From an uncultured Thiodictyon sp. (GTDB lineage Bacteria > Pseudomonadota > Gammaproteobacteria > Chromatiales > Chromatiaceae), in contig CAILVI010000387.1 in the NCBI GenBank assembly GCA_903837595.1, positions 21,935 through 85,934 of the forward strand: 64,000 bases of DNA. The letters run 5' to 3'. Below the pieces are notes generated by a model, which was not told where the DNA came from, ran no database searches, and was given only the letters and a program-made list of their open reading frames with translations. The position numbers and the translations under genes were made by a program. Positions 1 through 64,000 of the stretch are shown in pieces; the first letter of the stretch is position 1; each line of letters begins with the position of its first letter.

Positions 1-2
1 AG

Positions 3-1028
3 GTTATCGCGTCGTCTCTGAGCTTGCGGAGCAAGAACCTGCGCACCGCCATCACCATGTTGATCGGTGCGGATAATTTGCAGGCGTTTTATAACCACCC
101 GCTCATTTTTCCGCTGTTTAAAGGTGAGGTCGATGATAAGGGCCATCCTATTAGTGGCGGTCCGTCCTATATTCCAAAACGCAGCTTTGCCCTGGCCGCT
201 ATTGATGTGGTGAGCAAAGCCTCGTGCGGCGCCGACCCGTTGACCGAGCCTCGCCAACAGTTGCCACCGGTTCTGGACCTGATCAAGTTGTTGAGCGACC
301 CCGATAATAGCGGTTCAATTGGGATGCAGGTTAGCCATTTGGATCAGGCCGCCACTGACCTCGTTGCCAAGATCGCCAGCCCGGCCGTCAAAGACGCCGC
401 GAACAAGGCGCTCGCGGTCGCCGTCGGTAGGCTGACCAGGGATCTTGGCAAAGTCGATTCGGTCATAGAGGGTGTTGAGGCCTTGTTCGACAGTACGATG
501 GATCGGGCCATCGGCTGGTACAAGATCAATGCGCAGCGCATTTCGCTGGGAATCGCCCTGGTGTTGGCGGTGGCATTGAACGCCGATTCGTTTTTCGTGG
601 GCAAACTGCTCTGGCAGGACGAGGCGCTCCGCAAGGGTGTGGTCAGTTCCGCTGAAACATATTACAAGAGCGCAGAGGGTAAGGCGAACCTGCAGACAAT
701 CTGTGCTGCTAAGGTCGCGGCCGACAGCGCCCCCAAGAACGCAGCCGATCAGTTAAGCGCTGTCGGCACGTGTGCTGCAACCCAGTTCCGTGCGGTCACG
801 GCTGAGTTGAGCCCTTATCCGATCGGCTGGCCCATGGCCGCGCAGCAGCAGCCCACAGGGAATTGGCTGTCGTTGATTGTCGGTGGTCTGGGGATCCTCG
901 TCGGTTGGGTGGTCACCGCACTCGCCATGAGCCTCGGGAGCGGTTTTTGGTTCGACCTGCTCAGCAAGGTGATGAGCATCCGCATGGCCGGCAAACGGGA
1001 ACCGACCGAGTTATCAACCAAGAGTTAG
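3..1028 (+). CDS. Hypothetical membrane protein, 5' end cut by window
   Basis: The frame is open to the first base of the window, so the start lies upstream; the first in-window start codon is a TTG at 24. About 340 residues are visible. The N-terminal part carries RSKNLRTAI and, later, HPLIFPLF and PSYIPKRSFALA, a pattern I associate with a family of uncharacterised bacterial membrane proteins. Two hydrophobic segments are visible, one near the middle (ISLGIALVLAVALNA) and one near the C-terminus (WLSLIVGGLGILVGWVV). Between them lies a probably non-cytoplasmic domain with two cysteines. It converges on the AAA/TPR gene, with a hairpin in the gap. I cannot assign a function. Confidence 0.75.
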   Translation, partial: VIASSLSLRSKNLRTAITMLIGADNLQAFYNHPLIFPLFKGEVDDKGHPISGGPSYIPKRSFALAAIDVVSKASCGADPLTEPRQQLPPVLDLIKLLSDPDNSGSIGMQVSHLDQAATDLVAKIASPAVKDAANKALAVAVGRLTRDLGKVDSVIEGVEALFDSTMDRAIGWYKINAQRISLGIALVLAVALNADSFFVGKLLWQDEALRKGVVSSAETYYKSAEGKANLQTICAAKVAADSAPKNAADQLSAVGTCAATQFRAVTAELSPYPIGWPMAAQQQPTGNWLSLIVGGLGILVGWVVTALAMSLGSGFWFDLLSKVMSIRMAGKREPTELSTKS

Positions 1029-1129
1029 ACGCGGCGCAGCCTTGGTCATCGCGGTGGCCATCGCAAGAGGTGCGGCGGCGGAAGTCGCTCCGGATAGTAA
1101 ATCGAATCTGGCAGCCGCTATGGCAGGCG

Positions 1130-1149
1130 CCGCTGCCGGATGGCAGCGG
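1130..1149. terminator. Hairpin between convergent genes
   Basis: CCGCTGCC and GGCAGCGG form a perfect 8-bp stem with a GGAT loop. It lies between the stop at 1028 (+) and the stop at 1179 (-). There is no T-tract, so it may be a weak or bidirectional terminator, or simply a hairpin. Confidence 0.4.
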
Positions 1150-1178
1150 TGCGGGCTCGCTTTCGGCAGGGCGCTGAA

Positions 1179-3740
1179 TCAGGATTCGGTTTCCGGGTTG
1201 AATACCTGCCCCAGCAAGGTGCGCTCTTCCTGATTGAGGTCCAGCAGAATGCCGCGGTCGGTGCCGCCGGCCTTCAGGAAGTCCACGCCAGTGCGGAAGA
1301 GGCGTAGCGGCAGCCGGAAAGCGTCGATACCCTGGCCCGCGGCTTCCCAGGCAGCGGCCCAGGTCTCCAGGTTATCCGGGCTCGGCAGGCTGGCCGGATC
1401 GGTATGGAGTCTGCCCAAGTGCTGCATGAGTGCCTCCCCGAGTTGGGTGATGGCCTCTAAGTCGCGGTAGACCTGGAGCAGGTTGCGGGTGCGCTCGGCC
1501 CGGATTGCGGGTTGTAGCGAGCTGTCGAAGAAGGCGCCGATGATGTCCGTTGAGTCGCCTTGATAGGGTGGCGAGGCGCTCATGCCTTCCCGCAGGCCGT
1601 TCCCCAGCGCCGTGATGGCGTCGTACCAGCGGCCAGTGGCAATTCGGATCTCGGCCAGCGCAATCTGGGAATCGAAACGAATTTCCGTCGGTGCTCCTTC
1701 CAATCGCAATGCGGCGTCAAGATCCCGTTCGGATTGATCGGCTTCGCCCGACTGCCAATAGGTTAGGCCCCGGTTGATGAGCGCCCTGGCGATCGGCTCG
1801 ACAGGCGCTTGCGGTAGGTTGATGGCGGCGCTGTAGTCGGCAATCTCTTTATCCATATCGCCGCGTTGCCCGCAGGCTACGCCCCGGTCGATAAGCGCCC
1901 AGGCGACCTGCTCGGCGGGGGCCTGCGGTAAGTCGATGGCTGCGCTGTAGTCGGCGATTTCCTTTTCGATGTTTCCGAGTTGACCGTAGGCAATGCCGCG
2001 GTTGATGAGTGCCCGGGCGACCTCCTTGGTAGGGGCCTGCGGTAGGTCGATGGCCTTGCTATAGTCGGCAATTTCCTTTTCGGGTTCTCGGATCTGCCCG
2101 TAGGTCAGGCCTCGGAATACAAGCGCCATGGCGACCTGTTGGGCGGGAGCCCGCGGCATCGCCAGCGCGGCATCGAGCTGCCCTATTGCCAGAACCCACT
2201 CGCCTTTCTTATAGTGAATCTCAGCTGCGAGATTTAGGGCCGACGCCTTTAATCCGACGGACTGAGTGCTGCCCTCGCCGGCAATCTCATCGAGGATACG
2301 AAGCGCCTCGGTATCCTCACCCTTCGCCCAATGCCCGCAGGCCAGGGCCAACTCCTCGGATTGTTCAGCGTAGGTTTCAATCCGCGGCCCCCATTCGGCC
2401 CGGCCCGCATCATCCAACTCCATCTTGAATCCGTCCGCCAGCAGCCGCGCACGGAGATTGCCCTTGGCTTGGTTGGCCTCAATGGCCGACGCCAGATAGG
2501 TGCGGGCTATGCCGTCAGTTTTTCCATCGGATAGCCTGGCGTTCAGCTCGCGTCCGTCATACCAGACGCGCAGGAAGTCGACCAGCACCCGTAATGGCCC
2601 GTGTTTCTGGTTCTCCTTCACCTCGACACAGATGCGCATCATCGGTTCGGCGATCTCATACAGCGATTCGCGTCCGCGTTGAGCGGCCTGGACGTAGCCC
2701 TTGTCGCGCAGGTCCTTGAGCTGGCTGGAGACGGTCTGTTGGCTGGCGAAGAGTCGGCGAGCAATCTGTTTGACCGCAGTGGGCCGGTCCTGGGTACACA
2801 GCAGTTGGACGATCTTGCGCTGCTGCGCCGGCAGCCAGCGGATGAGTTCCCGGTAATAGGGCGTCATCTCGTCGACCATCTTGGCGAAGGGGTCCACCAG
2901 GGATTGGATGCTGTCGCGGGTGATGAACTGGGACAGGACGATGTAGATGCGGTGGTTGCCGCCGGAGAGGTGATGCAGTGCGCGGATGCGCGAGCGGCCG
3001 GTGGCGCTGTCCAGAAAGGCGACGACATCGCTCTGGTTGTTGAGCCGGGCGATGTTCTGGAGCAGTTCGCGGGCCTGCTCCACCGACAGGGTCTTCAGGT
3101 GCTCGGTCTGAAAGAAGCCGAAGAAGGCGCTCTGGCGCTTGGCGATGTCGTCCACCAGCCGCTGGGCGGTGGCCACCAGGGCCAGCACCGGGTGCTCCTG
3201 GATGAAGGCGCGGAGCTTCTGTTGACCGGCCTGCCCCAGCCCCGCCAACAGGGCGTCGAGATTCTCCACCAGGACCAGCAGGGTGCGGTATTGCAGCGTC
3301 TCAAGCAGCAGTTGGGCGAGTGCGCCCTCCGCCGCGTCCGGTGTCAGGTCGAACAGGGGGTCCAATGCTGCGGCCGTGAATTCATTCGGGTAGCGCTTGG
3401 CCAAGGCGTCATAGATGCGGCGCAGCAGTTCCAGCAGACTGGTGCTGGTCTCGTCCTCGTTGAGCCAGGCGACGCGCAGCCGATCATCCAACGCCCGGTC
3501 CTGCCCCAGCCGGTAGACCAGCAGCGTGACCAGGTGGGTCTTGCCGGTGCCGCGCGGACCGACGAACAATAGATGGTGCTTGTTGCCCGTGGTGGCGCTC
3601 TCGCGCACCCGCTCGACGGCGTCCGTGATGAGCGCTTGGCGTTGGACGGTGATGGCCTCCAGGTCTTCCGGCGACGTGCGGCTGGGGGTGAAGACGGAGA
3701 GGAAGGCGCGATCGTTCATGGCGGGGCGGGTGCTTTGCAT
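1179..3740 (-). CDS. AAA ATPase with winged helix and TPR repeats
   Basis: 853 residues. The Walker A motif GPRGTGKT is at about 61-68 and a Walker B-like strand LLVLVENLD at about 154-162. A winged-helix segment at about 305-355 (QQRKIVQLLCT, then IARRLFASQQTVSSQLKDL) resembles MarR/ArsR-type DNA-binding folds. The C-terminal half holds TPR-type repeats; at least three copies at about 565-690 have an exact 38-residue period with an inserted LPQAP segment. This architecture matches STAND-type signalling ATPases, in which a sensor region controls the NTPase. There is no signal peptide, so it is cytoplasmic. A second start (MNDRAF) at 3719 is possible. The partner and ligand are unknown; a regulatory or defence role is inference only. 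Confidence 0.85.
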   Translation of the reverse strand: MQSTRPAMNDRAFLSVFTPSRTSPEDLEAITVQRQALITDAVERVRESATTGNKHHLLFVGPRGTGKTHLVTLLVYRLGQDRALDDRLRVAWLNEDETSTSLLELLRRIYDALAKRYPNEFTAAALDPLFDLTPDAAEGALAQLLLETLQYRTLLVLVENLDALLAGLGQAGQQKLRAFIQEHPVLALVATAQRLVDDIAKRQSAFFGFFQTEHLKTLSVEQARELLQNIARLNNQSDVVAFLDSATGRSRIRALHHLSGGNHRIYIVLSQFITRDSIQSLVDPFAKMVDEMTPYYRELIRWLPAQQRKIVQLLCTQDRPTAVKQIARRLFASQQTVSSQLKDLRDKGYVQAAQRGRESLYEIAEPMMRICVEVKENQKHGPLRVLVDFLRVWYDGRELNARLSDGKTDGIARTYLASAIEANQAKGNLRARLLADGFKMELDDAGRAEWGPRIETYAEQSEELALACGHWAKGEDTEALRILDEIAGEGSTQSVGLKASALNLAAEIHYKKGEWVLAIGQLDAALAMPRAPAQQVAMALVFRGLTYGQIREPEKEIADYSKAIDLPQAPTKEVARALINRGIAYGQLGNIEKEIADYSAAIDLPQAPAEQVAWALIDRGVACGQRGDMDKEIADYSAAINLPQAPVEPIARALINRGLTYWQSGEADQSERDLDAALRLEGAPTEIRFDSQIALAEIRIATGRWYDAITALGNGLREGMSASPPYQGDSTDIIGAFFDSSLQPAIRAERTRNLLQVYRDLEAITQLGEALMQHLGRLHTDPASLPSPDNLETWAAAWEAAGQGIDAFRLPLRLFRTGVDFLKAGGTDRGILLDLNQEERTLLGQVFNPETES
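1760..2130 (-). repeat. 114-bp tandem repeats inside the TPR region
   Basis: The segment reading GAGTGCCCGGGCGACC and its variants recurs near 1776, 1890, 2004 and 2118, an exact spacing of 114 bp (38 codons). The downstream parts of each unit are also near-identical. This is recent tandem duplication within the TPR part of the ATPase gene. Confidence 0.8.
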
Positions 3741-3747
3741 GGTGGTC

Positions 3748-4165
3748 TCAGAGTCCGCGGGCGAGCCGCCACCAGCGTTGCAGTAGCGGGAAACGGAACC
3801 GATAGTTGCCAGCGGTATCGCGCGCCAGATAGTGGTCCTGCTCCACGAGTCGGAGCAGTTCGATCAGGCGGTCACGATCGTCCAGGCTGCCGCTCGCCTT
3901 GCCCTCCGCCAGCAAATCGACCTCGCGGTAGACCGATAGCGCGAATTCCCGGGCGCTGTGATACCGCTCCAGGTCCTGAAACATCGGCACCCAGCCGGGC
4001 CTTGGCTCCGCGCACAGTTTGCGGATGATGGTGGTCTTGCCGATGCGCCGCTCGGCGTTCATACGCATGGATTGCTGCTCGAGCGTGTCCCAGATCCGCC
4101 TCGATCAGTTGGTCGCGCCCGACGACCTCCGCGAGGTCGATCTGGCCACCCGGGTTTGCCTTCAT
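3748..4165 (-). pseudogene. Broken ERRIGKT-type ATPase
   Basis: Reading from an ATG at 4165, the protein begins MKANPGG...VVGRDQLIEAD. Near 4090-4100 the reading must shift by one frame to continue as WDTLEQQSMRMNAERRIGKTTIIRKL, the N-terminal P-loop of a familiar family of single-domain ATPases (GRxxLIxxIWxxLExQS...ERRIGKTS). After FQDLERYHSAREFALSVYREVDLL the frame jumps directly into a C-terminal segment (DRDRLIELLRLVEQDHYL...RFPLLQRWWRLARGL). Most of the ATPase core, usually a few hundred residues, is therefore missing. A frameshift plus a large internal deletion make this non-functional. It lies 7 bp downstream of, and on the same strand as, the start of the intact AAA/TPR gene, which suggests they were once co-transcribed. 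Confidence 0.8.
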
Positions 4166-4521
4166 GTCTAAATCCTGCGCCAATGGTTGGATTGCGAAAT
4201 AGTACGCTGAATCAATCGTACGTCAAATCTCACGTGCGTTTAACGTCTCGGTCGACACCGGCCAAGACCCCGAAGGGGCTGATGCGTCGCCCGCTAGCAT
4301 CAGCCGCGCTGACCCTCAGCGCGGGCGAGCGGGTCCCGCGGTGGCGATCACCAACCGTGCGGGTTAGCATGGCACCAGCGGGGACGCTCTGGCGCTCCAG
4401 CGCGGGCCTGGCCGCCGGGGGCCGGTTCGCCCACTATGCCCAAACTGGACTATCGGAGGCGGTGCCAACCGGCCGCGCGCCGCCGTGACGGGTCCGACCC
4501 AGCCTCCAGGGGACACTGAAC
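4166..4521. other. Gene-free leader with tandem hairpins before crcB
   Basis: No coding signal was found. Two perfect hairpins sit side by side: GCTGATGC/GCATCAGC (4278-4285 and 4297-4304, 11-nt loop) and GCGCTGA/TCAGCGC (4306-4312 and 4316-4322, CCC loop). Another GC-rich dyad follows at about 4330. I compared the region with the fluoride riboswitch consensus (crcB motif) and saw no match. A promoter for crcB presumably lies here but no clear -35/-10 pair was found. Confidence 0.5.
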
Positions 4522-4905
4522 TTGATTGCTGTCTTTGCCGTCTTCACCGGCGCCGGTCTGGGCGCACTGCTGCGCTGGGGGCTGGGGCTGCGGCTGAATC
4601 CGCTCTTTCCCACCCTGCCACTGGGAACGTTGGCGGCTAACCTCCTGGGCGGGCTGCTGGTCGGCTTCGCGGTGGCCTGGCTCGGCCGTCATCCGGGGCT
4701 GCCGCCGGAGTTGCGGCTCTTTTTCATCACCGGCTTCTTGGGTGGGCTAACCACCTTTTCGACCTTCTCGGCGGAGGTGGTCACGCTGATCGCCCGGGGT
4801 GAATACGGCTGGGGCCTGGCCGCCGCGGGCTCCCACTTGGCCGGTTCACTCGCGTTGACGGCCGGCGGTATGGCCCTGGCCAACATGATCATGGCCCGGC
4901 ACTGA
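4522..4905 (+). CDS. crcB: Fluoride channel/exporter CrcB (Fluc)
   Basis: 127 residues, the usual length for the family. It forms a dual-topology dimeric fluoride channel in the inner membrane that lets F- leak out of the cytoplasm. Four hydrophobic helices are visible. Family landmarks are GALLRWGLG near 14-22, NLLGG near 40-44 and [13 protein letters not shown] at 71-83, which contains the conserved TTFSTF stretch around the Na+ site and pore. The start is a TTG at 4522 preceded by CAGGGGAC. It is followed 20 bp later by DUF190, dsbB and an acyltransferase on the same strand, likely one transcript. Confidence 0.95.
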
Positions 4906-4925
4906 GCTATTGCGGTACACACACC

Positions 4926-5252
4926 ATGAACGGCTGCTTTCTCAAATTCTACGTGGCGGAAAAGCGCCGCCACCACCACCGTCTCGCCTATGAGTGGCTG
5001 CTGGAGGAGGCGCAGTCACTCGGCCTGCACGGCGGCTCCGCCTTCCGCGCCTTGGCCGGCTATGGGCGCCACGGTCGGCTGCACGAGGAGCAGTTCTTCG
5101 AGCTGGCCGGCGACCTGCCGGTGGAGGTGGGTTTCGTCGTCACGCAGGATGAGGCGGATCGTTTCCTCGCACACATCGGGGCGCAGGGGCTCAACCTCTT
5201 CTATCTGCGGGTGCCGGTGGAGTATGGCTTCACCGATGGGGGGGCGTCATGA
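4926..5252 (+). CDS. DUF190 family protein
   Basis: 108 residues. It begins with CFLKFYVAEKRRHHHRLAYEWLLEEAQSLG, split here only for description, followed by GLHGGSAFRALAGYGRHG and ending with LFYLRVPVEYGF. This is the DUF190 family, which has a small ferredoxin-like (PII/CutA-like) fold. DUF190 genes are repeatedly found next to crcB, so a role in sensing or modulating fluoride or another ion is plausible but unproven. It lies 20 bp after crcB, and its last bases overlap the dsbB start (ATGA). Confidence 0.9.
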   Translation: MNGCFLKFYVAEKRRHHHRLAYEWLLEEAQSLGLHGGSAFRALAGYGRHGRLHEEQFFELAGDLPVEVGFVVTQDEADRFLAHIGAQGLNLFYLRVPVEYGFTDGGAS

Positions 5253-5746
5253 ACCGGCTGTCCGCGCGTCTGCTCTGGTCGGTCCTGGCCCTGGGCTGTC
5301 TGGTCCTGGTGGTGGGGAGCTTCATCCTCACCGCCTGGATGGACCTGCGTCCTTGCCCGTTGTGCATCTTCCAGCGCCTGCTGTTCATGGTCTTGGGGCT
5401 GCTCGCCCTGGCCGCGGCCTGGCTCGGTTCGCGCCCGGCCGCCCTGCTTCCGGGACTGCTGACCCTTCCGTGCGCCGTCGGCGGGATCGGCATCGCCGCC
5501 TACCAGATCTGGCTGCAACTCCAACCGCCGGCCAGTGCCTCCTGCGGCGGCGGACCCCTGGCCTTCATCGACGTCGTGGTCGATTGGTTGGGTGATCGGC
5601 TGCCGACCCTGTTCCTTGCCACCGGCTTCTGCGAGGAGTCCGGGCCGCTGATCCTGGGGCTGACCCTGCCCCGGTGGGCGCTGGTTGGCTTCAGCGGCTA
5701 TCTGATCATTGCGCTCTGGGCCATCCTGGCCCGCCGCCGCACATGA
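5249..5746 (+). CDS. dsbB: Disulfide bond formation protein B
   Basis: 165 residues with four predicted membrane helices. DsbB reoxidises periplasmic DsbA and passes electrons to quinone. The first redox pair is in PCPLC (Cys36 and Cys39), next to the first periplasmic loop. The second pair is Cys99 (SASCGGG) and Cys128 (GFCEES) in the large second loop, matching the E. coli arrangement. The start overlaps the DUF190 stop and the stop overlaps the next ATG by 4 nt, so translation is probably coupled along the chain. No dsbA is in the window. Confidence 0.93.
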   Translation: MNRLSARLLWSVLALGCLVLVVGSFILTAWMDLRPCPLCIFQRLLFMVLGLLALAAAWLGSRPAALLPGLLTLPCAVGGIGIAAYQIWLQLQPPASASCGGGPLAFIDVVVDWLGDRLPTLFLATGFCEESGPLILGLTLPRWALVGFSGYLIIALWAILARRRT

Positions 5747-6567
5747 GTCCCCCGGACCGGACGCCCCAGCCGGCGCGATGCGGGGCCTGGCGGACCCTCT
5801 GGCGTTGCCTGCGGCTCGTGGAGCACATCACGACCGGGGTGCTGATCCTGGGCTTCGTCAGCCTGATCTCCCGGGAGGGCGCTCGCCCCGCCTGGTTGCC
5901 GTCGGTAGTTCAGTGGTGGTATCAGCGGGAGTCCCGCGCCCTGGGGTTGCGAGTGGAGGTTACCGGGCGGCTTGCGAGCGGTTGTCTACTGGTCAGCAAT
6001 CACATCTCCTGGCTGGACGTGACGGTCTTGGGTGCCCAGGGGCCGCTGGGCTTTCTGTCCAAGTCGGAGGTGCGCGGCTGGCCACTGATCGGTTGGATGT
6101 CGGGCGTGGTCGGCACCCTGTTCATCGAGCGCGGCGCCCATCAGGTCGGCACCGTCACCGCCGAGATCACGGCGCGTATCGGGCGGGGGTGCAGCCTGGT
6201 GATCTTTCCTGAGGGCACGACCTCAGAGGGTGGCGGGGTGGGCCGCTTTTATCCCCCCCTGTTCTCCATTGCCCTGCAACCGGGTCTGGGGGTCCAGCCA
6301 GTAGCGATTTCCTATCGGTGCGCGGACGCGCCCGCGCCGGACCGAAGCATTGCCTTCGTGGGTGATCAGACCCTGGTCGCCAACCTGTGGCGCGTGCTGC
6401 GCCACCCCGGCCTGGTGGCGCGGGTCCAGTTCCTCGCGCCCATCCACCCGGGGCCGGCGGATGACCGGCGTTCGCTCTCCGGCCGTGCCCGCTCCGCCAT
6501 CCTGGCCGCGCTGGATCTCCCGCAGGGGCCGCCCAGCGTGCGACGGCGACCGGGCCGACCGTCGTAG
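5743..6567 (+). CDS. PlsC-type lysophospholipid acyltransferase
   Basis: 274 residues from the ATG that overlaps the dsbB stop (ATGA). An in-frame start 69 nt upstream would lie inside dsbB and is unlikely. Block I of the glycerolipid acyltransferase family is NHISWLD (the HX4D catalytic pair) and block III is FPEGTTSEGG. A hydrophobic N-terminal segment (TGVLILGFVSLI) suggests inner-membrane association. It transfers an acyl chain to a lysophospholipid or lyso-ornithine-lipid acceptor; the exact acceptor cannot be told from sequence. It is the last gene of the crcB chain. Confidence 0.88.
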   Translation: MSPPDRTPQPARCGAWRTLWRCLRLVEHITTGVLILGFVSLISREGARPAWLPSVVQWWYQRESRALGLRVEVTGRLASGCLLVSNHISWLDVTVLGAQGPLGFLSKSEVRGWPLIGWMSGVVGTLFIERGAHQVGTVTAEITARIGRGCSLVIFPEGTTSEGGGVGRFYPPLFSIALQPGLGVQPVAISYRCADAPAPDRSIAFVGDQTLVANLWRVLRHPGLVARVQFLAPIHPGPADDRRSLSGRARSAILAALDLPQGPPSVRRRPGRPS

Positions 6568-6585
6568 GAACGGGCTATTTCGCTG

Positions 6586-8103
6586 TCAGGGATCGGTTAG
6601 CCGGATGATGCGCCCATCGGGTTGCGGGTCCACCGTCCCGGCGGCACGGAAGCCTTCGATGACCATGTCTGAGATCAGGCGGCCGCTCATCACCCGCTTG
6701 TCCATCGTCTCGAGCATGCCGTAGCCGTCGCCGCCCGCAGCCAGGAAGTCCGAGGTCACCACCCGATAGCGTCGCGCCGGGTCGATCGCTGCGCCGTCCA
6801 CCGTGGCAGCGGCGAGCCGTGTGCCCTCAATCGCATAGCGCACCCCGGAAACCTGGAGGAAGCCCCCGGGGTTGTCCGCCGGGTCCAAGGAGGCGCTGCG
6901 TGCCAGGGCGGCGAGCAATTGCTCACCGGTCAGGTCCCCGACCACCAGTTCATTGCGGAAGGGGAATGCCTGGTAGATCGACTTGAGGGTCACCGGACCC
7001 GCCGGGATACTTGCCCGGAAGCCGCCGCTGTTGAAGAGTGCCACGTCGGCCTGGGTGATCGAGCGGGCCAGGTCGGCCACGAAGTCGCCGAAGGGCGCCT
7101 CGCCCCGGCGAATCAGTTCACGCCAGGCGCTCAGCTCGCGGGTGCTGGTGCCGACCTGTTGGTCCAGTTCCTGGTCGGCCTGTGCGGCGATGCGCCGGAC
7201 CTCGGCCGCGACCACCGGGTCCTCGGGGCTCGCTGCATCAATCGGGATCAGCCGGTAACCGGTGCGGACCAGGTGCCCGTCGCGGCACTCCAGGTCCAAA
7301 CGCCCCAGCCAGCCGCCGCGCTCCCCGGCCTGCAGGATGGCGACCCCATGCTCCATCACCGGCTCCGCATAGAGGTTGTGGTTGTGGCCGCCGACGATCA
7401 GGTCGATCCCCGGGACCGCACGGGCCAGCCGACGGTCCTCCGCGATCCCCATGTGTGACAGCACCACCACCAGGTCGGCCCCCTCACGCAGCCCCGGCAC
7501 CAGGCGCTGGGCGACGGCCACCGGTTCCTCCACGCTCATGCCCTCCATGTTGCGGGGGTGGGTGGCAGTCGCCAACTCGGGCGAGGTCAGCCCCAGGACG
7601 ACCACCCGCGGTGTGCCCGGTCGCTTGATGACCACTTGGGGGACCACCGGCAGGGGCTCCGGATGGGACTGCACGTTGGCGGTGAGGATCGGGAACGGGG
7701 CCTGCGCGGCCAGTCGGCGAAACACCGCCTGACCATAGTCCAGCTCGTGATTGCCCATCACCGCGGCGTCCACCCCCATGCGCCCAAACAGTGTGACATC
7801 CGGTACGCCCAGAAAGAGGCTGGAGGTCAGGGTGCCTTGCAGCAGGTCGCCAGCGAACAGGAGCACCACGGGGCGCTGCGGGTCCTGCGCCCGCACCTGG
7901 GCCACGGTCGCGCTGAGGCGGGCGATGCCGCCGCGCTCGATCGGGTTCTGGGCGTCCTTGTAGGGCTCCAGCTGGCCGTGGAAATCATTGAAATGCAGCA
8001 GCGTGAGACCCCCGCCCGGGGGGCAGACCGCCCCGGCCAGGGGTGGCAGCAGCGCGGCGAGCAGGAGCCAGGAGCGGATCGAGGGCGAGCAGCGCAATGA
8101 CAT
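6586..8103 (-). CDS. Periplasmic 5'-nucleotidase (UshA-like)
   Basis: 505 residues. A signal peptide spans about residues 1-25 (SWLLLAALLPPLAGAV). The metallophosphoesterase domain has LLHFNDFHGQ, GNHELDYG, VLSHMGIAEDRRLA and GGHNHN, the metal-binding motifs of the bifunctional metallophosphatase/5'-nucleotidase family. The C-terminal 5'-nucleotidase domain follows, with SGGFRASIPAGP and a substrate-binding FLAAGGDGYGML loop. It releases phosphate from nucleotides or UDP-sugars in the periplasm. It converges with the acyltransferase (18 bp apart) and diverges from the GAF gene. Confidence 0.92.
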   Translation of the reverse strand: MSLRCSPSIRSWLLLAALLPPLAGAVCPPGGGLTLLHFNDFHGQLEPYKDAQNPIERGGIARLSATVAQVRAQDPQRPVVLLFAGDLLQGTLTSSLFLGVPDVTLFGRMGVDAAVMGNHELDYGQAVFRRLAAQAPFPILTANVQSHPEPLPVVPQVVIKRPGTPRVVVLGLTSPELATATHPRNMEGMSVEEPVAVAQRLVPGLREGADLVVVLSHMGIAEDRRLARAVPGIDLIVGGHNHNLYAEPVMEHGVAILQAGERGGWLGRLDLECRDGHLVRTGYRLIPIDAASPEDPVVAAEVRRIAAQADQELDQQVGTSTRELSAWRELIRRGEAPFGDFVADLARSITQADVALFNSGGFRASIPAGPVTLKSIYQAFPFRNELVVGDLTGEQLLAALARSASLDPADNPGGFLQVSGVRYAIEGTRLAAATVDGAAIDPARRYRVVTSDFLAAGGDGYGMLETMDKRVMSGRLISDMVIEGFRAAGTVDPQPDGRIIRLTDP

Positions 8104-8404
8104 CGGGGTACCTTTGAAATGAAATCAGGAATAGTGAGAGTCCTGAAAATCCAGTTAATCCTGTCCATTTATGCTCAGGCCGCTCCGACCTTGCGACGTG
8201 ATTGTGCGTTACCCGCTCCCACCGCCACCGCCAACTTGACTGATTTGTGACAATGGGGGGATCAAGGAGCCCGAGATGCTACCCAACTGCACCCTCGCCG
8301 GCCAGTGCGGTGCCGCACCCGGGGCTCGTCCATCCATTGGGCGGAAAGCTGGCCCGATTATCGCATAGTGTGATTCAAGTCACATTTCCAGTCGGAGTCA
8401 CGCT
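8104..8404. promoter_or_regulatory. Divergent intergenic region, 5'-nucleotidase / GAF protein
   Basis: 301 bp with no gene. Near the 5'-nucleotidase start the minus strand carries three imperfect direct copies of a GGATT/GGACT motif (8120-8165). Near the GAF gene there is a perfect CRP/FNR-type palindrome, listed separately. A TTGACT hexamer at about 8234 could be a -35, but no good -10 follows at standard spacing. Confidence 0.5.
8369..8384. promoter_or_regulatory. CRP/FNR-family operator, perfect palindrome
   Basis: The sequence is TGTGA-TTCAAG-TCACA, identical to the core of the CRP consensus TGTGA-N6-TCACA and close to FNR/DNR-type TGAT-N4-GTCA half-sites. It is centred about 28 bp before the ATG at 8405, so it overlaps the expected promoter or the transcript start of the GAF gene. 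A repressing or start-proximal role is more likely than classical activation from -41. Which regulator binds is unknown. Confidence 0.7.
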
Positions 8405-9373
8405 ATGCACCCCACCGACATCGAGACCGCACCCGGCGCCGAGTTGCTGGCGCTCCAGCAGGTCGCCCGCATCGTTGCCCGCGCCGACGACGCCGAGTCC
8501 CGCATCCAGGACATCCTCCGCCACCTGGACGAGTCCGCCGCGCTGGTGCGTGGCCGGGTGATGCTGGCGGACCCGGCCGCGGGCGAGCTCTACATCCGTT
8601 ACGCCCACGGACTGACGCCGGCGCAGTTGGAACGCGGCCGCTACCGCATCGGCGAGGGCGTCTCCGGGCGGGTCTTCCAGAGCGGCGTGGCGGCCTTGGT
8701 CGCCAACGTGCTTGACGAGCCCGGCTACCTGGCACGCGCCGTGGCCCTGGATGCACTGCCCCCCGAGCAGGTCGCCTTCCTGGCGGTGCCCATCGTGCGC
8801 GATCACCTGCCGGTCGGGGTGCTGGCAGCCCACCGGCGGCGCGACCCTGAGCGCTCGGCCCGGTCTGACCTCGCACTGTTGGAGGTCGTCGCGACCCTGC
8901 TTGCGCAGATCCTGTGCACCGCTGAGCAGACCGCACCTGCGGTCGTGCCAGTTTGGCGCGACCTTCCCGTCGCAAGTCCAGTTGCGAACCGCGCCCGCCG
9001 GGACCCGGACCACGCCGGCCGCGATCTGACGCTGCGCACGGCCGCGCAGCGCCATGCCGAGGGCCGGTTACACCAGGCCGCAGACCTGTACCTCAAGGTC
9101 GTGGGACAGCATCCCGGGACCGAGTCCGCACTGCGTGCAGCAGCCAGGCTGGTGGAGATCGCCCAGTATTACGAGGCCCGGGGCGCCACCCGGCTCGCCT
9201 TGGATGTACTCGATCGCCTGCAGCGCAGCCGCGACGAGGGCGATTCGGGCGGTGGCCGCCCGGCACCGCGTGAGCGGTCCGGCCCCTGGGACGACAGCGG
9301 TTTCGGGGCCGGGGAGTGGGACGCGTTCGGCGACTCCGAAGGCTCCGGCGGTATTGGCATCCGGGTTCGGTGA
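8405..9373 (+). CDS. GAF domain protein with C-terminal TPR-like helices
   Basis: 322 residues. Residues 15-175 form a GAF domain resembling the sensory domain of NifA-type activators (YRIGEGVSGRVFQSGV, then NVLDEPGYL, then FLAVPIV). There is no AAA+ or helix-turn-helix region after it, so it is not an enhancer-binding protein. Instead, residues about 215-280 form TPR-like helices (RHAEGRLHQAADLYLKVV, ESALRAAARLVEIAQYY). The C-terminus is a low-complexity Gly/Asp/Ser tail. RBS GGAG lies at 8394-8397. It is probably a cytoplasmic ligand-sensing adaptor; the ligand is unknown. The CRP/FNR-like site just upstream suggests control by redox, NO or cAMP. Confidence 0.75.
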   Translation: MHPTDIETAPGAELLALQQVARIVARADDAESRIQDILRHLDESAALVRGRVMLADPAAGELYIRYAHGLTPAQLERGRYRIGEGVSGRVFQSGVAALVANVLDEPGYLARAVALDALPPEQVAFLAVPIVRDHLPVGVLAAHRRRDPERSARSDLALLEVVATLLAQILCTAEQTAPAVVPVWRDLPVASPVANRARRDPDHAGRDLTLRTAAQRHAEGRLHQAADLYLKVVGQHPGTESALRAAARLVEIAQYYEARGATRLALDVLDRLQRSRDEGDSGGGRPAPRERSGPWDDSGFGAGEWDAFGDSEGSGGIGIRVR

Positions 9374-9381
9374 CTGCTCGC

Positions 9382-10203
9382 TTAAGGCGCGGCGAGCAGT
9401 CCGGGAAAGGCCTCATCCAGGGCGTCCATGAGCGCCTCAAGGTCCGCGACATCGATATCCGGCCGCGGCAGGCCGGCCACCCAGTCCCGACCGGGCGCGA
9501 AGCGGCCGGTGCGTACCAGGGCCGTCCAGATGCCCAGGCGCTCGGCCCCGGCGATGTCGGTGTCCGGCCGATCACCGATCATGAGGCAGTGGGCGGCGGC
9601 GCATCCGAGTTGCTCCAGCGCCATCTCGAAGAGCAGCGGCTCCGGCTTGCCGATGACCGTCGGGGTCACCCCGGTGGCCGCCACGAAGGGCGCCACCAGC
9701 GCCCCGCAGCCGGGCAGGACGCGGCGTTGGCCGTCGCACACCCCATCCACCGTGGTGTCTGGATTGGTCGCGACCAGGCGTGCCCCGCGCCCCAGGATCA
9801 GATTGATCCCTGTCGTCAGGGTCGCGAAGTCCAGGCCCGCCCCTTCGCCGACCACCACCGTGTTGGCGTCGCGCTCGTCGCGGCTGCCCACGGTACTCAA
9901 GGCGGCGTCCAGCCCACCGGCGCCCACGGCGAAGTAGCGCAGGTCCGGCCGCTCATGGCCCAGCCAGCGGGCGGTGGCCAGGGCCGAGGTGAGGATCGCG
10001 CGCGGGTCAGGGCGGGGGAGCCCCATCGCGACGCAGGCATCCGCGATCTGCTCCGGGGTACGGATGGGATTGTTGGTGATGAAGCAGTGGGGGCGCCCCG
10101 CCAGCCGGCCGAGCAGGTGCCCGGCACCGGGCAGCGGTTGGTCGCCCTGGAAGATGACCCCGTCGAGGTCGATCAGGAGTGCGTGCGGGGGCGGGCGGTG
10201 CAT
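9382..10203 (-). CDS. HAD-superfamily class IIA phosphatase (NagD-like)
   Basis: 273 residues from the ATG at 10203. HAD motif I is LLIDLDGVIFQGD, motif II is CFITNNP, and motif III/IV is IGKPEPLLFE followed by MIGDRPDTDIAGA. The class IIA cap sits between motifs II and III (VGAGGLDAALSTVG). NagD-type enzymes dephosphorylate small phosphorylated metabolites such as nucleotides or glycolytic side products. The longer open frame upstream (to 10548) overlaps the cyclophilin gene and is not real. The stop is 8 bp from the end of the GAF gene. Confidence 0.9.
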   Translation of the reverse strand: MHRPPPHALLIDLDGVIFQGDQPLPGAGHLLGRLAGRPHCFITNNPIRTPEQIADACVAMGLPRPDPRAILTSALATARWLGHERPDLRYFAVGAGGLDAALSTVGSRDERDANTVVVGEGAGLDFATLTTGINLILGRGARLVATNPDTTVDGVCDGQRRVLPGCGALVAPFVAATGVTPTVIGKPEPLLFEMALEQLGCAAAHCLMIGDRPDTDIAGAERLGIWTALVRTGRFAPGRDWVAGLPRPDIDVADLEALMDALDEAFPGLLAAP

Positions 10204-10238
10204 GGCTTCTAGGGTCTGCAAATGACTGCGTGATGGGC

Positions 10239-10268
10239 GCGACCGGACCCCTCCGGCGGTCCGGTCGC
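10239..10268. terminator. Hairpin after the cyclophilin gene
   Basis: GCGACCGGAC and GTCCGGTCGC form a perfect 10-bp stem with a 10-nt loop, just downstream of the cyclophilin stop (minus strand) and upstream of the HAD gene start. There is no strong T-tract. It probably separates the two transcripts. Confidence 0.5.
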
Positions 10269-10288
10269 TGCGGCTCCTTAAATACGGC

Positions 10289-10867
10289 TTAGAGCGCTTT
10301 GCAGGCCGCCAGCCTGACGTCGCTCTTGGTGCTGCCGGACTGGGAGCCCTGGGCCTCCAGCTTCTTGACCACGTCCATGCCGTCGACCACCTTGCCGAAG
10401 ACGACATGCTTGCCGTCCAGCCAGGAGGTATCGCCCACGGTGATGAAGAACTGCGAACCGTTGGTGTTCGGTCCGGCGTTGGCCATGGACAGGGTGCCGG
10501 GGCCCGCGTGCTTGAGCTTGAAGTTCTCGTCGGCGAACTTCTCGCCATAGATCGACTCGCCGCCGGTGCCGTTGCCGCGGGTGAAGTCGCCGCCCTGGAT
10601 CATGAAGCCGGGGATGATGCGGTGGAAGGGGCTGCCGGCGTAGCTCAGGGGCTTGCCGCTCTTGCCCATACCCTTCTCACCGGTGCACAGGGCGCGGAAG
10701 TTCTCGGCGGTCTTCGGCACTACGTCGGCAAAGAGCTCGACGGTGATGGTGCCGGCCGGCTCACCGCCGATGGTCACGTCCAGGGCCACCTTGGGGTTGG
10801 CCGCCAGGGCGGTCGGGGCGCCGACGGACAGGACGGCGGCGGCGAGCAGGTTGGGGGTCAGGTTCAT
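10289..10867 (-). CDS. Periplasmic cyclophilin-type peptidyl-prolyl isomerase
   Basis: 192 residues from the ATG at 10867, chosen because AGGAG lies at proper spacing; a GTG at 10873 would sit on top of that RBS. A signal peptide ([17 protein letters not shown]) directs it to the periplasm. The cyclophilin active-site residues are present: [15 protein letters not shown], then [10 protein letters not shown], then [10 protein letters not shown]. The insert [14 protein letters not shown] is typical of the eukaryote-like, longer cyclophilins rather than PpiA/PpiB. It catalyses proline cis-trans isomerisation during folding of exported proteins. Confidence 0.93.
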
Positions 10868-10956
10868 GGTCACTCCTAGATATCAGCGGGGAAACTGGGT
10901 TGCGAACACTATTGATCAATCGCTGGCCCGGCCGGCAGGGACCGGACCGCGCATGA

Positions 10957-11565
10957 TCAGGCCGAAGGTGCGCCCGATGCAAATTCAGTGTCCGCCCCCG
11001 TCAGGTCCGGCGGGGGCGGGAAGCGCCGCAGCAGCCGCTCCGGCACCTCGCCCCGCTGGGCCTGATAGAGGGCGCCGGACGCCAGCATGATGAGCACCAT
11101 CAGCGCGATCAACATGGGGGCGATGGCGACCCGTTGTAGGGCGATGAACATCATGTCCTGCATCCCGGGTTGCTTCTGGGCGTGTGCCAGGAGCCAGGCC
11201 AGGGTGATCAGGCCGCCACCGGCCAGATACACGATCAACAGGACCAGATAGCGGCCGGTCGCCAGCCGCCAGTGGGCGGCCAGGAACCAGGGACCTTGCA
11301 GCGCCGTGCGCCGCGCGCGCAGGAAGCTGTAGGCGATGATGACGAGCGAGCCGCCGAACGGCACCGCGACCGCCAGTACCCGGTAGGGTGCCAGGGTCGA
11401 ATCCTTTTCCACGAAGCTGCCGGCCAGCAGCGCGATCAGCATCACCAGGTTGAAGAGCAGCAGATTGACCATGGCCAGTTCGTGCGGGGACTTGGCCTGG
11501 CGACGGACGGGTTCGGCGATGGGGAAGAACATGGGGTGCGGGGCCTCTGCGGGCTGATCGGCCAT
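10957..11565 (-). CDS. Hypothetical four-helix membrane protein
   Basis: 202 residues. Four hydrophobic segments are visible (MVNLLLFNLVMLIALLAG, VLAVAVPFGGSLVIIAYSFL, YLVLLIVYLAGGGLITLAWLL, VAIAPMLIALMVLIMLASG), with a short Arg-rich linker between the second and third. The C-terminal tail is cytoplasmic and Pro-rich. No catalytic motif is visible and I do not recognise the family. It lies between the cyclophilin and a divergent TerB-like gene. Confidence 0.75.
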   Translation of the reverse strand: MADQPAEAPHPMFFPIAEPVRRQAKSPHELAMVNLLLFNLVMLIALLAGSFVEKDSTLAPYRVLAVAVPFGGSLVIIAYSFLRARRTALQGPWFLAAHWRLATGRYLVLLIVYLAGGGLITLAWLLAHAQKQPGMQDMMFIALQRVAIAPMLIALMVLIMLASGALYQAQRGEVPERLLRRFPPPPDLTGADTEFASGAPSA

Positions 11566-11711
11566 TCGGCGGTGGCGCGGGCTGCGTTGATTGTCTGCCC
11601 GATCCCCGCCTTAAGGCAATGCGGTCGGGTTCTCGTGCGCGGCCGGCCCGCTGTGCGATCATGTCTCCCCGCAAACCATTCGCGAACACGTTATGCCGAC
11701 CGGAGTCCCCG

Positions 11712-12146
11712 ATGACCCTGCCCGAATTTCCCCCCCTGCCCGAACTCACCCCCTATCCCGAGAACAGCCCGGAGGCGATGCTGCGGGTCATCACCCTCTT
11801 TATCGTGTGCGACGGGGACGTGGCCGACCGCGAGATGGAGACCCTGGAGCGGCTCGGCGTACTGGACACCCTGGGCGTGGATCGCAACCTGTTCGCGGTG
11901 GTGTTCGATGGCTACTGTGACGACCTGATTGCCCATGCCGGCACCGCGCGCTATGTCGGCCTGGCCGATACCGACTGGGTGGACGCGGTGCTCGCGGGGG
12001 TCACCGACCCGGAGCGGCGTCGCTATCTGGCCCAAGCGTTGCTGCTGATCGCCCACGCCGACGGCCATTTCGCCGATGCCGGACTCACCGTCTACCGCCA
12101 GATGCTGGACCGTTGGGGGCTGGACGTAGACCACCTGGCGGCTTAG
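11712..12146 (+). CDS. TerB-like helical protein
   Basis: 144 residues from the ATG at 11712, preceded by CGGAG. Longer in-frame starts have no RBS. The sequence reads as an all-helical bundle in which an acidic helix start (VCDGDVADREMETLERLG) is echoed later by LLIAHADGHFADAGLTVYRQMLD. This repeated ADGxxxxxE-type pattern is characteristic of TerB/tellurite-resistance-like domains, which bind metal or act as scaffolds. Function here is unknown. Confidence 0.65.
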   Translation: MTLPEFPPLPELTPYPENSPEAMLRVITLFIVCDGDVADREMETLERLGVLDTLGVDRNLFAVVFDGYCDDLIAHAGTARYVGLADTDWVDAVLAGVTDPERRRYLAQALLLIAHADGHFADAGLTVYRQMLDRWGLDVDHLAA

Positions 12147-12272
12147 GCCGCGCTGGTCCGCCGCTTGCCCGCATCCGCGCTGATCTTTGTCTTTGGCCCG
12201 CGACTGAGGGTCGGGTAACCACCGGCTGGCCGCTGGCGTCGAGCGTTGGTCACCCGCGAAAAATTTCCGCTC

Positions 12273-12317
12273 AATGTATGCCAGCGCACCGACCGGTCGG
12301 GCGTGCGGGCATACATT
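12273..12317. promoter_or_regulatory. Nested dyad upstream of EF-hand gene
   Basis: Outer arms AATGTATGCC (12273-12282) and GGCATACATT (12308-12317) are perfect 10-bp inverted repeats. Inside them, with almost the same centre, is the perfect 12-bp palindrome CCGACCGGTCGG (12289-12300). The element ends 30 bp before the start codon of the EF-hand gene. It could be a two-site operator or a long 5'-UTR hairpin. Confidence 0.6.
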
Positions 12318-12347
12318 TCGGACTTGATCAATCAGTGGAGCGCAGAG

Positions 12348-12989
12348 ATGAAATACTATACCCGAATGTTTGCCCTGAGCGCGGCGATCGCGGCGATCTG
12401 CGGCGCCCAGCCCGCACTGGCCGCACCGGTCGGCAGTCCACTGCCCTTTGCCGCCTATGATAAGGACGCCAACGGTGTCGTGACCCAGCAGGAATTCACT
12501 GCCGTCCAGGCGCAGCAGCGGGCGGTCCGCGATGCCGCCGGTGCGCCGCTGGGCGGGGCCGCCAATGCGCCGTCATTTGCGGTACTCGACCTCAATAGTG
12601 ACGGTCAGGTAACGCTCGAGGAATTCAACACGGTCCAGCCGCCCGCCGCGCCAGCGGGCGCCGGAACCATGGGCTCTGGTGTGCGCATGGGGCTCAGTGA
12701 TGGGTCAGGGGGCGTGCCCAGTTTTGCCGATCTCGACGAGAACCATGACGGGAGCATCAGCGCGGCCGAGTTCAACGACGCGCGCGCCAACCGGGCCGTC
12801 GAGAAGTCACAAGCGGGTCAACCACTGGGCAGCCTGCGCAATGCACCGCCGTTTGGTGCACTCGATACCAATGGTGATGGCCGGATCAGCCCAGAGGAGT
12901 TCGCGACGGCGCAGGCCAAGCATCCGGATGCTCCGCCGCCGCCCGCGGTGACGCCGGTGCCTACTCCGCCCAAGGCGCCCCCGTACTGA
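12348..12989 (+). CDS. Secreted protein with four EF-hand motifs
   Basis: 213 residues. The ATG at 12348 follows GGAGCGCAGAG and begins a clean signal peptide (MFALSAAIAAICGAQPALAAP). Four canonical calcium-binding loops are seen: DKDANGVVTQQE, DLNSDGQVTLEE, DENHDGSISAAE and DTNGDGRISPEE, each with Asp/Asn at positions 1, 3 and 5 and Glu at position 12. They form two near-duplicate halves, each followed by a PLG..NAP.F linker. The C-terminus is Pro-rich. It is a periplasmic or extracellular calcium-binding protein; the partner is unknown. Two strong hairpins follow the stop. Confidence 0.9.
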   Translation: MKYYTRMFALSAAIAAICGAQPALAAPVGSPLPFAAYDKDANGVVTQQEFTAVQAQQRAVRDAAGAPLGGAANAPSFAVLDLNSDGQVTLEEFNTVQPPAAPAGAGTMGSGVRMGLSDGSGGVPSFADLDENHDGSISAAEFNDARANRAVEKSQAGQPLGSLRNAPPFGALDTNGDGRISPEEFATAQAKHPDAPPPPAVTPVPTPPKAPPY

Positions 12990-13002
12990 GCTTAAAGGTT
13001 TA

Positions 13003-13036
13003 AGGCGTGCGCAGCGGCAACTCGGGGCGCACGCCT
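13003..13036. terminator. Hairpin after EF-hand gene
   Basis: AGGCGTGCGC and GCGCACGCCT form a perfect 10-bp stem with a 14-nt loop, 14 bp after the EF-hand stop. Confidence 0.5.
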
Positions 13037-13049
13037 GCGTTGCGTTGGC

Positions 13050-13073
13050 CGGACGGGGCATTTGCCCCGTCCG
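13050..13073. terminator. Strong GC hairpin between convergent genes
   Basis: CGGACGGGGC and GCCCCGTCCG form a perfect 10-bp stem with an ATTT loop. It lies between the EF-hand gene (+) and the small-protein gene (-) and probably ends transcription from both sides, although no T-tract follows. Confidence 0.55.
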
Positions 13074-13128
13074 CCGCGTCTGGGGCCTGAGTGCCCGGCC
13101 CCCCTGACTGCCGTGGTGGCAGTAGCGG

Positions 13129-13461
13129 CTAAATGACCTTCCAGCCAATCGCCTTATTGACAACCGCGCGCACGACATCGAGCGCGGCATTGATCGCCTT
13201 TTCGGCCATGGCCAGGCTGATCCCTTCCAGTGAGGTAAAGACCATCTTCATCGAGCGCTGATGCAGCCGCGTTAACGACTGCGCCTGCTCTTCGGTGATC
13301 TGATGCAGGCCCTTCCACACCTGGATGTCCGCCATGCTCTGGGCGAATTTCTTGGCCTCGCTGGTCGCGAAGTTCTGCACCTCCGGCCACTTGTCCTTCA
13401 ATACACCCTGGGCCGCCACGAGCATCTGATGCGCGACATCATTGACATTGATAGGGGTCAT
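13129..13461 (-). CDS. Hypothetical small helical protein
   Basis: 110 residues, preceded by GGAGACGG at good spacing. No signal peptide. The sequence is almost entirely amphipathic helix (QMLVAAQGVLKDKWPEVQNF, LTRLHQRSMKMVFTSLEG, AEKAINAALDVVRAVVN), somewhat phasin-like in look. It starts 12 bp after the lipoprotein gene, so the two are co-transcribed. The family is unknown to me. Confidence 0.7.
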   Translation of the reverse strand: MTPINVNDVAHQMLVAAQGVLKDKWPEVQNFATSEAKKFAQSMADIQVWKGLHQITEEQAQSLTRLHQRSMKMVFTSLEGISLAMAEKAINAALDVVRAVVNKAIGWKVI

Positions 13462-13473
13462 TTTCCGTCTCCT

Positions 13474-13974
13474 TTACTGTTGGGTGAGTGCCGGTTGGCT
13501 TTGATTCCACTTAAGGAACAGCAGGTGCTGAACGATGGCCCTGAACGATTGCTCAAAGGCGTCCTGGGCACTCTTGAGCAGCGCCGGTGCGGGGGCCGTC
13601 TTGTGCAGTGCCGCCAGATCTTCATATTGCGCCTTGAGCGCCTCGAAATTCGTGGTCAGCGGGCGGGCTTTCAATCCATCCTCAAGGACTTTGGCCCGCG
13701 TGATCAACGCGGCCACATCGCCCTGCGCCTGTTGATAAAACGCCTTGTTTGCCTCGTAGGAGGCCTCCGCCCGTGATGATGCGTTCAGTTTTGCAAAAAA
13801 GCTTACCGTCTTGACGTGCAGCGCGTTGACGGCGTTATCAATGATTGCGTCGTATTCCGCAACCAGTCTTACCTTGAATGCGCAGCCGGCCAGAAAGCTG
13901 ACCAAAAGCAATGCCGCCAACCACACGACATACTGGTTGCGGAACTGTTGCTGCACCTGCCTCGTATTATTCAT
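13474..13974 (-). CDS. Hypothetical lipoprotein
   Basis: 166 residues with RBS GGAGG. The N-terminus has an Arg-containing n-region, a hydrophobic core and the lipobox LAGC, so it is expected to be a lipid-anchored envelope protein. The mature part is helical and coiled-coil-like (EYDAIIDNAVNALHVKTVSFFAKL, split here for description). It is the first gene of a two-gene unit with the small protein at 13129-13461. Function unknown. Confidence 0.75.
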   Translation of the reverse strand: MNNTRQVQQQFRNQYVVWLAALLLVSFLAGCAFKVRLVAEYDAIIDNAVNALHVKTVSFFAKLNASSRAEASYEANKAFYQQAQGDVAALITRAKVLEDGLKARPLTTNFEALKAQYEDLAALHKTAPAPALLKSAQDAFEQSFRAIVQHLLFLKWNQSQPALTQQ

Positions 13975-14157
13975 GCCGGTCCTCCAGAGAAACGTTTAAA
14001 GACGCCCTACCAGCTTGCGGCGACGCTGCTAACCTCACAAATCGCCGGGCGAAAGATTTTAGGCAGATTTTGTGCGTGAAGTCAAGCCCCCGAATAGGTC
14101 GCCCCGCGGCCTCCTGCGGGCCTTGATCATTCTTCTCGGTTCCTCTGCGGATGCCCT

Positions 14158-14189
14158 CCCGTAGGAGCGGCCCCCAGGCCGCGACGGGT
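14158..14189. repeat. REP-like palindrome GTAGGAGCGGCC...GGCCGCGAC
   Basis: The segment carries CCCGTAGGAGCGGCC, a short spacer and GGCCGCGACGGG: a central GCGGCC/GGCCGC inverted pair with CCCGT/ACGGG ends. This resembles the GGAGCGGC-type REP elements common in gammaproteobacteria. Confidence 0.5.
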
Positions 14190-14265
14190 TGCCGCCCGGA
14201 CCGGTGACCGCAGTGATCCCACCCCTGGCCCTCTCGCCCGACGTAGCGCCCGAGCGCCCGGTGAC

Positions 14266-14485
14266 CTACCGCGCAACCAGCGGAAAATTGGCGCTCCCCA
14301 GGAAGGCGGAGACCGTCTGCTGGTAACCGTGGCCCTTTCTCCTGGGCGATCTGACGGACCTCCCGCTCGGTGTCCGCCCAGATGTGGGCACCCGATCCGC
14401 CTCACCTCCGAGGATTGCTGTGCCGTGCCTTGAGCAGGAAGGTGGTGCCGATGTATTCGCCGATCAGACCGATCCGCCGCAGCAC
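14266..14485 (-). pseudogene. Eroded coding remnant in three frames
   Basis: On the minus strand three successive frames give protein-like text: VLRRIGLIGEYIGTTFLLK..., then GAHIWADTEREVRQIAQEKG, then HGYQQTVSAFLGSANFPLVAR and a stop. Two frameshifts join them. I do not recognise the family. The interpretation as a decayed gene rests only on protein-like composition. Confidence 0.35.
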
Positions 14486-14510
14486 CGCAACTTGTGACGA
14501 TGCAAGTCCC

Positions 14511-14588
14511 CCGTGGGAGCGGCTTCAGCCACGACGAGGCCACGGCAGCTTGCCAGGTCGCGTCGCGGCTAAAGCCCCTCCCACGGGG
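14511..14588. repeat. REP-like inverted pair
   Basis: CCGTGGGAGCGGCTTCAGCC on the left and GGCTAAAGCCCCTCCCACGG on the right form a long imperfect inverted repeat (CCGTGGGAG/CTCCCACGG arms, each with an inner GGCTxxAGCC hairpin). This is the organisation of a paired REP element. Confidence 0.65.
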
Positions 14589-14708
14589 TCCCAGCCTGAC
14601 TTTCGCGGTAAAGCCTCGACCCCCGGTCTATTAGCGGTCGCTTGGTTGTGTGCTTCGTGGATCGGTCCTGGCATCTACGGCAATATCGCCTTTGCTGAGG
14701 ATCATCGG

Positions 14709-14972
14709 ATGGCCACCCTGGTCTTGCGCAACGTCCCGGATGACCTGTACGGCAGGCTCAAGCAAGCCGCCACCGACCACCGCCGCTCGATGGCGCAGGA
14801 GGCCATCGTCGCCCTTCAGTCGGGGCTCGCAGGGGCGCCCGGCCTGCCGCGCAGACCCACGGTCGCGGAAAGCCTGGACTGGCTCAAGACTGAGGTCTGG
14901 ACCTTGCCGGTACTGGATCGGCGCGCTGACGATGAAATTCTGGGCTACAACGCCGAAGGCCAATGTGATTGA
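14709..14972 (+). CDS. FitA/VapB-type ribbon-helix-helix antitoxin
   Basis: 87 residues. The N-terminal ribbon-helix-helix reads TLVLRNVPDDLYGRLKQAA, followed by RRSMAQEAIVAL, typical of FitA-like antitoxins that pair with PIN-domain RNases. The C-terminal half normally wraps the toxin. The expected toxin start (GTG at 14965) overlaps the antitoxin stop, but the toxin frame is degraded. Confidence 0.8.
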   Translation: MATLVLRNVPDDLYGRLKQAATDHRRSMAQEAIVALQSGLAGAPGLPRRPTVAESLDWLKTEVWTLPVLDRRADDEILGYNAEGQCD

Positions 14973-15168
14973 TTCGGTCGCCGCTACTCGTGTCTTCGGT
15001 CAGTCTGAAAAGCGGGCGTTCAGCCAGATATGCTGGATCGCAATCGGTCCCCAGGTATTCGTGCCCGATGGCATTGCGCAGGTCACGCTGACGTTCCCAA
15101 TCGTCCAGTGGAGCACGGCATGGCGCGGACTCATAAGGGATAGCCTTCGGTGCGTGCCTGACGCATGA
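14965..15168 (+). pseudogene. Degraded PIN-type toxin fragment
   Basis: A GTG overlapping the antitoxin stop by 8 nt opens a 67-residue frame starting VIDSVAATRVFG and continuing ...GPQVFVPDGIAQVTLTF. The position and the I-D-S-V and F-V-P-D spacing recall the start of VapC-type PIN domains (VID.SV..., then L.VPD...AEV). The family is about 130 residues and needs four acidic residues. Here the frame ends early and most acidic positions are absent. I read it as a dead toxin; the family call is tentative. Confidence 0.45.
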
Positions 15169-15424
15169 ATGCGGTGGTCTGCCCGGGATTGATCACCAGG
15201 TCGACTGGGAGGCGGAGTCGTCGCTCCAGGTCGCGGCGCAACGCCTGGCGGGCGAGCAGGAGGTCTTCCGCAGGCAGGTGGACAGGCTCCACGTAGAGGT
15301 CGACATCGCCCCCGCGGGCGCTGTCGTCCAGGCGCGAGCCGAATAGCCAGATGCCCGCGTCAGCGCCAAAACGCGCCTGAACCAGACAGCGGATGGCGGC
15401 GATATCTTCGTGAGACAGTCGCAT
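15131..15424 (-). CDS. MNT-type nucleotidyltransferase
   Basis: 97 residues. The minimal nucleotidyltransferase signature is GSRLDDSARGGDVDLYVE (GS-x10-DxD), with a later D (PVDLVIN) as the third acidic residue. Such small proteins are the antitoxin or modifying half of HEPN/MNT pairs. No HEPN gene flanks it here: on one side is mfd, on the other the dead PIN fragment, with which its end overlaps on the opposite strand. Confidence 0.8.
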   Translation of the reverse strand: MRLSHEDIAAIRCLVQARFGADAGIWLFGSRLDDSARGGDVDLYVEPVHLPAEDLLLARQALRRDLERRLRLPVDLVINPGQTTAFMRQARTEGYPL

Positions 15425-15587
15425 CGGCGGGTACCTTTAGGAGGTGTTTCGGGGCTTGGTCCCAGGGAGATTGTACGCCAAGGCGAACGGGCTGGAAGTA
15501 GCGGGGTTGTGGCCATGGCCGTGCCCGCACAGGTGGGCAAGCGCCCGGCTGCGGCCTCCACCGGCTGAAGCCTCGACCTCCAATTGC

Positions 15588-18500
15588 CTAGCCGACCAAC
15601 TGCTCCACCACCCGCCCGACTTGCTCGATGCGCTGGCTGGGATCGGACAGGTCCCTGAAAAACCGCAGCTTGTCGCCGCCGTCGAGCTTGTATTCCTTCG
15701 GCCTGGTCTGAATCAGCTTGATCAGTCGCGTCGGGTCGACCTTGGTGTCGCTGCCGAAGATCACCCGCCCGCCCGCCGGACCCGCCTCTATCTTCTTGAT
15801 GCCATAGGGCTGCACGGTGAGCTTGATCTCGGTGATGGCCATCAGGTTCTTGGCCGGGTCGGGCAGCAGGCCGAAGCGGTCGATCATTTCCACCTGGATC
15901 TCGCGCAAGGCCTCCTGGTCCTTGGCGCTGGCGATGCGTTTGTACATGACCAAGCGCGTATGGACATCGGGCAGATAATCACTGGGCAGCAGCGCGGGCA
16001 GTCCCAGATCGATCTCGGCGCCGTGGTCTAACGGACGGTCAAGCTCGGGGGTGCGGCCGGCCTTCAATGCCTGCACCGCCCGCTCCAGCAGATCCGTATA
16101 GAGCGAAAAGCCGATCTCGTGGATCTGCCCCGATTGCTCATCGCCCAGGAGTTCACCGGCGCCGCGGATTTCCAGATCATGGGTGGCTAGGGTAAAGCCG
16201 GCGCCCAGGTCTTCCATGGACTCGATGGCCTCCAGGCGTTTCTTGGCGTCGGCGGTCATCTGTTTGGGCGGCGGGGTGATCAGATAGGCATAGGCACGGT
16301 GGTGTGAGCGCCCGACCCGGCCGCGCAATTGGTGCAGTTGCGCCAGCCCGAGCTTGTCCGCGCGGTTGATGACGATGGTATTGGCGCTGGGGACGTCGAT
16401 ACCGCTTTCGATGATGGTGGTGCAGACCAGCAGGTTGAAGCGCTGGTGATAGAAGTCGCGCATGATGCGCTCAAGGTCGCGCTCACGCAGTTGGCCGTGG
16501 GCGATCTGCACCCGCGCCTCCGGGATCAGCGCCTCCAACTTCTGCGCCTGGTTCTCGATGGTCTCGACCTCATTGTGGAGGAAATAGACCTGGCCGCCGC
16601 GTTTCAATTCGCGCTGCACCGCCTCCTGGATCAATGCGTCATTCCAGGGGCTGACAAAGGTCTTGATGGGGTGCCGCTCCACCGGCGGGGTGGCGATGAT
16701 CGACAGGTCACGCAGGCCCGCCATCGCCATATTCAGCGTCCGGGGGATGGGGGTGGCGGTGAGTGTCAATATATCGACCTCGGCCCGCAGCGACTTCATC
16801 TGCTCCTTGTGGCGCACCCCGAAGCGGTGTTCCTCGTCGATGACCACCAGCCCCAGGTTCTTGAACTTCACCGATGCCTGCAAGAGCTTATGGGTGCCGA
16901 CCACGATGTCCAGGGTGCCGTTGGCCAGCCCGTCCAGGATGACCTTCTGTTCCTTGGCATTGCGGAAGCGCGACAGGCTCTCGACCCGGATCGGCCAGTC
17001 GGCGAAGCGGTCGGAGAAGTTCTCGAAGTGCTGTTGGGCGAGCAGCGTGGTGGGCACCAGCACCGCCACCTGACGCCCGCCGTTGGCGGCGACGAAGGCG
17101 GCGCGCATGGCGACCTCGGTCTTGCCGAAGCCCACGTCGCCGCACACCACCCGGTCCATCGGCTTGCTGTCTTCCATGTCGGCCAGCACGCCCTCGATGG
17201 CGCGCTGTTGGTCCGGGGTCTCCTCGAATGCAAAGGCGTCGGCAAAGGCGGCGTATTCCTCCCCGGGCGCCGGGAAGGCGACGCCGGGCCGGGCGGCGCG
17301 CCGGGCGTAGATGTCCAGCAGTTCCGCGGCCACGTCGCACGCCTTCTCGGCTGCCTTGCGCTTGACCTTGTCCCATTGGTCGCCGCCTAAGCGGTGCAGC
17401 GGGGCATTCTCCGGCGAGGTCCCGGTGTAGCGTGAGATCAGGTGCAGCGAGCTGACCGGGACATAGAGCTTGTCCCCCTTGGCATACTCCAGGGTCAGGA
17501 ACTCGGTGGTGAGCCCCCCGACGGTGAGCGTCTCCAGCCCCAGATAGCGCCCGACGCCGTGGTCCTCGTGGACCACCGGTGAGCCGGCGGTGAGTTCGGT
17601 CAGGTTGCGGACAATGGCGTCGCTGTCGCGCTCCCGGGCGCGGCGGCGGCGGTCCTGGCGCACCCGCTCGCCATAGAGCTGGGTCTCGGTGACGATGGCC
17701 AGATCGGGGTGCGCCAGCCACAGGCCCTGCTCCAGCGGGGCGACGGTCAGCCCAACCGCGTCCTTGCCGGCCAGGAAGGCGGCCCAGCCGGCGACCGGGC
17801 GGGGGTTGATGCCGAAACCGTGCAGATGGTCGTTGAGCATCTCGCGGCGGCCCAGGCCCTCGGCGATGAAGAGCACGCGCCGCCCCGGCACTGCCAGGAA
17901 CTCCTGGATGGCCTGGGCCGGGTGGGTGGCGCGTGCCTGGATGCCGAGCGGCGGCAGTGCCCGGGTGGCGAAATTGTGGGCGTCCGCATAGCCCTTGCGC
18001 CGTTCGTCCAATTCGGAGCGCTGGTAGAGCACGCCCGTGAGGCCCTTGAGCCGATGGGCCAACTCGTCCGCCTCCAGATAGACCTGGGCGGGCGCCAACA
18101 GTGGCCGTTCCACGTCATGGCGACGCTGCTCATAGCGCGCCTGTACACCGTCCAGGAAGGCGGCCGCCGCGTCCCGGCAGCCGTCGGGCTCCAAGGCCAG
18201 GCAGCCATCGGGCAGATAGTCGAAGAGGGTCGCGGTCTGCTCGAAGAAGAGCGGCAGGTAATACTCCAGCCCGCCTGGGGTGCGGCCCTCCGAGACCTCC
18301 CGATAGATCAGGCTGGCCTTGGGGTCGCCTTCGAAGCGCATCCGGTAGCGTTGGCGGAAGCCGGAGATCGCCTCCTCGCTGAGCGGAAACTCGCGCGCCG
18401 GGAGCATGCGGACCTGGGTCAGGCGTTCGCGGGTGCGCTGGGTCTCGGGGTCGAAGGTGCGGATGGTGTCGACCTCGTCGTCCAGCAGGTCGATGCGCAG

Positions 18501-19097
18501 GGGCTCCGTGCTGCCCATGGGGAAGCAGTCGAGGATCGAGCCGCGCACGGCAAACTCGCCGTGGCCCATGACCTGGGAGACGCAGGAATAGCCGGAGCGC
18601 TCCAGGCGGCGGCGGGTCAAGTCCAGGTCCAGCTGGTCGCCGACGGCCAGCACCAGTGAGTGACCGTCCACATAATCGCGCGGCGGCAGGCGCTGGAGCA
18701 GGGTCGCCATCGGCACCACCAGCACGCCGCGCTTGAGCGTCGGCAGGCGGTGCAGGGTTAGTAGGCGCTCGGAGACCAACTCCGGCAGGGGCGAGAAGAC
18801 GTCATAGGGCAGGGTCTCCCAGTCCGGGAAGCCGAGCAGTGGGATGGCGTCCGCGGACCCTTCGCCCAGGAAGAACGCGAGTGCGTCACGCAGTCGGGTC
18901 GCCGCCTGCACGTCCTCCACCAGGGCCAGCACCAGGCCCGGGTGGCGCTGCGCCGCCGCGGCAATCGCCAGTGCCCGGGCCGCCCCCCGCAGCCGGCCCC
19001 ACAGGAGTCGCTCGCCGGGGCGCTGCGGCAGGGGGGGTGTCAGGGGTGAGCACAGTGCGGCGTCGGCGGCGGCCTCGGATACGGCAGGGGGAGTCAT
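15588..19097 (-). CDS. mfd: Transcription-repair coupling factor Mfd
   Basis: 1169 residues, close to the E. coli length. The N-terminal UvrB-like part contains RGSILDCFPMG and LLDDEVDTIRTFDPETQRT. The RNA-polymerase-interacting domain follows (VHEDHGVGRYLGLETL, LTLEYAKGDKLYVPVSSL). The translocase has Walker A CGDVGFGKTEVAMRAAF, the DEEH box in VIDEEHRFGV, LTATPIPRTL, and helicase motifs V/VI (ESGIDVPSANTIVI, QLRGRVGRSHH). The C-terminal regulatory domain is intact. Mfd removes RNA polymerase stalled at DNA lesions and recruits UvrA. Confidence 0.98.
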   Translation of the reverse strand: MTPPAVSEAAADAALCSPLTPPLPQRPGERLLWGRLRGAARALAIAAAAQRHPGLVLALVEDVQAATRLRDALAFFLGEGSADAIPLLGFPDWETLPYDVFSPLPELVSERLLTLHRLPTLKRGVLVVPMATLLQRLPPRDYVDGHSLVLAVGDQLDLDLTRRRLERSGYSCVSQVMGHGEFAVRGSILDCFPMGSTEPLRIDLLDDEVDTIRTFDPETQRTRERLTQVRMLPAREFPLSEEAISGFRQRYRMRFEGDPKASLIYREVSEGRTPGGLEYYLPLFFEQTATLFDYLPDGCLALEPDGCRDAAAAFLDGVQARYEQRRHDVERPLLAPAQVYLEADELAHRLKGLTGVLYQRSELDERRKGYADAHNFATRALPPLGIQARATHPAQAIQEFLAVPGRRVLFIAEGLGRREMLNDHLHGFGINPRPVAGWAAFLAGKDAVGLTVAPLEQGLWLAHPDLAIVTETQLYGERVRQDRRRRARERDSDAIVRNLTELTAGSPVVHEDHGVGRYLGLETLTVGGLTTEFLTLEYAKGDKLYVPVSSLHLISRYTGTSPENAPLHRLGGDQWDKVKRKAAEKACDVAAELLDIYARRAARPGVAFPAPGEEYAAFADAFAFEETPDQQRAIEGVLADMEDSKPMDRVVCGDVGFGKTEVAMRAAFVAANGGRQVAVLVPTTLLAQQHFENFSDRFADWPIRVESLSRFRNAKEQKVILDGLANGTLDIVVGTHKLLQASVKFKNLGLVVIDEEHRFGVRHKEQMKSLRAEVDILTLTATPIPRTLNMAMAGLRDLSIIATPPVERHPIKTFVSPWNDALIQEAVQRELKRGGQVYFLHNEVETIENQAQKLEALIPEARVQIAHGQLRERDLERIMRDFYHQRFNLLVCTTIIESGIDVPSANTIVINRADKLGLAQLHQLRGRVGRSHHRAYAYLITPPPKQMTADAKKRLEAIESMEDLGAGFTLATHDLEIRGAGELLGDEQSGQIHEIGFSLYTDLLERAVQALKAGRTPELDRPLDHGAEIDLGLPALLPSDYLPDVHTRLVMYKRIASAKDQEALREIQVEMIDRFGLLPDPAKNLMAITEIKLTVQPYGIKKIEAGPAGGRVIFGSDTKVDPTRLIKLIQTRPKEYKLDGGDKLRFFRDLSDPSQRIEQVGRVVEQLVG

Positions 19098-19150
19098 CAG
19101 GATTCGGGGTGCGGGTCAGGGGGGCGGGTGGGGATTTTCTCACAGTCCTT

Positions 19151-19177
19151 GAAAAATCGCCCCCTGGGCGATTTTTC
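19151..19177 (-). terminator. Intrinsic terminator of the 58-aa peptide gene
   Basis: GAAAAATCGCC and GGCGATTTTTC are a perfect 11-bp inverted repeat with a 5-nt loop. On the minus strand the stem ends in a T-run, 7 bp after the stop of the small secreted peptide gene and 54 bp before the mfd start. It should isolate the peptide transcript from mfd and is also symmetrical enough to act from the other side. Confidence 0.8.
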
Positions 19178-19183
19178 ACGCGT

Positions 19184-19360
19184 TCAAACACCGGTCGGGC
19201 GTGCCTCCAGGGCCATGGGCGCCGGCGACCACAGCGCGGTGGCCGTGGCCGTCCTCTTGCCTTTGCCGCCGTCACCGGCGTGTGCGGGGAGCAGCGAACC
19301 GGCCAGGAGCAGACCGGCCAGCAGGCCGGCGGTGAGGAGTGCGGACGTGCGGATGGTCAT
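19184..19360 (-). CDS. Small secreted peptide, 58 aa
   Basis: The frame starts ATG at 19360 and ends TGA at 19184. The N-terminus is a clear signal peptide: MTIRTS, hydrophobic LLTAGLLAGLLLAGSLL, then PAHA as cleavage site. The mature part is only about 30 residues (GDGGKGKRTATATALWSP...), basic at its start. GAGG sits about 8 nt before the ATG. A perfect terminator follows directly. Gene, start, signal and terminator together support a real gene although no homologue is recognised. Confidence 0.65.
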   Translation of the reverse strand: MTIRTSALLTAGLLAGLLLAGSLLPAHAGDGGKGKRTATATALWSPAPMALEARPTGV

Positions 19361-19474
19361 CGCTGATGCCTCGTGGGCTGTGAATGGGGTGGTGAGTGGC
19401 GCTCGGCACCGGCGCGGGGTGCGTCTCCTACCAATAAGTTAGGGCATTGCCGGGAACCACAAGGCGCGGCGTAA

Positions 19475-19606
19475 CTGCGCGCCCGGCTCGCCGCCCATCA
19501 CCTCACCCCCGTTGCGGCACCGGTCTATGCCTGCTACAACGGTCCCTTCACGCCAGGTCCGCTGCGCCGCAACGAGGTCCTGATCGAACTGGCCGAGGGT
19601 CGATAA
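19475..19606 (+). pseudogene. 3' remnant of a SOUL heme-binding protein gene
   Basis: The frame open from 19475 (after a TAA at 19472) ends TAA at 19606 and contains PVYACYNGPFTPGPLRRNEVLIEL. The SOUL/HBP family ends with A.Y.PPWTP.FLRRNEV...L, so this looks like the last 40 or so residues of such a protein. Nothing upstream continues the family, so only the tail survives. Confidence 0.55.
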
Positions 19607-19609
19607 CGC

Positions 19610-21325
19610 TCACCCGCCCGGCGCCGTCTTGAGCGCCTCCAGGCGTGCGGCGGCTTCGGGGACGCCGCGCGCCTGGGCCTTGCGATACCACTCCTGCGCC
19701 TTGTCGGGCCGGGGCTTGGGAAGCGGGGAGGTGCCGGGCGCCCAGTGCAGCGGGTCGTACATTTCGGCCAGGGCAAAGGCGGCGGGGCCGTCGTCGTGGT
19801 TGGCAAGGGTCCGCACCAGGAAGAACCAGGGGTCGAGATGGCCGGCCTCGCGCAGATCTTGGGCCAGTGCCCAGAGGTCAGCGGCGGGCAGTGCGACCTC
19901 GGCGGCGATCAGTGCCTCCACCAGCGCGAAGGCGTCCGCGGGTCGGCCGGCGACCCGCAGTTGTTTGGTCAGGGTCACCAAGGCGTCGTTCGGCAGCCCG
20001 CTCGCGGGTGGCGCGGCGATCAGTGATCGGGCGGACTTAAGGGCCTCGTCATAGCGTCCGGCCTGGGTCAGGGACTCAATGTTTTCGGCCATGGTCGCGG
20101 GCGATCCGGACTCAGGCGGCTTGAGTCGCTGGCTCCCGGTCGCCACTGAGGCGGTGGTTGCGCCGGGCTGGTCCCGGCCGGGCGGTGGGGTCGTCTCCAA
20201 TGGGCGCAGAATGAAGTAGATGCCCGCCGCCGCGGCCACCGTCAGCACGGCGCCGCCACCCCAGAGCAGCGGGCCCATCCGGCCTCGCGGTGCCGGCTCC
20301 GCGGGGGGCCGCCAACCGTCTGGGGTGTGGGACCGCTGGGCGACCGGGGGGTGCGCCGGCCACTTCAGCAGCAGGGTATCGAGGCTTGCGGGTCGGCGCG
20401 CCGGGTCGGGCTCCAGCATGGCGCTCAACCACGGGCGGATGGGGGCCGGTATCTGCGTCAGGTCGGGCACCGTCAGACGGGCGCGCAGGGCCGCATCAAT
20501 GCTGTTGGTCATGTCCAAGGGGTGGCCGAGGGCCGCAGCGGCGAGGATCAGACCCAGGCTGTAGATGTCCGAGCGCCCGTCCACGACCCCGCCGAACATC
20601 CCGAACTGCTCCGGGGAGGCAAAGCGGTATTTGCCGGCGAATGAGTCACCGATAATGGTCGCCTCAGCCGGGTCGGTGAGTTTGCTCAGTCCGAAGTCGA
20701 TGAGTTTGGCGGCGGTCACCCCGGCGTCCGGCAGGATCACGTTATCCGGGGAGATGTCGCGGTGAATGGCCCCGTGTCGATGGGCTGCCGCGAGTCCCGC
20801 GGCGAGCCGGTCACGCAGTATCAACACCTCCTCGGGGGGGAGCGGCCCTTCGCGTAGTCGCTCCGCCAGCGAGGAACCCTCCACGAACTCCATGACCAGA
20901 TAGTCCCGCCCCTCGGCATCGCGCAGGAAACCCTCGTAACTCACCACGGCGTCGTTACGTACCCCGCGCAGAACCTTGGCCTCGCGGTAAAACAAGTCCA
21001 TCACCTGGCGGTTGGCGGCCATCGCGGGGCGGATCACCTTCACCGCGTGCAGGCTGCCGAGTCCGGCATGACGGGTCAGGTAGACCTCGCCCATGCCGCC
21101 GCCGCCCAGCAAGCGCTCGACCCGGTAGGTATTGACCAGCAAGGTACCGGGCGGGATGTCGGTTGGCGAGGGTGGCTGCGTCGCCTCGGCGGCGGGGAGT
21201 GGCGGTGCCGTGGGCGCTGAGTCTGGCCCGGTTTCCGGCCCGGTGGGCATCATGGTGCGCAACTGCGTGGCCGCCGTGGGATCGGCGCTGCCGGTTCCGG
21301 TCAGCCTGGTCGATTCGCTGTTCAT
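19610..21325 (-). CDS. ppkA: T6SS-associated Ser/Thr kinase (PpkA-like)
   Basis: 571 residues from the ATG at 21325, chosen for the GGGGGG tract just before it; ATG 21346 and GTG 21388 are alternatives. The Hanks-type kinase domain spans about 65-335: glycine loop LLGGGGMGEVY, Lys96, catalytic HRDISPDN (Asp190), DFG at 210-212, SPEQ. A single membrane helix (LLWGGGAVLTVAAAAGIYFIL) at about 345-365 is followed by a periplasmic Sel1/TPR-like region with AxEMYDPLHWAPG... and AQEWYRKAQARG. It is divergent from the FHA gene of the T6SS cluster; the kinase most likely phosphorylates that FHA protein to trigger assembly, opposed by the PP2C gene at the other end. Confidence 0.88.
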   Translation of the reverse strand: MNSESTRLTGTGSADPTAATQLRTMMPTGPETGPDSAPTAPPLPAAEATQPPSPTDIPPGTLLVNTYRVERLLGGGGMGEVYLTRHAGLGSLHAVKVIRPAMAANRQVMDLFYREAKVLRGVRNDAVVSYEGFLRDAEGRDYLVMEFVEGSSLAERLREGPLPPEEVLILRDRLAAGLAAAHRHGAIHRDISPDNVILPDAGVTAAKLIDFGLSKLTDPAEATIIGDSFAGKYRFASPEQFGMFGGVVDGRSDIYSLGLILAAAALGHPLDMTNSIDAALRARLTVPDLTQIPAPIRPWLSAMLEPDPARRPASLDTLLLKWPAHPPVAQRSHTPDGWRPPAEPAPRGRMGPLLWGGGAVLTVAAAAGIYFILRPLETTPPPGRDQPGATTASVATGSQRLKPPESGSPATMAENIESLTQAGRYDEALKSARSLIAAPPASGLPNDALVTLTKQLRVAGRPADAFALVEALIAAEVALPAADLWALAQDLREAGHLDPWFFLVRTLANHDDGPAAFALAEMYDPLHWAPGTSPLPKPRPDKAQEWYRKAQARGVPEAAARLEALKTAPGG

Positions 21326-21748
21326 CTGCCCCCCGGTTGCGTTCATGTGCGGACCAATGCCCTGTCTTGGGACCTCCCGGTCAGGCACGGGCGCGGGGTC
21401 CGTGTCCCGTGGCGGGCGGCTGGCTGCGGCTCATCCCGTGCCGGGCATTGTAGCCGACAGCTGCGCTGCGCGGGGTTACCGTCCCTCCCCGACGCCGCAT
21501 CCGGCGCCGGGTTCAAGGCGCCGGCGGTGGCAGCGTGTCGACGCTCGCGCGGGTGGATTAGGCCTGGGTCCCGGTGTCATACAGGTGCCACCTGGCCTGG
21601 CGCCCCCCAACCGGGCAAGTACTCCGAGGGCGCCGCGAGTGGGTCGCGACCCGCTGGTGTGCGCGGTCCAACGATGCAGGGCCAGCCGATCCTAATCATG
21701 ACCTTGGTTTATACTGACGCTCCCTTCGTCAACGAGTCAGGGCTCGAC
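21326..21748. promoter_or_regulatory. Divergent promoter region of the T6SS cluster
   Basis: 423 bp between the kinase and FHA starts. A TATACT at about 21709 could be a -10 for the FHA-tssM operon. Upstream starts for both genes are open in this interval but lack RBS or family sequence. No sigma-54 or other operator was recognised. Confidence 0.4.
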
Positions 21749-23380
21749 ATGGAGTTCAGCATCACCATCGCGCGCCATCAGGGCGCGGCACCCGCAACCC
21801 CCACCCGCCTCACCATTGGCGAGAGTGGGTGTATTGTCGGTCGCAACCCGGGCAGCGACCTGATCCTGAGCGATCCGGATCGGGTCGTCTCCGGTCGCCA
21901 TCTCCGCCTTGAGCTGCGTGACGGCAGCCCCTGGGCGATTGACCTGGGGAGCACCAACGGGACCTTCCTCAACCAGGCTGAAGAGCGGCTGCCGGTCCAG
22001 CAGCCGGTCCGGTTGGCGGACGGGGACACCCTGAACATCGGCCCCTACGAACTGGTGATCGCTGCGGGTGGAACCGGGGCCGCCCGATCCGATCCCTTCG
22101 GCCTCACGGGCGATCAATTCCTGCCCGGCCTCAATGGCCCCGATCCGACACCGGACATCATGGACCTGCTGACCCCGGGCGGCGCTGCTGCGGGCACCGG
22201 CCCGGCCCCGCCCGCCCGTGCCTTCTCTCTGTCAAAGAGGTCGGACCCGTTTGCCGATGCCGTGGCCCTGGACCCCTTCCTCGGCGGCCCGGCCGCGCCC
22301 GCCGAGGCGGGGCTGGCGATGCCCCGGCCCACCCCCTTCGAGCACGTCCATTTCCGCCCGCCGGAGATTGGGCCCGCCGCGCGGCCAGGCGGGGCGCCGG
22401 CCGGGCCCCTGGTGCCGGACGATTATGACTTGCTCGCCGACGATTCGGGCGACCATGCGAGCGATCCGTTCGCGGATTTTGGCGCCCCGCTGCCGCAGCC
22501 TCCCCTGCCGGTAGCCCCGTTGCAGCCCGTGCCACCGCCCCGGGGCGGGCCGCCCGCGGACCCTATCCTGTCGGTGGAACCGCCGACACCATCGGCCGTG
22601 CCGGCCGCTGTAATGTCACCGGCGCCGCCCGCATTGGCCCCGGTCGTGGCGGTGCCGCGTCCGGCGCGTCCGTCCCAGATGGCGCCGGAGCCGGTTCCGC
22701 AGCCCACCGCGCCGATCGCGGTTCCCGTCACGCCCCCCGTCGCCGCGCCCGGCGCGGCACCGTCGGCGCTGGACACCGGGCTCGGCAGCTTCCTTGCCGG
22801 GCTCGGGGTCGGCTGCGCCGAGTCGATCAAAGACCCGCATCAGTTCTTGTACGACGTCGGGGAACTCCTGCGGGAGCTGACCCAGGGGCTCACGGGGACC
22901 ATGCAGAGTCGCGCTGAGTTCAAGAGCGAACTGCGCCTCGGGGTGACCACTATCCGTGCGGCGGAGAACAACCCCTTTAAGTTCTCCGTGGGAGTGGACG
23001 AGGCCCTGGAGCGGTTGCTGTTTCGCTCTGCTCCGGGCTTTCTGCCGCCCGTGGAGGCGGCACGGGGCGCCTTCGAGGACATCCAGGCGCATGAGATGGC
23101 CATGATCGCCGGTCTGCGCGCGGCCCTGCGGGCGCTGCTGGCCCGCTTCGAGCCGGCCGAGTTGGAGCGGCGCCTGGGGGCGGCCTCCGGGCTCGACAAG
23201 CTCCTGCCGATGGCGCGCCGTTCGCGCTATTGGGATCTTTTCACCGAGACCTATGGTCAAGTGGCAGCGGATGCGGCGGATGACTTCATGCAGTTGTTCG
23301 GTGACGCCTTCACCCGCGCCTATGAGGACCAGGTCCACCGCCTGGCCCAGGCGCGTCGGCAGCAGGGCAAACATGGCTAG
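21749..23380 (+). CDS. tagH: T6SS FHA domain protein TagH/Fha
   Basis: 543 residues from the ATG at 21749. The open frame extends 134 codons further upstream, but that part is not family-like. The FHA phosphothreonine-binding domain is at about 15-100: GRNPGSDLIL, SGRH at 48-51 and GSTNGT at 67-72, the conserved ligand residues. A Pro/Ala-rich linker of about 230 residues follows, then the T6SS-specific C-terminal domain (DPHQFLYDVGELLREL, NPFKFSVGVDEALERLL, FEDIQAHEMAMIAGLRAAL, RYWDLFTETYGQV). It is the expected substrate and reader of the threonine-phosphorylation pathway. It leads the operon into tssJ. Confidence 0.93.
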   Translation: MEFSITIARHQGAAPATPTRLTIGESGCIVGRNPGSDLILSDPDRVVSGRHLRLELRDGSPWAIDLGSTNGTFLNQAEERLPVQQPVRLADGDTLNIGPYELVIAAGGTGAARSDPFGLTGDQFLPGLNGPDPTPDIMDLLTPGGAAAGTGPAPPARAFSLSKRSDPFADAVALDPFLGGPAAPAEAGLAMPRPTPFEHVHFRPPEIGPAARPGGAPAGPLVPDDYDLLADDSGDHASDPFADFGAPLPQPPLPVAPLQPVPPPRGGPPADPILSVEPPTPSAVPAAVMSPAPPALAPVVAVPRPARPSQMAPEPVPQPTAPIAVPVTPPVAAPGAAPSALDTGLGSFLAGLGVGCAESIKDPHQFLYDVGELLRELTQGLTGTMQSRAEFKSELRLGVTTIRAAENNPFKFSVGVDEALERLLFRSAPGFLPPVEAARGAFEDIQAHEMAMIAGLRAALRALLARFEPAELERRLGAASGLDKLLPMARRSRYWDLFTETYGQVAADAADDFMQLFGDAFTRAYEDQVHRLAQARRQQGKHG

Positions 23381-23448
23381 GACCGGCTGCCGTTCCCTGA
23401 TAATCTCTGACGACCACGAGTGACGAGGCCAGCGACGAGGGTAGCGTG

Positions 23449-24105
23449 ATGAACCGACCGGCAAAGCAATGGCAGCGGGCAGTCAGTGTCCTGATGTTGG
23501 CTGTGGCGGTATTAGCCGCACCCGTCGGCGCCGCCGGCTTGGCCGACGCGCCCGCGTCGGCCCCCAAAGACTCGCAAGCCGCGCAGCGTCAGCAGGCCGT
23601 CGACGCGGCCAAGACCGCCGCGGATGTCGGTGGGAAAGCGAAGTCGGTCTGGGATAAGCTCGGCGAACTCGCTGGCAAAGCACCTCCGGTCGCACCCCCG
23701 GCCGCACCCAAGGGGGACAAGCCGCCGCAGTTGCACCTTCAGGTGCTCGCCGCCCCCGACGCCAACCGGGGGCCGGGGAAGCGTGGCCTGCCGATCGTGG
23801 TGCGGATCTATCAACTGAAGGTCGAGGGGGGCTTTGCGAGTGCGGACTTCTTCAGCCTCTATGACAAGGAGTCGGCGACCTTGGGTGCTGACCTGATCGC
23901 TCGGGAGGAGGTCAGGTTGGTGCCGGGGCAGCGGCGCTCGCTGGTGCAACCGTTAAACCCCGCGGCCACTCACTTGGGCGTGGTCGGTGCCTTCCGTGAT
24001 ATCGACCGGGCCGATTGGCGGGCCTTGGAGGTCCTCAAGCCGGGCCAGGACAACACCGTTCAAATCGACGTCGGGGCGACCACGATCACCGCCCAACAGC
24101 GCTGA
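23449..24105 (+). CDS. tssJ: T6SS TssJ, lacking the lipobox cysteine
   Basis: 218 residues from ATG 23449 with GAGG upstream. The C-terminal 130 residues match TssJ (LHLQVLAAPDANRG, PIVVRIYQLK, FFSLYDKES, LVPGQRRSL, VVGAFRDIDRADW). TssJ is normally an outer-membrane lipoprotein that binds the TssM tail. Here the signal region (VLMLAVAVLAAPVGAAGLA) has no cysteine, and there is no Cys anywhere in the protein, so it cannot be lipidated. A 60-residue Ala/Lys/Pro-rich linker separates the signal from the TssJ fold. Position between tagH and tssK supports the call. Confidence 0.88.
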   Translation: MNRPAKQWQRAVSVLMLAVAVLAAPVGAAGLADAPASAPKDSQAAQRQQAVDAAKTAADVGGKAKSVWDKLGELAGKAPPVAPPAAPKGDKPPQLHLQVLAAPDANRGPGKRGLPIVVRIYQLKVEGGFASADFFSLYDKESATLGADLIAREEVRLVPGQRRSLVQPLNPAATHLGVVGAFRDIDRADWRALEVLKPGQDNTVQIDVGATTITAQQR

Positions 24106-24114
24106 GGAGGCACT

Positions 24115-25449
24115 ATGGCCCAGGACAATCGCGTCCTTTGGTCGGAGGGGCTGTTCTTGCAGCCCCATCACTTCCAGCAACATGACCGCTATCTGGAGCA
24201 CCTGGTGGAGTCCCAGGCGGGGCTCGGCTGCCCCTATCCCTGGGGGCTCACACGGCTCGCCATCGATCGGGACCTGCTCGCTCAGGGGCGGCTCGCGGTC
24301 ACCGACTGTGCCGGTCGGCTGCCGGACGGCACCCCCTTCGATGCCCCGGCCAGTGATCCACTGCCGCCGCCCTTGCTGTTGGAGGCAGATGCTGCGGGTC
24401 AGATCATCTACCTGGCCTTGCCGCTGCGCCGCCCGGGCGCGGCGCAGAGCGGCGCGGCGAGCGCCCCGGAGACCATGTTGCGCTATCGCGCCGGGGAATT
24501 GCGGGTGCTTGACGACGCCCTGGGTGCGGATACCGAGACCCTGTTGGAGGTGGGGCGGCTCGATCTGCGCCTGCTGCGCGAAAATGATGCCCGCGACGGC
24601 TTCGCCTGTTGCGGTCTTGCCCGGGTCCTGGGGCGGCGGGCCGACCTCTTGGTGCAGCTCGATGACACCTATTGCCCACCCTGTCTGGAGCTGTGCGCCG
24701 CCCCGCGGCTCACGGGTTTTCTGGAGGAGGTCACCGGGCTGATGCACCGCCAGGCCGAGGCGCGCGCCGGACGGGTGCGCGGGGGCGGGCGCGGCGCGGT
24801 CTCGGACTGGGCGGATTTTCTGATGTTGCAGCTGATCAACCGGAGCGAACCGCTGGCCATCCACCTGGGCCGCATCCAGGGGTTGCACCCGGAGCCGCTT
24901 TACCGCTTCTTGCTCGGGCTGGCCGGGGAACTGGCGACCTATGCCGCGGACAACAAGCGCCCGCCGGACTTCCCCCCCTACCGCCATGACGACCTGGACG
25001 CCAGCTTTACCCCGCTCATGGCGCGCCTGCGCGATTATCTGAGCCGTGAACTGGTAGAGCGCGCGATCCAGATCCAGATTCAAGAGCGCAAGTTCGGGTT
25101 CCGGGTCGCCCTGGTGCCCGACCGCAACCTGCTGGCTGAGGCGCGCTTTGTGCTCGCGGTCCACGCGGACATGGACTCTCAGGCCCTGCGCAACCGCTTT
25201 CCGCCCACGGCCAAGATCGCGTCGGTGGAGAAGATCCAGGAGTTCGTCAGGCTGGCCCTGCCGGGGGTCCCGTTGCGCGCCATGCCCACCGCCCCGCTGG
25301 AGATTCCCTATCATGCCGGCTCCGACTATTTCGAGCTGGACCGCACGAGTGAGTATTGGACTCAAGTGGTCACCGCGGGCACCCTCGGCCTGCATATCGG
25401 CGGCGAGTTCCCGGGCCTGGAACTGGCCCTGTGGGCAATCCGGGAGTAG
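24115..25449 (+). CDS. tssK: T6SS baseplate-membrane connector TssK
   Basis: 444 residues with RBS GAGGAGG. The family opening is complete (VLWSEGLFLQPHHFQQHDRY), as are LLLQ-type strands, the later FPPYRHDDLDASF and the C-terminal HAGSDYFELDRTSEYW. TssK is a trimeric cytoplasmic adaptor that links the baseplate to TssL/TssM. It starts 9 bp after tssJ and ends 3 bp before tssL. Confidence 0.96.
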   Translation: MAQDNRVLWSEGLFLQPHHFQQHDRYLEHLVESQAGLGCPYPWGLTRLAIDRDLLAQGRLAVTDCAGRLPDGTPFDAPASDPLPPPLLLEADAAGQIIYLALPLRRPGAAQSGAASAPETMLRYRAGELRVLDDALGADTETLLEVGRLDLRLLRENDARDGFACCGLARVLGRRADLLVQLDDTYCPPCLELCAAPRLTGFLEEVTGLMHRQAEARAGRVRGGGRGAVSDWADFLMLQLINRSEPLAIHLGRIQGLHPEPLYRFLLGLAGELATYAADNKRPPDFPPYRHDDLDASFTPLMARLRDYLSRELVERAIQIQIQERKFGFRVALVPDRNLLAEARFVLAVHADMDSQALRNRFPPTAKIASVEKIQEFVRLALPGVPLRAMPTAPLEIPYHAGSDYFELDRTSEYWTQVVTAGTLGLHIGGEFPGLELALWAIRE

Positions 25450-25452
25450 ACC

Positions 25453-26871
25453 TTGACCAACGACGACCCCTTCTTCGACCCTGCCGACGCGGGTGCCACC
25501 GTGATCCGGCCGACGCCCGGGGCCCGCCGGCCCGCTGGGGCGCCGCCGTCTGCGTCGCCCGCCCCCTGGCCCCCAGCGGCCGATCCGGGGCAGGCGGCAT
25601 GGCCGCCGTCGCCCGCCCCAGCACCGACCCCGCCGCCAGTGCCCACTGCGATGATCGCCGCCGACAACCCGCTGGTGGCCTGCGCCAGCGACCTGCTGGC
25701 CGTGGCCGGCGAGCTGCGCGGGAGTGCCTCCCACCGCGACCCCGATGGGCTGCGCGAGCGCCTGGTTCGCCAGATGCGGGATTTCGAGGCCTGTGCTCGC
25801 GGCCGCGGCCTACCCGAGTCGGTGGTCTCCCCTGCGCGTTATATCCTGTGCGCCCTGTTGGACGAGGCGATCCTCGATACCCCCTGGGGCAGCCACAGCA
25901 TCTGGAGCAAGCAGGGTCTGCTGGTCAGCTTCCACAACGAGACCTGGGGCGGTGAGAAATTTTTCGACGCGCTGGACCGCCTGCTCGCCTATCCCGCGGG
26001 CAATCTGCATCTGCTGGAGTTGATGTATCTCTGCCTGGCCCAGGGGTTCGAGGGCCGCTACCGCGTGCGCGACGGCGGTCGTGACCAGCTCGAGCGGGTG
26101 CGCGCCAACCTGTACCAGGCCATCCGCAGCCAGCGCGGCGATCCGGAGCCGGAGCTCTCGCCCCATTGGCGCGGCGTGGCGCCGCACCGTGACCCACTGA
26201 TCCAGCAGGTGCCACTGTGGGTGCTGTCCGCGGTGGCGGCGCTCCTGTTGCTCGGGCTCTTTACCGTCTTCACCTTTGCGCTCAGTCGGGACTCGGACCC
26301 GGTCTATCTCGCCCTGGCCGCCCTCGACCGGGGCCTCTCGGTCTCCACGGAGCGCCCCCGTGCGCCGGCGCCGCCCCCACTGGAACCGCCGCCCGGCCCC
26401 GGCCCGGGCGCGGTCACCCTGCGCACCCTGCTCACCGACGACATCGGTGCCGACCGTCTGAGCGTGGCCGAGCGACCCCAGGGGCAGACCATCATTATCC
26501 GCGGTGAGGGTCTCTTTGCCTCCGGTCAGGCGAGCCTGCTGCCGGGTGTGGCGGCGCTGATCGAACGCATCGGGGCGGCCCTGACCCAACTGCCGGGACC
26601 GGTCCTGGTGACCGGTCACACCGACAGCGTGCCGATCAAGTCACTGCGCTTCCCCTCCAATTTTCACCTGTCCCAGGCGCGGGCGCAGGAGGTTGCCGTG
26701 CGGCTCGGGGCCATCACGAAGGAGCCCGGGCGCTTTACCGCCGAGGGCCGCGCCGAGAGCGAGCCGGCGGTACCGGAGAATCCACGGGATGCACGCAACC
26801 GGCGGGTGGAGATCACCCTGCAGCGGTCTGTTCCTCAATCCACGCGTGATGCCGGGGGAGTGACGCGATGA
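25453..26871 (+). CDS. tssL: T6SS TssL (DotU) with C-terminal OmpA domain
   Basis: 472 residues from a TTG at 25453, with GGGAG upstream. A Pro-rich N-terminus of about 65 residues is followed by the DotU cytoplasmic domain (LVRQMRDFEACARG, ALLDEAILDTPWGSHSIW, LLVSFHNETWGGEKFF, LELMYLCLAQGFEGRYR). A single membrane helix is near 256-276. The periplasmic end is an OmpA-like peptidoglycan-binding domain (VTGHTDSVPIKSLRFPSNF, LSQARAQEV, NRRVEI). This evolved TssL anchors the complex to the cell wall. Its stop overlaps the tssM start (ATGA). Confidence 0.96.
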   Translation: MTNDDPFFDPADAGATVIRPTPGARRPAGAPPSASPAPWPPAADPGQAAWPPSPAPAPTPPPVPTAMIAADNPLVACASDLLAVAGELRGSASHRDPDGLRERLVRQMRDFEACARGRGLPESVVSPARYILCALLDEAILDTPWGSHSIWSKQGLLVSFHNETWGGEKFFDALDRLLAYPAGNLHLLELMYLCLAQGFEGRYRVRDGGRDQLERVRANLYQAIRSQRGDPEPELSPHWRGVAPHRDPLIQQVPLWVLSAVAALLLLGLFTVFTFALSRDSDPVYLALAALDRGLSVSTERPRAPAPPPLEPPPGPGPGAVTLRTLLTDDIGADRLSVAERPQGQTIIIRGEGLFASGQASLLPGVAALIERIGAALTQLPGPVLVTGHTDSVPIKSLRFPSNFHLSQARAQEVAVRLGAITKEPGRFTAEGRAESEPAVPENPRDARNRRVEITLQRSVPQSTRDAGGVTR

Positions 26872-29800
26872 CAGGCCTGTTCGGATTTCTCACCGCACGC
26901 TGGTTCTTGAGCCTGTTGGGGACGATCGCCCTGGCGCTGCTGGTCTGGTTCCTCGGTCCCCTGCTCGGCTTTGCCGGCAGCGTGCCCCTGGACCCGGAGT
27001 CACGGCGTTGGTGGGTCATCGGTACCCTCTTCGTCCTCTGGGCATTGTGGCAGATAGGGGCCTGGCTGCTCGCGCGGCGGCGCAACGCCCGCCTGGTGGA
27101 GCAATTGGCGGCGGGTCCGCCGGACCCGGCGAACCTGGCTTCGGCCGAGGAGGTGGCGACCTTGCAGCGCCGCTTCGACGAGGCCCTGACCCTGCTCAAG
27201 GGCAGCGAGGGCAACAAGGGACTCGGGGGGCATTGGGTCTACCAGCTCCCCTGGTACCTGATGATCGGCCCGCCGGGCTGTGGTAAGACCACCGCGCTGG
27301 TCAACTCGGGGCTCAAGTTCCCGCTGGCCGAGCGCTTGGGCCAGGGCCCCATCGGCGGGGTCGGCGGCACCCGCAATTGCGACTGGTGGTTCACTGATCA
27401 GGCGGTGTTGCTCGACACCGCCGGCCGCTATGTCACCCAGGACAGTCATGCCCAGGTGGACAGCGCCGCCTGGACTGGCTTCCTCGGGTTGCTGAAGAAG
27501 CACCGCCCGCGTCGGCCCATCAACGGCGTCCTGCTGGCGATCAGCCTGGCCGACCTGATGCAGTGGTCCCCGGCCGAACGCGACGCCCATGCACAGGCCA
27601 TCCGGGCGCGTGTGCAGGAACTGTACGGCACCTTCCGGCTGCGCTTCCCGATCTATGTGCTCTTGATGAAGGCCGATCTGGTGGCCGGCTTCATGGAATT
27701 CTTCGCCGATCTGGGCAAAGAGGGCGGTGAGCAGGTCTGGGGCATGACCTTCCCCTTCGCCGCCGCCGCGGATGCCGCACCCGCCTTGGCGGGCTTCGGC
27801 ACCGAGCAGGGCGCCCTGCTCCAACGGCTCGACCAGCAGTTGCTGGGGCGGATGCAGGCGGAGCGCGACCCGCGTCGCCGCGGCCTGATCTTCAGCTTCC
27901 CGCGCCAGTTCGGCTCGCTGGGCGAGACCATCGGGCAGTTTCTAAACGACTGCCTGGATGCCACCCGTTACGAGGCGCGCCCCTTGGTGCGTGGCGTGTA
28001 TTTCACCAGCGGCACCCAGACCGGCACCCCCATCGATCGGGTGCTCTCGCGGATCGCCGCCAACTTCGGGTTGGGCCGCCAGGGACTGGATGCCTTCCGC
28101 GGGACGGCCAAGAGCTTCTTCGTCACCCGTCTGCTGCGCGAGGTCATCTTCCCCGAGGCGGCGCTGGCCGGGCTCGACCCACGTCTGGAGCAGCGGCGGC
28201 GCTGGTTGAAATGGGGTGCCTATGCCGGTGCGGGCCTGCTCACACTGAGCGCTGCCGCTGCCTGGACCCTGAGCTACGTGAGTAACCGTGCCTATATCAC
28301 GGAAGTCGCCGGCCAGGCCGCTGCCATCCAGACCCAGATCGATGGACTCAAGGGCGCCGCCGGGGTGACCGGGCGCGACCTGCTCGCGCAACTGCCCCTG
28401 CTCAATGCCGCCCGGAGCATCTCCGGGGGCTATGCGGAGCGCGACTTGGGCACCCCCTGGCGTATGACGTTCGGGCTCGATCAGGAGGAAAAGCTCGGTC
28501 CCCAGGCCAGCCGCACCTACCGCCGCATCCTGCACAAGACCCTGCTGCCGGCGATCACCCTGCAGTTGGAGCAGCAGATCAACCAGGCCATGGGTGATCC
28601 GGCGCGGTTGTACGATGCGCTGCGCGCCTATTTGATGCTGGACGACGCCGAGCACTATGATCCGGCGGTACTCAAGGCATCAATCGAGCAGGACTGGGCG
28701 GCGCGCCTGCCGCGTGAAACGACTACGGAGCAGCGCGCGGAATTGAGCGAACACCTGACTGTCCTGCTGGACACCCGGCCGACCCCGCTCCCGCTGGCCC
28801 TGGACGGTGACCTGATCCGCAAGGCCCGGGAGGCCTTGACCAGTAGCCGGCTCGCGAACCGCATCTATGACCGGCTCAAGGACTCGGCGATGGGCGCGGG
28901 CCTGCCCGACTTCACCATCAGCCGGGCCGGTGGTGACCGGGCTCCACTGGTCCTGGCCCGGCGCAGCGGCAAGCCCATCAGCCAGGGCATCCCGGCGCTC
29001 TACACCTATGAGGGCTACCATCAGCAGTTCACCAACACGCTGATCGGCCTGATCATCGCCGCGGCGCAGGATAGCTGGGTGTTGGGCCCGCAGGGGCGCG
29101 TCAGCCCCGGCACAGCGGAGGCCCGGACCCTGGCGGCGGATGTCAGGGAGCTGTATCTGCGCGACTATATCAACCGCTGGGACGAGTTACTGGCAGACCT
29201 CACCCTGGTGCGGCCGCGGGACCTGCAGGACACCGCGAAGGTGGCTGAAACCCTGGCGAGCCGCGACGATTCGCCGTTGCGCAAGGTACTCGGCGCCGCC
29301 GCCCGGGAGACCGAGCTCGACCGCGTGCCGACCCCCACCGCCACGGGGGGGATCGCGACGGGCGTGGGCACGACCATGGCCAATGCCATTGCCGACCGGG
29401 CGGCGAGCAGTGTGGGGGGGATCGCGGGTGTGGGTGCATCCGACCTGCGCAAACGCGTCGGCGACCAACTGAACGAACCCCGGCCGGCCGGGGTCGAGGC
29501 ACCGGAGACCGCGGTGACGCGACACTTCGCCTGGTTGCACGACCTGACGCGCACCGGTGCGGACAAGAGCGCGCCGCTCGATCGGGTCCTGGAGAATGTC
29601 GGCCAGCTCGGCGTCCAACTGAAGGCGGCCGACGCCGCGGCGACCAGTGGGCAGGGGAGCCTTGCCGCCGGCGCCGGCAAAGAGATCCAGGCCGCCAAGC
29701 AGGCCGCCGCCGCGGCGCCCCCGGTGTTGAAGGGTCTGCTCGGCCCCCTGGCCGATGACAGCGCCACCCTGGTGGCGGGGGGGGAGCGGGTCCGCCTGAA

Positions 29801-30485
29801 TAATCTCTGGAGCGTCAATGTCCTGGCCTTTTGCCGGGACGCGATCCGGGGGCGTTACCCCTTCGATCCGGGCAGTACGCGCGAGACACCCCTGGCCGAC
29901 TTCGGCAAGCTGTTCGGCCTCGGCGGGCTACTGGATGCCTTCTTCAAGGAGCACCTGGCGCCCCTGGTGAACAGTACCGCCCGGCCCTGGCGCTGGCGCA
30001 ACGCCGACCTGGGGATTCCCGCCGGGGTCTTGGCCCAGTTCCAGACGGCCGCGGTGATCCGCGACGCCTTCTTTGCGGCCGGTGGTCAGGTCCCGGCGGT
30101 GGCGTTTGAGCTGACCCCGACCACGCTGAGCGATCAGGCCACCCAGTTCACCCTGGATCTGGGCGGTCAGATCCTCAGCTACAGCCACGGCCCACTGAGG
30201 CCCCAGACCCTCAAGTGGCCGGCTCCCGATGGGCTCGGGCGGGTGCGTCTGTCCTTTGCCGGGGTCGATGGCAAGACCCCCAGCCAGACCGTCGAGGACG
30301 CGTGGGCCTGGTTCCGGGTCCTGGACCGGGCGCGCTTGCAACCCACCGGGCAGCCGGAACTGTTTCGTGTCACCTTCTCCTTGTCGGGGCTGGCGGCGAG
30401 CTTCGAGTTGCGCGCTACCAGCGTGCGTAACCCCTTCGTCGATCTCAAAGAATTGCGCGGCTTTAGCTGCCCGGAGCGGCTGTGA
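26868..30485 (+). CDS. tssM: T6SS TssM (IcmF)
   Basis: 1205 residues, normal for the family. Two N-terminal membrane helices (about 10-30 and 48-68) are followed by a cytoplasmic NTPase domain with Walker A GPPGCGKT at 134-141 and LLDTAGRY as the DxxG motif. A third helix is near 445-465 (AYAGAGLLTLSAAAAW). The large periplasmic part includes the IcmF-related and C-terminal domains that contact TssJ. It forms the inner-membrane channel of the T6SS with TssL. The stop overlaps the tagF start. Confidence 0.97.
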   Translation: MTGLFGFLTARWFLSLLGTIALALLVWFLGPLLGFAGSVPLDPESRRWWVIGTLFVLWALWQIGAWLLARRRNARLVEQLAAGPPDPANLASAEEVATLQRRFDEALTLLKGSEGNKGLGGHWVYQLPWYLMIGPPGCGKTTALVNSGLKFPLAERLGQGPIGGVGGTRNCDWWFTDQAVLLDTAGRYVTQDSHAQVDSAAWTGFLGLLKKHRPRRPINGVLLAISLADLMQWSPAERDAHAQAIRARVQELYGTFRLRFPIYVLLMKADLVAGFMEFFADLGKEGGEQVWGMTFPFAAAADAAPALAGFGTEQGALLQRLDQQLLGRMQAERDPRRRGLIFSFPRQFGSLGETIGQFLNDCLDATRYEARPLVRGVYFTSGTQTGTPIDRVLSRIAANFGLGRQGLDAFRGTAKSFFVTRLLREVIFPEAALAGLDPRLEQRRRWLKWGAYAGAGLLTLSAAAAWTLSYVSNRAYITEVAGQAAAIQTQIDGLKGAAGVTGRDLLAQLPLLNAARSISGGYAERDLGTPWRMTFGLDQEEKLGPQASRTYRRILHKTLLPAITLQLEQQINQAMGDPARLYDALRAYLMLDDAEHYDPAVLKASIEQDWAARLPRETTTEQRAELSEHLTVLLDTRPTPLPLALDGDLIRKAREALTSSRLANRIYDRLKDSAMGAGLPDFTISRAGGDRAPLVLARRSGKPISQGIPALYTYEGYHQQFTNTLIGLIIAAAQDSWVLGPQGRVSPGTAEARTLAADVRELYLRDYINRWDELLADLTLVRPRDLQDTAKVAETLASRDDSPLRKVLGAAARETELDRVPTPTATGGIATGVGTTMANAIADRAASSVGGIAGVGASDLRKRVGDQLNEPRPAGVEAPETAVTRHFAWLHDLTRTGADKSAPLDRVLENVGQLGVQLKAADAAATSGQGSLAAGAGKEIQAAKQAAAAAPPVLKGLLGPLADDSATLVAGGERVRLNNLWSVNVLAFCRDAIRGRYPFDPGSTRETPLADFGKLFGLGGLLDAFFKEHLAPLVNSTARPWRWRNADLGIPAGVLAQFQTAAVIRDAFFAAGGQVPAVAFELTPTTLSDQATQFTLDLGGQILSYSHGPLRPQTLKWPAPDGLGRVRLSFAGVDGKTPSQTVEDAWAWFRVLDRARLQPTGQPELFRVTFSLSGLAASFELRATSVRNPFVDLKELRGFSCPERL

Positions 30486-31234
30486 ACAGTACGACAGGCA
30501 CCACCGGTTTCTATGGTAAGTTCCCGAGTTTGGGGGACTTTGTCAATCGCCGCCTGGCGACTGAACTGATCGCACCCTGGGATCAATGGCTGCAGGAGTC
30601 GCTGGCCGCCAGTCGCGCACAACTCGGCGACGGCTGGCTCGACCAATACCTGACCAGTCCCTTGTGGCGTTTCGTGTTGAGCCCCGGGGTGGCGGGGCAG
30701 GGGGGCTGGGCCGGGGTGTTGATGCCGAGCGTGGATCGGGTCGGGCGTTACTTTCCGCTCACCCTGGCCGCGCCCCTGCCGATCGGCACCAACCCCTTCG
30801 AGCTGCTGAGCGCGCAGGACTGGTTTGAGCAGGTCGAGGTGTTGGCCCTCTCGGGGCTCGTCGACCCCTTTTCGCTGGAGGCCTTCGACGGCCAGGTGTT
30901 GGCCTTGGGCAACCCGGGTGCCGGCCCGGCATCCCTCGGTGCGTCGCCGCTCGCCGGCGGTGGGGGGCGCTCCAATGCCTGGCACCTCAGCGCCCCCAAT
31001 GATGGCGACTTCGGGGGCGCCCGCAACATGCTCCTCGCCCAAGCGTTCGACCAGGTCTTCCTGGCGTACAGCCTTTGGTGGAGCCAGGGCTCCGACCAGG
31101 TCGCCCCCTCGCTTCTGGCCTGCCAGGGGTTGCCGCCGCCCGAGGGCTTCAGCGCACTCTTGACCGGCGACTGGGGCGGTTGCGGTTGGCGCCAACTCGG
31201 TGCCGTGCCAGCCGCCGCTGTTCCGGAGGTCTGA
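30482..31234 (+). CDS. tagF: T6SS regulator TagF
   Basis: 250 residues from GTG 30482. The family signature is at the N-terminus: GFYGKFPSLGDFVNRRL, then PWDQWLQESLAASR, SPLWRFVLSPG, GWAGVLMPSVDRVGRYFPL. TagF represses T6SS assembly post-translationally, in Pseudomonas by sequestering the FHA protein. In some species TagF is fused to PppA; here the phosphatase is a separate gene 2 bp downstream. Confidence 0.94.
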   Translation: MNSTTGTTGFYGKFPSLGDFVNRRLATELIAPWDQWLQESLAASRAQLGDGWLDQYLTSPLWRFVLSPGVAGQGGWAGVLMPSVDRVGRYFPLTLAAPLPIGTNPFELLSAQDWFEQVEVLALSGLVDPFSLEAFDGQVLALGNPGAGPASLGASPLAGGGGRSNAWHLSAPNDGDFGGARNMLLAQAFDQVFLAYSLWWSQGSDQVAPSLLACQGLPPPEGFSALLTGDWGGCGWRQLGAVPAAAVPEV

Positions 31235-31235
31235 G

Positions 31236-31973
31236 ATGGAGACGCCGATCACGCCTTATCGCTGGACCTCGGGCGGCCTCACCGATCCGGGCCGGCGCCG
31301 CAAGGTCAATCAAGACAACTTCCTGGACCGCCCCGACCTGGGGCTCTGGGCCGTCGCCGACGGCATGGGCGGGCACCGGGACGGCGGGCGGGCGAGCCGC
31401 ACCCTGGTGGAGGCACTCGCGACCCTGCCGCGCCCGCGGCTTCTGGGCGCGGCGGCGGACGCGGTGCGGGGGGTACTCACGAAGGTCAACCGGCAACTCG
31501 CCGAGGAGACCGCTGCCGATGGTGGCGATGTCGTCGGCAGCACCATCGTGACCCTGATCGCGGTCGGTGACCACTGCGGTATCCTGTGGGTGGGGGACAG
31601 TCGTGCCTATCGACTGCGCGATGGTGTAATGACGCGTGTCAGCCGCGATCACACCCAGGTACAGGCCTTGGTGGACCAAGGGGTCCTGGCCCCCGAGCAG
31701 GCGGAGCATCATCCCTATTCCAATGTGCTGGCGCGCGCGATCGGTGCCGAGTCCACGGTCGAGATCGATACCCTCATCGCTCCCCTGCGCGCGGGTGATC
31801 GTTACCTGCTGTGCAGTGACGGACTGGACAAGGAAGTGAGCGACGCGCAGATCGCCGCCGTGCTGGCCGACGGGGCGCCGGGACAGGCGGCCCAGGCCCT
31901 GGTTGAACGCGCGTGCGAGGCTGGTGGGCGTGACAATGTCACGGCTGTGGTGGTCCAATTTGATTCCGCCTAG
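31236..31973 (+). CDS. pppA: T6SS-linked PP2C phosphatase PppA
   Basis: 245 residues with RBS GGAGG. PP2C motifs are present: DPGRRRKVNQDNF, WAVADGMGGHRDGG, GSTIVTLIAVGD, LWVGDSRAYRLRDG, SRDHTQVQ, LLCSDGLDKEVSD and GGRDNVTAVVVQF, giving all metal-binding aspartates. It should dephosphorylate the FHA protein and switch the T6SS off. It is the last gene of the cluster. Confidence 0.95.
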   Translation: METPITPYRWTSGGLTDPGRRRKVNQDNFLDRPDLGLWAVADGMGGHRDGGRASRTLVEALATLPRPRLLGAAADAVRGVLTKVNRQLAEETAADGGDVVGSTIVTLIAVGDHCGILWVGDSRAYRLRDGVMTRVSRDHTQVQALVDQGVLAPEQAEHHPYSNVLARAIGAESTVEIDTLIAPLRAGDRYLLCSDGLDKEVSDAQIAAVLADGAPGQAAQALVERACEAGGRDNVTAVVVQFDSA

Positions 31974-31975
31974 GA

Positions 31976-31993
31976 GCGCCAGCGCTTTTTTCA
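31976..31993 (+). terminator. Weak hairpin with T6 tract after pppA
   Basis: AGCGCCAGCGCT is self-complementary at its ends (AGCG/CGCT) and is followed at once by six T residues, 2-20 bp after the pppA stop. The stem is short but the placement suits termination of the T6SS operon. Confidence 0.4.
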
Positions 31994-32030
31994 AGAGTTG
32001 GTCATCGTTCCGGCCGCCGCGCCCCGTTCT

Positions 32031-32056
32031 CGTGACACCGCTCAACCGGTGTCACG
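32031..32056. terminator. Perfect 10-bp hairpin
   Basis: CGTGACACCG and CGGTGTCACG enclose a 6-nt loop. It lies between pppA and the toxin-antitoxin pair, about 100 bp before the antitoxin ATG. No T-tract follows. It may terminate read-through or be an operator for the toxin-antitoxin genes. Confidence 0.5.
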
Positions 32057-32159
32057 CCTGTGTCTGGCGCTCCGCGCCGGGAGCGCCGGCGCCGGAGCTA
32101 TGATCAAGGCCCCTACGCAAGACAGAGTACGTGGCGCTTCCTTAACGAGTGAGGCAAGA

Positions 32160-32357
32160 ATGACAATCGACCAAATTGAAGCGGCGGTGACCCAGCTCGC
32201 GCCGGACGCGCTTGACCAATTTGCAGAGTGGTTCGAAGAGTATCTGTCTAATCAATGGGACAAAGAAATAGAGGGCGATGTGTTGTCCGGCCGGCTCGAT
32301 GCTGCCGCACAGCGGGCCGATGATGATTTTACGGCAGGGCGTTGTACCCCCCTGTGA
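32160..32357 (+). CDS. Putative antitoxin of a RelE-like pair
   Basis: 65 residues, ATG at 32160 with GAGG before it. Sequence MTIDQIEAAVTQLAPDALDQ begins a helical protein with an acidic middle (WFEEYLSNQWDKEIEGD) and a C-terminal helix LDAAAQRADDDF. This layout (short acidic helical partner immediately before a RelE-like toxin) is common for antitoxins without a DNA-binding domain. The stop overlaps the toxin GTG (GTGA). Confidence 0.7.
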   Translation: MTIDQIEAAVTQLAPDALDQFAEWFEEYLSNQWDKEIEGDVLSGRLDAAAQRADDDFTAGRCTPL

Positions 32358-32605
32358 GCCATTTCGCCTCCCCCGAGTTTTGGTTTCATTACCGTCGGCT
32401 CCCTTTGGACGTGCGGGAGTTGGCGGATAAGAGCTTCGGACTCCTGAGACTCGACCCACGACATCCCTCGGTGCGGCTGAAAAAGGTCGGTAACATCTGG
32501 TCTGCGCGGATTGGCCTGCGTTATCGGGCTTTGGCGAAAGAGCGCGCCGAAGGTCTCGTCTGGTTTTGGATCGGTCGGCATGGGGCCTATGACAAGCTGA
32601 TTTAG
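32354..32605 (+). CDS. RelE/HigB-like toxin
   Basis: 83 residues from the GTG that overlaps the antitoxin stop; a TTG at 32342 is a less likely start. It reads as a compact RelE-fold protein: FWFHYRRLPLDVRELADKSF (helices), LRLDPRHPSVRLKKVG, IWSARIGLRYRALA (beta-sheet with basic residues) and a final WIGRHGAYDKLI, the usual IGxHxxYxxLL end. Such toxins cut mRNA on the ribosome. Confidence 0.78.
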   Translation: MSHFASPEFWFHYRRLPLDVRELADKSFGLLRLDPRHPSVRLKKVGNIWSARIGLRYRALAKERAEGLVWFWIGRHGAYDKLI

Positions 32606-32620
32606 CTTGATTCGAGTCTG

Positions 32621-32690
32621 GTAGGGTCCGCTTTGCGGACCCTTTGCCCGACGGATCGTGCCGGGGTTCGGTCCGCACAGCGGACCCTAC
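32621..32690. repeat. GTAGGGTCCGC REP/MITE-like element
   Basis: Outer arms GTAGGGTCCGC (32621-32631) and GCGGACCCTAC (32680-32690) are perfect 11-bp inverted repeats. Each arm is also half of an internal perfect hairpin (AGGGTCCGC-TTT-GCGGACCCT and GGTCCGC-ACA-GCGGACC). The element separates the toxin (+) from purT (-) and can serve as a two-sided terminator. Sequences of this type are dispersed in many gammaproteobacterial genomes. Confidence 0.75.
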
Positions 32691-32731
32691 CCCCTTGGCG
32701 AGCTTGGCGTGACGCCGCCTTTTTTGCAGAA

Positions 32732-33916
32732 TCAATCGAGGCTGACCTGTACCTGCGCCGCCACCTTCAGTGCCTTGGCCTTCGCTTCGGCGATATCCGC
32801 CCCGCGGGCCAGTGCGACGCCCATGCGCCGCCGGCCGTGGACCTCGGGTTTGCCGAATAGTCGCAGATCCGTCCCCGGTTCGGCCAGTGCAGCGGCGAGG
32901 TTGCCGAAGCGGGGGTGGTCGGACTCACCCTCCACCAGGATGACGGCGGAGGCGGCGGGGCCGAGCTGGCGGATCGCCGGGATCGGCAGCCCCAGGATGG
33001 CGCGGGCGTGCAGGGCAAATTCGCTCAGATCCTGCGAGATCAGCGTTACCATCCCGGTGTCGTGCGGGCGCGGTGAGACCTCGCTGAAGATGACCTCATC
33101 GCCGCACACGAAGAGTTCCACACCGAAGATACCGCGCCCGCCCAGGGCCGCCGTTACCTGTCCTGCAATCTCCCGAGCACGCGCGAGCGCCGCGGCGGTC
33201 ATCGGTTGCGGCTGCCAGGACTCGCGATAGTCGCCGTCCTCCTGCCGATGGCCGATGGGCTCACAGAAACTGGTGCCGTCACGGTGTCGTACCGTGAGCA
33301 GGGTGATCTCGTAGTCGAAGGGGACGAAGCCCTCGACGATGACCCGGCCGGCGCCGGTGCGGCCGCCGCCCTGTGCATACTCCCAGGCGTCGCCGATCTC
33401 CTGCGGGAAGCGCACCAGGCTCTGGCCCTTACCGGAGGAGCTCATGATCGGCTTCACCACGCAGGGCAGGCCGATGTCGGCGAGCGCGGTGCCAAACTCT
33501 TCCGGGGTGTCGGCGAACAGATAGGGTGAGGTGGGGATGCCCAGTTCCTCCGCCACCAGCCGGCGGATACCCTCGCGGTTCATGGTGAGCAGCGCCGCGC
33601 GCGCGGTGGGGATCACGGTGAAGCCTTCCGCTTCCAAGGCCACCAGGGTATCGGTGGCGATGGCCTCGATCTCCGGGACGATGTAGTCGGGGCGCTCCAG
33701 CTCGATCACCCGCCGCAGCTCGGCCCCGTCGAGCATGGAGAAGCTATAGGCGCGGTCGGCCACCTGCATGGCCGGGGCATTGGCATAGCGGTCGCATGCG
33801 ATGACCTCGACGCCTAAGCGCTTCAATTCGATCACGACCTCACGGCCGAGCTCGCCGGCCCCGCACAGCAGGACCCTGGTCGCGGTGGGGGTGAAGGGGG
33901 TGCCGATGGTAGGCAT
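32732..33916 (-). CDS. purT: Formate-dependent phosphoribosylglycinamide formyltransferase
   Basis: 394 residues from ATG 33916 with RBS AGGAG. PurT uses formate and ATP to make formyl-GAR in purine synthesis. ATP-grasp landmarks are [88 protein letters not shown] (split for description) and RRMGVALA. The long upstream extension of the frame (to 34240) overlaps the neighbouring ATPase gene and is discarded. Confidence 0.97.
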
Positions 33917-33999
33917 AGGGGGCTCCTGAATCCAACTGTTGGTGCGTCTCGACGATGGCGTCGGCGAACATAGCAGAAAGTTGGCGGGCCGACTCGTGC

Positions 34000-35574
34000 T
34001 CAGGCGCGGATCACCGCAATCTGCCGCCCCTGGGGGCTCGACTGCGCGTTCGTGGCGGTGCGCTCGGCGATGGGCGGCTGACCGGTGCGGCGGTCGAAGA
34101 TGATGAGCCAGCCCCAGTTGAGCCCCAGACCGGCCAGATAGCCATCCAACTGGGTGAGACCCTCGGCCAGCGGGTCCGGGGCGCCATTGCGCCAGACCTT
34201 GAGTTCCATCGCCAGCGTCATTGCCCCATAGCACAGACACAGGTCCATGCGCCCGGAGCCGATCGCATATTCGCGCTCCAGGGTGCCTCCGCCGTGGATG
34301 ACGCGGTGCAGGAAGGCCATCAGCACCAGGTGCGGGGCGATCTCGTGATAGGGGGCGCTGCCCAGGAGCGGTTGACCGTGGCGGCGCCAGAAGGCGAGAA
34401 AGGCGTCGAGCAATTGCGCTGGGTTGAGCGTGCCGTCGGCGTTAAGCCAGGTCGGGCTGATCTGGGGCAGCGAGGCCTGGGAGGTAAAGGCCAGTGCCCG
34501 GGGCAGCACCTCGCGGTAGATGGGGTTGGCGATCGTGAGGCCCTGACCGGGCGCCATCCGGCACAGCCCCAGGTCGATCAGATAGTGGATGTCGTCCTCC
34601 GGCACCTGACCGAGTTGGGTGCCGGCCAGCATCGGCTCGATCACGCGGCGCACCCGCTCCTCGCGCAGCTTGTCGGCCAATTGGTCCAGGTGGGTGACCC
34701 GGTTGATGATCAGATACTCCTTGGCCTCGTCGATCAACTCCAGCGTAATGGGCCGCGTGCGGTCGCGCCCTTGGGGCATTTCAAAGCAGGCGCGATAGGC
34801 CAGTGCATTGACCAGCCAGGGTTGGCCCCGGGTCAGGTCCCAGACCCGCGCCAGGGCCTCGGGGGTGAAGACCTGGCCGGTTTCGATCGTGTGCTCAGTC
34901 AGCAGCGCCGTCACCTCGGGCGCCGTGAAATCCCCGAGTCGCAGCGATTTCGCCTTGATGTTGAACGCGCTGCCGCCGGTGATGACCGCGGACTCGGAAC
35001 TGGCATGGATGCGGTAGTCGCGCAGATCGCGCACCCCGCACAGGATGACGGTCTGTGGAAAGGCCGTCGGTCGCTGTGGATAGCCGGCGCGCAATTGGCG
35101 CAGCAGTGCAATCAGGGTGTCGCCCACCAGGGCATCGACCTCGTCCAATAACGGCACGGTCGGTCGTGCCGCGCCCTGGCACCAGCGGTTGAGGAATTCG
35201 CCCACTGCCGTCCCGCCGGTGGAACTTTGAAGCACCTCCCGGGCCAGCCCGGTGGCGGCGGCGTCACCCAACTGATCGCGCGCGCCGCGCGCGATCTGCT
35301 CGACCACCGCGCCCATGCCCTTGTCCACCTGCTCCCGATACGCCTGGGCGACCTCCAGGTTGGCATAGACCGCCCGGTAGCGCTCCCCCTGGTTCAGATA
35401 CTCCAACAGTGCCAGCAGACAGCTTGTCTTACCGGTTTGGCGCGGGGCGTGGAGCAGGAAATATTTCTTCTGCTCGATCAGCCCCAGGACCTCGTCCAGG
35501 TCCCAGCGTTGCAGCGGCGGCAGACAGTAGTTGTCGGCGGCCCGGACCGGGCCTTCGGTCGTGAAAAAGCGCAT
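34000..35574 (-). CDS. AAA ATPase with C-terminal PD-(D/E)XK domain
   Basis: 524 residues from ATG 35574. The opening [20 protein letters not shown] is characteristic of a family abundant in Chromatiales and cyanobacteria. The P-loop is APRQTGKT at 43-50 (Ala instead of the first Gly, usual for this family), Walker B is [10 protein letters not shown], and a [18 protein letters not shown] segment precedes a helical lid. The C-terminal domain carries [22 protein letters not shown], a D...ExK nuclease-like core. Role unknown; such genes behave as mobile or defence-type accessory genes. Confidence 0.85.
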
Positions 35575-35889
35575 CGGATACCTTGCAAATGGCGGTGCGG
35601 ATGCCCCGGATCTGCCGAACATAGCACGCAGCGCGGCGCACTGCCTGGATCGGTATGCGGGCGAAGCCCCCAGTGCGGCCCAGCCTCGCCGTCGGCCGCG
35701 GCGCCGCGGTGGTTGGCGAGGTCGCGTCGCCCTGGGGTGCGGCGCCCCCAGGTTCCCTCGCGTTTGGAATCGTCCTCCCAGCGCGTCGAACCCCGCCTGC
35801 GGCAAATCAATAGTTTATTTTTGCAATTCCTTGAATGGAAATAAGTAGTTTCACTGACTACAATTCGGCACGGGTATCGGCGCGCGGCC
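35575..35889. other. Gene-free stretch with AT-rich promoter-like segment
   Basis: 315 bp. The segment 35805-35870 is strikingly AT-rich against its surroundings (AATAGTTTATTTTTGC, TGGAAATAAGTAG) and includes a short GTAGT/ACTAC dyad. It is the probable promoter of the now decayed gene downstream. Nothing else recognised. Confidence 0.4.
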
Positions 35890-37149
35890 GTGCGCCAGGC
35901 GCCGATCATGAAGCGATCAGCCCTGTTTGATTACACCAGCGGCCCCGGCGCCCGCCGGGCCAGCCGGCGGGGGGCAATGTACGCGGCCTGCTGGCCGTCC
36001 TCTGTCTCCTCCTGCTCCCGCTGCCCGCCACCTGGCCGGTCCGCGGCACGCCCGAATCCGTGCCCACCCCTGCTGCCACGCCCAGGTCCACAGCGGCGCC
36101 GCCCATCCCGCTGGCCGAACTCGGCCAACGCACCGACGCCCAGCAGGCCGCGCCCGCGCCGGTGCTCGATGGGGAGCGCGCCACCCCCTGGCCGTGCCCC
36201 TGCAGGCACTGCGTGTGGAGGTCGGCCCGGCGGGCTTGAGCGTCGACTCCACCTCGGCCAGCGAGGGCGCGGGCCGCTTCCGGCTGACGCGCGGCGCCTT
36301 GAGCAAGGGCGGGGCGCCTACACCCGTGGGGCCCGGTGTCGTGTCCCTGCGCGGGCAGACCGCCGTGCTGGACCGGGGGCCGTTCACGGAGGCCTTCAGC
36401 GCTGGCGCCGACGGGCTGCGCCAGGACTTCGTGGTGGCGCGCGCGCCCCCCGGGGACGTCCCGCTGACCCTCACCCTGGCGCTGGAGGGCGCGACCGCTG
36501 GTGATGCGGTCGAGGGTGTCGCGCTGACCGTCCCGGGCGGGCGCAAGCTCGTCTATCACCGCCTCCAGATCACCGACGCCGACGGCCAGGTGCTGACCGG
36601 TCAACTGCGCCGGGTGGATGACCGCACCTTGGTCATCACGGTGGCGGACGCCCAGGCCCGCTACCCGATCACCAACGACCCCACCATCAGCGATGCCGAC
36701 TGGCAGGTGTGGAATCCAGGGATACCCGGTGCGAACAACGCCGTGTGGGCGCTGGCCTACGATGGCACCGGCAAGCTCTACGTCGGTGGCGACTTTACCG
36801 CCATCGGCACCGTCCTGGCCAACCGCATCGCGCAATGGGACGGCAGCGCCTGGTCGGCGCTGGGCAGCGGCCTGGACAACGTGGTCAAGGCCCTCGCGGT
36901 GGCCGGGACGACGCTCTATGTCGGTGGCAACTTCTTCACCGCCGGCAACAAGTCATCCACCACGCTTAAGCCGGGCACCGGCTATTGGATCAGGAGCCTG
37001 GCGACCCCGCCATCCTGGCGTGCTCGCGCCTCACCGACCGGCAGACCGGCAAGGTGATCGATCCCACCGACCCGGCCTATGCCAACGGCTACCCCCTCAC
37101 CCTGACCGCCAAGGTGCGCTCACTGACCTGGGATTATCTCGGCCAATGA
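35890..37149 (+). pseudogene. Decayed secreted beta-propeller-like protein
   Basis: Protein-like text continues only by changing frame. It starts near MKRSALFDYTSG, shifts into a signal-peptide-like RGLLAVLCLLLLPLPATW and PESVPTPAATPRST, then shifts again into LQALRVEVGPAGLSVDSTS...GRFRLTRGAL. The middle has two repeats of a propeller-type unit (NNAVWALAYDGTGKLYVGGDF, then NVVKALAVAGTTLYVGGNFF), each with WDGSAWSALGSG. It then breaks into KPGTGYWIRS and, in a third frame, LTDRQTGKVIDPTDPAYANG up to a TGA at 37149. At least two frameshifts and an internal loss make it a relic of a larger exported protein. Confidence 0.7.
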
Positions 37150-37235
37150 GCCGGGGCGCGCGCTGGCGGACCCGGCGCGCGCAAGTACCATCTGCCCACC
37201 CATGCGTGTGCACATCTCAACCGCGAGCACCGACT

Positions 37236-37795
37236 CATGCCCACCTCCCCTGACCTGGACGCCGCCCGCCGCTACCTGGAGGCGTTGCGCGGGCAGTGGC
37301 ACGCAGCCGGACTGCTGAACGCCGGGGCCGGCGTCGGATTGGTGCTGCGCCCCGAAGCCGCCCTTGGCGCCACTGCCCCCCGGTGAGCTGGTGGCGCTGG
37401 GGCTGCCGCTGTGTCTGAAGCCGGGTAGCTGGTCGGTGTTGGCCGGGTGTCGACCGGACCTGGCCCAGGCCCCGGTGGTGCAACGCTGCGGCCAGGCGGT
37501 GCGCCTGCTGCCGCCCACGGGGCGACCGGTGATGGGGCCGCCGACGCCGGCCCCGTTCCTGTTTCCGCGCTACCGACCCGGTGAAGCGCCCCGCTGCGAG
37601 CCGCTGTCTCCCGAGCGGGCGCTGCAAGGCCTCATCGAGGCCGAGGCGGTAATCCGCGACCTCACCCAGGCCAAGCTCGATGCCCTGGTGCGCTGGGTGA
37701 GTGCGGTGCCGGCCTATGCCCTGACCTATCCGGACCTGGGCAGCGCACTGCAACTGGTGCGCGGGCGACTGGACGCCCATGGTCCGCACGCCTAG
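37236..37795 (+). pseudogene. Decayed HPr-kinase-related protein
   Basis: An ATG at 37236 starts MPTSPDLDAARRYLEAL but stops after about 49 codons. A second frame beginning at about 37364 continues as GELVALGLPLCLKPGSW...FPRYRPGEAPRCEPLSPERALQGLIEAEAVIRDLTQAKLDALVRWV (described in parts), the C-terminal half of HprK-related kinases of the HPr-rel-A type. The P-loop that should lie between is missing. So the gene has lost its ATP site by deletion and frameshift. Confidence 0.6.
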
Positions 37796-37808
37796 GGCGA
37801 CGCCCTAG
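37792..37808. terminator. Hairpin at the end of the kinase relic
   Basis: CTAGGGC-GAC-GCCCTAG is a perfect 7-bp stem with a 3-nt loop overlapping the stop of the kinase relic. Confidence 0.35.
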
Positions 37809-38592
37809 TACGACCTGGCCGCGCTGCTCGACCCGGTGGGGCATTGCACCGATCCGCTGGCCGATGCGCGCATGCTCGATTGGCTTGGGGTCTATCGGCT
37901 GGCTGCGGCCGAGATGGTAGCGCCCAGTCTGTACGCGGCCCTGGCGGCGCGGGGGCGGCTGGACGCGGTCCCGACGCCGGTGCGCGCCGCCCTGGCGGAG
38001 CTGCATCGGCTCAATGCTGCGCGCCCTGCTGCGTGAGACGGTGCGGTTGCTCAATGCCGCCGGGATCGTCCCGATCCTGCTCAAGGGCGCCATCGCCCTG
38101 TTGCTGGGGCAATATCCCCAGGCCGCGGCGCGGATGATGACCGATCTGGACCTGGCGGTGCCTGAGCCCCAGACCGGGGCCGCCGCTTCGGCCTTGCGCG
38201 GTCACTGCTGGAATTCGCGCACCTGCGGGCCAGTGCGCAGGCCAGTGCCCTGGACTGGCCCGCGCTGTTGCGGGACCTGGACCGTCTTGGCGCCGGCGAT
38301 GCCGTCCGCGCCGAGCTGCTGGCGGTGCGGAGCCTCTTCGGTCAACCGCTGCCCGACGGCGTCCGGCCGAGCTCTGCCGCGCGCCGCGCTGCGTGCCGCG
38401 CTGTGTTCCGCTTGGAACCATCCCCGCTTGGGCCGATGGCGGGAGCGGTTCATCAAGCCCTACCGCGGTCTGCTTGCGCTCCCGCGCCGTCTACGCAGGC
38501 TCCCGCGCTGCCTGCGGCCCTCCGCCTGGCATCCGGCGAAAGTTTCCTACCTGCGTCGGCGGTGGTTCCAGGGGCTACCCGTCGGCGACTAG
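37809..38592 (+). pseudogene. Decayed nucleotidyltransferase family gene
   Basis: The first frame reads YDLAALLDPVGHCTDPLADA...YRLAAAEMVAPSLYAALAARG and stops at 38036. The next frame (from about 38017) continues LLRETVRLLNAAGIVPILLKGAIALLL and AARMMTDLDLAVPE, the core of the uncharacterised nucleotidyltransferase family (NTP_transf_5-like) with its LKG and DLDL motifs. A third frame covers LLRDLDRLGAGDAVRAELLAVRSLF before the second frame resumes with AWNHPRLGRWRERFIKPYRG and the C-terminus at 38592. At least three frame changes mark it as dead. In intact genomes this family follows HprK-related kinases. Confidence 0.65.
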
Positions 38593-38757
38593 GGTGGGGC
38601 GGTGCCCGGAGGTGGACTTGCCGGTCTGGCGCGGCACCGCGGGTGCGTCAGGCGCGCGCGACGCCTTTGCCGGCCGGAACTGGGGCGGTAATTCCCCCCC
38701 CCAAGAGTTGTCGTCTTGCTGCATCATACGGGCCCAACACGAGGACCTGTATCCCCC

Positions 38758-40848
38758 ATGCCCGCCGCCACCATGCCACCGACCCCGCCACTCCTGCCGG
38801 ACCTCCAGGTCCTGCGCCAACGGGCGTTCGACCAGGTCATGCTGATCTTCGCCGTGCTGCTGACCGTGGCCGGCGCCCTGTCGTTCTATCGCAATCTGTC
38901 CATCGACTGGAATCCGCAGGTTTTGGTGAACCTGGTGGCGGTGCCACTGGCGTGGTTGCTGATTCTGGGGCGCCGACACCTGCCCTATCGCCGGCGGGTG
39001 GTGCTCCTGATCCTCGGGCTCTGGGGCCTGGCGATCAACGCCATGCTCATGGTCGGTCCGGCGGCCAATGCCAAGTCGCTCGTCATCCTCGTCGTGCTGG
39101 TAACGATGCTGTTCCTGAGTCCGCGGGCGGGCTGGCTGAGTGTGGCCATTGGGGCGGCTATCCTGGGTGCGATCGGGGCCGCGGCCGTGACCGGCCTGGT
39201 CAATTTCGACCTCGACTATCCGCGCTATGTCCGGGCGCCGTCGGTCTGGCTCAACACCGTCTTCACCTTCACCGCCTATAGCGCCGTTACCGCCTTCATC
39301 GCGGCCCGGCTGCTGCACTCGCTCAACGCCACGGTCCAGGCCCTGAACGCCCAGACGGCGACGCTCCACGAGACCCAAGGCCGGCTGCGCACCGCGCTCA
39401 ATCACCAGCGGGCCATCTTTAGCAACAGCTCCGCCGGCATTGCACTGATCGACGGCGCGCGCACCATCCTGGAGCCCAACCCGTGTTTCTGCGAATTGCT
39501 CGGCTATCGACCCGAGGCGCTGATCGGCCAGTCGACCCGGCTGATCCATCGTGACGGGGCCGCGTTCGCGGCGAGCGCCGAGCGCTTCTACAGCGGGCTG
39601 CGGCGGCAAGGCGCCCACAGCGAGGACATCGAGGTCCGCCGCCGTGACGGCTCTTGCCTCTGGACGCACGCCAGCCTGAGCGCGCTGGACCCCGCGGCCG
39701 TGCAGGCGGGCGCGGTCCTGGTGCTGGTGGATATCGACCAGCGCAAGCGCGCGGAATTGGCCCTGGCGGCGGCCAAGGACAGAGCCGAATCGGCCACCCG
39801 GGCCAAGAGCCGCACGCTGGCCACCGTCACCCACGAATTGCGCACCCCGCTGCATTCCATCCTGGGGTTTGCCGAGGTCCTCGACCGCATGGACGGGCGC
39901 GACGCCGAACTCGACGGCGACTCGCCGCCGCGGCCCCGCCAGGCACTGCTGGCCACCATCGCCCGCAACAGCAGCCACCTGTTGGCAGTGGTCAACGACG
40001 TCCTGGATCTGGAGCGCGGGCGTGTGACCCTCGACCTGCGCCCGACGGCCCTGCATCCCCTGCTCGGTCACTGCCTCGGCGATCTGGTCCCGCTGGCCGA
40101 CATCAAGGGGCTCAACCTGCGCCTGGAACTCGCCCCCGGGCTGCCGCCCTGCGTGCGCCTCGACGGGCGGCGGCTGACACAGGTCTTGATCAACCTGCTC
40201 GGCAATGCCATCCGGCTCACCGTGCGGGGCGAGGTGCGGCTAGCTGCGGCGGCGGACGCCGACCCCGCCACCCCGGGACAGGTCGAGCTGCGCCTCACCG
40301 TCGCCGACACCGGCCCGGGCATTGCGGCCGCGGAGCAGGAAAGGCTCTTTGCCGCCGTGGTCCCCACGGGGCCTGACACCGCCGCCGGCGTGTCGCCGGA
40401 GCGCGGACTAGGACTCATCATCAGCCAGGGACTGGCCCGGCAGATGGGCGGGCGGATCGAGCTCGACAGTGCCCCGGGCGCGGGTAGCCGCTTTACCCTG
40501 ATCTTACCCGCGGTCGCGTTGGCGCAGTGTGAGGACGGCGACGCAGCGGACGCGGCGGACCCGGGCGCCGAGCCCGTGACCGGGCCGCCAGCCGCCGGCG
40601 CGCTCCCCCCGCCGTCCGAGGCCCTGGCGGAATTGCGCGCGCTGGCGGAGTTCGGACGCACCACCCGCATCGAGGATTGGTGCCGAGACTGGTCCGCCCC
40701 CGAGCGCCGGCCGGCCTTCGCGGCGCGCGTTCTGCGCTTGGCCCACGCCTTTGAGCACGCCGCCATCATCGATCTGGTGGACGCCGCTGCCGACGCCGCG
40801 GCGGCCGACGCCGCGGCGGCCGACCCCACCGAAGGGCGTGGACCATGA
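38758..40848 (+). CDS. PAS-containing sensor histidine kinase
   Basis: 696 residues from ATG 38758 (GAGG upstream). Six hydrophobic helices lie in residues 25-185. A coiled linker (190-215) leads to a PAS domain at about 215-330 (IFSNSSAGIALIDG, NPCFCELLGY, RRDGSCLWTHASLS). The H-box is THELRTPLHS with phospho-acceptor His359. The ATPase domain has N-box NLLGNAIRLT and G-boxes DTGPGIA and RGLGLIISQGLA. The C-terminal tail has no receiver domain and ends in short DAAA repeats. It overlaps the regulator gene by 4 nt, forming a two-component pair. The signal is unknown. Confidence 0.9.
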   Translation: MPAATMPPTPPLLPDLQVLRQRAFDQVMLIFAVLLTVAGALSFYRNLSIDWNPQVLVNLVAVPLAWLLILGRRHLPYRRRVVLLILGLWGLAINAMLMVGPAANAKSLVILVVLVTMLFLSPRAGWLSVAIGAAILGAIGAAAVTGLVNFDLDYPRYVRAPSVWLNTVFTFTAYSAVTAFIAARLLHSLNATVQALNAQTATLHETQGRLRTALNHQRAIFSNSSAGIALIDGARTILEPNPCFCELLGYRPEALIGQSTRLIHRDGAAFAASAERFYSGLRRQGAHSEDIEVRRRDGSCLWTHASLSALDPAAVQAGAVLVLVDIDQRKRAELALAAAKDRAESATRAKSRTLATVTHELRTPLHSILGFAEVLDRMDGRDAELDGDSPPRPRQALLATIARNSSHLLAVVNDVLDLERGRVTLDLRPTALHPLLGHCLGDLVPLADIKGLNLRLELAPGLPPCVRLDGRRLTQVLINLLGNAIRLTVRGEVRLAAAADADPATPGQVELRLTVADTGPGIAAAEQERLFAAVVPTGPDTAAGVSPERGLGLIISQGLARQMGGRIELDSAPGAGSRFTLILPAVALAQCEDGDAADAADPGAEPVTGPPAAGALPPPSEALAELRALAEFGRTTRIEDWCRDWSAPERRPAFAARVLRLAHAFEHAAIIDLVDAAADAAAADAAAADPTEGRGP

Positions 40849-41633
40849 TCGACGTGCCCATCGACGCCACTATCCTGGTCATTGACGACGAGCCGGACAA
40901 CCTGCGCTTGGCCCTGGAGATGCTGCGCGGCCACGGGCTGGAGATCGCAAGCGCCCGCGACGGGGCCGCCGGGCTGCGCATCGCGCAGCGGTTGCGGCCG
41001 GATCTGATCCTGCTCGACATCTGCATGCCCTGCCTCGGTGGCTTCCAGGTCTGCCGGCAACTCAAGGCGGACCCCGCAACCCGCGATTGCCCGGTGATCT
41101 TCCTCACCGCGCTGGACCGGATCGAAGACAAGGCCCAGGGCTTTGCCGCGGGCGCCGTGGATTACATCACCAAGCCCTTCGACGCCCGCGAGCTGCTGCT
41201 GCGCGTCGCCAACCACCTGCGGCTGGCCCGACGTATCGCGGCGACGCAATCGGGGCACCTGCGGCCGCCGCCCGAGGCCCCCGCCGCGCCGCCGGACCGA
41301 CCGCTTGCGACCCTGCTCAAGGCCCGTAACCTCCTGCTCAGCGACCTGCGGGCACCGCCCGACCTCGATACTCTGGCGAGTCACTGCGCCACCAATCGCA
41401 CCAGCCTGCAGCGCCTGTTCCGGGCGCACTTCGGCCTGAGCGTCTTCAGCTACCTGCGCGAGCAGCGGTTGCAGCACGGGCAGCGCCTGCTCGAACAGGG
41501 TGGGCAGCGCGTCGACACCGTTGCCGAGGCTGTCGGCTACACCAACGGGCGCGATTTTGCGCGTGCCTTCAAGCAGCGCTTCGGCGTCGCCCCGGGCGCT
41601 TGGCCGGGTCACGCCGACCCTATCGCCTCGTAA
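40845..41633 (+). CDS. Response regulator with AraC-type output
   Basis: 262 residues. Receiver domain 8-125: IDDEPDNLR, phospho-acceptor in LILLDICMPCLGG, FLTALDR and YITKPF. A Pro-rich linker follows, then an AraC-family helix-turn-helix pair (LDTLASHCATNRTSLQRLF and RVDTVAEAVGYTNGRDFARAF). It starts inside the stop of the sensor kinase gene (ATGA). Target genes are not evident. Confidence 0.92.
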   Translation: MIDVPIDATILVIDDEPDNLRLALEMLRGHGLEIASARDGAAGLRIAQRLRPDLILLDICMPCLGGFQVCRQLKADPATRDCPVIFLTALDRIEDKAQGFAAGAVDYITKPFDARELLLRVANHLRLARRIAATQSGHLRPPPEAPAAPPDRPLATLLKARNLLLSDLRAPPDLDTLASHCATNRTSLQRLFRAHFGLSVFSYLREQRLQHGQRLLEQGGQRVDTVAEAVGYTNGRDFARAFKQRFGVAPGAWPGHADPIAS

Positions 41634-41882
41634 AGATGCGCTGCGCTGGCGTGAGGACGGTAACGGTTGCGCCATGTCCCGATGACGCGCGCTGCCAAAA
41701 TGTTGCGGCGCTGCGCCTAGAGCGTGCCGCGCTGCGCTGTTGCTATGACCTGACTCCGACTATGCTGCGAATTGCTTGAGTCGCCGCTGGCCGCGCCCCC
41801 GGCTGAGCGCCAAGTCTCAGAAGGCTCTTCTTCGGCGGCGATATCCTTATCTGAAGCGAGTCCCTGACCGCCGGAGGCCATG

Positions 41883-42770
41883 ATGCACACACCCCGCGCG
41901 CGCGCTTTCCCGACGCGTCTGCTCGTTCCCGGCGTCCGCCCCATGAGCGCCCCGCCATCCAATGGACTCATCCGCCTGCTGCTGTTGCTGCTGCTCGGGT
42001 TCGGGGGGCTTTCTGGTGTGCTGGCAGGTCCGGTCGATTGCGGTGACCGACCCATTACCTTCGCCTATTACAAATACGGCTTTTTCTATTATGAACAGGA
42101 CGGCCAGGGCCGGGGTTTCGACCTGGACCTCATCGCTGAGTTGACGGCGCGTACCGGTTGCACCTTTACCGCCCAAGTTATGCCGCGCGCACGCGTCTGG
42201 GCGGACCTGGAAAACGGCCAGCTCGACATGAGTGCGGCTGGTGTGCAGACCCGGGAGCGTGACCGTTTCGCCTGGTTTGTGCCTTACTTCATTACCAAGA
42301 ACTATGTGCTGATACGCGCGCCCGCTCTGCGTACGGTGCATAGCGCGGCGGATTTTCTGGCGCAGCCTGCACTGATATTCGGCGTCGTGCGCGGGTTCAA
42401 ACATGGTGAGGCCCAGGACCAGTGGCTGGAACAGTTGCGCCGCAACGCGCGCATCGAGGAAAGCGCCGGCATTGACGTGCTGCTGGAGAAACTCAAGCGC
42501 GGCCGGATCGACGGCCTGTTTGCCCAGCCCCCGGTTTACCAGAAGATCATTGCTGACCTTGATCTGGCGGGTGAGGTGGTGGTGCAGGATTGGTTTGGCG
42601 ATGATCCCGGGATCCGCGGTAACCTGATTTTGGCCAAGAGCCGCTTTTCCGCGGCGGATGCCCAGCGGTGGCAGGTCCTGGTGCGCCAACTGCGCGACGA
42701 CGGTACACTCAAGCGCATCTTCGCCGCTCACATGCCGGCGACAGAGGCCGAGCAGTTGCTCAATTTCTAG
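41883..42770 (+). CDS. Periplasmic substrate-binding protein (SBP_bac_3 type)
   Basis: 295 residues from ATG 41883, preferred over 41880 because GGAGG then has proper spacing; ATG 41944 would give a more typical signal peptide (LIRLLLLLLLGFGGLSGVLAG). The mature part matches amino-acid-type binding proteins: ITFAYYKYGFFYYEQDGQGRG, then GFDLDLIAELTARTGC, ENGQLDMSAAGVQTRERDRF, VLLEKLKRGRIDGLF. No ABC permease or ATPase is nearby. It is followed after 37 bp by a membrane-bound diguanylate cyclase, so it probably serves as that enzyme's sensor. Confidence 0.85.
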   Translation: MHTPRARAFPTRLLVPGVRPMSAPPSNGLIRLLLLLLLGFGGLSGVLAGPVDCGDRPITFAYYKYGFFYYEQDGQGRGFDLDLIAELTARTGCTFTAQVMPRARVWADLENGQLDMSAAGVQTRERDRFAWFVPYFITKNYVLIRAPALRTVHSAADFLAQPALIFGVVRGFKHGEAQDQWLEQLRRNARIEESAGIDVLLEKLKRGRIDGLFAQPPVYQKIIADLDLAGEVVVQDWFGDDPGIRGNLILAKSRFSAADAQRWQVLVRQLRDDGTLKRIFAAHMPATEAEQLLNF

Positions 42771-42807
42771 TGGCCCAACGGGTGCCCCGCAGCACCAGAG
42801 GCAGCGG

Positions 42808-44448
42808 ATGACGGGTGTCTTTCACTCCCTGACTGGACGCCTCTTCAAGCGGGTGTTCGGCGGCTATGTCGTCCTGGCCATCGTCGTGACCGGCATTCAG
42901 CTGGCGCTGGAATATCGGTCGATCCAGCAAACCATCGCACACGATCTTGCCTCGCTTGCACAATCCTTCAATGGCGGCGTCACTGGTGCGCTGTGGGAGT
43001 TGGACGGTGCGTTAGTGCAGACCATGGCGCAAGGCATCGCTCAGTCGTCGATTGTCACGGGCGTGCGCGTGGCGTCCGCTGATGGGGAGGTCACCGTGGC
43101 GATCGGCGCAATTCCTCCCCTTATCAGCGCGAACGTGGGCGGCCTGCTGGCCCCTTTTCAGTTCGATGCCAGGCCCTTGATCAAGTCAACGCCGACGGGG
43201 ACGCGCCAGCTCGGGGAACTGACGATCTATGCGGATCGCTCTGTGGCGATTGCCCGCATCAAGTACAGCTTTCTTGTCATCTTAACCAACTCAATCATCA
43301 AGACGGCTGGGCTGTGGGTGATTTTTCATCTGGTCATATCGCGCAGTCTGGCGCGCCCTTTGTCGCAATTGACCCAGTTCGTTTCCCGACTGGAATTCGC
43401 CGCGCAATCGCATGAGCCGATGACGTGGGACTACCCCCATCGCGATGAGTGGTGGAGGTTGCTGCGAGCGATGCGAAAGATGCAGGAGCGGATGTATGCC
43501 GCGCGCGAAGAGTTGGCGCAGATGAATTCCGGGCTCGAAGTGATGGTGAAGGCCCGCACGCAGCAGTTGGCCGAGGCGCTCGACTTCAGCGAGACCATTC
43601 TGCTCAACTCGCCAATACCGATGGGCGTCTACGCCGCTGGTGGTCACTGCGTGCTGGTGAACGAGGCCTATGCCGGATTCGTCGGGGCGACCCGCGAGGC
43701 CCTGCTGGCACAACAGTTTCACACCATCCTCGCCTGGCAGCAAAGCACCCTGCTGGGTGACTGCCTGACGGCCTTGCGGTTGCAGGTGCCGCGGCAAGGC
43801 GAGGTCAATACCCTGACCTCCTTTGGCAAAGAGGTGTCGTTCGAGTATCGTATCTTGCCGACCCAACTCAAAGGTGATGACTATCTCCTGGTGCAATTCT
43901 TCGACCTGACCGCGCGCAAGCGCATGGAGGAGGAACTTCGCCATCTCGCCTTCCATGATTCGCTCACCCGGCTGCCGAACCGCCGGCTGCTGCTGGATCG
44001 ACTCGAGCGGGCATTACGCATCGGTCAACGTCAGTTGAGTCATCTCGCGGTGCTGTTCCTCGATCTCAACAGATTCAAGCAACTCAACGATACGCACGGC
44101 CATGATGTCGGGGATCAACTGCTGGTGGAGGTGGCGCAGCGCCTGCGGCAGGCGGTGCGCGACGGCGATACCGTGGCCCGCCTCGGCGGCGATGAATTCG
44201 TGGTGTTGTTGGAAGGATTGGCGAAGGATCTGGGCCGGGCCACCGTGCAGGCCACCGCGATTGCTGAGCAGATCGAGGCGGCATTGTGCGCCGAGTATCT
44301 GCTCGGCAGCGTGAGGCATCAGGGTTCGGCCAGCATTGGCATCACCCTGTTGCGCGGCCAGGACCTGGACCCGGATCAGGTCCTCAAGGACGCGGATGCC
44401 GCAATGTATAAGGCCAAGCGGCGCGGTCGGGTGGCGGTGGCGCAGTGA
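42808..44448 (+). CDS. Membrane-bound diguanylate cyclase with PAS domain
   Basis: 546 residues from ATG 42808. A first membrane helix (GGYVVLAIVVTGIQLAL), a periplasmic domain of about 130 residues (SFNGGVTGALWELDGALVQTM...VRVASADGEV), a second helix, a HAMP-like linker and a PAS domain (ETILLNSPIPMGVYAAGGH) lead to GGDEF. The active-site loop is intact (RLGGDEFVVL), and RDGD five residues before it is a canonical inhibitory I-site. There is no EAL domain. It should make c-di-GMP with product inhibition, probably gated by the adjacent binding protein. Confidence 0.93.
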   Translation: MTGVFHSLTGRLFKRVFGGYVVLAIVVTGIQLALEYRSIQQTIAHDLASLAQSFNGGVTGALWELDGALVQTMAQGIAQSSIVTGVRVASADGEVTVAIGAIPPLISANVGGLLAPFQFDARPLIKSTPTGTRQLGELTIYADRSVAIARIKYSFLVILTNSIIKTAGLWVIFHLVISRSLARPLSQLTQFVSRLEFAAQSHEPMTWDYPHRDEWWRLLRAMRKMQERMYAAREELAQMNSGLEVMVKARTQQLAEALDFSETILLNSPIPMGVYAAGGHCVLVNEAYAGFVGATREALLAQQFHTILAWQQSTLLGDCLTALRLQVPRQGEVNTLTSFGKEVSFEYRILPTQLKGDDYLLVQFFDLTARKRMEEELRHLAFHDSLTRLPNRRLLLDRLERALRIGQRQLSHLAVLFLDLNRFKQLNDTHGHDVGDQLLVEVAQRLRQAVRDGDTVARLGGDEFVVLLEGLAKDLGRATVQATAIAEQIEAALCAEYLLGSVRHQGSASIGITLLRGQDLDPDQVLKDADAAMYKAKRRGRVAVAQ

Positions 44449-44867
44449 AAAACGGCATTACTGCAACAGCCCAGATCTGGAATGACTGCGGCCGATTTTT
44501 CCTCGGCCCTGACCAGCCGAGCACGGCCGTATCCTCCCTGGCGACCTTCAGGGTCGCTATGTCCCCCAGTGCAGCTTTGGGCAGCGATGCGCTGGGGTCT
44601 CGCCCTGGACATGACCCCGACCTCCAAGCCGCAGCTCGGCCCCATGTTGGCGCCCACCTGGGAGACCTGGGCGCCGCCGAAGAAGACTCGCGCCCGGTCC
44701 TGCGGCACCGACACCGGGCGGTTCAGGGTCAGGGTGCTACCGGGCGGGATCGGCGTCCAGGGACCGCCGGCCGCTTCCTCGACCAGCGTCGGCCGACAGC
44801 CGGCGAGCCCCATGGCCGCGGCCAGGACTGCGGCCACTGCGGATTGATACGAACACCACAGACCCAT
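44376..44867 (-). pseudogene. Lipoprotein gene with degraded 3' end
   Basis: The start is good (RBS GGAGGG) and the signal ends in a lipobox LAGC. The first mature part is protein-like (WTPIPPGSTLTLNRPVSVPQDRARVFFGGAQ, described in parts, ending GPSCGLEVG). After about residue 90 the sequence loses character, and the frame runs 73 nt antisense into the 3' end of the diguanylate cyclase gene. The natural end was therefore lost, and the frame is probably shifted near 44600. Confidence 0.55.
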
Positions 44868-44897
44868 CGGCTTGCCCTCCGTTCAATCTTTCCAGGT

Positions 44898-45065
44898 CTA
44901 CCGCTTCGTCTGGTGCTCAGCGAGCAGCAGCGCGGGTGCGCGGGACGCCATACTGGTCATGGTGTCATCGGCCGGGTTGTTGAGTATCAAGGGGACTCGG
45001 GCGCCGACCACCACCCCGGCCGCGCTGGCGTCCGCCAGGTGGATCAACTGCTTGACCAGCATGTT
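44898..45065 (-). pseudogene. C-terminal remnant of a phosphotransacetylase
   Basis: On the minus strand, a frame ending at TAG 44898-44900 reads NMLVKQLIHLADASAAGVVV then GARVPLILNNPADD and MASRAPALLLAE. Phosphate acetyl/butyryltransferases end in N.LYKQL.HLAGA.AAGIV.GA.VPIILTSRAD, so this is the last 55 residues or so of one. Nothing upstream of 45065 continues it. Confidence 0.6.
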
Positions 45066-45264
45066 GAATGATGGTCGATGGCAGCGTGATTCCCGAGTGG
45101 GGGGGGCGGCGCGTGAAGGCTAGAATAGTAGCCCGAGGCGCAGTAGCCGCTGTCGGCGACCGTGCGGCGAAAAAGACTGGATGCGGTGCGCGATCACCGT
45201 GCTGCGCCTGGCGCCGTGAGGGCGCGCCTTATCCACCCTACAAATCAGCAAAGGCGCTCTACCC

Positions 45265-45762
45265 ATGACCGAATCGCTCGATCCACTGGCGGCCCGTCTT
45301 GGTCAGGCTCTGTTGACTCAGGGCCTGCTCCTCGCCACGGCCGAATCTTGCACCGGCGGCTGGATCGCCAAGGTGGTCACCGACATCGCCGGGAGCAGCG
45401 CTTGGTTCGACCGCGGGTTCGTGACCTACAGCAACGCTGCCAAGACCGACATGCTGGGGGTGCGCTCCGCGACCTTGGCGGCCCACGGGGCGGTGAGCGA
45501 AGCGGTGGTCCTGGAGATGGCGGCGGGTACCTTGGCGCACAGTGAGGCGCAGGTGGCGGTGGTCGTGAGCGGCATCGCCGGACCCGACGGGGGCAGCGAG
45601 GACAAGCCCGTGGGCACGGTCTGGTTCGCCTGGTCGGTCCCGGGTGCACCGCCTTGGGCGCGGTGCCTGCAATTTGTCGGCGACCGGCGTGAGGTGCGAC
45701 ACCAGGCGGTACGCCTCGCCATTGAAGTGCTGCTGGAGCGGCTGGCGGGGCACGGTGGCTGA
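45265..45762 (+). CDS. pncC: Nicotinamide-nucleotide amidase (CinA C-terminal family)
   Basis: 165 residues. The PncC/CinA-C signature is complete: LLATAESCTGGWIAK (26-31 ESCTGG), FDRGFVTYSNAAKTDMLGV, GAVSEAVVLEMA and VSGIAGPDGGSEDKPVGTVWFAW. It deamidates NMN to nicotinate mononucleotide in pyridine nucleotide recycling. The stop overlaps the thpR start. Confidence 0.95.
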   Translation: MTESLDPLAARLGQALLTQGLLLATAESCTGGWIAKVVTDIAGSSAWFDRGFVTYSNAAKTDMLGVRSATLAAHGAVSEAVVLEMAAGTLAHSEAQVAVVVSGIAGPDGGSEDKPVGTVWFAWSVPGAPPWARCLQFVGDRREVRHQAVRLAIEVLLERLAGHGG

Positions 45763-46276
45763 GCGCTGGTTTTTCGGGTTGTGGCCGGACCCGGCGACGG
45801 CCAAGGTCCTGGCCGCGCGGGCCCGACCACTGATCCCGCCCGGCGCCCGCGCGGCCCATCCGCTTGATCTGCACCTGACCTTGCGCTTTCTGGGTGAGTT
45901 GAACCCCGACGCATTGCGGGCGGCGCAGCTGGTGGGGGACACGGTGCAGGCCGAGTCCTTCTGTCTGCATTTCGATCAGGCCGGTTGTTTTGCGCGTGCC
46001 GCGGTCCTGTGGTGCGGGCCGACCCAGACCCCTACCGCCTTGTTGGAACTGGTGACCCGGCTGGAGCGGGGGCTCGCCGCCCAGGGGTTCGTGCCTGAGA
46101 CTAGGCCCTACCGCCCGCATCTGACCCTGGCGCGCAAGTTCCGCGGGGCTACGCTGGGTGAGTGGGGTCCCGCTGTAGACTGGGCGGCGCGGGAGCTGGT
46201 GCTTGCACGCGGGTGCGCCGGGCAGGTGCCGCGCTATGTCGCGGCGTACCGCTGGGCGCTTGGGACCGGCGGCTGA
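45755..46276 (+). CDS. thpR: RNA 2',3'-cyclic phosphodiesterase
   Basis: 173 residues from a GTG at 45755, overlapping pncC by 8 nt. The 2H phosphoesterase motifs are HLTL at 40-43 and HLTL at 122-125, with the FFGLWPD opening typical of ThpR/LigT. It opens 2',3'-cyclic phosphates on RNA ends. The pncC-thpR pairing is seen in other proteobacteria. Confidence 0.93.
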   Translation: MAERWFFGLWPDPATAKVLAARARPLIPPGARAAHPLDLHLTLRFLGELNPDALRAAQLVGDTVQAESFCLHFDQAGCFARAAVLWCGPTQTPTALLELVTRLERGLAAQGFVPETRPYRPHLTLARKFRGATLGEWGPAVDWAARELVLARGCAGQVPRYVAAYRWALGTGG

Positions 46277-47154
46277 GCCTGCGCCGGCCGGGCCGGGCGG
46301 CCCCACGGGCATCGTGTGCGGCGGGTGTGCGGCTACCAGCGCCGCCGGGACGATGGTGCCCAGGTTCGCGGCGTGCGCACAGATCCCATTCGGCTGATCG
46401 AAAACGACCCAATCGATTACCTGGCGGCGGGCGAGAGGGCCTGCCGGATCAGCCGGACTACGAGGTGCAATCCAGGTCAGTGGTGGCCGGGGCGTTGCGT
46501 GTCCAGGACGAGGTCATCCGCCATTACCGCTTCGCTGCCCTGGGTTGCAGCAGTCGCCCCCGCACTCGGGAAAGACCTCCGGGGACGCGGCGAGGTCCCG
46601 GGCGGCGTCGCCGGTGGCCAGCGGGGCATCTCGGCGAATACCTTGCGGTGTGCCGCGCGCAATCCGGAGCAGCAATCCGTGCTCCCCCATTGGCAGCCGG
46701 TACTTGCGGTCTCCGCCAAGACTCCCATGAGGGCCGCCTTTTGCACCTCGTCCAGGGGTTGGGGCTGCGCCCAGCATTGTACGGACGGCCGCCTGAACGG
46801 CGGACCCGGCGGCCCCAAGCAAGGCATAGGCGGCGGCTGTCAGGGGCGGGATCTTCATCGTGGGATCGCTCGCATGGGAAGAATCAATGGATGTCCGGGC
46901 GAGGCACGCACTGGTGCTATCGCGGCGCTGCGCCAAGGAGCCCTTAGGGCGCAAGGCCGAAGGCGGTTGCGCTGGGTCGATGCCCTCGCAATGGCGGATC
47001 GCCCCGAGGCCCTTGACTGCTGGTGGTAGCCGATCCTCTCCCAAACCCCAGTCGCGGCATGCCATCGCGAGGGCGCGGTGCTGTACTCTTCGCCCTCTGC
47101 TACGTGCCTCGCCGGCTCGCAGCCGGCACCATCCAGCCCCCACCGGAGATGACC
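46277..47154. other. Gene-free eroded stretch before frmA
   Basis: 878 bp. Several open frames exist but none is convincing. On the minus strand a signal-peptide-like start at 46859 (MKIPPLTAAAYALLGAAGSA) seems to continue in another frame as PLDEVQKAALMGVLAET, which suggests a frameshifted relic of a small exported protein. On the plus strand nothing was recognised. The last 100 bp should hold the frmA promoter; no clear -10 was found. Confidence 0.4.
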
Positions 47155-48264
47155 ATGAAAGCCAGAGCCGCCGTTGCCTGGGAGCCCGCGCGCCCCCTGT
47201 CCATCGAGGAGATCGACGTCGAGGGTCCCAAGGCGGGCGAGGTCCTGCTCAAGGTCGTCGCCTCCGGGGTCTGCCATACCGACGCCTTCACCCTGTCCGG
47301 GGCCGACCCGGAGGGCGCCTTTCCGTGCGTGCTGGGCCACGAGGGTGGCTGCGAGGTGCTGGAGTGCGGACCCGGGGTGACGGGCCTCAAGCCCGGCGAC
47401 CATGTGATCCCGCTCTATATCCCGGAGTGCGGCGAGTGCGCCTATTGCCACTCCACCAAGACCAACCTGTGCCAGTCGATCGCCGCCACCGTCTGGACCG
47501 GCTACATGCCGGACGGGACCCGGCGCTTTTCCCAAAACGGCAAGCCGATCTTCCATTACATGGGCTGCTCGACCTTCTCCGAATACACGGTGGTGCCCGA
47601 GATCGCGCTGGCCAAGATCAACCCGGCGGCGCCGCTGGACAAGGTCTGCCTGCTCGGCTGCGGCATCACCACCGGCATCGGCGCGGTGTTGAACACCGCC
47701 AAGGTCGAGGCCGGCGCGACGGTGGCCGTGTTCGGCCTGGGCGGCATCGGCCTGTCGGTTGTGCAAGGCGCGGTGATGGCCAAGGCCGGGCGGATCATCG
47801 TCATTGATGTCAATCCCGCCAAGTTCGAGATGGCCCGCCTACTCGGTGCGACCGATACACTCAATCCGAGGGAGCTCACCGGCAGCGTCACGGAGGCCAT
47901 TGTGGAGATGACCAACGGCGGCGTGGACTATTCGTTTGAGTGCATCGGCAACGTGGACGTGATGCGCGAGGCCCTGGAGTGTTGCCACATGGGCTGGGGG
48001 GTGTCGACCATCATCGGCGTGGCCGGCGCTGGGCAGGAGATCCGCACCCGGCCATTCCAGTTGGTCACCGGCCGCACCTGGAAGGGCACCGCCTTCGGCG
48101 GCGTGAAGGGCCGCAGCCAACTGCCGGGCTATGTCGATCGCTACCTGGCCGGCGAGATCGAGGTGGACCGCATGGTGACCCACACCATGCCGCTGGAGGA
48201 CATCAACCGCGCCTTCGATCTGATGCACAGCGGCGAGAGCATCCGCTCCGTCATCCTGTTTTGA
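47155..48264 (+). CDS. frmA: S-(hydroxymethyl)glutathione dehydrogenase, class III ADH
   Basis: 369 residues, the standard length. ATG 47155 is chosen over 47149 because GGAG then has a 7-nt spacing. The catalytic zinc ligands are Cys40, the GHE histidine (His62) and Cys169; structural zinc is held by Cys92, 95, 98 and 106. The Rossmann motif is [13 protein letters not shown]. It oxidises the formaldehyde-glutathione adduct to S-formylglutathione using NAD. It is followed 11 bp later by fghA. Confidence 0.97.
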
Positions 48265-48275
48265 GCACGCGCCCA

Positions 48276-49112
48276 ATGCAACAGATCGAACAGATCCGCG
48301 AATTCGGCGGCTGGCTCAACCGCTATACCCACGACTCAGAGCGTTGCCGGTGCCCGATGACCTTTTCGGTCTATCTGCCGCCGCAGGCGGAGGCTGGCCC
48401 TGTACCCGCCGTGTATTTCCTCTCCGGCCTGACCTGCACCGACGACAACGTGCGCGTCAAGGCTGGCGCCCAGCGCTATGCGGCCGAGTTGGGTCTCGCG
48501 CTGGTGATGCCGGACACGAGCCCCAGGGGGTTGGACGTGGCCGACGCGCCGGAGCGTTACGACCTGGGTCAGGGCGCCGGTTTCTACGTGAACGCCACCC
48601 AGGCGCCCTGGGCCGCGCACTATCGGATGTTCGACTATGTGAACCTGGAACTGCCGGCCCTGTTGGAGCGCGAATTGCCGCTGATTCCGGGGCGCCGCTC
48701 CATCATGGGTCATTCCATGGGCGGCCACGGCGCCTTGATCAGCGCGCTCAAGCTCCCGGGCGTCTACCACTCGGTATCGGCCTTTGCGCCGGTCTGCCAC
48801 CCGGTCGATTGCGGCTGGGGTCGGGGCTGTTTCAGTGCCTATCTGGGCGATGACGAGGCGCTATGGCGCGCCTGGGATGCGACCGAATTGATCCGTGCGG
48901 GTGCCGAACCGATCTCCTTGCTGATCGACCAGGGGACCGGCGATGAGTTCCTCGCCGCCGGCCAGCTCAAACCCGAGGCCCTGGCGCGTGCCTGCTCGGC
49001 CCGGGGCTTTCCACTGACCCTGCGGATGCAGCCCGACTACGACGACAGCTATCACTTCATCGCGACCTTCATCGGCGAGCATCTGGCTTACCATGCGCGG
49101 GCATTGGCGTGA
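48276..49112 (+). CDS. fghA: S-formylglutathione hydrolase
   Basis: 278 residues. Esterase-D fold with nucleophile Ser147 in GHSMGGHG, plus the family segments YFLSGLTCTDDN, PDTSPRGLDV and PDYDDSYHFI, the last carrying the catalytic His. It hydrolyses S-formylglutathione to formate and glutathione, completing formaldehyde detoxification with FrmA. A PurT that uses formate is also encoded in the window. Confidence 0.96.
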   Translation: MQQIEQIREFGGWLNRYTHDSERCRCPMTFSVYLPPQAEAGPVPAVYFLSGLTCTDDNVRVKAGAQRYAAELGLALVMPDTSPRGLDVADAPERYDLGQGAGFYVNATQAPWAAHYRMFDYVNLELPALLERELPLIPGRRSIMGHSMGGHGALISALKLPGVYHSVSAFAPVCHPVDCGWGRGCFSAYLGDDEALWRAWDATELIRAGAEPISLLIDQGTGDEFLAAGQLKPEALARACSARGFPLTLRMQPDYDDSYHFIATFIGEHLAYHARALA

Positions 49113-49613
49113 GATTGCTGGTATCTGGCTGCGGGCCTTGGTCGTCGTTCCGGCCATTGGAGGTCGAGGCTTTAGCCGGCCCGGTGCACAGGCACCACGG
49201 ACTTCTCTTTGATATGTCAGGGGCTGCCACCGGCTAACGGCCATGGTGCCCGCGCCACCCCGCAAGATGAAAGTTGCGGGCGCCTTGGCCGTTCCCCCCA
49301 CCCCGCCCTCCCCCAATAGGGGAGGGAGAATTGGAGCGCGCTCCCGGCGCGACTTTCACGGTAACGGCCATGAAGGGGGTTCCCGACACCCCGGAACATG
49401 AAAGATACTGCACGGGAGACGACGGAGAAAGGTCGATCAAGCTTTTGGCGATTTGATCCCGATCGGTAACGTGACCAGCCAGCACTGCTTCGTACCCCGG
49501 AATGGCTCGTTGTAGACCGCACGGTAAACCGACCCAGGCGCCCTGCGCCTGAGGTGAACTCAGTGTTGGCATTCGTCGTCTCCTGTGTCAACCATTACAC
49601 CCAGGGGGCCATC
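49113..49613. other. Gene-free stretch containing repeats and IS110 5' end
   Basis: 501 bp. After the dispersed element come hairpins CCCGCAA/TTGCGGG (about 49257-49279) and CCCTCCCC/GGGGAGGG (49306-49313 and 49319-49326). From roughly 49380 to the transposase ATG the sequence is unrelated to host genes and is probably the non-coding left end of the IS110 element. Confidence 0.5.
49151..49180 (-). repeat. Dispersed AAGCCTCGACC element, copy 3
   Basis: Reverse complement reads GCCGGCTAAAGCCTCGACC followed by TCCAATGGCC. Other copies are at about 14605-14629, 15561-15586 and 50904-50929. This copy and the one at 50904 flank the IS110 element. Confidence 0.7.
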
Positions 49614-50830
49614 ATGGACCTGTCACCGATTTTCCGTTGCGCCGCCGCGCTGGATGTCCACCAAGCCAAGATCACCGTGTGTGCTATCTGAGGATGCGAC
49701 CGGCCAGGTGGTGGCCGAGCTGCGGGAATTTGGTGGTTTCAAGCGTGACCGTCGCGCGATGGCGCAGTGGGTGGCCTCCTTCAAGCCGGACGTGGTGGTG
49801 ATGGAAAGCACGGGAATTTACTGGAAGAGTCCGTATGCCGCACTGGAGCAGGTGGGGATTCGCGCACTGGTGGTGAACGCCCGGCACGTCAAGCAGGTCC
49901 CAGGACGTAAGACGGACCTGGCCGATGCCCAATGGCTGGCGATTCTCGCTCGCAGCGGATGGCTGCACGGTGGCTTTGTGCCTCCGGCCAACTTACGTGA
50001 ACTGCGCCTGATCGCCCGCCAGATGCAGACGCTCACCGGCATCCTCGCAGGGGAGAAGAACCGTCTGCACAAAGTGTTGACGGATGGCGGTATCCGCTTG
50101 AGTGTGGTCGTCAGCGATCTGCATGGGAAAGCGGCGTGGGCCATGATCACGGCGCTGGTGGCGGGCGACACCCCGTCACAGGTCTTGCACCATGCCAGCC
50201 AGCGTCTGAAGGCGACGGAGCAAGAATTGCTCGATGCCTTGGACGGGGATCTCAGCGAGTCCCATCGCTTCGTCCTCGCCCAAGTGATGGATCACGTGGA
50301 TGATTTGGAACGGCGCATTGCCTGCTTTCGTGCCAAACTGTTGGCCGGGCTGGCGCCACAACAGGGGTTGTTGAACGCCTTACAGACCATCCCCGGACTG
50401 GATGAATTGGGGGCGGCCCTGCTGCTGGTGGAAATCGGCGATGACATGCAGGCGTTTGGGACGGCGGAGAGGCTGGCCTCGTGGGCGGGGGTCTGTCCGG
50501 CCAATCATGAGTCGGCGGGCAAGCGCCAGAATGGCAAACAGCGCAAAGGCAATCCCTACGTGCGCCGGCTGTTATGCGAAGCGGCCCAGGCCGCCAGCCG
50601 GACCCGTTGCGGCCTCGCGGAGAAGTTCAAGGCGCTGCTCGTGCGTCGCGGACGCAAACGCGCGATATTCGCGCTGGCTCACAAGTTGTCAAAGTTGGTC
50701 TTCATTATCATCCCCCGTGGCGATTATTACCGGGATGCCACGGTCGATTATGAAGCCATGAGCGTGGCCCGTAACGCCCCACGCTGGATCAAGATGCTCA
50801 CGAAGCACGGCTACCTCGCCGCCTGAACAG
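49380..50830 (+). mobile_element. IS110-family insertion sequence (ends approximate)
   Basis: Defined by its DEDD transposase. IS110-family elements usually lack terminal inverted repeats and target duplications, so the boundaries cannot be read directly; the left end is estimated from the change in sequence character after the CCCTCCCC hairpin region, and the right end from the transposase stop. Dispersed palindromic elements lie on both sides (49151 and 50904), consistent with the habit of this family of inserting into REP-like targets. Confidence 0.6.
49614..50826 (+). pseudogene. IS110 transposase with N-terminal frameshift
   Basis: The natural start is ATG 49614 (RBS GGGGG), giving MDLSPIFRCAAALDVHQAKITV and then a stop. 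The remainder (VLSEDATGQVVAELREFGGF...) is in another frame. The break lies in the run GTGTGTG at about 49677-49683, where one extra GT would restore the frame. The DEDD catalytic residues are split: the first Asp (LDVHQAK) is in the short frame, while Glu (VMESTGIYW) and two Asp (KTDLADAQWL) are downstream. The C-terminal Tnp20-type domain is intact (TIPGLDELGAALLL, PANHESAGKRQNG). Total length about 404 residues. It is inactive unless the frame is restored by slippage or the indel is a sequencing error. Confidence 0.85.
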
Positions 50831-50903
50831 CCGGCCAGGGCCGCAGTTTTTTCCGGGCCGTCCAAGGGCCAGGGCGGAGCTTCGTCCGCAGCGCCCCAAT
50901 CTT

Positions 50904-50929
50904 TCACGGTAAGCCTCGACCTCCGGTGG
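50904..50929 (+). repeat. Dispersed AAGCCTCGACC element, copy 4
   Basis: Reads TTCACGGTAAGCCTCGACC then TCCGGTGG. See copies at 14605, 15561 and 49151. It lies 78 bp after the IS110 transposase stop. Confidence 0.65.
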
Positions 50930-51106
50930 CATGCGGACCGCCACTGGCCGAAACGATAATCAAGGCCTGGCTGCGCACCAAAACACCCGTAGTGACTAAA
51001 ACACCATCGCTTCCGCTGGCGGCCTTGGGCGGTCGTCGCTACGCGGCGCGCCGGTCACCTGATAGTATAGGGTTGCGCGAACCCGAATCGTCAACGGAGC
51101 TGCCCG

Positions 51107-52204
51107 ATGTCCGCATTATTCAACCCCTTCACCCTCAAGGGCGTGACCTTACGCAACCGCATCGCCATTCCGCCGATGTGTCAGTATATGGCGGTCGACG
51201 GGCTGATCAACGAGTGGCACCGTGTTCATCTGGCGGGGCTCGCGCGCGGTGGCGCCGGGCTGGTCATCACTGAGGCCACGGCGGTGTCTCCGGAAGGCCG
51301 GATCACCCCGGGCTGCGCCGGGATCTGGAGCGACGCGCTGGCGCAGGCCTTCGCCCCGGTGGTCGCGTCGATCAAGGCAGCGGGTGCGGTGCCGGGTATC
51401 CAGATCGCCCATGCCGGGCGCAAGGCGAGCGCCAATCGGCCATGGGAAGGTGACGACCATATCGCCGCCGAGGACCCGCGCGGCTGGCCGACCATTGCCC
51501 CCTCGGCGATCGCCTTCGGCGCCAATCTGCCCAAGGTGCCGCAGGCGATGACGCTCGGGGATATCGCACGGGTACGCCAGGACTTCGTTGCGGCTGCCGC
51601 CCGTGCGCGGGAGGTCGGCTTCGAATGGCTGGAGCTGCACTTTGCCCATGGCTATCTCGGTCAGAGCTTTTTCTCGCCGCATTCCAATCATCGTGCGGAT
51701 GCGTATGGCGGGAGCCTCGAGAATCGCAGTCGCTTCCTGCTGGAGACGCTGGCGGCGGTGCGTCAGGTGTGGCCCGGGCACCTGCCACTGACGGCCCGCT
51801 TTGGTGTCATCGAGTATGACGGACGCGATGATGAGACACTCGCCGAGTCCATCGAACTGGCGCGCAATTTCAAACGTGAAGGGCTGGACATGCTGAGCGT
51901 CAGCGTCGGCTTCTCCACCCCGGCGGCTACTATCCCCTGGGCGCCCGCATTCCTGGCGCCGATTGCGGAGCGCGTGCGTCGCCAGGCGGACCTTCCGGTG
52001 GCGTCGGCCTGGGGCATCGATACGCCGGAACTTGCCGAGCGCGTGGTCACGGATGGCCAACTCGATCTGGTGATGGTGGGTCGTGCGCACCTGGCCAATC
52101 CTCATTGGTCCTACTATGCTGCCCGTCAGCTCGGGATCGAACGTCCGGCCTGGGTACTGCCGGCGCCTTACGCCCATTGGCTGGAGCGCTACACGGTCAA
52201 CTGA
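51107..52204 (+). CDS. Old-yellow-enzyme family NADH:flavin oxidoreductase
   Basis: 365 residues. TIM-barrel FMN enzyme of the YqjM-like (thermophilic) OYE class: PPMCQYMA with Cys25 as the class-defining residue, IQIAHAGRKAS, the FMN/substrate pair HFAHGYLGQSFFSPHSN, ENRSRFLLE, and the second FMN region DLVMVGRAHLANP. It reduces activated C=C bonds of enones or related electrophiles with NAD(P)H. The closeness to frmA-fghA may reflect shared electrophile stress, but an IS element lies between. A TAGTAT at about 51064 may be the -10. Confidence 0.93.
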   Translation: MSALFNPFTLKGVTLRNRIAIPPMCQYMAVDGLINEWHRVHLAGLARGGAGLVITEATAVSPEGRITPGCAGIWSDALAQAFAPVVASIKAAGAVPGIQIAHAGRKASANRPWEGDDHIAAEDPRGWPTIAPSAIAFGANLPKVPQAMTLGDIARVRQDFVAAAARAREVGFEWLELHFAHGYLGQSFFSPHSNHRADAYGGSLENRSRFLLETLAAVRQVWPGHLPLTARFGVIEYDGRDDETLAESIELARNFKREGLDMLSVSVGFSTPAATIPWAPAFLAPIAERVRRQADLPVASAWGIDTPELAERVVTDGQLDLVMVGRAHLANPHWSYYAARQLGIERPAWVLPAPYAHWLERYTVN

Positions 52205-52319
52205 GCCCCACGCCCGCCGACGACCACCGCCTGATCACCCGGAGCAACGGGTCTGCGGTGGCAGGCCTGCCCGATGACCACCAATCGGCCGCGCGGATCG
52301 CGCCCGCAGGCGATGGACC

Positions 52320-52790
52320 CTAGTACACGAATCCCAGCGCGGTGCGCAGCGTGACGGCGTCGCCGATGAAGCGGACGGACGTGATGGTCCCGTCCACCGA
52401 CTCCATCAGGGTCACCTTGCCCGGGGCGCGTGGCAGCATGGCCGTCTCAGCAGCGGTTCGCCCCAGCAACATCGGGTATGGCCGTTTACGCATCTTTGGC
52501 AGCGCGAAGGCCGCGGCCACCAGCCCCGGCATCCCGCTGATGTCGGCGACGTAGCGTACCTTTGCGGCGTCGAGTGTCTGTGCGGTCTGGCCGTCGAGTG
52601 CGGTCTCGACCACTGCCGAGGGCGTGCGTTCGGCGGCGAAGATCAGGTAGTGTGTGCCGGGTGTGACGGTCTGAGGTGCATCATGCTGGTCCTTCAGGGT
52701 CAGGACGGGCAGGGGGGAACCGACCTGCAGCGTGGCAGCGGCGAGGAGTGCGGAGAACAGGAGTAGGGAGATAAGAACGGCGGTTTTCAT
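52320..52790 (-). CDS. Exported thioredoxin-fold-like protein, no active-site Cys
   Basis: 156 residues with signal peptide (VLISLLLFSALLAAAT). The mature start VGSPLPVLTLKDQHDAPQTV resembles the opening of YtfJ/AhpC-like thioredoxin folds (xGxxxPxxxLxDQ), followed by HYLIFAAERTPSA and LLGRTAAETAMLP. There is no CxxC and no cysteine at all, so it is not a redox enzyme. Probably a periplasmic protein of unknown role. Confidence 0.65.
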   Translation of the reverse strand: MKTAVLISLLLFSALLAAATLQVGSPLPVLTLKDQHDAPQTVTPGTHYLIFAAERTPSAVVETALDGQTAQTLDAAKVRYVADISGMPGLVAAAFALPKMRKRPYPMLLGRTAAETAMLPRAPGKVTLMESVDGTITSVRFIGDAVTLRTALGFVY

Positions 52791-52994
52791 GGAATAGGCT
52801 CTGCTGCTGTGGTCGTGCTGGTGACTCTACAGCGAATATGATGTCGTCGGCATCGCGCGCAAACCACAGCAATTTGGGATCAGCCGCCACGGGGTCGCTT
52901 GCTTGCACCGCCATGCGCTACCACGTCCGTGAAACCAAGCAAGGTTGGCGATCCTGCACCGTGGTTATGGGTATCCACCACGACGGAGCCACTC

Positions 52995-53253
52995 ATGATT
53001 GCACCAACCGCCGGCCGTCTCCTGCTCAGCTATCTGGGGCTGGTGCAATTTCTGTTTCTGCTGACCTGGGCGGTTTACGCGATCTTTCTCGGCGATCTAC
53101 TCGTGAGGCTCGGCTTGCCGAAGGAGTTCGCGCCGCGTCGGCTCCTTCTCCGCGCACCTCATCCTGCCGTTGGCGGCGCCGCTGTGGGGAACTGGGGCGC
53201 TGCTGTGCCTGACCTGGCTGCGGGCGCCATCCGGTGCGTCGTCCCTGACCTGA
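52995..53253 (+). pseudogene. Two-helix membrane protein with frameshift
   Basis: ATG 52995 with GGAG upstream gives MIAPTAGRLLLSYLGLVQFLF, a first membrane helix, then ...LVRLGLPKEFAP. Near 53130-53150 a frame change is needed to continue as HLILPLAAPLWGTGALLCLTW, a second helix, ending TGA at 53253. Without it the frame runs on as Pro/Ala/Gly-rich noise to 53273. Probably one indel has broken a small inner-membrane protein of about 86 residues. Confidence 0.55.
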
Positions 53254-53309
53254 GTGTCATCCTGGCGGCATGAGCGTAGGTGTGCGCGCGATGGCGGATC
53301 GCCCTGCGG

Positions 53310-53663
53310 TTATCCGTTGCAGTTTGCCATACAGAGAGTCTGTTGCGTCTCGCAATTTATCGTGCAGTGTTCTTGCATTGCGGCACAATTCTCTAAGCAT
53401 TGAATATCCCCCAACATGCACGACTCGGTGCACTGCGCTTCGATCGGGATGCAATTGCCCGCGCACTGCCTTTGCCGGGCGGCGCATTTTCCCGTGCACG
53501 CGCGGAACAAGTCCGAGTTAGCTGCGAGGACCAGGCGTCCGGCGTGATGCGTTTTTTCCGCGTAGCCTTGGTACGCTGTATCGAAATTACCCGTATCGTT
53601 CCCGGCGATAACGATGGCGGAAAACAGCGCAAATAGGACAGTTGACAGAACGATACGCTTCAT
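53310..53663 (-). CDS. Secreted protein with six CxxxC hendecad repeats
   Basis: 117 residues. A signal peptide (MKRIVLSTVLFALFSAIVIAG) is followed by about 33 cysteine-free residues. From residue 56 all twelve cysteines fall in six units of C-x3-C-x6: Cys 56/60, 67/71, 78/82, 89/93, 100/104 and 111/115, an exact 11-residue period with no exception. Units read CTGKC, CAGNC, CTESC, CLENC, CTINC and CMANC. If helical, an 11-residue period keeps all cysteines on one face. This could be a Cu(I)-binding or disulfide-stapled helical array; the family is not recognised. It lies downstream of the NB-ARC gene on the same strand. Confidence 0.8.
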   Translation of the reverse strand: MKRIVLSTVLFALFSAIVIAGNDTGNFDTAYQGYAEKTHHAGRLVLAANSDLFRACTGKCAARQRQCAGNCIPIEAQCTESCMLGDIQCLENCAAMQEHCTINCETQQTLCMANCNG

Positions 53664-53729
53664 GGGTTGCTTGCGTCACTTGGTGAATGAGTACCTAGGA
53701 TACGCCTGGCAGGCTAAAAAGCGAGGGGT

Positions 53730-53769
53730 CCAGGCTCAGGTGCTTGGTGAAAAAGGCCGTTGAGCCTGG
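53730..53769. promoter_or_regulatory. 9-bp dyad before the CxxxC protein gene
   Basis: CCAGGCTCA (53730-53738) and TGAGCCTGG (53761-53769) are perfect inverted repeats with a 22-nt spacer. The dyad lies between the stop of the NB-ARC gene and the start of the cysteine-rich gene (both minus). It may terminate the first or regulate the second. Confidence 0.45.
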
Positions 53770-53798
53770 TGTCTCTTGGTCCCTAAGGCCGCCGATGG

Positions 53799-55976
53799 CT
53801 ATTTTCGTGGCTTTGCCTTCTTGGCGGTGCCGCCCTTCTTGAACGAGGGGATACGAAACCCGGGACGTTTGATCCGGCTGAGGAGTTGGGCCGCGTTCAG
53901 GGTCTGCGGGTGCTTGGCGCCGAGGAGTTGCCGGAAGAGGTCGTAGGCGGCCTGGGCCTGCGAATAGGCTTCGTTGGTCTTGCCGAGCTTCAACAGATAG
54001 CCCGCGGTGGTTTGCAGACCCCTGGCCGTGGCGGGGTGTCGCAGGCCGAACAGTTCGTGGTAGATGGCAAGCCCCTGTTGGGCCAGATCCAGGGCGTGCT
54101 GCTGCTCGCCCTGCGCGCTCAAGTAGGTGGCCATGGTGTTGAGGCTGATTGCCGTGTCGGGGTGCCGGTCGCCGAAGAGGCTGCGGTGGATGGTCAGGGC
54201 CTCCCCGGCCAGTTCCAGTGCCCGCTGCGGCTCGCCCAGGGCATTAGTGAAATAGGCGACGCTCGCCAGCGACGCGGCGGTCGCTGGATGGTTGTCGCCG
54301 TAGAGGTCGCGGTGGATGGCCAGCGCCTGGCTTGCCATGTCCAGGGCGTGTTGCTGGTTGCCGAGGTTATAGGTGTAGGTGGCGATGTTGCTCAGCGACA
54401 CGGCGGTGTCGGGATGCCGCTCGCCATGGAGTGCGCGGCGGATGGCGAGCGACTGCTCGGTCAGTTCCAGGGCGCGCAACGGGTCGCCGAGCATGTCGGC
54501 GTAGTGGGCACAATTGGCGAGCGACCTGGCCGTATCCGGATGCTCATCACCATAGAGCCCACGGCGCAGCGTGAGTGCCTGCTGCACCTCTTGCTGTGCG
54601 CGCTTCGACTCCCCGAGCGCGTCCAGCGCGAAGGCCAGGTCATGGTGCAGGCAGGCCAGCAGTGCCTGGTCATCACACCCGTGCTGTTTGTGTTCGGCCA
54701 GTCCCTGTTCAAGCAGCCGCCGGACCTCCTCCGGCTGGCCGCGCTGCAAGGGCACATAGATTCCAAGCCAGCTGAGCCGGGTGGCAAGCGTTGGTGCACA
54801 TTGCACGGCGTGCTTATGCCATTCACGCAGATGGTCCAGCTCGGCCTCGAAGCGCGGCAGCTGTTGCGGGTCATCAAGCAGGGGGCTGAACCAGGCAATG
54901 ATCCGCGCGCACTGTTGCGCCGCCCAGTCGGGCCGATCGGCGATCGGCGCCTGCTCGCGGCGGGACTGCGCGACCCGCCGGTGCAGGGCATAACGGTCGG
55001 TCCCCGGCACCGGCCGGAGGATGGCGAGCTGCGTGCCGAGCTCCAGCGCGGCGGTGAGTTCGGCGCCGTCTGCGGCTCCCACCATCGCGACCAGCAGGTC
55101 GCGACCCATGGGTGCCGGAGCACTCCAGGCGAGCACGTCCAGGACGGCCGGCAAGAGCGGCTGCTTGGCGCAGCCCTCCATCCCGATGCGCAGGACGCAA
55201 TCCAGAACCGCCCCGTGCCCGCTGTCCTGGCGTAGCCGTTGGAGAGAGTCCTGGAACCGCATCGCGCCATGCGCCAGCTGGGCGCCGGCCAGTTCCAAGG
55301 CCAGCGGCAGGCCGTCCAGGGTGCGGGCAATCTCGCGGGCGGCGGTGAGTTCCGCGTCGCCATCCGGGGCGCGGCCGGCCGTCTGGATCAGTAGCCGCAG
55401 GGCTGCCGCCGGGTCCAGTCGATCGATGACGACCGCCGTGAACTGCGGTTGCCCGGTGTGGCTGGTAATCAGGATCTGTGTCGTCGTGGCCGGCTCGGGC
55501 AGGTAGTCGCGCAGCGCCGCCGGGTCTTGCACGTTGTCGAAGACGATCAAGCAGTCCGCGACGCTGCGCAGCCGGTGGCGGGTGATCTCCAGGACGTAAC
55601 GGCGTTCGGACTCGGGCGCGATCCAGCCGGCCTTGACCGCCAGGTCCGCGAGTTGGGCCTCTAGGTCCCCATCGGCAGATAGCCAGATGACGCCGTTGGG
55701 ATACTGATCCCGATAGCGATAGGCGTACTCCACGGCCGTCTGGGTCTTGCCCAGGCCGCAGAGGTCGGATGCCGCCGGCTGGGTGATGTTGGTCCGGCGC
55801 CTGGCGCTGAGCTGTTGCCGCACTTCTTCCAGCACCGTCTCCTGGCCGATGAACCGATCGCCCAGCTGCCGGTAGGGGACCGAAAAGACCGGCCGGCGCG
55901 GATCGTAGTCGGCGACGCCCTCGGGAGCCGCATCAGGGGTGAGATCGGTCGGGTTGGTGCTGTGGTCTACGGTCAT
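53799..55976 (-). CDS. STAND/NB-ARC NTPase with kinesin-light-chain-type TPRs
   Basis: 725 residues. The NTPase starts after RFIGQETVLEEVRQQL. The P-loop reads DLCGLGKTQTA (71-81): the first Gly of GxxxxGKT is Asp71, and a Gly in the middle is Cys, although GKT is intact. Walker B is CLIVFDNVQDP. Next come a winged-helix-like arm (LPLALELAGAQLAHG) and, from about 430 to 700, at least five 42-residue TPRs of the kinesin light chain type (GDEHPDTARSLANCA, GERHPDTAVSLSNIA, GDNHPATAASLASVA, GDRHPDTAISLNTMA). The tail is Lys/Pro-rich and basic. Such proteins are sensor switches, often in signalling or phage defence. No effector domain is visible. Confidence 0.87.
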   Translation of the reverse strand: MTVDHSTNPTDLTPDAAPEGVADYDPRRPVFSVPYRQLGDRFIGQETVLEEVRQQLSARRRTNITQPAASDLCGLGKTQTAVEYAYRYRDQYPNGVIWLSADGDLEAQLADLAVKAGWIAPESERRYVLEITRHRLRSVADCLIVFDNVQDPAALRDYLPEPATTTQILITSHTGQPQFTAVVIDRLDPAAALRLLIQTAGRAPDGDAELTAAREIARTLDGLPLALELAGAQLAHGAMRFQDSLQRLRQDSGHGAVLDCVLRIGMEGCAKQPLLPAVLDVLAWSAPAPMGRDLLVAMVGAADGAELTAALELGTQLAILRPVPGTDRYALHRRVAQSRREQAPIADRPDWAAQQCARIIAWFSPLLDDPQQLPRFEAELDHLREWHKHAVQCAPTLATRLSWLGIYVPLQRGQPEEVRRLLEQGLAEHKQHGCDDQALLACLHHDLAFALDALGESKRAQQEVQQALTLRRGLYGDEHPDTARSLANCAHYADMLGDPLRALELTEQSLAIRRALHGERHPDTAVSLSNIATYTYNLGNQQHALDMASQALAIHRDLYGDNHPATAASLASVAYFTNALGEPQRALELAGEALTIHRSLFGDRHPDTAISLNTMATYLSAQGEQQHALDLAQQGLAIYHELFGLRHPATARGLQTTAGYLLKLGKTNEAYSQAQAAYDLFRQLLGAKHPQTLNAAQLLSRIKRPGFRIPSFKKGGTAKKAKPRK

Positions 55977-56058
55977 TCTTCAACTCCAGGCGGATTGGCG
56001 CGGGCAGTATAGTGAATTTTCTTGCGACACCGCGCCTGCGGTGTCCCGCCCTCCACAC

Positions 56059-57036
56059 TTAAGCGAGTTTCGGATCTCTGGACGATGCGACCCGACACGC
56101 CTGGGGCCGCCGTTGCGCCGCGACGCGGCCGCTACGACGTGCTTGCGACCGGCGGCGCAGCCAGGAATAGAGCCCCGTGACCGTGACTCCCATCAGGGCC
56201 AGGGCGGACACCAGATTGAGCACACCCGACCAGGCGCCGGCCCAGGTGCCTTCGTGCACCTCGTCCACCCAGCCGGGCTCCCCGGTGAGCGCGACCTGGC
56301 CGTTGGCCTGCACCACATGGAGCCGCTCGCCCGCGGATGACGTCGTCTTGACCATGGCAGCGCCTGCCTGAAAGCGCCGTGCCATGAGGATGGTGCCGTC
56401 GGCGGGCAGCGGCACGGCCTGGATCGCCTGCGCCAGTGAGATCGGCTCACCGGGTGCGAGTGCGGGTAACGCCGGCTTACCCACATGCAACGTCATCAGC
56501 AGTCCGGTCACCGGCAGCAACGCGAGCAGCGGCAACGCGAACCAGCCCATGCCACGGTGCCAGCCGCCGAGGGTGTTGCGCAATTTGGGCAGGCCAAACA
56601 CGAGTCCGGCGGCCAGGATGGCGACCAGGGCATAGGTGGCGATCTCCACCAGCAGGCCCGCACCGATCAGCAGATTCTTGTGCAGACTCAGCGCCACGGC
56701 GAACAGGTCGAAGTCCTGGCTGGCGGGGGCGGCCCGCGTCGCGACCTCGAAGGTGCCCGCCACGGCCGGGTCTTTGGACTTCAGGCTGATGGATCGGCCA
56801 TCGGCCGAGAGACTCACCGCGGCGGCCCGGCCGGCCGGATCGATGGCGTCGAGCGCCGCGGCGACCGCGGTGACGCTGGGTCGGGCGGACTGCTGCGCGG
56901 CGCTGCCGGCGCCCAGGATCGGCTTGAATGCGAGGATGGCCCCGGAGAGCAGGATGAGCAGAAAGACCGGGGCCAGCCCGAGGGCCAGCCAGCGGTGAGC
57001 GATCAAGAGCGGGCGCTTGAGTTGTTTCGGAAACAT
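56059..57036 (-). CDS. PepSY-type membrane protein
   Basis: 325 residues. The PepSY-associated helix opening is clear: RPLLIAHRWLALGLAPVFLLILLSG (described as one helix with HRW), followed by a periplasmic PepSY-like segment (AVSLSADGRSISLKSKDP), SLHKNLLIG, two more helix pairs (GGWHRGMGWFALPLLALLPVTGLLM and VLNLVSALALMGVTVTGLYSWL) and WVDEVHEGTWAG. Conserved His in HRW, LHKNL, GWHRGMGW and VHEGTW suggest heme or metal handling, as in PepSY proteins linked to ferric-siderophore reduction. It is divergent from cpxRA over a CpxR box. Confidence 0.85.
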   Translation of the reverse strand: MFPKQLKRPLLIAHRWLALGLAPVFLLILLSGAILAFKPILGAGSAAQQSARPSVTAVAAALDAIDPAGRAAAVSLSADGRSISLKSKDPAVAGTFEVATRAAPASQDFDLFAVALSLHKNLLIGAGLLVEIATYALVAILAAGLVFGLPKLRNTLGGWHRGMGWFALPLLALLPVTGLLMTLHVGKPALPALAPGEPISLAQAIQAVPLPADGTILMARRFQAGAAMVKTTSSAGERLHVVQANGQVALTGEPGWVDEVHEGTWAGAWSGVLNLVSALALMGVTVTGLYSWLRRRSQARRSGRVAAQRRPQACRVASSRDPKLA

Positions 57037-57133
57037 GGTGTGGGTCCTCGGCAGAATTGAACAGGGGCTCCCGCGATCGTGGCGGGATGCTGTTACCTTA
57101 GCCGGGGGGCGCGTTAATCCGGGTTAGTCTTGT

Positions 57134-57148
57134 GTAAAATCAGGTAAA
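57134..57148 (+). promoter_or_regulatory. CpxR box
   Basis: GTAAA-ATCAG-GTAAA matches the CpxR consensus GTAAA-N5-GTAAA exactly. It lies in the 201-bp gap between the PepSY gene (-) and cpxR (+), 90 bp before the cpxR start. It could control both, giving autoregulation of cpxRA. A further AGGTTAAAG lies 14 bp downstream. Confidence 0.75.
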
Positions 57149-57237
57149 GATGTGCAAGAACAGGTTAAAGCCCTTGGTTTTCAAGCACGGATCGCGATGA
57201 TGGTCGACTTGTATGGCAACTGCAGCGGGTGGCGGCG

Positions 57238-57933
57238 ATGACGCAGGTTCTATTGGTCGATGACGACCTCGAGCTGGGCGAGATGTTGAAGGAATATCTC
57301 GACCGCGAGGGCCTCACCGCGACGGCCGTGCAGGACGGGGAGACCGGCGTGCGTCATGCCCTCTCCGGCGACTATGCACTCGTGGTGCTGGACGTGATGA
57401 TGCCGGGGTGCAACGGAATCGAGGCGCTGCGCCGCATCCGTGCACAAGACCGGCGGCTGCCGGTCCTGATGCTCACGGCCAGGGGCGACGACGTGGACCG
57501 CATCGTCGGCCTGGAGCTGGGCGCCGACGACTATGTGCCCAAACCCTGCACCCCACGTGAACTGGTGGCGCGCATCCGGGCCATCTTGCGGCGCACCCAG
57601 GGGCCGGAGCCGGCCAGTGCCTCGTCAGGCCCCTTGACGGCCGGGGGGGCACTGACGCTGTGGCCGGAACGCCGCGGCGTGGAGTGGCAGGGCGAGCCAC
57701 TCGAACTCACCAGTACCGAGTTCAATCTGCTGGAGGTGCTGCTGCGTCATGCCGGTCGGGTGGTGAGCAAGCAGGAGCTCTCGCAGCAAGCCCTGGGCCG
57801 CCCGTTGGCCCGTTACGACCGCGGTATCGATGTGCACCTGAGCAGCATTCGGCACAAGCTCGGACTGGACGGCGAGGGGCGTTCGCCGATTCAGACGGTG
57901 CGCGGCCTGGGTTACCAGTTGGTGCGGGAATGA
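57238..57933 (+). CDS. cpxR: CpxR-like response regulator
   Basis: 231 residues from ATG 57238 (a GTG at 57229 is possible). The receiver has QVLLVDDDLELGEMLKEYL, phospho-acceptor Asp52 in VVLDVMMPG, VLMLTARG and GADDYVPKP, nearly the CpxR text. The C-terminal OmpR-type winged helix includes LELTSTEFNLLEVLL, VVSKQELSQQALGR and RGIDVHLSSIRHKLG. It is translationally coupled to the kinase (ATGA). The regulon likely includes the PepSY gene. Confidence 0.92.
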   Translation: MTQVLLVDDDLELGEMLKEYLDREGLTATAVQDGETGVRHALSGDYALVVLDVMMPGCNGIEALRRIRAQDRRLPVLMLTARGDDVDRIVGLELGADDYVPKPCTPRELVARIRAILRRTQGPEPASASSGPLTAGGALTLWPERRGVEWQGEPLELTSTEFNLLEVLLRHAGRVVSKQELSQQALGRPLARYDRGIDVHLSSIRHKLGLDGEGRSPIQTVRGLGYQLVRE

Positions 57934-59270
57934 AGGGCATGGGGCGGCTGTTCTGGAAATTCTTCCTCGCCTTCTGGCTGGCGCTGCTCGTGGCCAGCCT
58001 GGGCGTGGGCACCGCCGTCTGGCTCCACCAGCAGGCGCTCGCGACGAGCGGGCAGGAGTTGGCGGGCGGGGGCCGCGCGGCCTTTCTGGTGTCGGCCGCC
58101 GCCAACGTCTTCCGGCATGGCGGCCGTCCGGCGTTGCGCGATTTCCTGGATGAATCGCGCGCCCTGCAGGCGGGCGCCCATGTCTATGTGGTCGATGAGG
58201 CCGGGCAGGAACTGCTGGGGCGGACGGTCCCCCTGGACTTGCTGGCGCAGGCCCGCACGCTGGCGCAAGCGGATCGGGAACCGCGGATTGCCCGACTGGA
58301 ACGGGTGGCGGACCACGACTATCTGTTTTTCCTGCCTGCCGATGGCCATGAGCCGCTCCATCACATGCCGCTCGCGCTTCCGATTGGCATCGGCATCCTG
58401 GCGAGCCTCGCCTTCAGCGCCTGGCTCGCCTGGTATCTGTCGACCCCGATGCGCCACCTGCGCGGTGCCTTCGACGCCGCGGCGGCGGGTAGCCTCGACA
58501 CGCGCATCGGCCCGCAGATGGGGCGGCGGCGCGACGAAATCGCCGATCTCGGGCGCGATTTCGACCGCATGGCCGGGCAGTTACAGGCCCTGGTCAGTTC
58601 GCAGCGACGGTTGTTGCACGACGTCTCCCACGAGCTGCGGTCGCCCTTGGCGCGCCTGGAGGCCGCCATCGGCCTGGCACGGCAGCGCCCGGGGCAACTC
58701 GATGACACGCTCGATCGCATCGAACGCGAGGCGGTGCGACTCGATCAACTGGTCGGAGAGCTGCTGACCCTGTCACGGATGCAGGCGGGGATGGCGCGGG
58801 CCGCGGACGAGGCGGTCGACTTGGTCGAACTGCTGCGCGCGGTGGCCGACGATGCCCGGTTCGAGGCGCAGGCGTCCGGGCGTGAGGTCCGGTTCGTCGG
58901 TGAGGGCGAGGCGCTGGTCAACGCGAACGTCGAGCTCCTGCACCGCGCGCTGGAGAACGTGGTCCGCAATGCGGTCAAGTTCACGGGCGAAGGGAGCGCG
59001 GTCGAGGTGGAAATTACCCGGCAGCCCGACCACAGCCGGCTGTTGGTGACCGTCTCAGACCGTGGCCCCGGCGTTCCCGAAGGAGAGTTGCAGGCCATCT
59101 TTGAACCATTCTTCCGCAGTGAAACCAGGGCCAAGACCGCCGGCTTTGGCCTGGGGCTCGCCATCGCCCGGCGGGCCATCGAGACGCATGGCGGGACCAT
59201 TCGCGCCCGCAACCGCCCCGGCGGCGGGTTGCAGGTCGAGATCGTCCTGCCGGTGGCGGCTTCCGGCTGA
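57930..59270 (+). CDS. cpxA: CpxA-like sensor histidine kinase
   Basis: 446 residues from the ATG overlapping the cpxR stop. Two membrane helices (about 8-33 and 150-170) bound a periplasmic sensor of about 115 residues. HAMP follows (STPMRHLRGAFDAAAAGSL). The H-box is HDVSHELRSPLARLE with His234. ATPase boxes are ENVVRNAVKF, DRGPGVPE, and FGLGLAIARRAIETHGG. The arrangement and the H-box text match CpxA, which senses envelope stress. Confidence 0.92.
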   Translation: MKGMGRLFWKFFLAFWLALLVASLGVGTAVWLHQQALATSGQELAGGGRAAFLVSAAANVFRHGGRPALRDFLDESRALQAGAHVYVVDEAGQELLGRTVPLDLLAQARTLAQADREPRIARLERVADHDYLFFLPADGHEPLHHMPLALPIGIGILASLAFSAWLAWYLSTPMRHLRGAFDAAAAGSLDTRIGPQMGRRRDEIADLGRDFDRMAGQLQALVSSQRRLLHDVSHELRSPLARLEAAIGLARQRPGQLDDTLDRIEREAVRLDQLVGELLTLSRMQAGMARAADEAVDLVELLRAVADDARFEAQASGREVRFVGEGEALVNANVELLHRALENVVRNAVKFTGEGSAVEVEITRQPDHSRLLVTVSDRGPGVPEGELQAIFEPFFRSETRAKTAGFGLGLAIARRAIETHGGTIRARNRPGGGLQVEIVLPVAASG

Positions 59271-59567
59271 ATACGGACGCTGAGGCGGGGCATGACTGGG
59301 CCGCCCAAGGTACAAGCGCTATCGAACGACTGGCCTTTCCGGTGTGGCCCACATGGCGTAGTTTTTGCTTATATCAGTTCTTTGCCGCGGCTGTGGGACA
59401 AACGCCCCGGCCGTTCATCGGAACGGGATTTTCACGCGTGATACAGTTTCTTGATCGATCGGGTACGACCGCACGGCCGGCACCCGCAGCACCCTATTGT
59501 CCGGGCACGGCCCGGCCCGCGGTGCGCCCCCTCACCCATGGCCCCCAGGCCGGACGCGGGGTGTTCA

Positions 59568-61031
59568 ATGCCGCCTGAGTACCGGGGACTGCTCGGCATC
59601 CTGGCCGGGCTTGCGCTCCTGATCTGGCTCGCCTATCGGGGGTGGAGCGTCCTGCTGGTGGGCCCCGCGGCGGCCTTGCTGGCCGCGGCCTTCTCCGGTG
59701 CGCCCTTGCTCGCCAGCTGGACCCAGACCTTCATGGAGGGCGCCGCCGGCTTTGTCGCCAAGTTCTTTCCGATCTTCCTACTCGGCGCGATCTTCGGCAA
59801 GCTGATGGACGACAGCGGCTCGGCGCTTGCTATCGCCCGCACCCTGACCGATCGGCTGGGGCGCGACCGCACCATCCTGGCCGTCGTGCTGGCCTGCGCC
59901 CTGCTGACCTATGGCGGGGTGAGCCTGTTCGTGGTCGCCTTCGTGGTGGTCCCGGTGGCGGTGGCCCTGTTTCGCCAGGCGAATATTCCCCATCGCCTGA
60001 TCCCGGCCACGGTGGCGCTGGGCGCCTTCACCTTTACCATGACCGCGATGCCCGGCACGCCGTCGATCCAAAACGCGATCCCGATGCCCTATTTCGGCAC
60101 CACCCCCTTTGCCGCGCCCGGCTTGGGGCTGATCGCCGCCGCGATCATGCTGGGCTTCGGCCTCTGGCGGTTGGGCCGGGTCGCGGCCAGGGCGCGCCGC
60201 CGGGGTGAGGGCTATGGTCCGAACGGGAGCCACGCGGTCGGTGCCGGGGATCAATTGGCGCGCGAGCGGGTGACTACGACCGACACCTTCGACCTGGCCG
60301 AGTCCGCCCGCGGCCACCAGAGCGCGCACCTGCCCCCGTTCTGGCTGGCGGTTCTGCCGATGCTGGTGGTGGTGGCCGTCAATCTGACGATGAGCCTGGT
60401 GGTGTTGCCGCGGCTCGCGACCGGATTCCTGGCCGAGAAGCGCTGGGGGGCGACCTCGTTGGCGTCCGTCGGCGGCATCTGGGCCGTGGCGAGCGCGCTC
60501 CTGGTCGCGATCCTGGTGCTGATCCTGGTCAATCGGCGACGCCTGCCCGCGCTGCGCAAGAGCGTTAACGCCGGTGCCAACGCCTCGGTGCTGCCGGCGC
60601 TCAATACCGCCAGCGTCGTCGGCTTCGGTGCCGTGATCGCCGCGCTGCCGGCCTTTGCCTTGATCAGCAAGGCCTTTCTGGCGGTGGGCGGGGGACCTTT
60701 GGTATCGCTGGCGGTCGCCACCAACGCCATCGCCGGCATCACCGGCTCCGCGGTGGGCGGCCTGATGATCAGTCTGCAGGCCCTGGGCCCGACCTACGTG
60801 CACCTGGCCGCGCAGGCGGGGATCGCGCCCGAACTGATGCACCGGGTGGCCGCCATCGCCGCGGGTGGGCTCTCCAGCCTGCCGCATAACGGGGCCGTGG
60901 TGACCCTGCTGGCGATCAGCGGCGCCACCCACCGCGGCAGTTATCGCGATGTGGCCATCGTGATGCTGATCGGGAACCTGCTGGCGCTGACCACCATCAT
61001 CGGGCTGGGGCTCGTCTTCGGCGCGTTCTGA
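59568..61031 (+). CDS. GntP-family proton symporter
   Basis: 487 residues from ATG 59568. The protein has about 12 hydrophobic helices and family text such as FFPIFLLGAIFGKLMDDSGSA (in parts), YGGVSLFVVAFVVVP, TMTAMPGTPSIQNAIP, ITGSAVGGLMISLQ and LSSLPHNGAVVTLL. GntP carriers import gluconate or related acids; the members with this PGTPSIQN stretch include butyrate/hydroxy-acid-type transporters. It is 297 bp after cpxA with no recognisable promoter. The substrate is not known. Confidence 0.88.
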   Translation: MPPEYRGLLGILAGLALLIWLAYRGWSVLLVGPAAALLAAAFSGAPLLASWTQTFMEGAAGFVAKFFPIFLLGAIFGKLMDDSGSALAIARTLTDRLGRDRTILAVVLACALLTYGGVSLFVVAFVVVPVAVALFRQANIPHRLIPATVALGAFTFTMTAMPGTPSIQNAIPMPYFGTTPFAAPGLGLIAAAIMLGFGLWRLGRVAARARRRGEGYGPNGSHAVGAGDQLARERVTTTDTFDLAESARGHQSAHLPPFWLAVLPMLVVVAVNLTMSLVVLPRLATGFLAEKRWGATSLASVGGIWAVASALLVAILVLILVNRRRLPALRKSVNAGANASVLPALNTASVVGFGAVIAALPAFALISKAFLAVGGGPLVSLAVATNAIAGITGSAVGGLMISLQALGPTYVHLAAQAGIAPELMHRVAAIAAGGLSSLPHNGAVVTLLAISGATHRGSYRDVAIVMLIGNLLALTTIIGLGLVFGAF

Positions 61032-61084
61032 GCGATCGGCCGGGCGGTGGGTGCCTGCGTGCCGCCGGCCGACGCCTGTCGGCT

Positions 61085-61113
61085 ATCGCACAATTACGGC
61101 TGGATTGTGCGAT
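61085..61113. promoter_or_regulatory. Perfect 10-bp dyad before the ferric-reductase-like gene
   Basis: ATCGCACAAT (61085-61094) and ATTGTGCGAT (61104-61113) are perfect inverted repeats with a 9-nt spacer, 130 bp before the next start codon. There is no T-run, so it looks more like an operator than a terminator. The regulator is unknown. Confidence 0.55.
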
Positions 61114-61242
61114 CTGCGACACGGGGGGCATGGAGTATGACCCGGCGACGTATCATGGTGGACCGCCCCGCGGGCATCCGCCCTTGCCCTGCCTGCGCCC
61201 CCCTGGCCCGCTGACCCACCCGACCCTGGATCGCCACCGCAC

Positions 61243-62580
61243 ATGAACCGCATCCGCAACGTCCTGATCGTCACGCTCGTCGCCGTCTCCGCACTCTGGG
61301 CGCTGGCAGACACGCCGCTGCCTCAGCCGCTCGGCTGGTTCAGTTTCCGCAGCGTGTTCGTCCAGTACACCGGGATCATCGCGACCGTCGCGATGAGCGT
61401 CGCGCTGCTGTTGGCGCTGCGCCCGCAGTGGCTCGAGCGGCGCCTTGCCGGGCTGGACAAGATGTACCGGCTGCACAAGTGGCTGGGCATCACGGCGCTG
61501 GTGGCCGCCGTGCTGCACTGGTGGTGGGCGCTGGGCACCAAGTGGATGGTCGGCTGGGGCTGGCTGACGCGCCCGGTGCGGGGTCCGCGCCCCGATCCGT
61601 CGCAACTCGGGGGCGTCGAGGGCTGGCTCAGCGGCCAGCGCGGACTGGCCGAATCGCTCGGGGAATGGGCATTCTATGCGGCGGCCCTGCTGCTCGTGCT
61701 GGCCCTGGTCAAGCGCTTCCCGTATCACCTGTTCCGCCAGACGCACCGCTTGATGCCGGTGGTCTACCTGGTGCTGGCCTGGCATGCCCTGGTGCTGACC
61801 AAGATCGACTACTGGCGGCAACCCATCGGCTGGGTGCTGGCCCTGCTGCTCCTGGCCGGCAGCATCGCCGCGGTGTTGGCGCTTTTTGGCCGCATCGGCG
61901 CCGGACGCCGTGTACCCGGCACCATCGAGGCGCTGACCCACTACCCGGCAATCGATGTACTCGAGTCGCGGATCGCCTTGCCGCACGGCTGGCCCGGTCA
62001 CGCCGCCGGTCAGTTCGCCTTCGTCACCTCGGACGCCCGCGAAGGCGCGCACCCCTACACGATTGCCTCCGCCTGGAACCCCGACACACCGGGCATCACT
62101 TTCATCACCAAGGCGCTGGGCGACCACACCAGCCGCCTGCGTGGGCGACTGAAGGTCGGCATGCCCGTGACCGTGGAGGGACCCTACGGCTGCTTCGACT
62201 TCGAGGACGGCAAGCCGCGGCAGGTCTGGATCGGTGCCGGCATCGGGATCACGCCCTTCATCGCCCGGATGCGGCAACTCGCAGACAGGCCCCAGGCCAC
62301 GGTGATCGACCTGTTCCATCCCACCGCGGTCCATGAGCCGGCCGCGATCGACAAGCTGGAGGCCGATGCGCGGGCGGCCGGTGTCCGACTCCACCTGCTG
62401 GTCAGCGGCAAGCATGGCCGGCTCGATGCCGAGCGCATCCGTGCCGCGGTGCCGGACTGGGCGGCGGCCAGCCTCTGGTTCTGCGGGCCGCCGCGATTCG
62501 GCCAGGCGCTGCGCCGGGATTTTCTCGAGCAGGGCCTCGCGCCGCGGGATTTCCACCAGGAACTGTTCGAGATGCGCTGA
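61243..62580 (+). CDS. Ferric-reductase-like transmembrane flavoprotein
   Basis: 445 residues. Five to six N-terminal helices hold candidate heme ligands: RLHKWLGI, VLHWWWAL, FRQTHRLMPVVYL and AWHALVL. The C-terminal half is an FAD/NAD(P)H module: HPYTIASAW (FAD), VEGPYGCFDF, GAGIGITPFIARM (nucleotide) and WFCGPPRFG. This is the FRE/NOX-type architecture that moves electrons from NAD(P)H across the membrane to ferric chelates or oxygen. A palindrome lies upstream. It may cooperate with the PepSY protein in metal reduction, but this is inference. Confidence 0.9.
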   Translation: MNRIRNVLIVTLVAVSALWALADTPLPQPLGWFSFRSVFVQYTGIIATVAMSVALLLALRPQWLERRLAGLDKMYRLHKWLGITALVAAVLHWWWALGTKWMVGWGWLTRPVRGPRPDPSQLGGVEGWLSGQRGLAESLGEWAFYAAALLLVLALVKRFPYHLFRQTHRLMPVVYLVLAWHALVLTKIDYWRQPIGWVLALLLLAGSIAAVLALFGRIGAGRRVPGTIEALTHYPAIDVLESRIALPHGWPGHAAGQFAFVTSDAREGAHPYTIASAWNPDTPGITFITKALGDHTSRLRGRLKVGMPVTVEGPYGCFDFEDGKPRQVWIGAGIGITPFIARMRQLADRPQATVIDLFHPTAVHEPAAIDKLEADARAAGVRLHLLVSGKHGRLDAERIRAAVPDWAAASLWFCGPPRFGQALRRDFLEQGLAPRDFHQELFEMR

Positions 62581-62753
62581 GCGCGAGACCGCCCAACTTT
62601 GCAATTGCTGACTCAAACCCCGGGACGCGCGAGTTGATGCCGCGTCTCATCCCGGCCGCCTTGCGTCGCCCGACCGTGCTATGGATGACGCTCAACCCTG
62701 AAGTGAAGTAATCTGAGCCGGGCTTCCAAATTCCCGTGGGCAGACCAACGCCG

Positions 62754-63341
62754 ATGAACGCCATCCAACCAAACCGCGCGCATCCTACCGAACCGGTCGC
62801 CTACCGCCTGACGGTCGATGCCTATCACCGCATGATCGAGGCCGGCATCTTCGCCGAGGACGACCACGTCGAGCTGATCGAGGGGGAGCTGCGCGCCATG
62901 CCGCCCATCAATGCCGGTCATGCCGGTAAGAACAAGCGCCTCAACCAACTCTTTTCCCGCCGTGCCCAGGACCTGGCCATCGTCGCGGTCCAGGACCCCT
63001 TGACGCTGCCGGAGCACTCGGAGCCTGAGCCGGACCTGATGTTGCTGCGTCCCCGTGACGACTTCTACGAAGGCACCAACCCCACCCCGGCCGATACCCT
63101 ATTGGTCGTCGAGATTGCGGACACCTCGTTGCGGTACGACCGCAATACCAAGCTCCCGCTATATGCCCGACATCGGGTTCCAGAGACCTGGCTCATCGAC
63201 CTCAAGCGGCGCCGGATCGAGCTGTACCGGGACCCGGGACCGGACGGTTATCGCCAGGTCCTGCTGCCGGATCGGGAGCAGTTCATCGCCCCGGGACTGC
63301 TGCCTGAAATGCGCATCCAGGTGGCCGAGCTGTGGGCCTAG
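62754..63341 (+). CDS. Uma2 family endonuclease
   Basis: 195 residues from ATG 62754. The PD-(D/E)XK core of the Uma2/DUF820 family is complete: YHRMIEAGIFAEDDHVELIEGEL (in parts), EPEPDLMLLRP, LLVVEIADTSLRYDRNTKLPLYA and ETWLIDLKRRRIELYRDP. These nucleases are abundant in cyanobacteria and purple bacteria; biological roles are poorly known. Confidence 0.92.
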   Translation: MNAIQPNRAHPTEPVAYRLTVDAYHRMIEAGIFAEDDHVELIEGELRAMPPINAGHAGKNKRLNQLFSRRAQDLAIVAVQDPLTLPEHSEPEPDLMLLRPRDDFYEGTNPTPADTLLVVEIADTSLRYDRNTKLPLYARHRVPETWLIDLKRRRIELYRDPGPDGYRQVLLPDREQFIAPGLLPEMRIQVAELWA

Positions 63342-63385
63342 GCCAAGGGCGTCCATTCGGCACCGAACCGCGGAGGGTCTAGCCA

Positions 63386-64000
63386 ATGGATCGACCCGAT
63401 GCGCCCCCCACAATCGATGACGATGACCCGACCGACCGCGCGGTCTCCGCCCTGGTCGCCTTTCTTGCCAACGTCTCCCTGTTCTTGCCGGTGGACCCGC
63501 AGAGCGAATCGGAGCGCCGCTTGTGGCGGGCCTGTGAGCTATGCACCTATCTGGAGTACCGGTTCGATGACCCGCCGGACCCCCGCTCGTTGTCGGACGA
63601 CGCCATCGCCGACTGGGCGCGGCGCGGGCTGACGCGCGAAGAGCGCCCCGGCGATCCGGCCAGTCTCGGCGACTATCACCCCTACTGGGTGACCATCGAC
63701 GGACGCACCCTGGGCACCGTGGCCCTGGCGATCCGGGACCCTGGTTGGGGCCAGTGCAACCTCTGGATTGCGGGCCTCTATCTGTTCCGGGAGGAGCGCC
63801 GGGGCGGCTACGGCACCCTGATCACCGCGACCCTGGAGGGCATGGCGCGCCACCTGGGGTTCGGCGCGGTCCGGTTGGACACCGATTGGTTGTGGCAAGG
63901 CGCCGTTCGTTTCTATCTCCGGCAGGGATTCTGGGTCGCCAACTGGAAACGCGGCTTCGCTCCGTTTGCGCAGCCCGGCACTCCGCTTCGCTCCGTTTGC
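63386..64000 (+). CDS. GNAT-family acetyltransferase, 3' end cut by window
   Basis: ATG 63386 with CGGAGGG upstream; no stop is reached before the window ends, so at least 205 residues. The N-terminal region is acidic. The GNAT fold is seen in YWVTIDGRTLGTVALAIRD, LWIAGLYLFREERRGGYGTLI (the R/Q-x-x-G-x-G/A acetyl-CoA loop as RRGGYG), and AVRLDTDWLWQGAVRFYLRQGFWV (in parts). The last 45 bases contain a 16-bp direct repeat, so the true C-terminus may be altered. Confidence 0.8.
   Translation, partial: MDRPDAPPTIDDDDPTDRAVSALVAFLANVSLFLPVDPQSESERRLWRACELCTYLEYRFDDPPDPRSLSDDAIADWARRGLTREERPGDPASLGDYHPYWVTIDGRTLGTVALAIRDPGWGQCNLWIAGLYLFREERRGGYGTLITATLEGMARHLGFGAVRLDTDWLWQGAVRFYLRQGFWVANWKRGFAPFAQPGTPLRSVC
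63954..64000. repeat. 16-bp direct repeat, 31-bp period, at window end
   Basis: GCTTCGCTCCGTTTGC occurs at 63954-63969 and again at 63985-64000. The spacing of 31 bp and the position at the edge suggest the start of a longer tandem array beyond the window. Confidence 0.6.

What the first reader, a model, noticed from the sequence alone, without database searches (positions are those of the whole stretch)
53310..53663. Exported protein with an exact 11-residue CxxxC repeat
All twelve cysteines sit at 56/60, 67/71, 78/82, 89/93, 100/104 and 111/115 of a 117-residue secreted protein. The period is 11 without a single deviation, while the residues between vary freely, so the cysteine lattice is what is selected. 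An 11-residue (hendecad) helix would put every cysteine on one face. Copper storage proteins (Csp) also use CxxxC on helices to hold Cu(I), but they have no such regular array as far as I know; alpha-hairpinins use CxxxC pairs for disulfides. Either a metal sponge or a disulfide-stapled rod is possible.
Basis: partly seen in the sequence, partly recalled or inferred. Interest (0 to 1): 0.8.

Follow-up and report, generated by a model that had tools for sequence, protein, structure and literature searches.

The report
Disulfide-ladder helical hairpin exported by bacteria
A small exported bacterial protein carries twelve cysteines in perfect 11-residue register, most likely so that a two-helix hairpin can be locked shut by a ladder of up to six disulfide bonds; unnamed four-rung relatives occur in other bacteria, and a similar fold is known from a marine-worm toxin.

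Summary
The 117-residue ORF at 53310-53663 (-) has a Sec-type signal peptide and 12 cysteines, all on a C-x3-C-x6 lattice. The interpretation shifts. Pattern and profile searches found an unannotated class of exported bacterial proteins with this lattice, mostly with four CX3C motifs; the window protein and L062 have six. In 18 non-redundant four-motif proteins the outer linkers are always 6 residues, usually with a bulky residue at position 4 (28 of 36); the middle linker varies (4, 5, 6, 12) and is turn-like. In 20 hairpins of three large proteins cysteines are present or absent in mirror pairs (20 of 20; 27 of 28 with two proteins left out), as nested disulfides predict. AlphaFold2 gives helix-turn-helix for the window protein and a relative. 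The closest solved structure is neurotoxin B-IV, a disulfide-linked helical hairpin (not significant). So it is most likely a disulfide-stapled alpha-hairpin, not one hendecad rod or a Csp; the unbroken period at the centre is a six-residue turn. Oxidation state and function are unshown. Beyond cysteines the window protein shows no similarity to the class, so common descent is unproven.

The parts
53310..53663 (-). gene of the 117-aa exported CX3C-array protein (stop codon included)
53604..53663 (-). signal peptide, residues 1-20 (Sec-type by inspection: MKR, hydrophobic core, V-x-A cleavage; no twin Arg, no Cys before 56)
   Evidence: sequence; no signal-peptide predictor was run
53499..53603 (-). 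linker, residues 21-55; model confidence below 50 for residues 22-46
53418..53498 (-). arm A, residues 56-82: three CX3C motifs separated by 6
   Evidence: helix 46-79
53400..53417 (-). central linker, residues 83-88 (MLGDIQ), proposed turn
   Evidence: non-helical 80-86; relatives' middle linkers
53319..53399 (-). arm B, residues 89-115: three CX3C motifs separated by 6
   Evidence: helix 87-115
5267..5722 (+). DsbB domain in the same window (disulfide-generating machinery of the host; not an operon partner)
   Evidence: PF02600, 108 bits

Best explanation
The protein is exported by Sec and oxidised in the envelope by the Dsb system. It folds as an antiparallel two-helix hairpin: arm A (residues 56-82), a turn at MLGDIQ, arm B (89-115). 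The two cysteine faces meet, and the nested pairs 82-89, 78-93, 71-100, 67-104, 60-111 and 56-115 form a ladder of up to six disulfides that replaces a hydrophobic core. The result would be a short, protease-resistant rod about 4 nm long whose outer surface is free to change. Shown: the lattice; the class of exported proteins with it; fixed outer and variable middle linkers; mirror-paired cysteine presence in relatives; the predicted hairpin. Inferred: the oxidised state, the exact pairing in this protein, and any binding or structural role of the rod.
For: Four-motif relatives: outer linkers 6 in 36 of 36, middle 6/5/4/12 in 11/4/2/1 of 18 non-redundant proteins; bulky residue at linker position 4 in 28 of 36 outer and 0 of 11 six-residue middle linkers; turn formers 0.58 middle vs 0.30 outer; permutation p 2e-5 each for turn formers and for aromatics (parse with free linker lengths). 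Mirror test in L283, L285, L294: Cys at -7 matches +7 in 20 of 20 hairpins, -11 matches +11 in 20 of 20; off-mirror combinations agree in 4 of 20. These three were chosen; with L284 and L262 added, my hand count is 27 of 28 for each pair. AlphaFold2, window residues 22-117, single sequence: helices 46-79 and 87-115, ten-residue block means 80-92 over the array. Relative L260 with 23 sequences: helices 6-20 and 27-44, five models at mean pLDDT 81-83.5. Both six-motif proteins have G-D at positions 3-4 of the central linker. Rigid two-helix geometry lets all six nested pairs reach CB-CB 3.65-3.92 A, while i,i+4 in one helix is 6.3-6.4 A. The nearest solved structure by profile (E 0.094) and by Foldseek on L260 (rank 1, E 0.87) is 1vib, a helical hairpin with four disulfides (PMC6410017, passages). 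DsbB is in the host and in this window.
Against: The five single-sequence models of the window protein had mean pLDDT 74.8, 62, 59, 51 and 39; only the best was seen. A profile of the four-motif class (A5, 23 rows, window protein and L062 excluded) scores the window array no better than Cys-preserving shuffles (34.7 vs 35.4 +- 5.1 bits; 589 of 1000 shuffles reach it), prefers the central register by only 3.5 bits (62 of 400 shuffles reach it), and for the other six-motif protein L062 prefers an off-centre register. The arms here lack the bulky position-4 residues of the class (Q, E, Q, Q). Pro73 lies within the predicted helix A. Geometry also allows a parallel in-register dimer. Structure-library matches are all non-significant. 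The mirror test rests on three proteins chosen after the fact, two of them (L285, L294) apparently homologous, and on neither six-motif protein; two other proteins each hold one asymmetric parse (L284, L262). No thiol or mass data exist.
Confidence: 0.75

Rival explanations
1. Cu(I)/Zn(II) thiolate sponge: the cysteines stay reduced and hold metal on the helix faces, perhaps in a dimer forming a four-helix bundle as in Csp proteins.
For: CXXXC pairs on single helices bind Cu(I) in Csp3 (PMC5171941, passages); reduced small Tims, which carry a twin CX3C motif, bind Zn (PMC3759932, passages); 12 Cys on two faces.
Against: The exported Csps named in PMC12510493 and PMC5171941 (passages) carry Tat signals, this protein a Sec-type one; no Pfam or NCBIfam match at E <= 1; mirror-paired presence and aromatic spacers in the class fit disulfides better; DsbB present.
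Confidence: 0.12
2. One continuous hendecad helix that forms parallel or antiparallel dimers stapled between chains.
For: Lattice angles of one arm on an ideal helix span only 80 degrees; a parallel in-register dimer of one arm meets the disulfide distance as well as the hairpin.
Against: The middle linker of relatives varies in length and is turn-like while the outer ones are fixed; both AlphaFold2 models break there.
Confidence: 0.08
3. Orphan or chance ORF, or a very young gene without a settled fold: no relative in the genus, low GC, no promoter found.
For: No match at E <= 0.01 in 54 of 54 other genomes, 7 congeners included; GC 54% vs 67%; no sigma-70-type promoter-like site and no clear ribosome-binding site by eye.
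Against: Signal peptide plus a lattice that chance would hardly give; the same architecture in exported proteins of distant bacteria.
Confidence: 0.05

Closest known systems
Neurotoxin B-IV of the nemertean Cerebratulus lacteus (PDB 1VIB; nemertide beta relatives)
   Same: Helical hairpin with four disulfides (PMC6410017 passages); CX3C-x6 spacing with a Tyr at position 4 of the first x6, as in the bacterial class (alignment).
   Different: Animal toxin; one CX2C in place of CX3C and a longer central loop; 8 not 12 Cys; match not significant (E 0.094 by profile, 0.87 by Foldseek), so no descent is claimed.
Plant alpha-hairpinins / vicilin-buried peptides
   Same: Helix-loop-helix stapled by CX3C pairs (PMC11591084 passages); walnut vicilin Jug r 2 is a weak profile hit (E 0.95).
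   Different: One CX3C per arm (4C: CX3C-X4-20-CX3C) or CX3CX3C (6C) in that paper, which treats plants; not CX3C-x6-CX3C arms.
Mitochondrial small Tim proteins (twin CX3C)
   Same: Oxidised form is helix-loop-helix with nested disulfides C1-C4 and C2-C3 (PMC3759932 passages).
   Different: One CX3C per arm, hexameric complexes, eukaryotic.
Bacterial copper storage proteins (Csp1/Csp3, DUF326)
   Same: Cys-lined helices with CXXXC, some exported (PMC5171941 and PMC12510493 passages).
   Different: Four-helix bundle, Tat signal in the exported ones described there; no profile match here. That they lack a regular period is recalled.

Membership tests
Copper storage protein (Csp, DUF326) | profile match to a Csp/DUF326 family | tested here: not met
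   0 Pfam and 0 NCBIfam families at E <= 1
Copper storage protein (Csp, DUF326) | Tat signal when exported | tested here: not met
   N-terminus MKRIVLST, no twin arginine (by eye); criterion from PMC12510493 and PMC5171941 passages
Copper storage protein (Csp, DUF326) | four-helix-bundle monomer | tested here: not met
   two helices in the array by AlphaFold2, prediction only
Copper storage protein (Csp, DUF326) | binds many Cu(I) ions | not testable with these tools
   needs purified protein
alpha-hairpinin | 4C (CX3C-X4-20-CX3C) or 6C (CX3CX3C-X4-20-CX3CX3C) motif | tested here: not met
   arms are CX3C-x6-CX3C-x6-CX3C, 12 Cys; criterion from PMC11591084 passages, which allow only one or two further Cys outside the core motif
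alpha-hairpinin | helix-loop-helix fold | tested here: met
   predicted only
Neurotoxin B-IV family | significant sequence similarity | tested here: not met
   class profile vs PDB: E 0.094; window protein alone gave no such hit
Neurotoxin B-IV family | helical hairpin cross-linked by disulfides | tested here: inconclusive
   hairpin predicted; disulfides not observed
small Tim (twin CX3C) | twin CX3C, one per helix | tested here: not met
   six motifs
the bacterial CX3C-x6 exported class described here | signal peptide, CX3C motifs with x6 linkers in each arm | tested here: met
the bacterial CX3C-x6 exported class described here | sequence similarity beyond the cysteines | tested here: not met
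   34.7 bits vs 35.4 +- 5.1 for Cys-preserving shuffles

The most novel reading that the evidence does not exclude
Distantly related bacteria make an unnamed class of exported disulfide-ladder hairpins in which nested disulfides stand in for a hydrophobic core and length is set by adding 11-residue CX3C rungs (8 Cys as the common form, 12 here, hairpins strung in series in some large proteins). Their geometry matches a nemertean toxin, reached either by convergence or by transfer.
Probability: 0.55. Interest if true: 0.65.

Novelty: new variant of a known kind. Interest (0 to 1): 0.52.

Why it matters
It gives a fold and a testable disulfide map to bacterial proteins that matched no relevant Pfam or NCBIfam family here, and a rule (fixed six-residue arm linkers, free middle turn, mirror-paired cysteines) by which more can be found. 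If right, it is a modular, length-adjustable covalent rod made by Sec and Dsb, of use to protein design, and a bacterial parallel to animal and plant helical-hairpin peptides.

Tried and rejected
Close-homologue searches found nothing beyond the gene itself: 55 genomes incl. own, genome contigs, viral contigs; plasmids gave one hit that I judge chance (24% identity, E 0.2), and L062's protein found none there. Most in-frame readings looked like antisense, low-complexity or simple-repeat frames (by eye). After filtering six genome loci were kept as exported members (L023, L035, L058, L062, L067, L099). Rows that also passed the filter but that I judged not to be members: L030, L081, L090, L121, L169, L181, L210.

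Profile hits dropped: L245, L246, L247, L250 (three motifs in a 64-aa frame), L258, L259, L261, L262/L288. L281 (four in-lattice motifs in a 767-aa frame) and L296 (arms of unequal length) were left out of the 18-protein count, in which near-identical proteins were collapsed by hand. In one search, ORFs with more than 25% Cys or more than 42% R+S+P were skipped. Left out of the mirror count: L284 (one of six parses asymmetric) and L262 (one of two). L285 and L294 look homologous to each other, so the 20 hairpins are not 20 independent events.

MAFFT aligned the six-motif L062 one unit out of register; it was dropped before the second AlphaFold2 job. Neighbour ORFs of 12 relatives shared no obvious theme by eye (no profile search was run on them). 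A general antimicrobial role by charge is not indicated: domain net charge runs from -6 to +11, -3 here. Literature searches for such bacterial proteins showed none in the papers listed; the lists were capped at 20 of 22 and 20 of 67. I saw passages only of PMC11591084, PMC12510493, PMC6410017, PMC5171941 and PMC3759932, and listings of the rest.

Full report
What is there. The minus-strand ORF 53310-53663 encodes 117 residues. Residues 1-20 look like a Sec signal peptide (by inspection; no predictor was run). All 12 cysteines lie at 56/60, 67/71, 78/82, 89/93, 100/104 and 111/115. Of all placements of 12 Cys in 117 residues, 58 of 7.7e15 are such a lattice. Units share more than cysteines: non-Cys codons at equal phase are 40% identical against 28.6% +- 2.3% in shuffles (p = 0.0002), so partial duplication of a 33-base unit is likely. 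The gene is 54% GC in a 67% GC window. No sigma-70-type promoter-like site was found near it. No Pfam or NCBIfam family matched at E <= 1; the best PDB hits, E 0.9 to 1.4, cover residues 23-61, that is almost none of the array.

Where it occurs. The genome is 7.79 Mb in 576 contigs. A protein search matched 1 of 55 genomes at E <= 0.01, its own; none of 7 congeners and none of the other 47 relatives. It is thus an orphan at genus level as far as tested.

Relatives by architecture. After reading frames, composition and an upstream hydrophobic start, I kept six exported proteins besides the window's. By record title they are L023 (Deltaproteobacteria MAG), L035 (uncultured bacterium), L058 (Acidiferrobacteraceae MAG), L062 (Pseudorhodoplanes sinuspersici MAG), L067 (Thermoanaerobaculia MAG) and L099 (Myxococcota MAG, two arrays). 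L062, like the window protein, has exactly six motifs and 12 lattice cysteines. A 44-column profile (A1, which contains the window protein) then matched, at E <= 0.001 unless stated: 4 of 194 genomes of the window's family (E <= 0.01; only the own genome strongly), 3 of 369 of its class, 2 of 398 of its phylum, 2 of 240 of L062's class, 2 of 5 of L099's phylum and 8 of 195 of L023's phylum. A second profile (A2, E <= 0.01) matched 32 of 189 genomes of L023's phylum and 8 of 199 of L067's phylum. The tallies include chance hits; the matches that I read are. The class is rare in the window's own class and commoner in L023's phylum. Of 23 domain sequences in alignment A5 one touched a Pfam model (PPR, E 0.049) and the others none at E <= 0.1; NCBIfam was the same. 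Among eight full-length relatives the only match above a curated cut-off was TSP_3 in L282, at residues 74-100, after its CX3C domain; a few weaker hits lay below cut-off, one of them (DUF7478, E 0.003, L282) across the domain.

The anatomy of the class. With linker lengths left free, 27 of 30 open frames holding exactly four CX3C motifs have both outer linkers of six residues, while among these 27 the middle one is 6 in 20 and 4, 5 or 12 in 7; the three exceptions (L261 second frame, L262, L288) are frames I do not count as members (several loci repeat one protein). In 18 non-redundant proteins the outer linkers are 6 in 36 of 36. Position 4 of the outer linkers is bulky in 28 of 36 (20 aromatic), against 0 of 11 six-residue middle linkers. 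Turn-forming residues make up 58% of middle and 30% of outer linkers; the contrasts for turn formers and for aromatics have permutation p 2e-5 each. Both profiles contained only six-residue linkers, outer and middle alike, so they cannot have produced the contrast. L296 has arms of different length around an 11-residue middle linker. The plain reading is two helices, each with cysteines at 0, 4, 11, 15 and a bulky residue at 8, joined by a turn.

Mirror pairs. Three large proteins from L023's phylum (L283, L285, L294) hold 7, 7 and 6 CX3C-turn-CX3C hairpins. Cysteines at -7/+7 from the inner motifs agree in 20 of 20 (11 both present, 9 both absent; Fisher p 6e-6), at -11/+11 in 20 of 20 (5 present, 15 absent; p 6e-5). 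The off-mirror combinations agree in 4 of 20. These proteins were chosen. Adding L284 (6 parses) and L262 (2), each with one asymmetric parse, gives 27 of 28 for either pair by my hand count. Cysteines that are present or absent together are what nested disulfides predict. Hairpins within a protein, and L285 with L294, are related, so the p-values overstate the independence.

Structure. AlphaFold2 on window residues 22-117, single sequence: helices 46-79 and 87-115, a break at 80-86 covering C82 and the central MLGD, block mean pLDDT 80-92 over the array; the four other models were less confident (62, 59, 51, 39). L260 with 23 sequences: helices 6-20 and 27-44, all five models at 81-83.5. A rigid two-helix calculation brings all six nested pairs to CB-CB 3.65-3.92 A with standard helices and to 3.8 A at 11 residues per three turns; same-helix i,i+4 pairs stay at 6.3-6.4 A; a parallel dimer is equally possible by geometry alone. 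Foldseek on the window model gave nothing significant (53 matches at E <= 10, best 2.9). On L260 the first of 7 hits was 1vib, neurotoxin B-IV (E 0.87, 41 alignment columns), the second acrorhagin I (E 1.9). The class profile against PDB sequences also put 1vib first of four (E 0.094). B-IV is described as a helical hairpin with four disulfides (PMC6410017, passages). Neither score is significant alone; their agreement, on one structure of known topology, is the useful point.

Oxidation. DsbB is found in the own genome twice, one copy at window 5267-5722, and in 7 of 8 genomes of the genus. A Sec-exported protein should meet this system. The exported Csps described in PMC12510493 and PMC5171941 (passages) instead carry Tat signals. 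This is inference, not observation.

What does not fit. The window protein's arms lack the bulky position-4 residues (Q, E, Q, Q). Its residues between cysteines match the class profile no better than shuffles (34.7 vs 35.4 +- 5.1 bits; 589 of 1000 shuffles reach it), the central register is only weakly preferred (62 of 400 shuffles do as well), and L062 prefers an off-centre register. Pro73 is inside predicted helix A. So the class-wide hairpin is better supported than the exact 3+3 ladder of this protein, and common descent is open.

Verdict. A disulfide-stapled alpha-hairpin of up to six rungs is the best explanation (0.75). It works like B-IV, alpha-hairpinins and oxidised small Tims, but failed a defining feature of each of these families and of Csp. 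Biological role is unknown; a protease-proof surface or periplasmic rod is my guess, since several relatives carry lipobox-like starts (L264, L286, L291, L035; by eye) and others string hairpins in large proteins.

Noticed in passing
window 49585-50826 (+): IS110-family transposase (PF01548, PF02371), about 2.5 kb from the array gene; possible source of local rearrangement.
   Followed up: partly
window 53799-55976 (-): 725-aa TPR protein directly upstream on the same strand, close to NF040586 (FxSxx-COOH system TPR protein; 274.5 bits, cut-off 300).
   Followed up: no
window 52320-52790 (-): 156-aa ORF with a signal-like start, downstream of the array gene; no Pfam or NCBIfam match at E <= 1.
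   Followed up: no
L283, L285, L294: Large proteins from L023's phylum (371, 555 and 520 aa frames) made of serial CX3C hairpins with mirror-symmetric extra cysteines.
   Followed up: partly
L099 1517-2182 (-): Myxococcota MAG protein with two successive arrays of five CX3C motifs each.
   Followed up: no
L271-L276, L278: Near-identical four-CX3C exported proteins in several genomes of L023's phylum (L271, L273-L276; and the pair L272, L278), the best-conserved branch of the class seen here.
   Followed up: no
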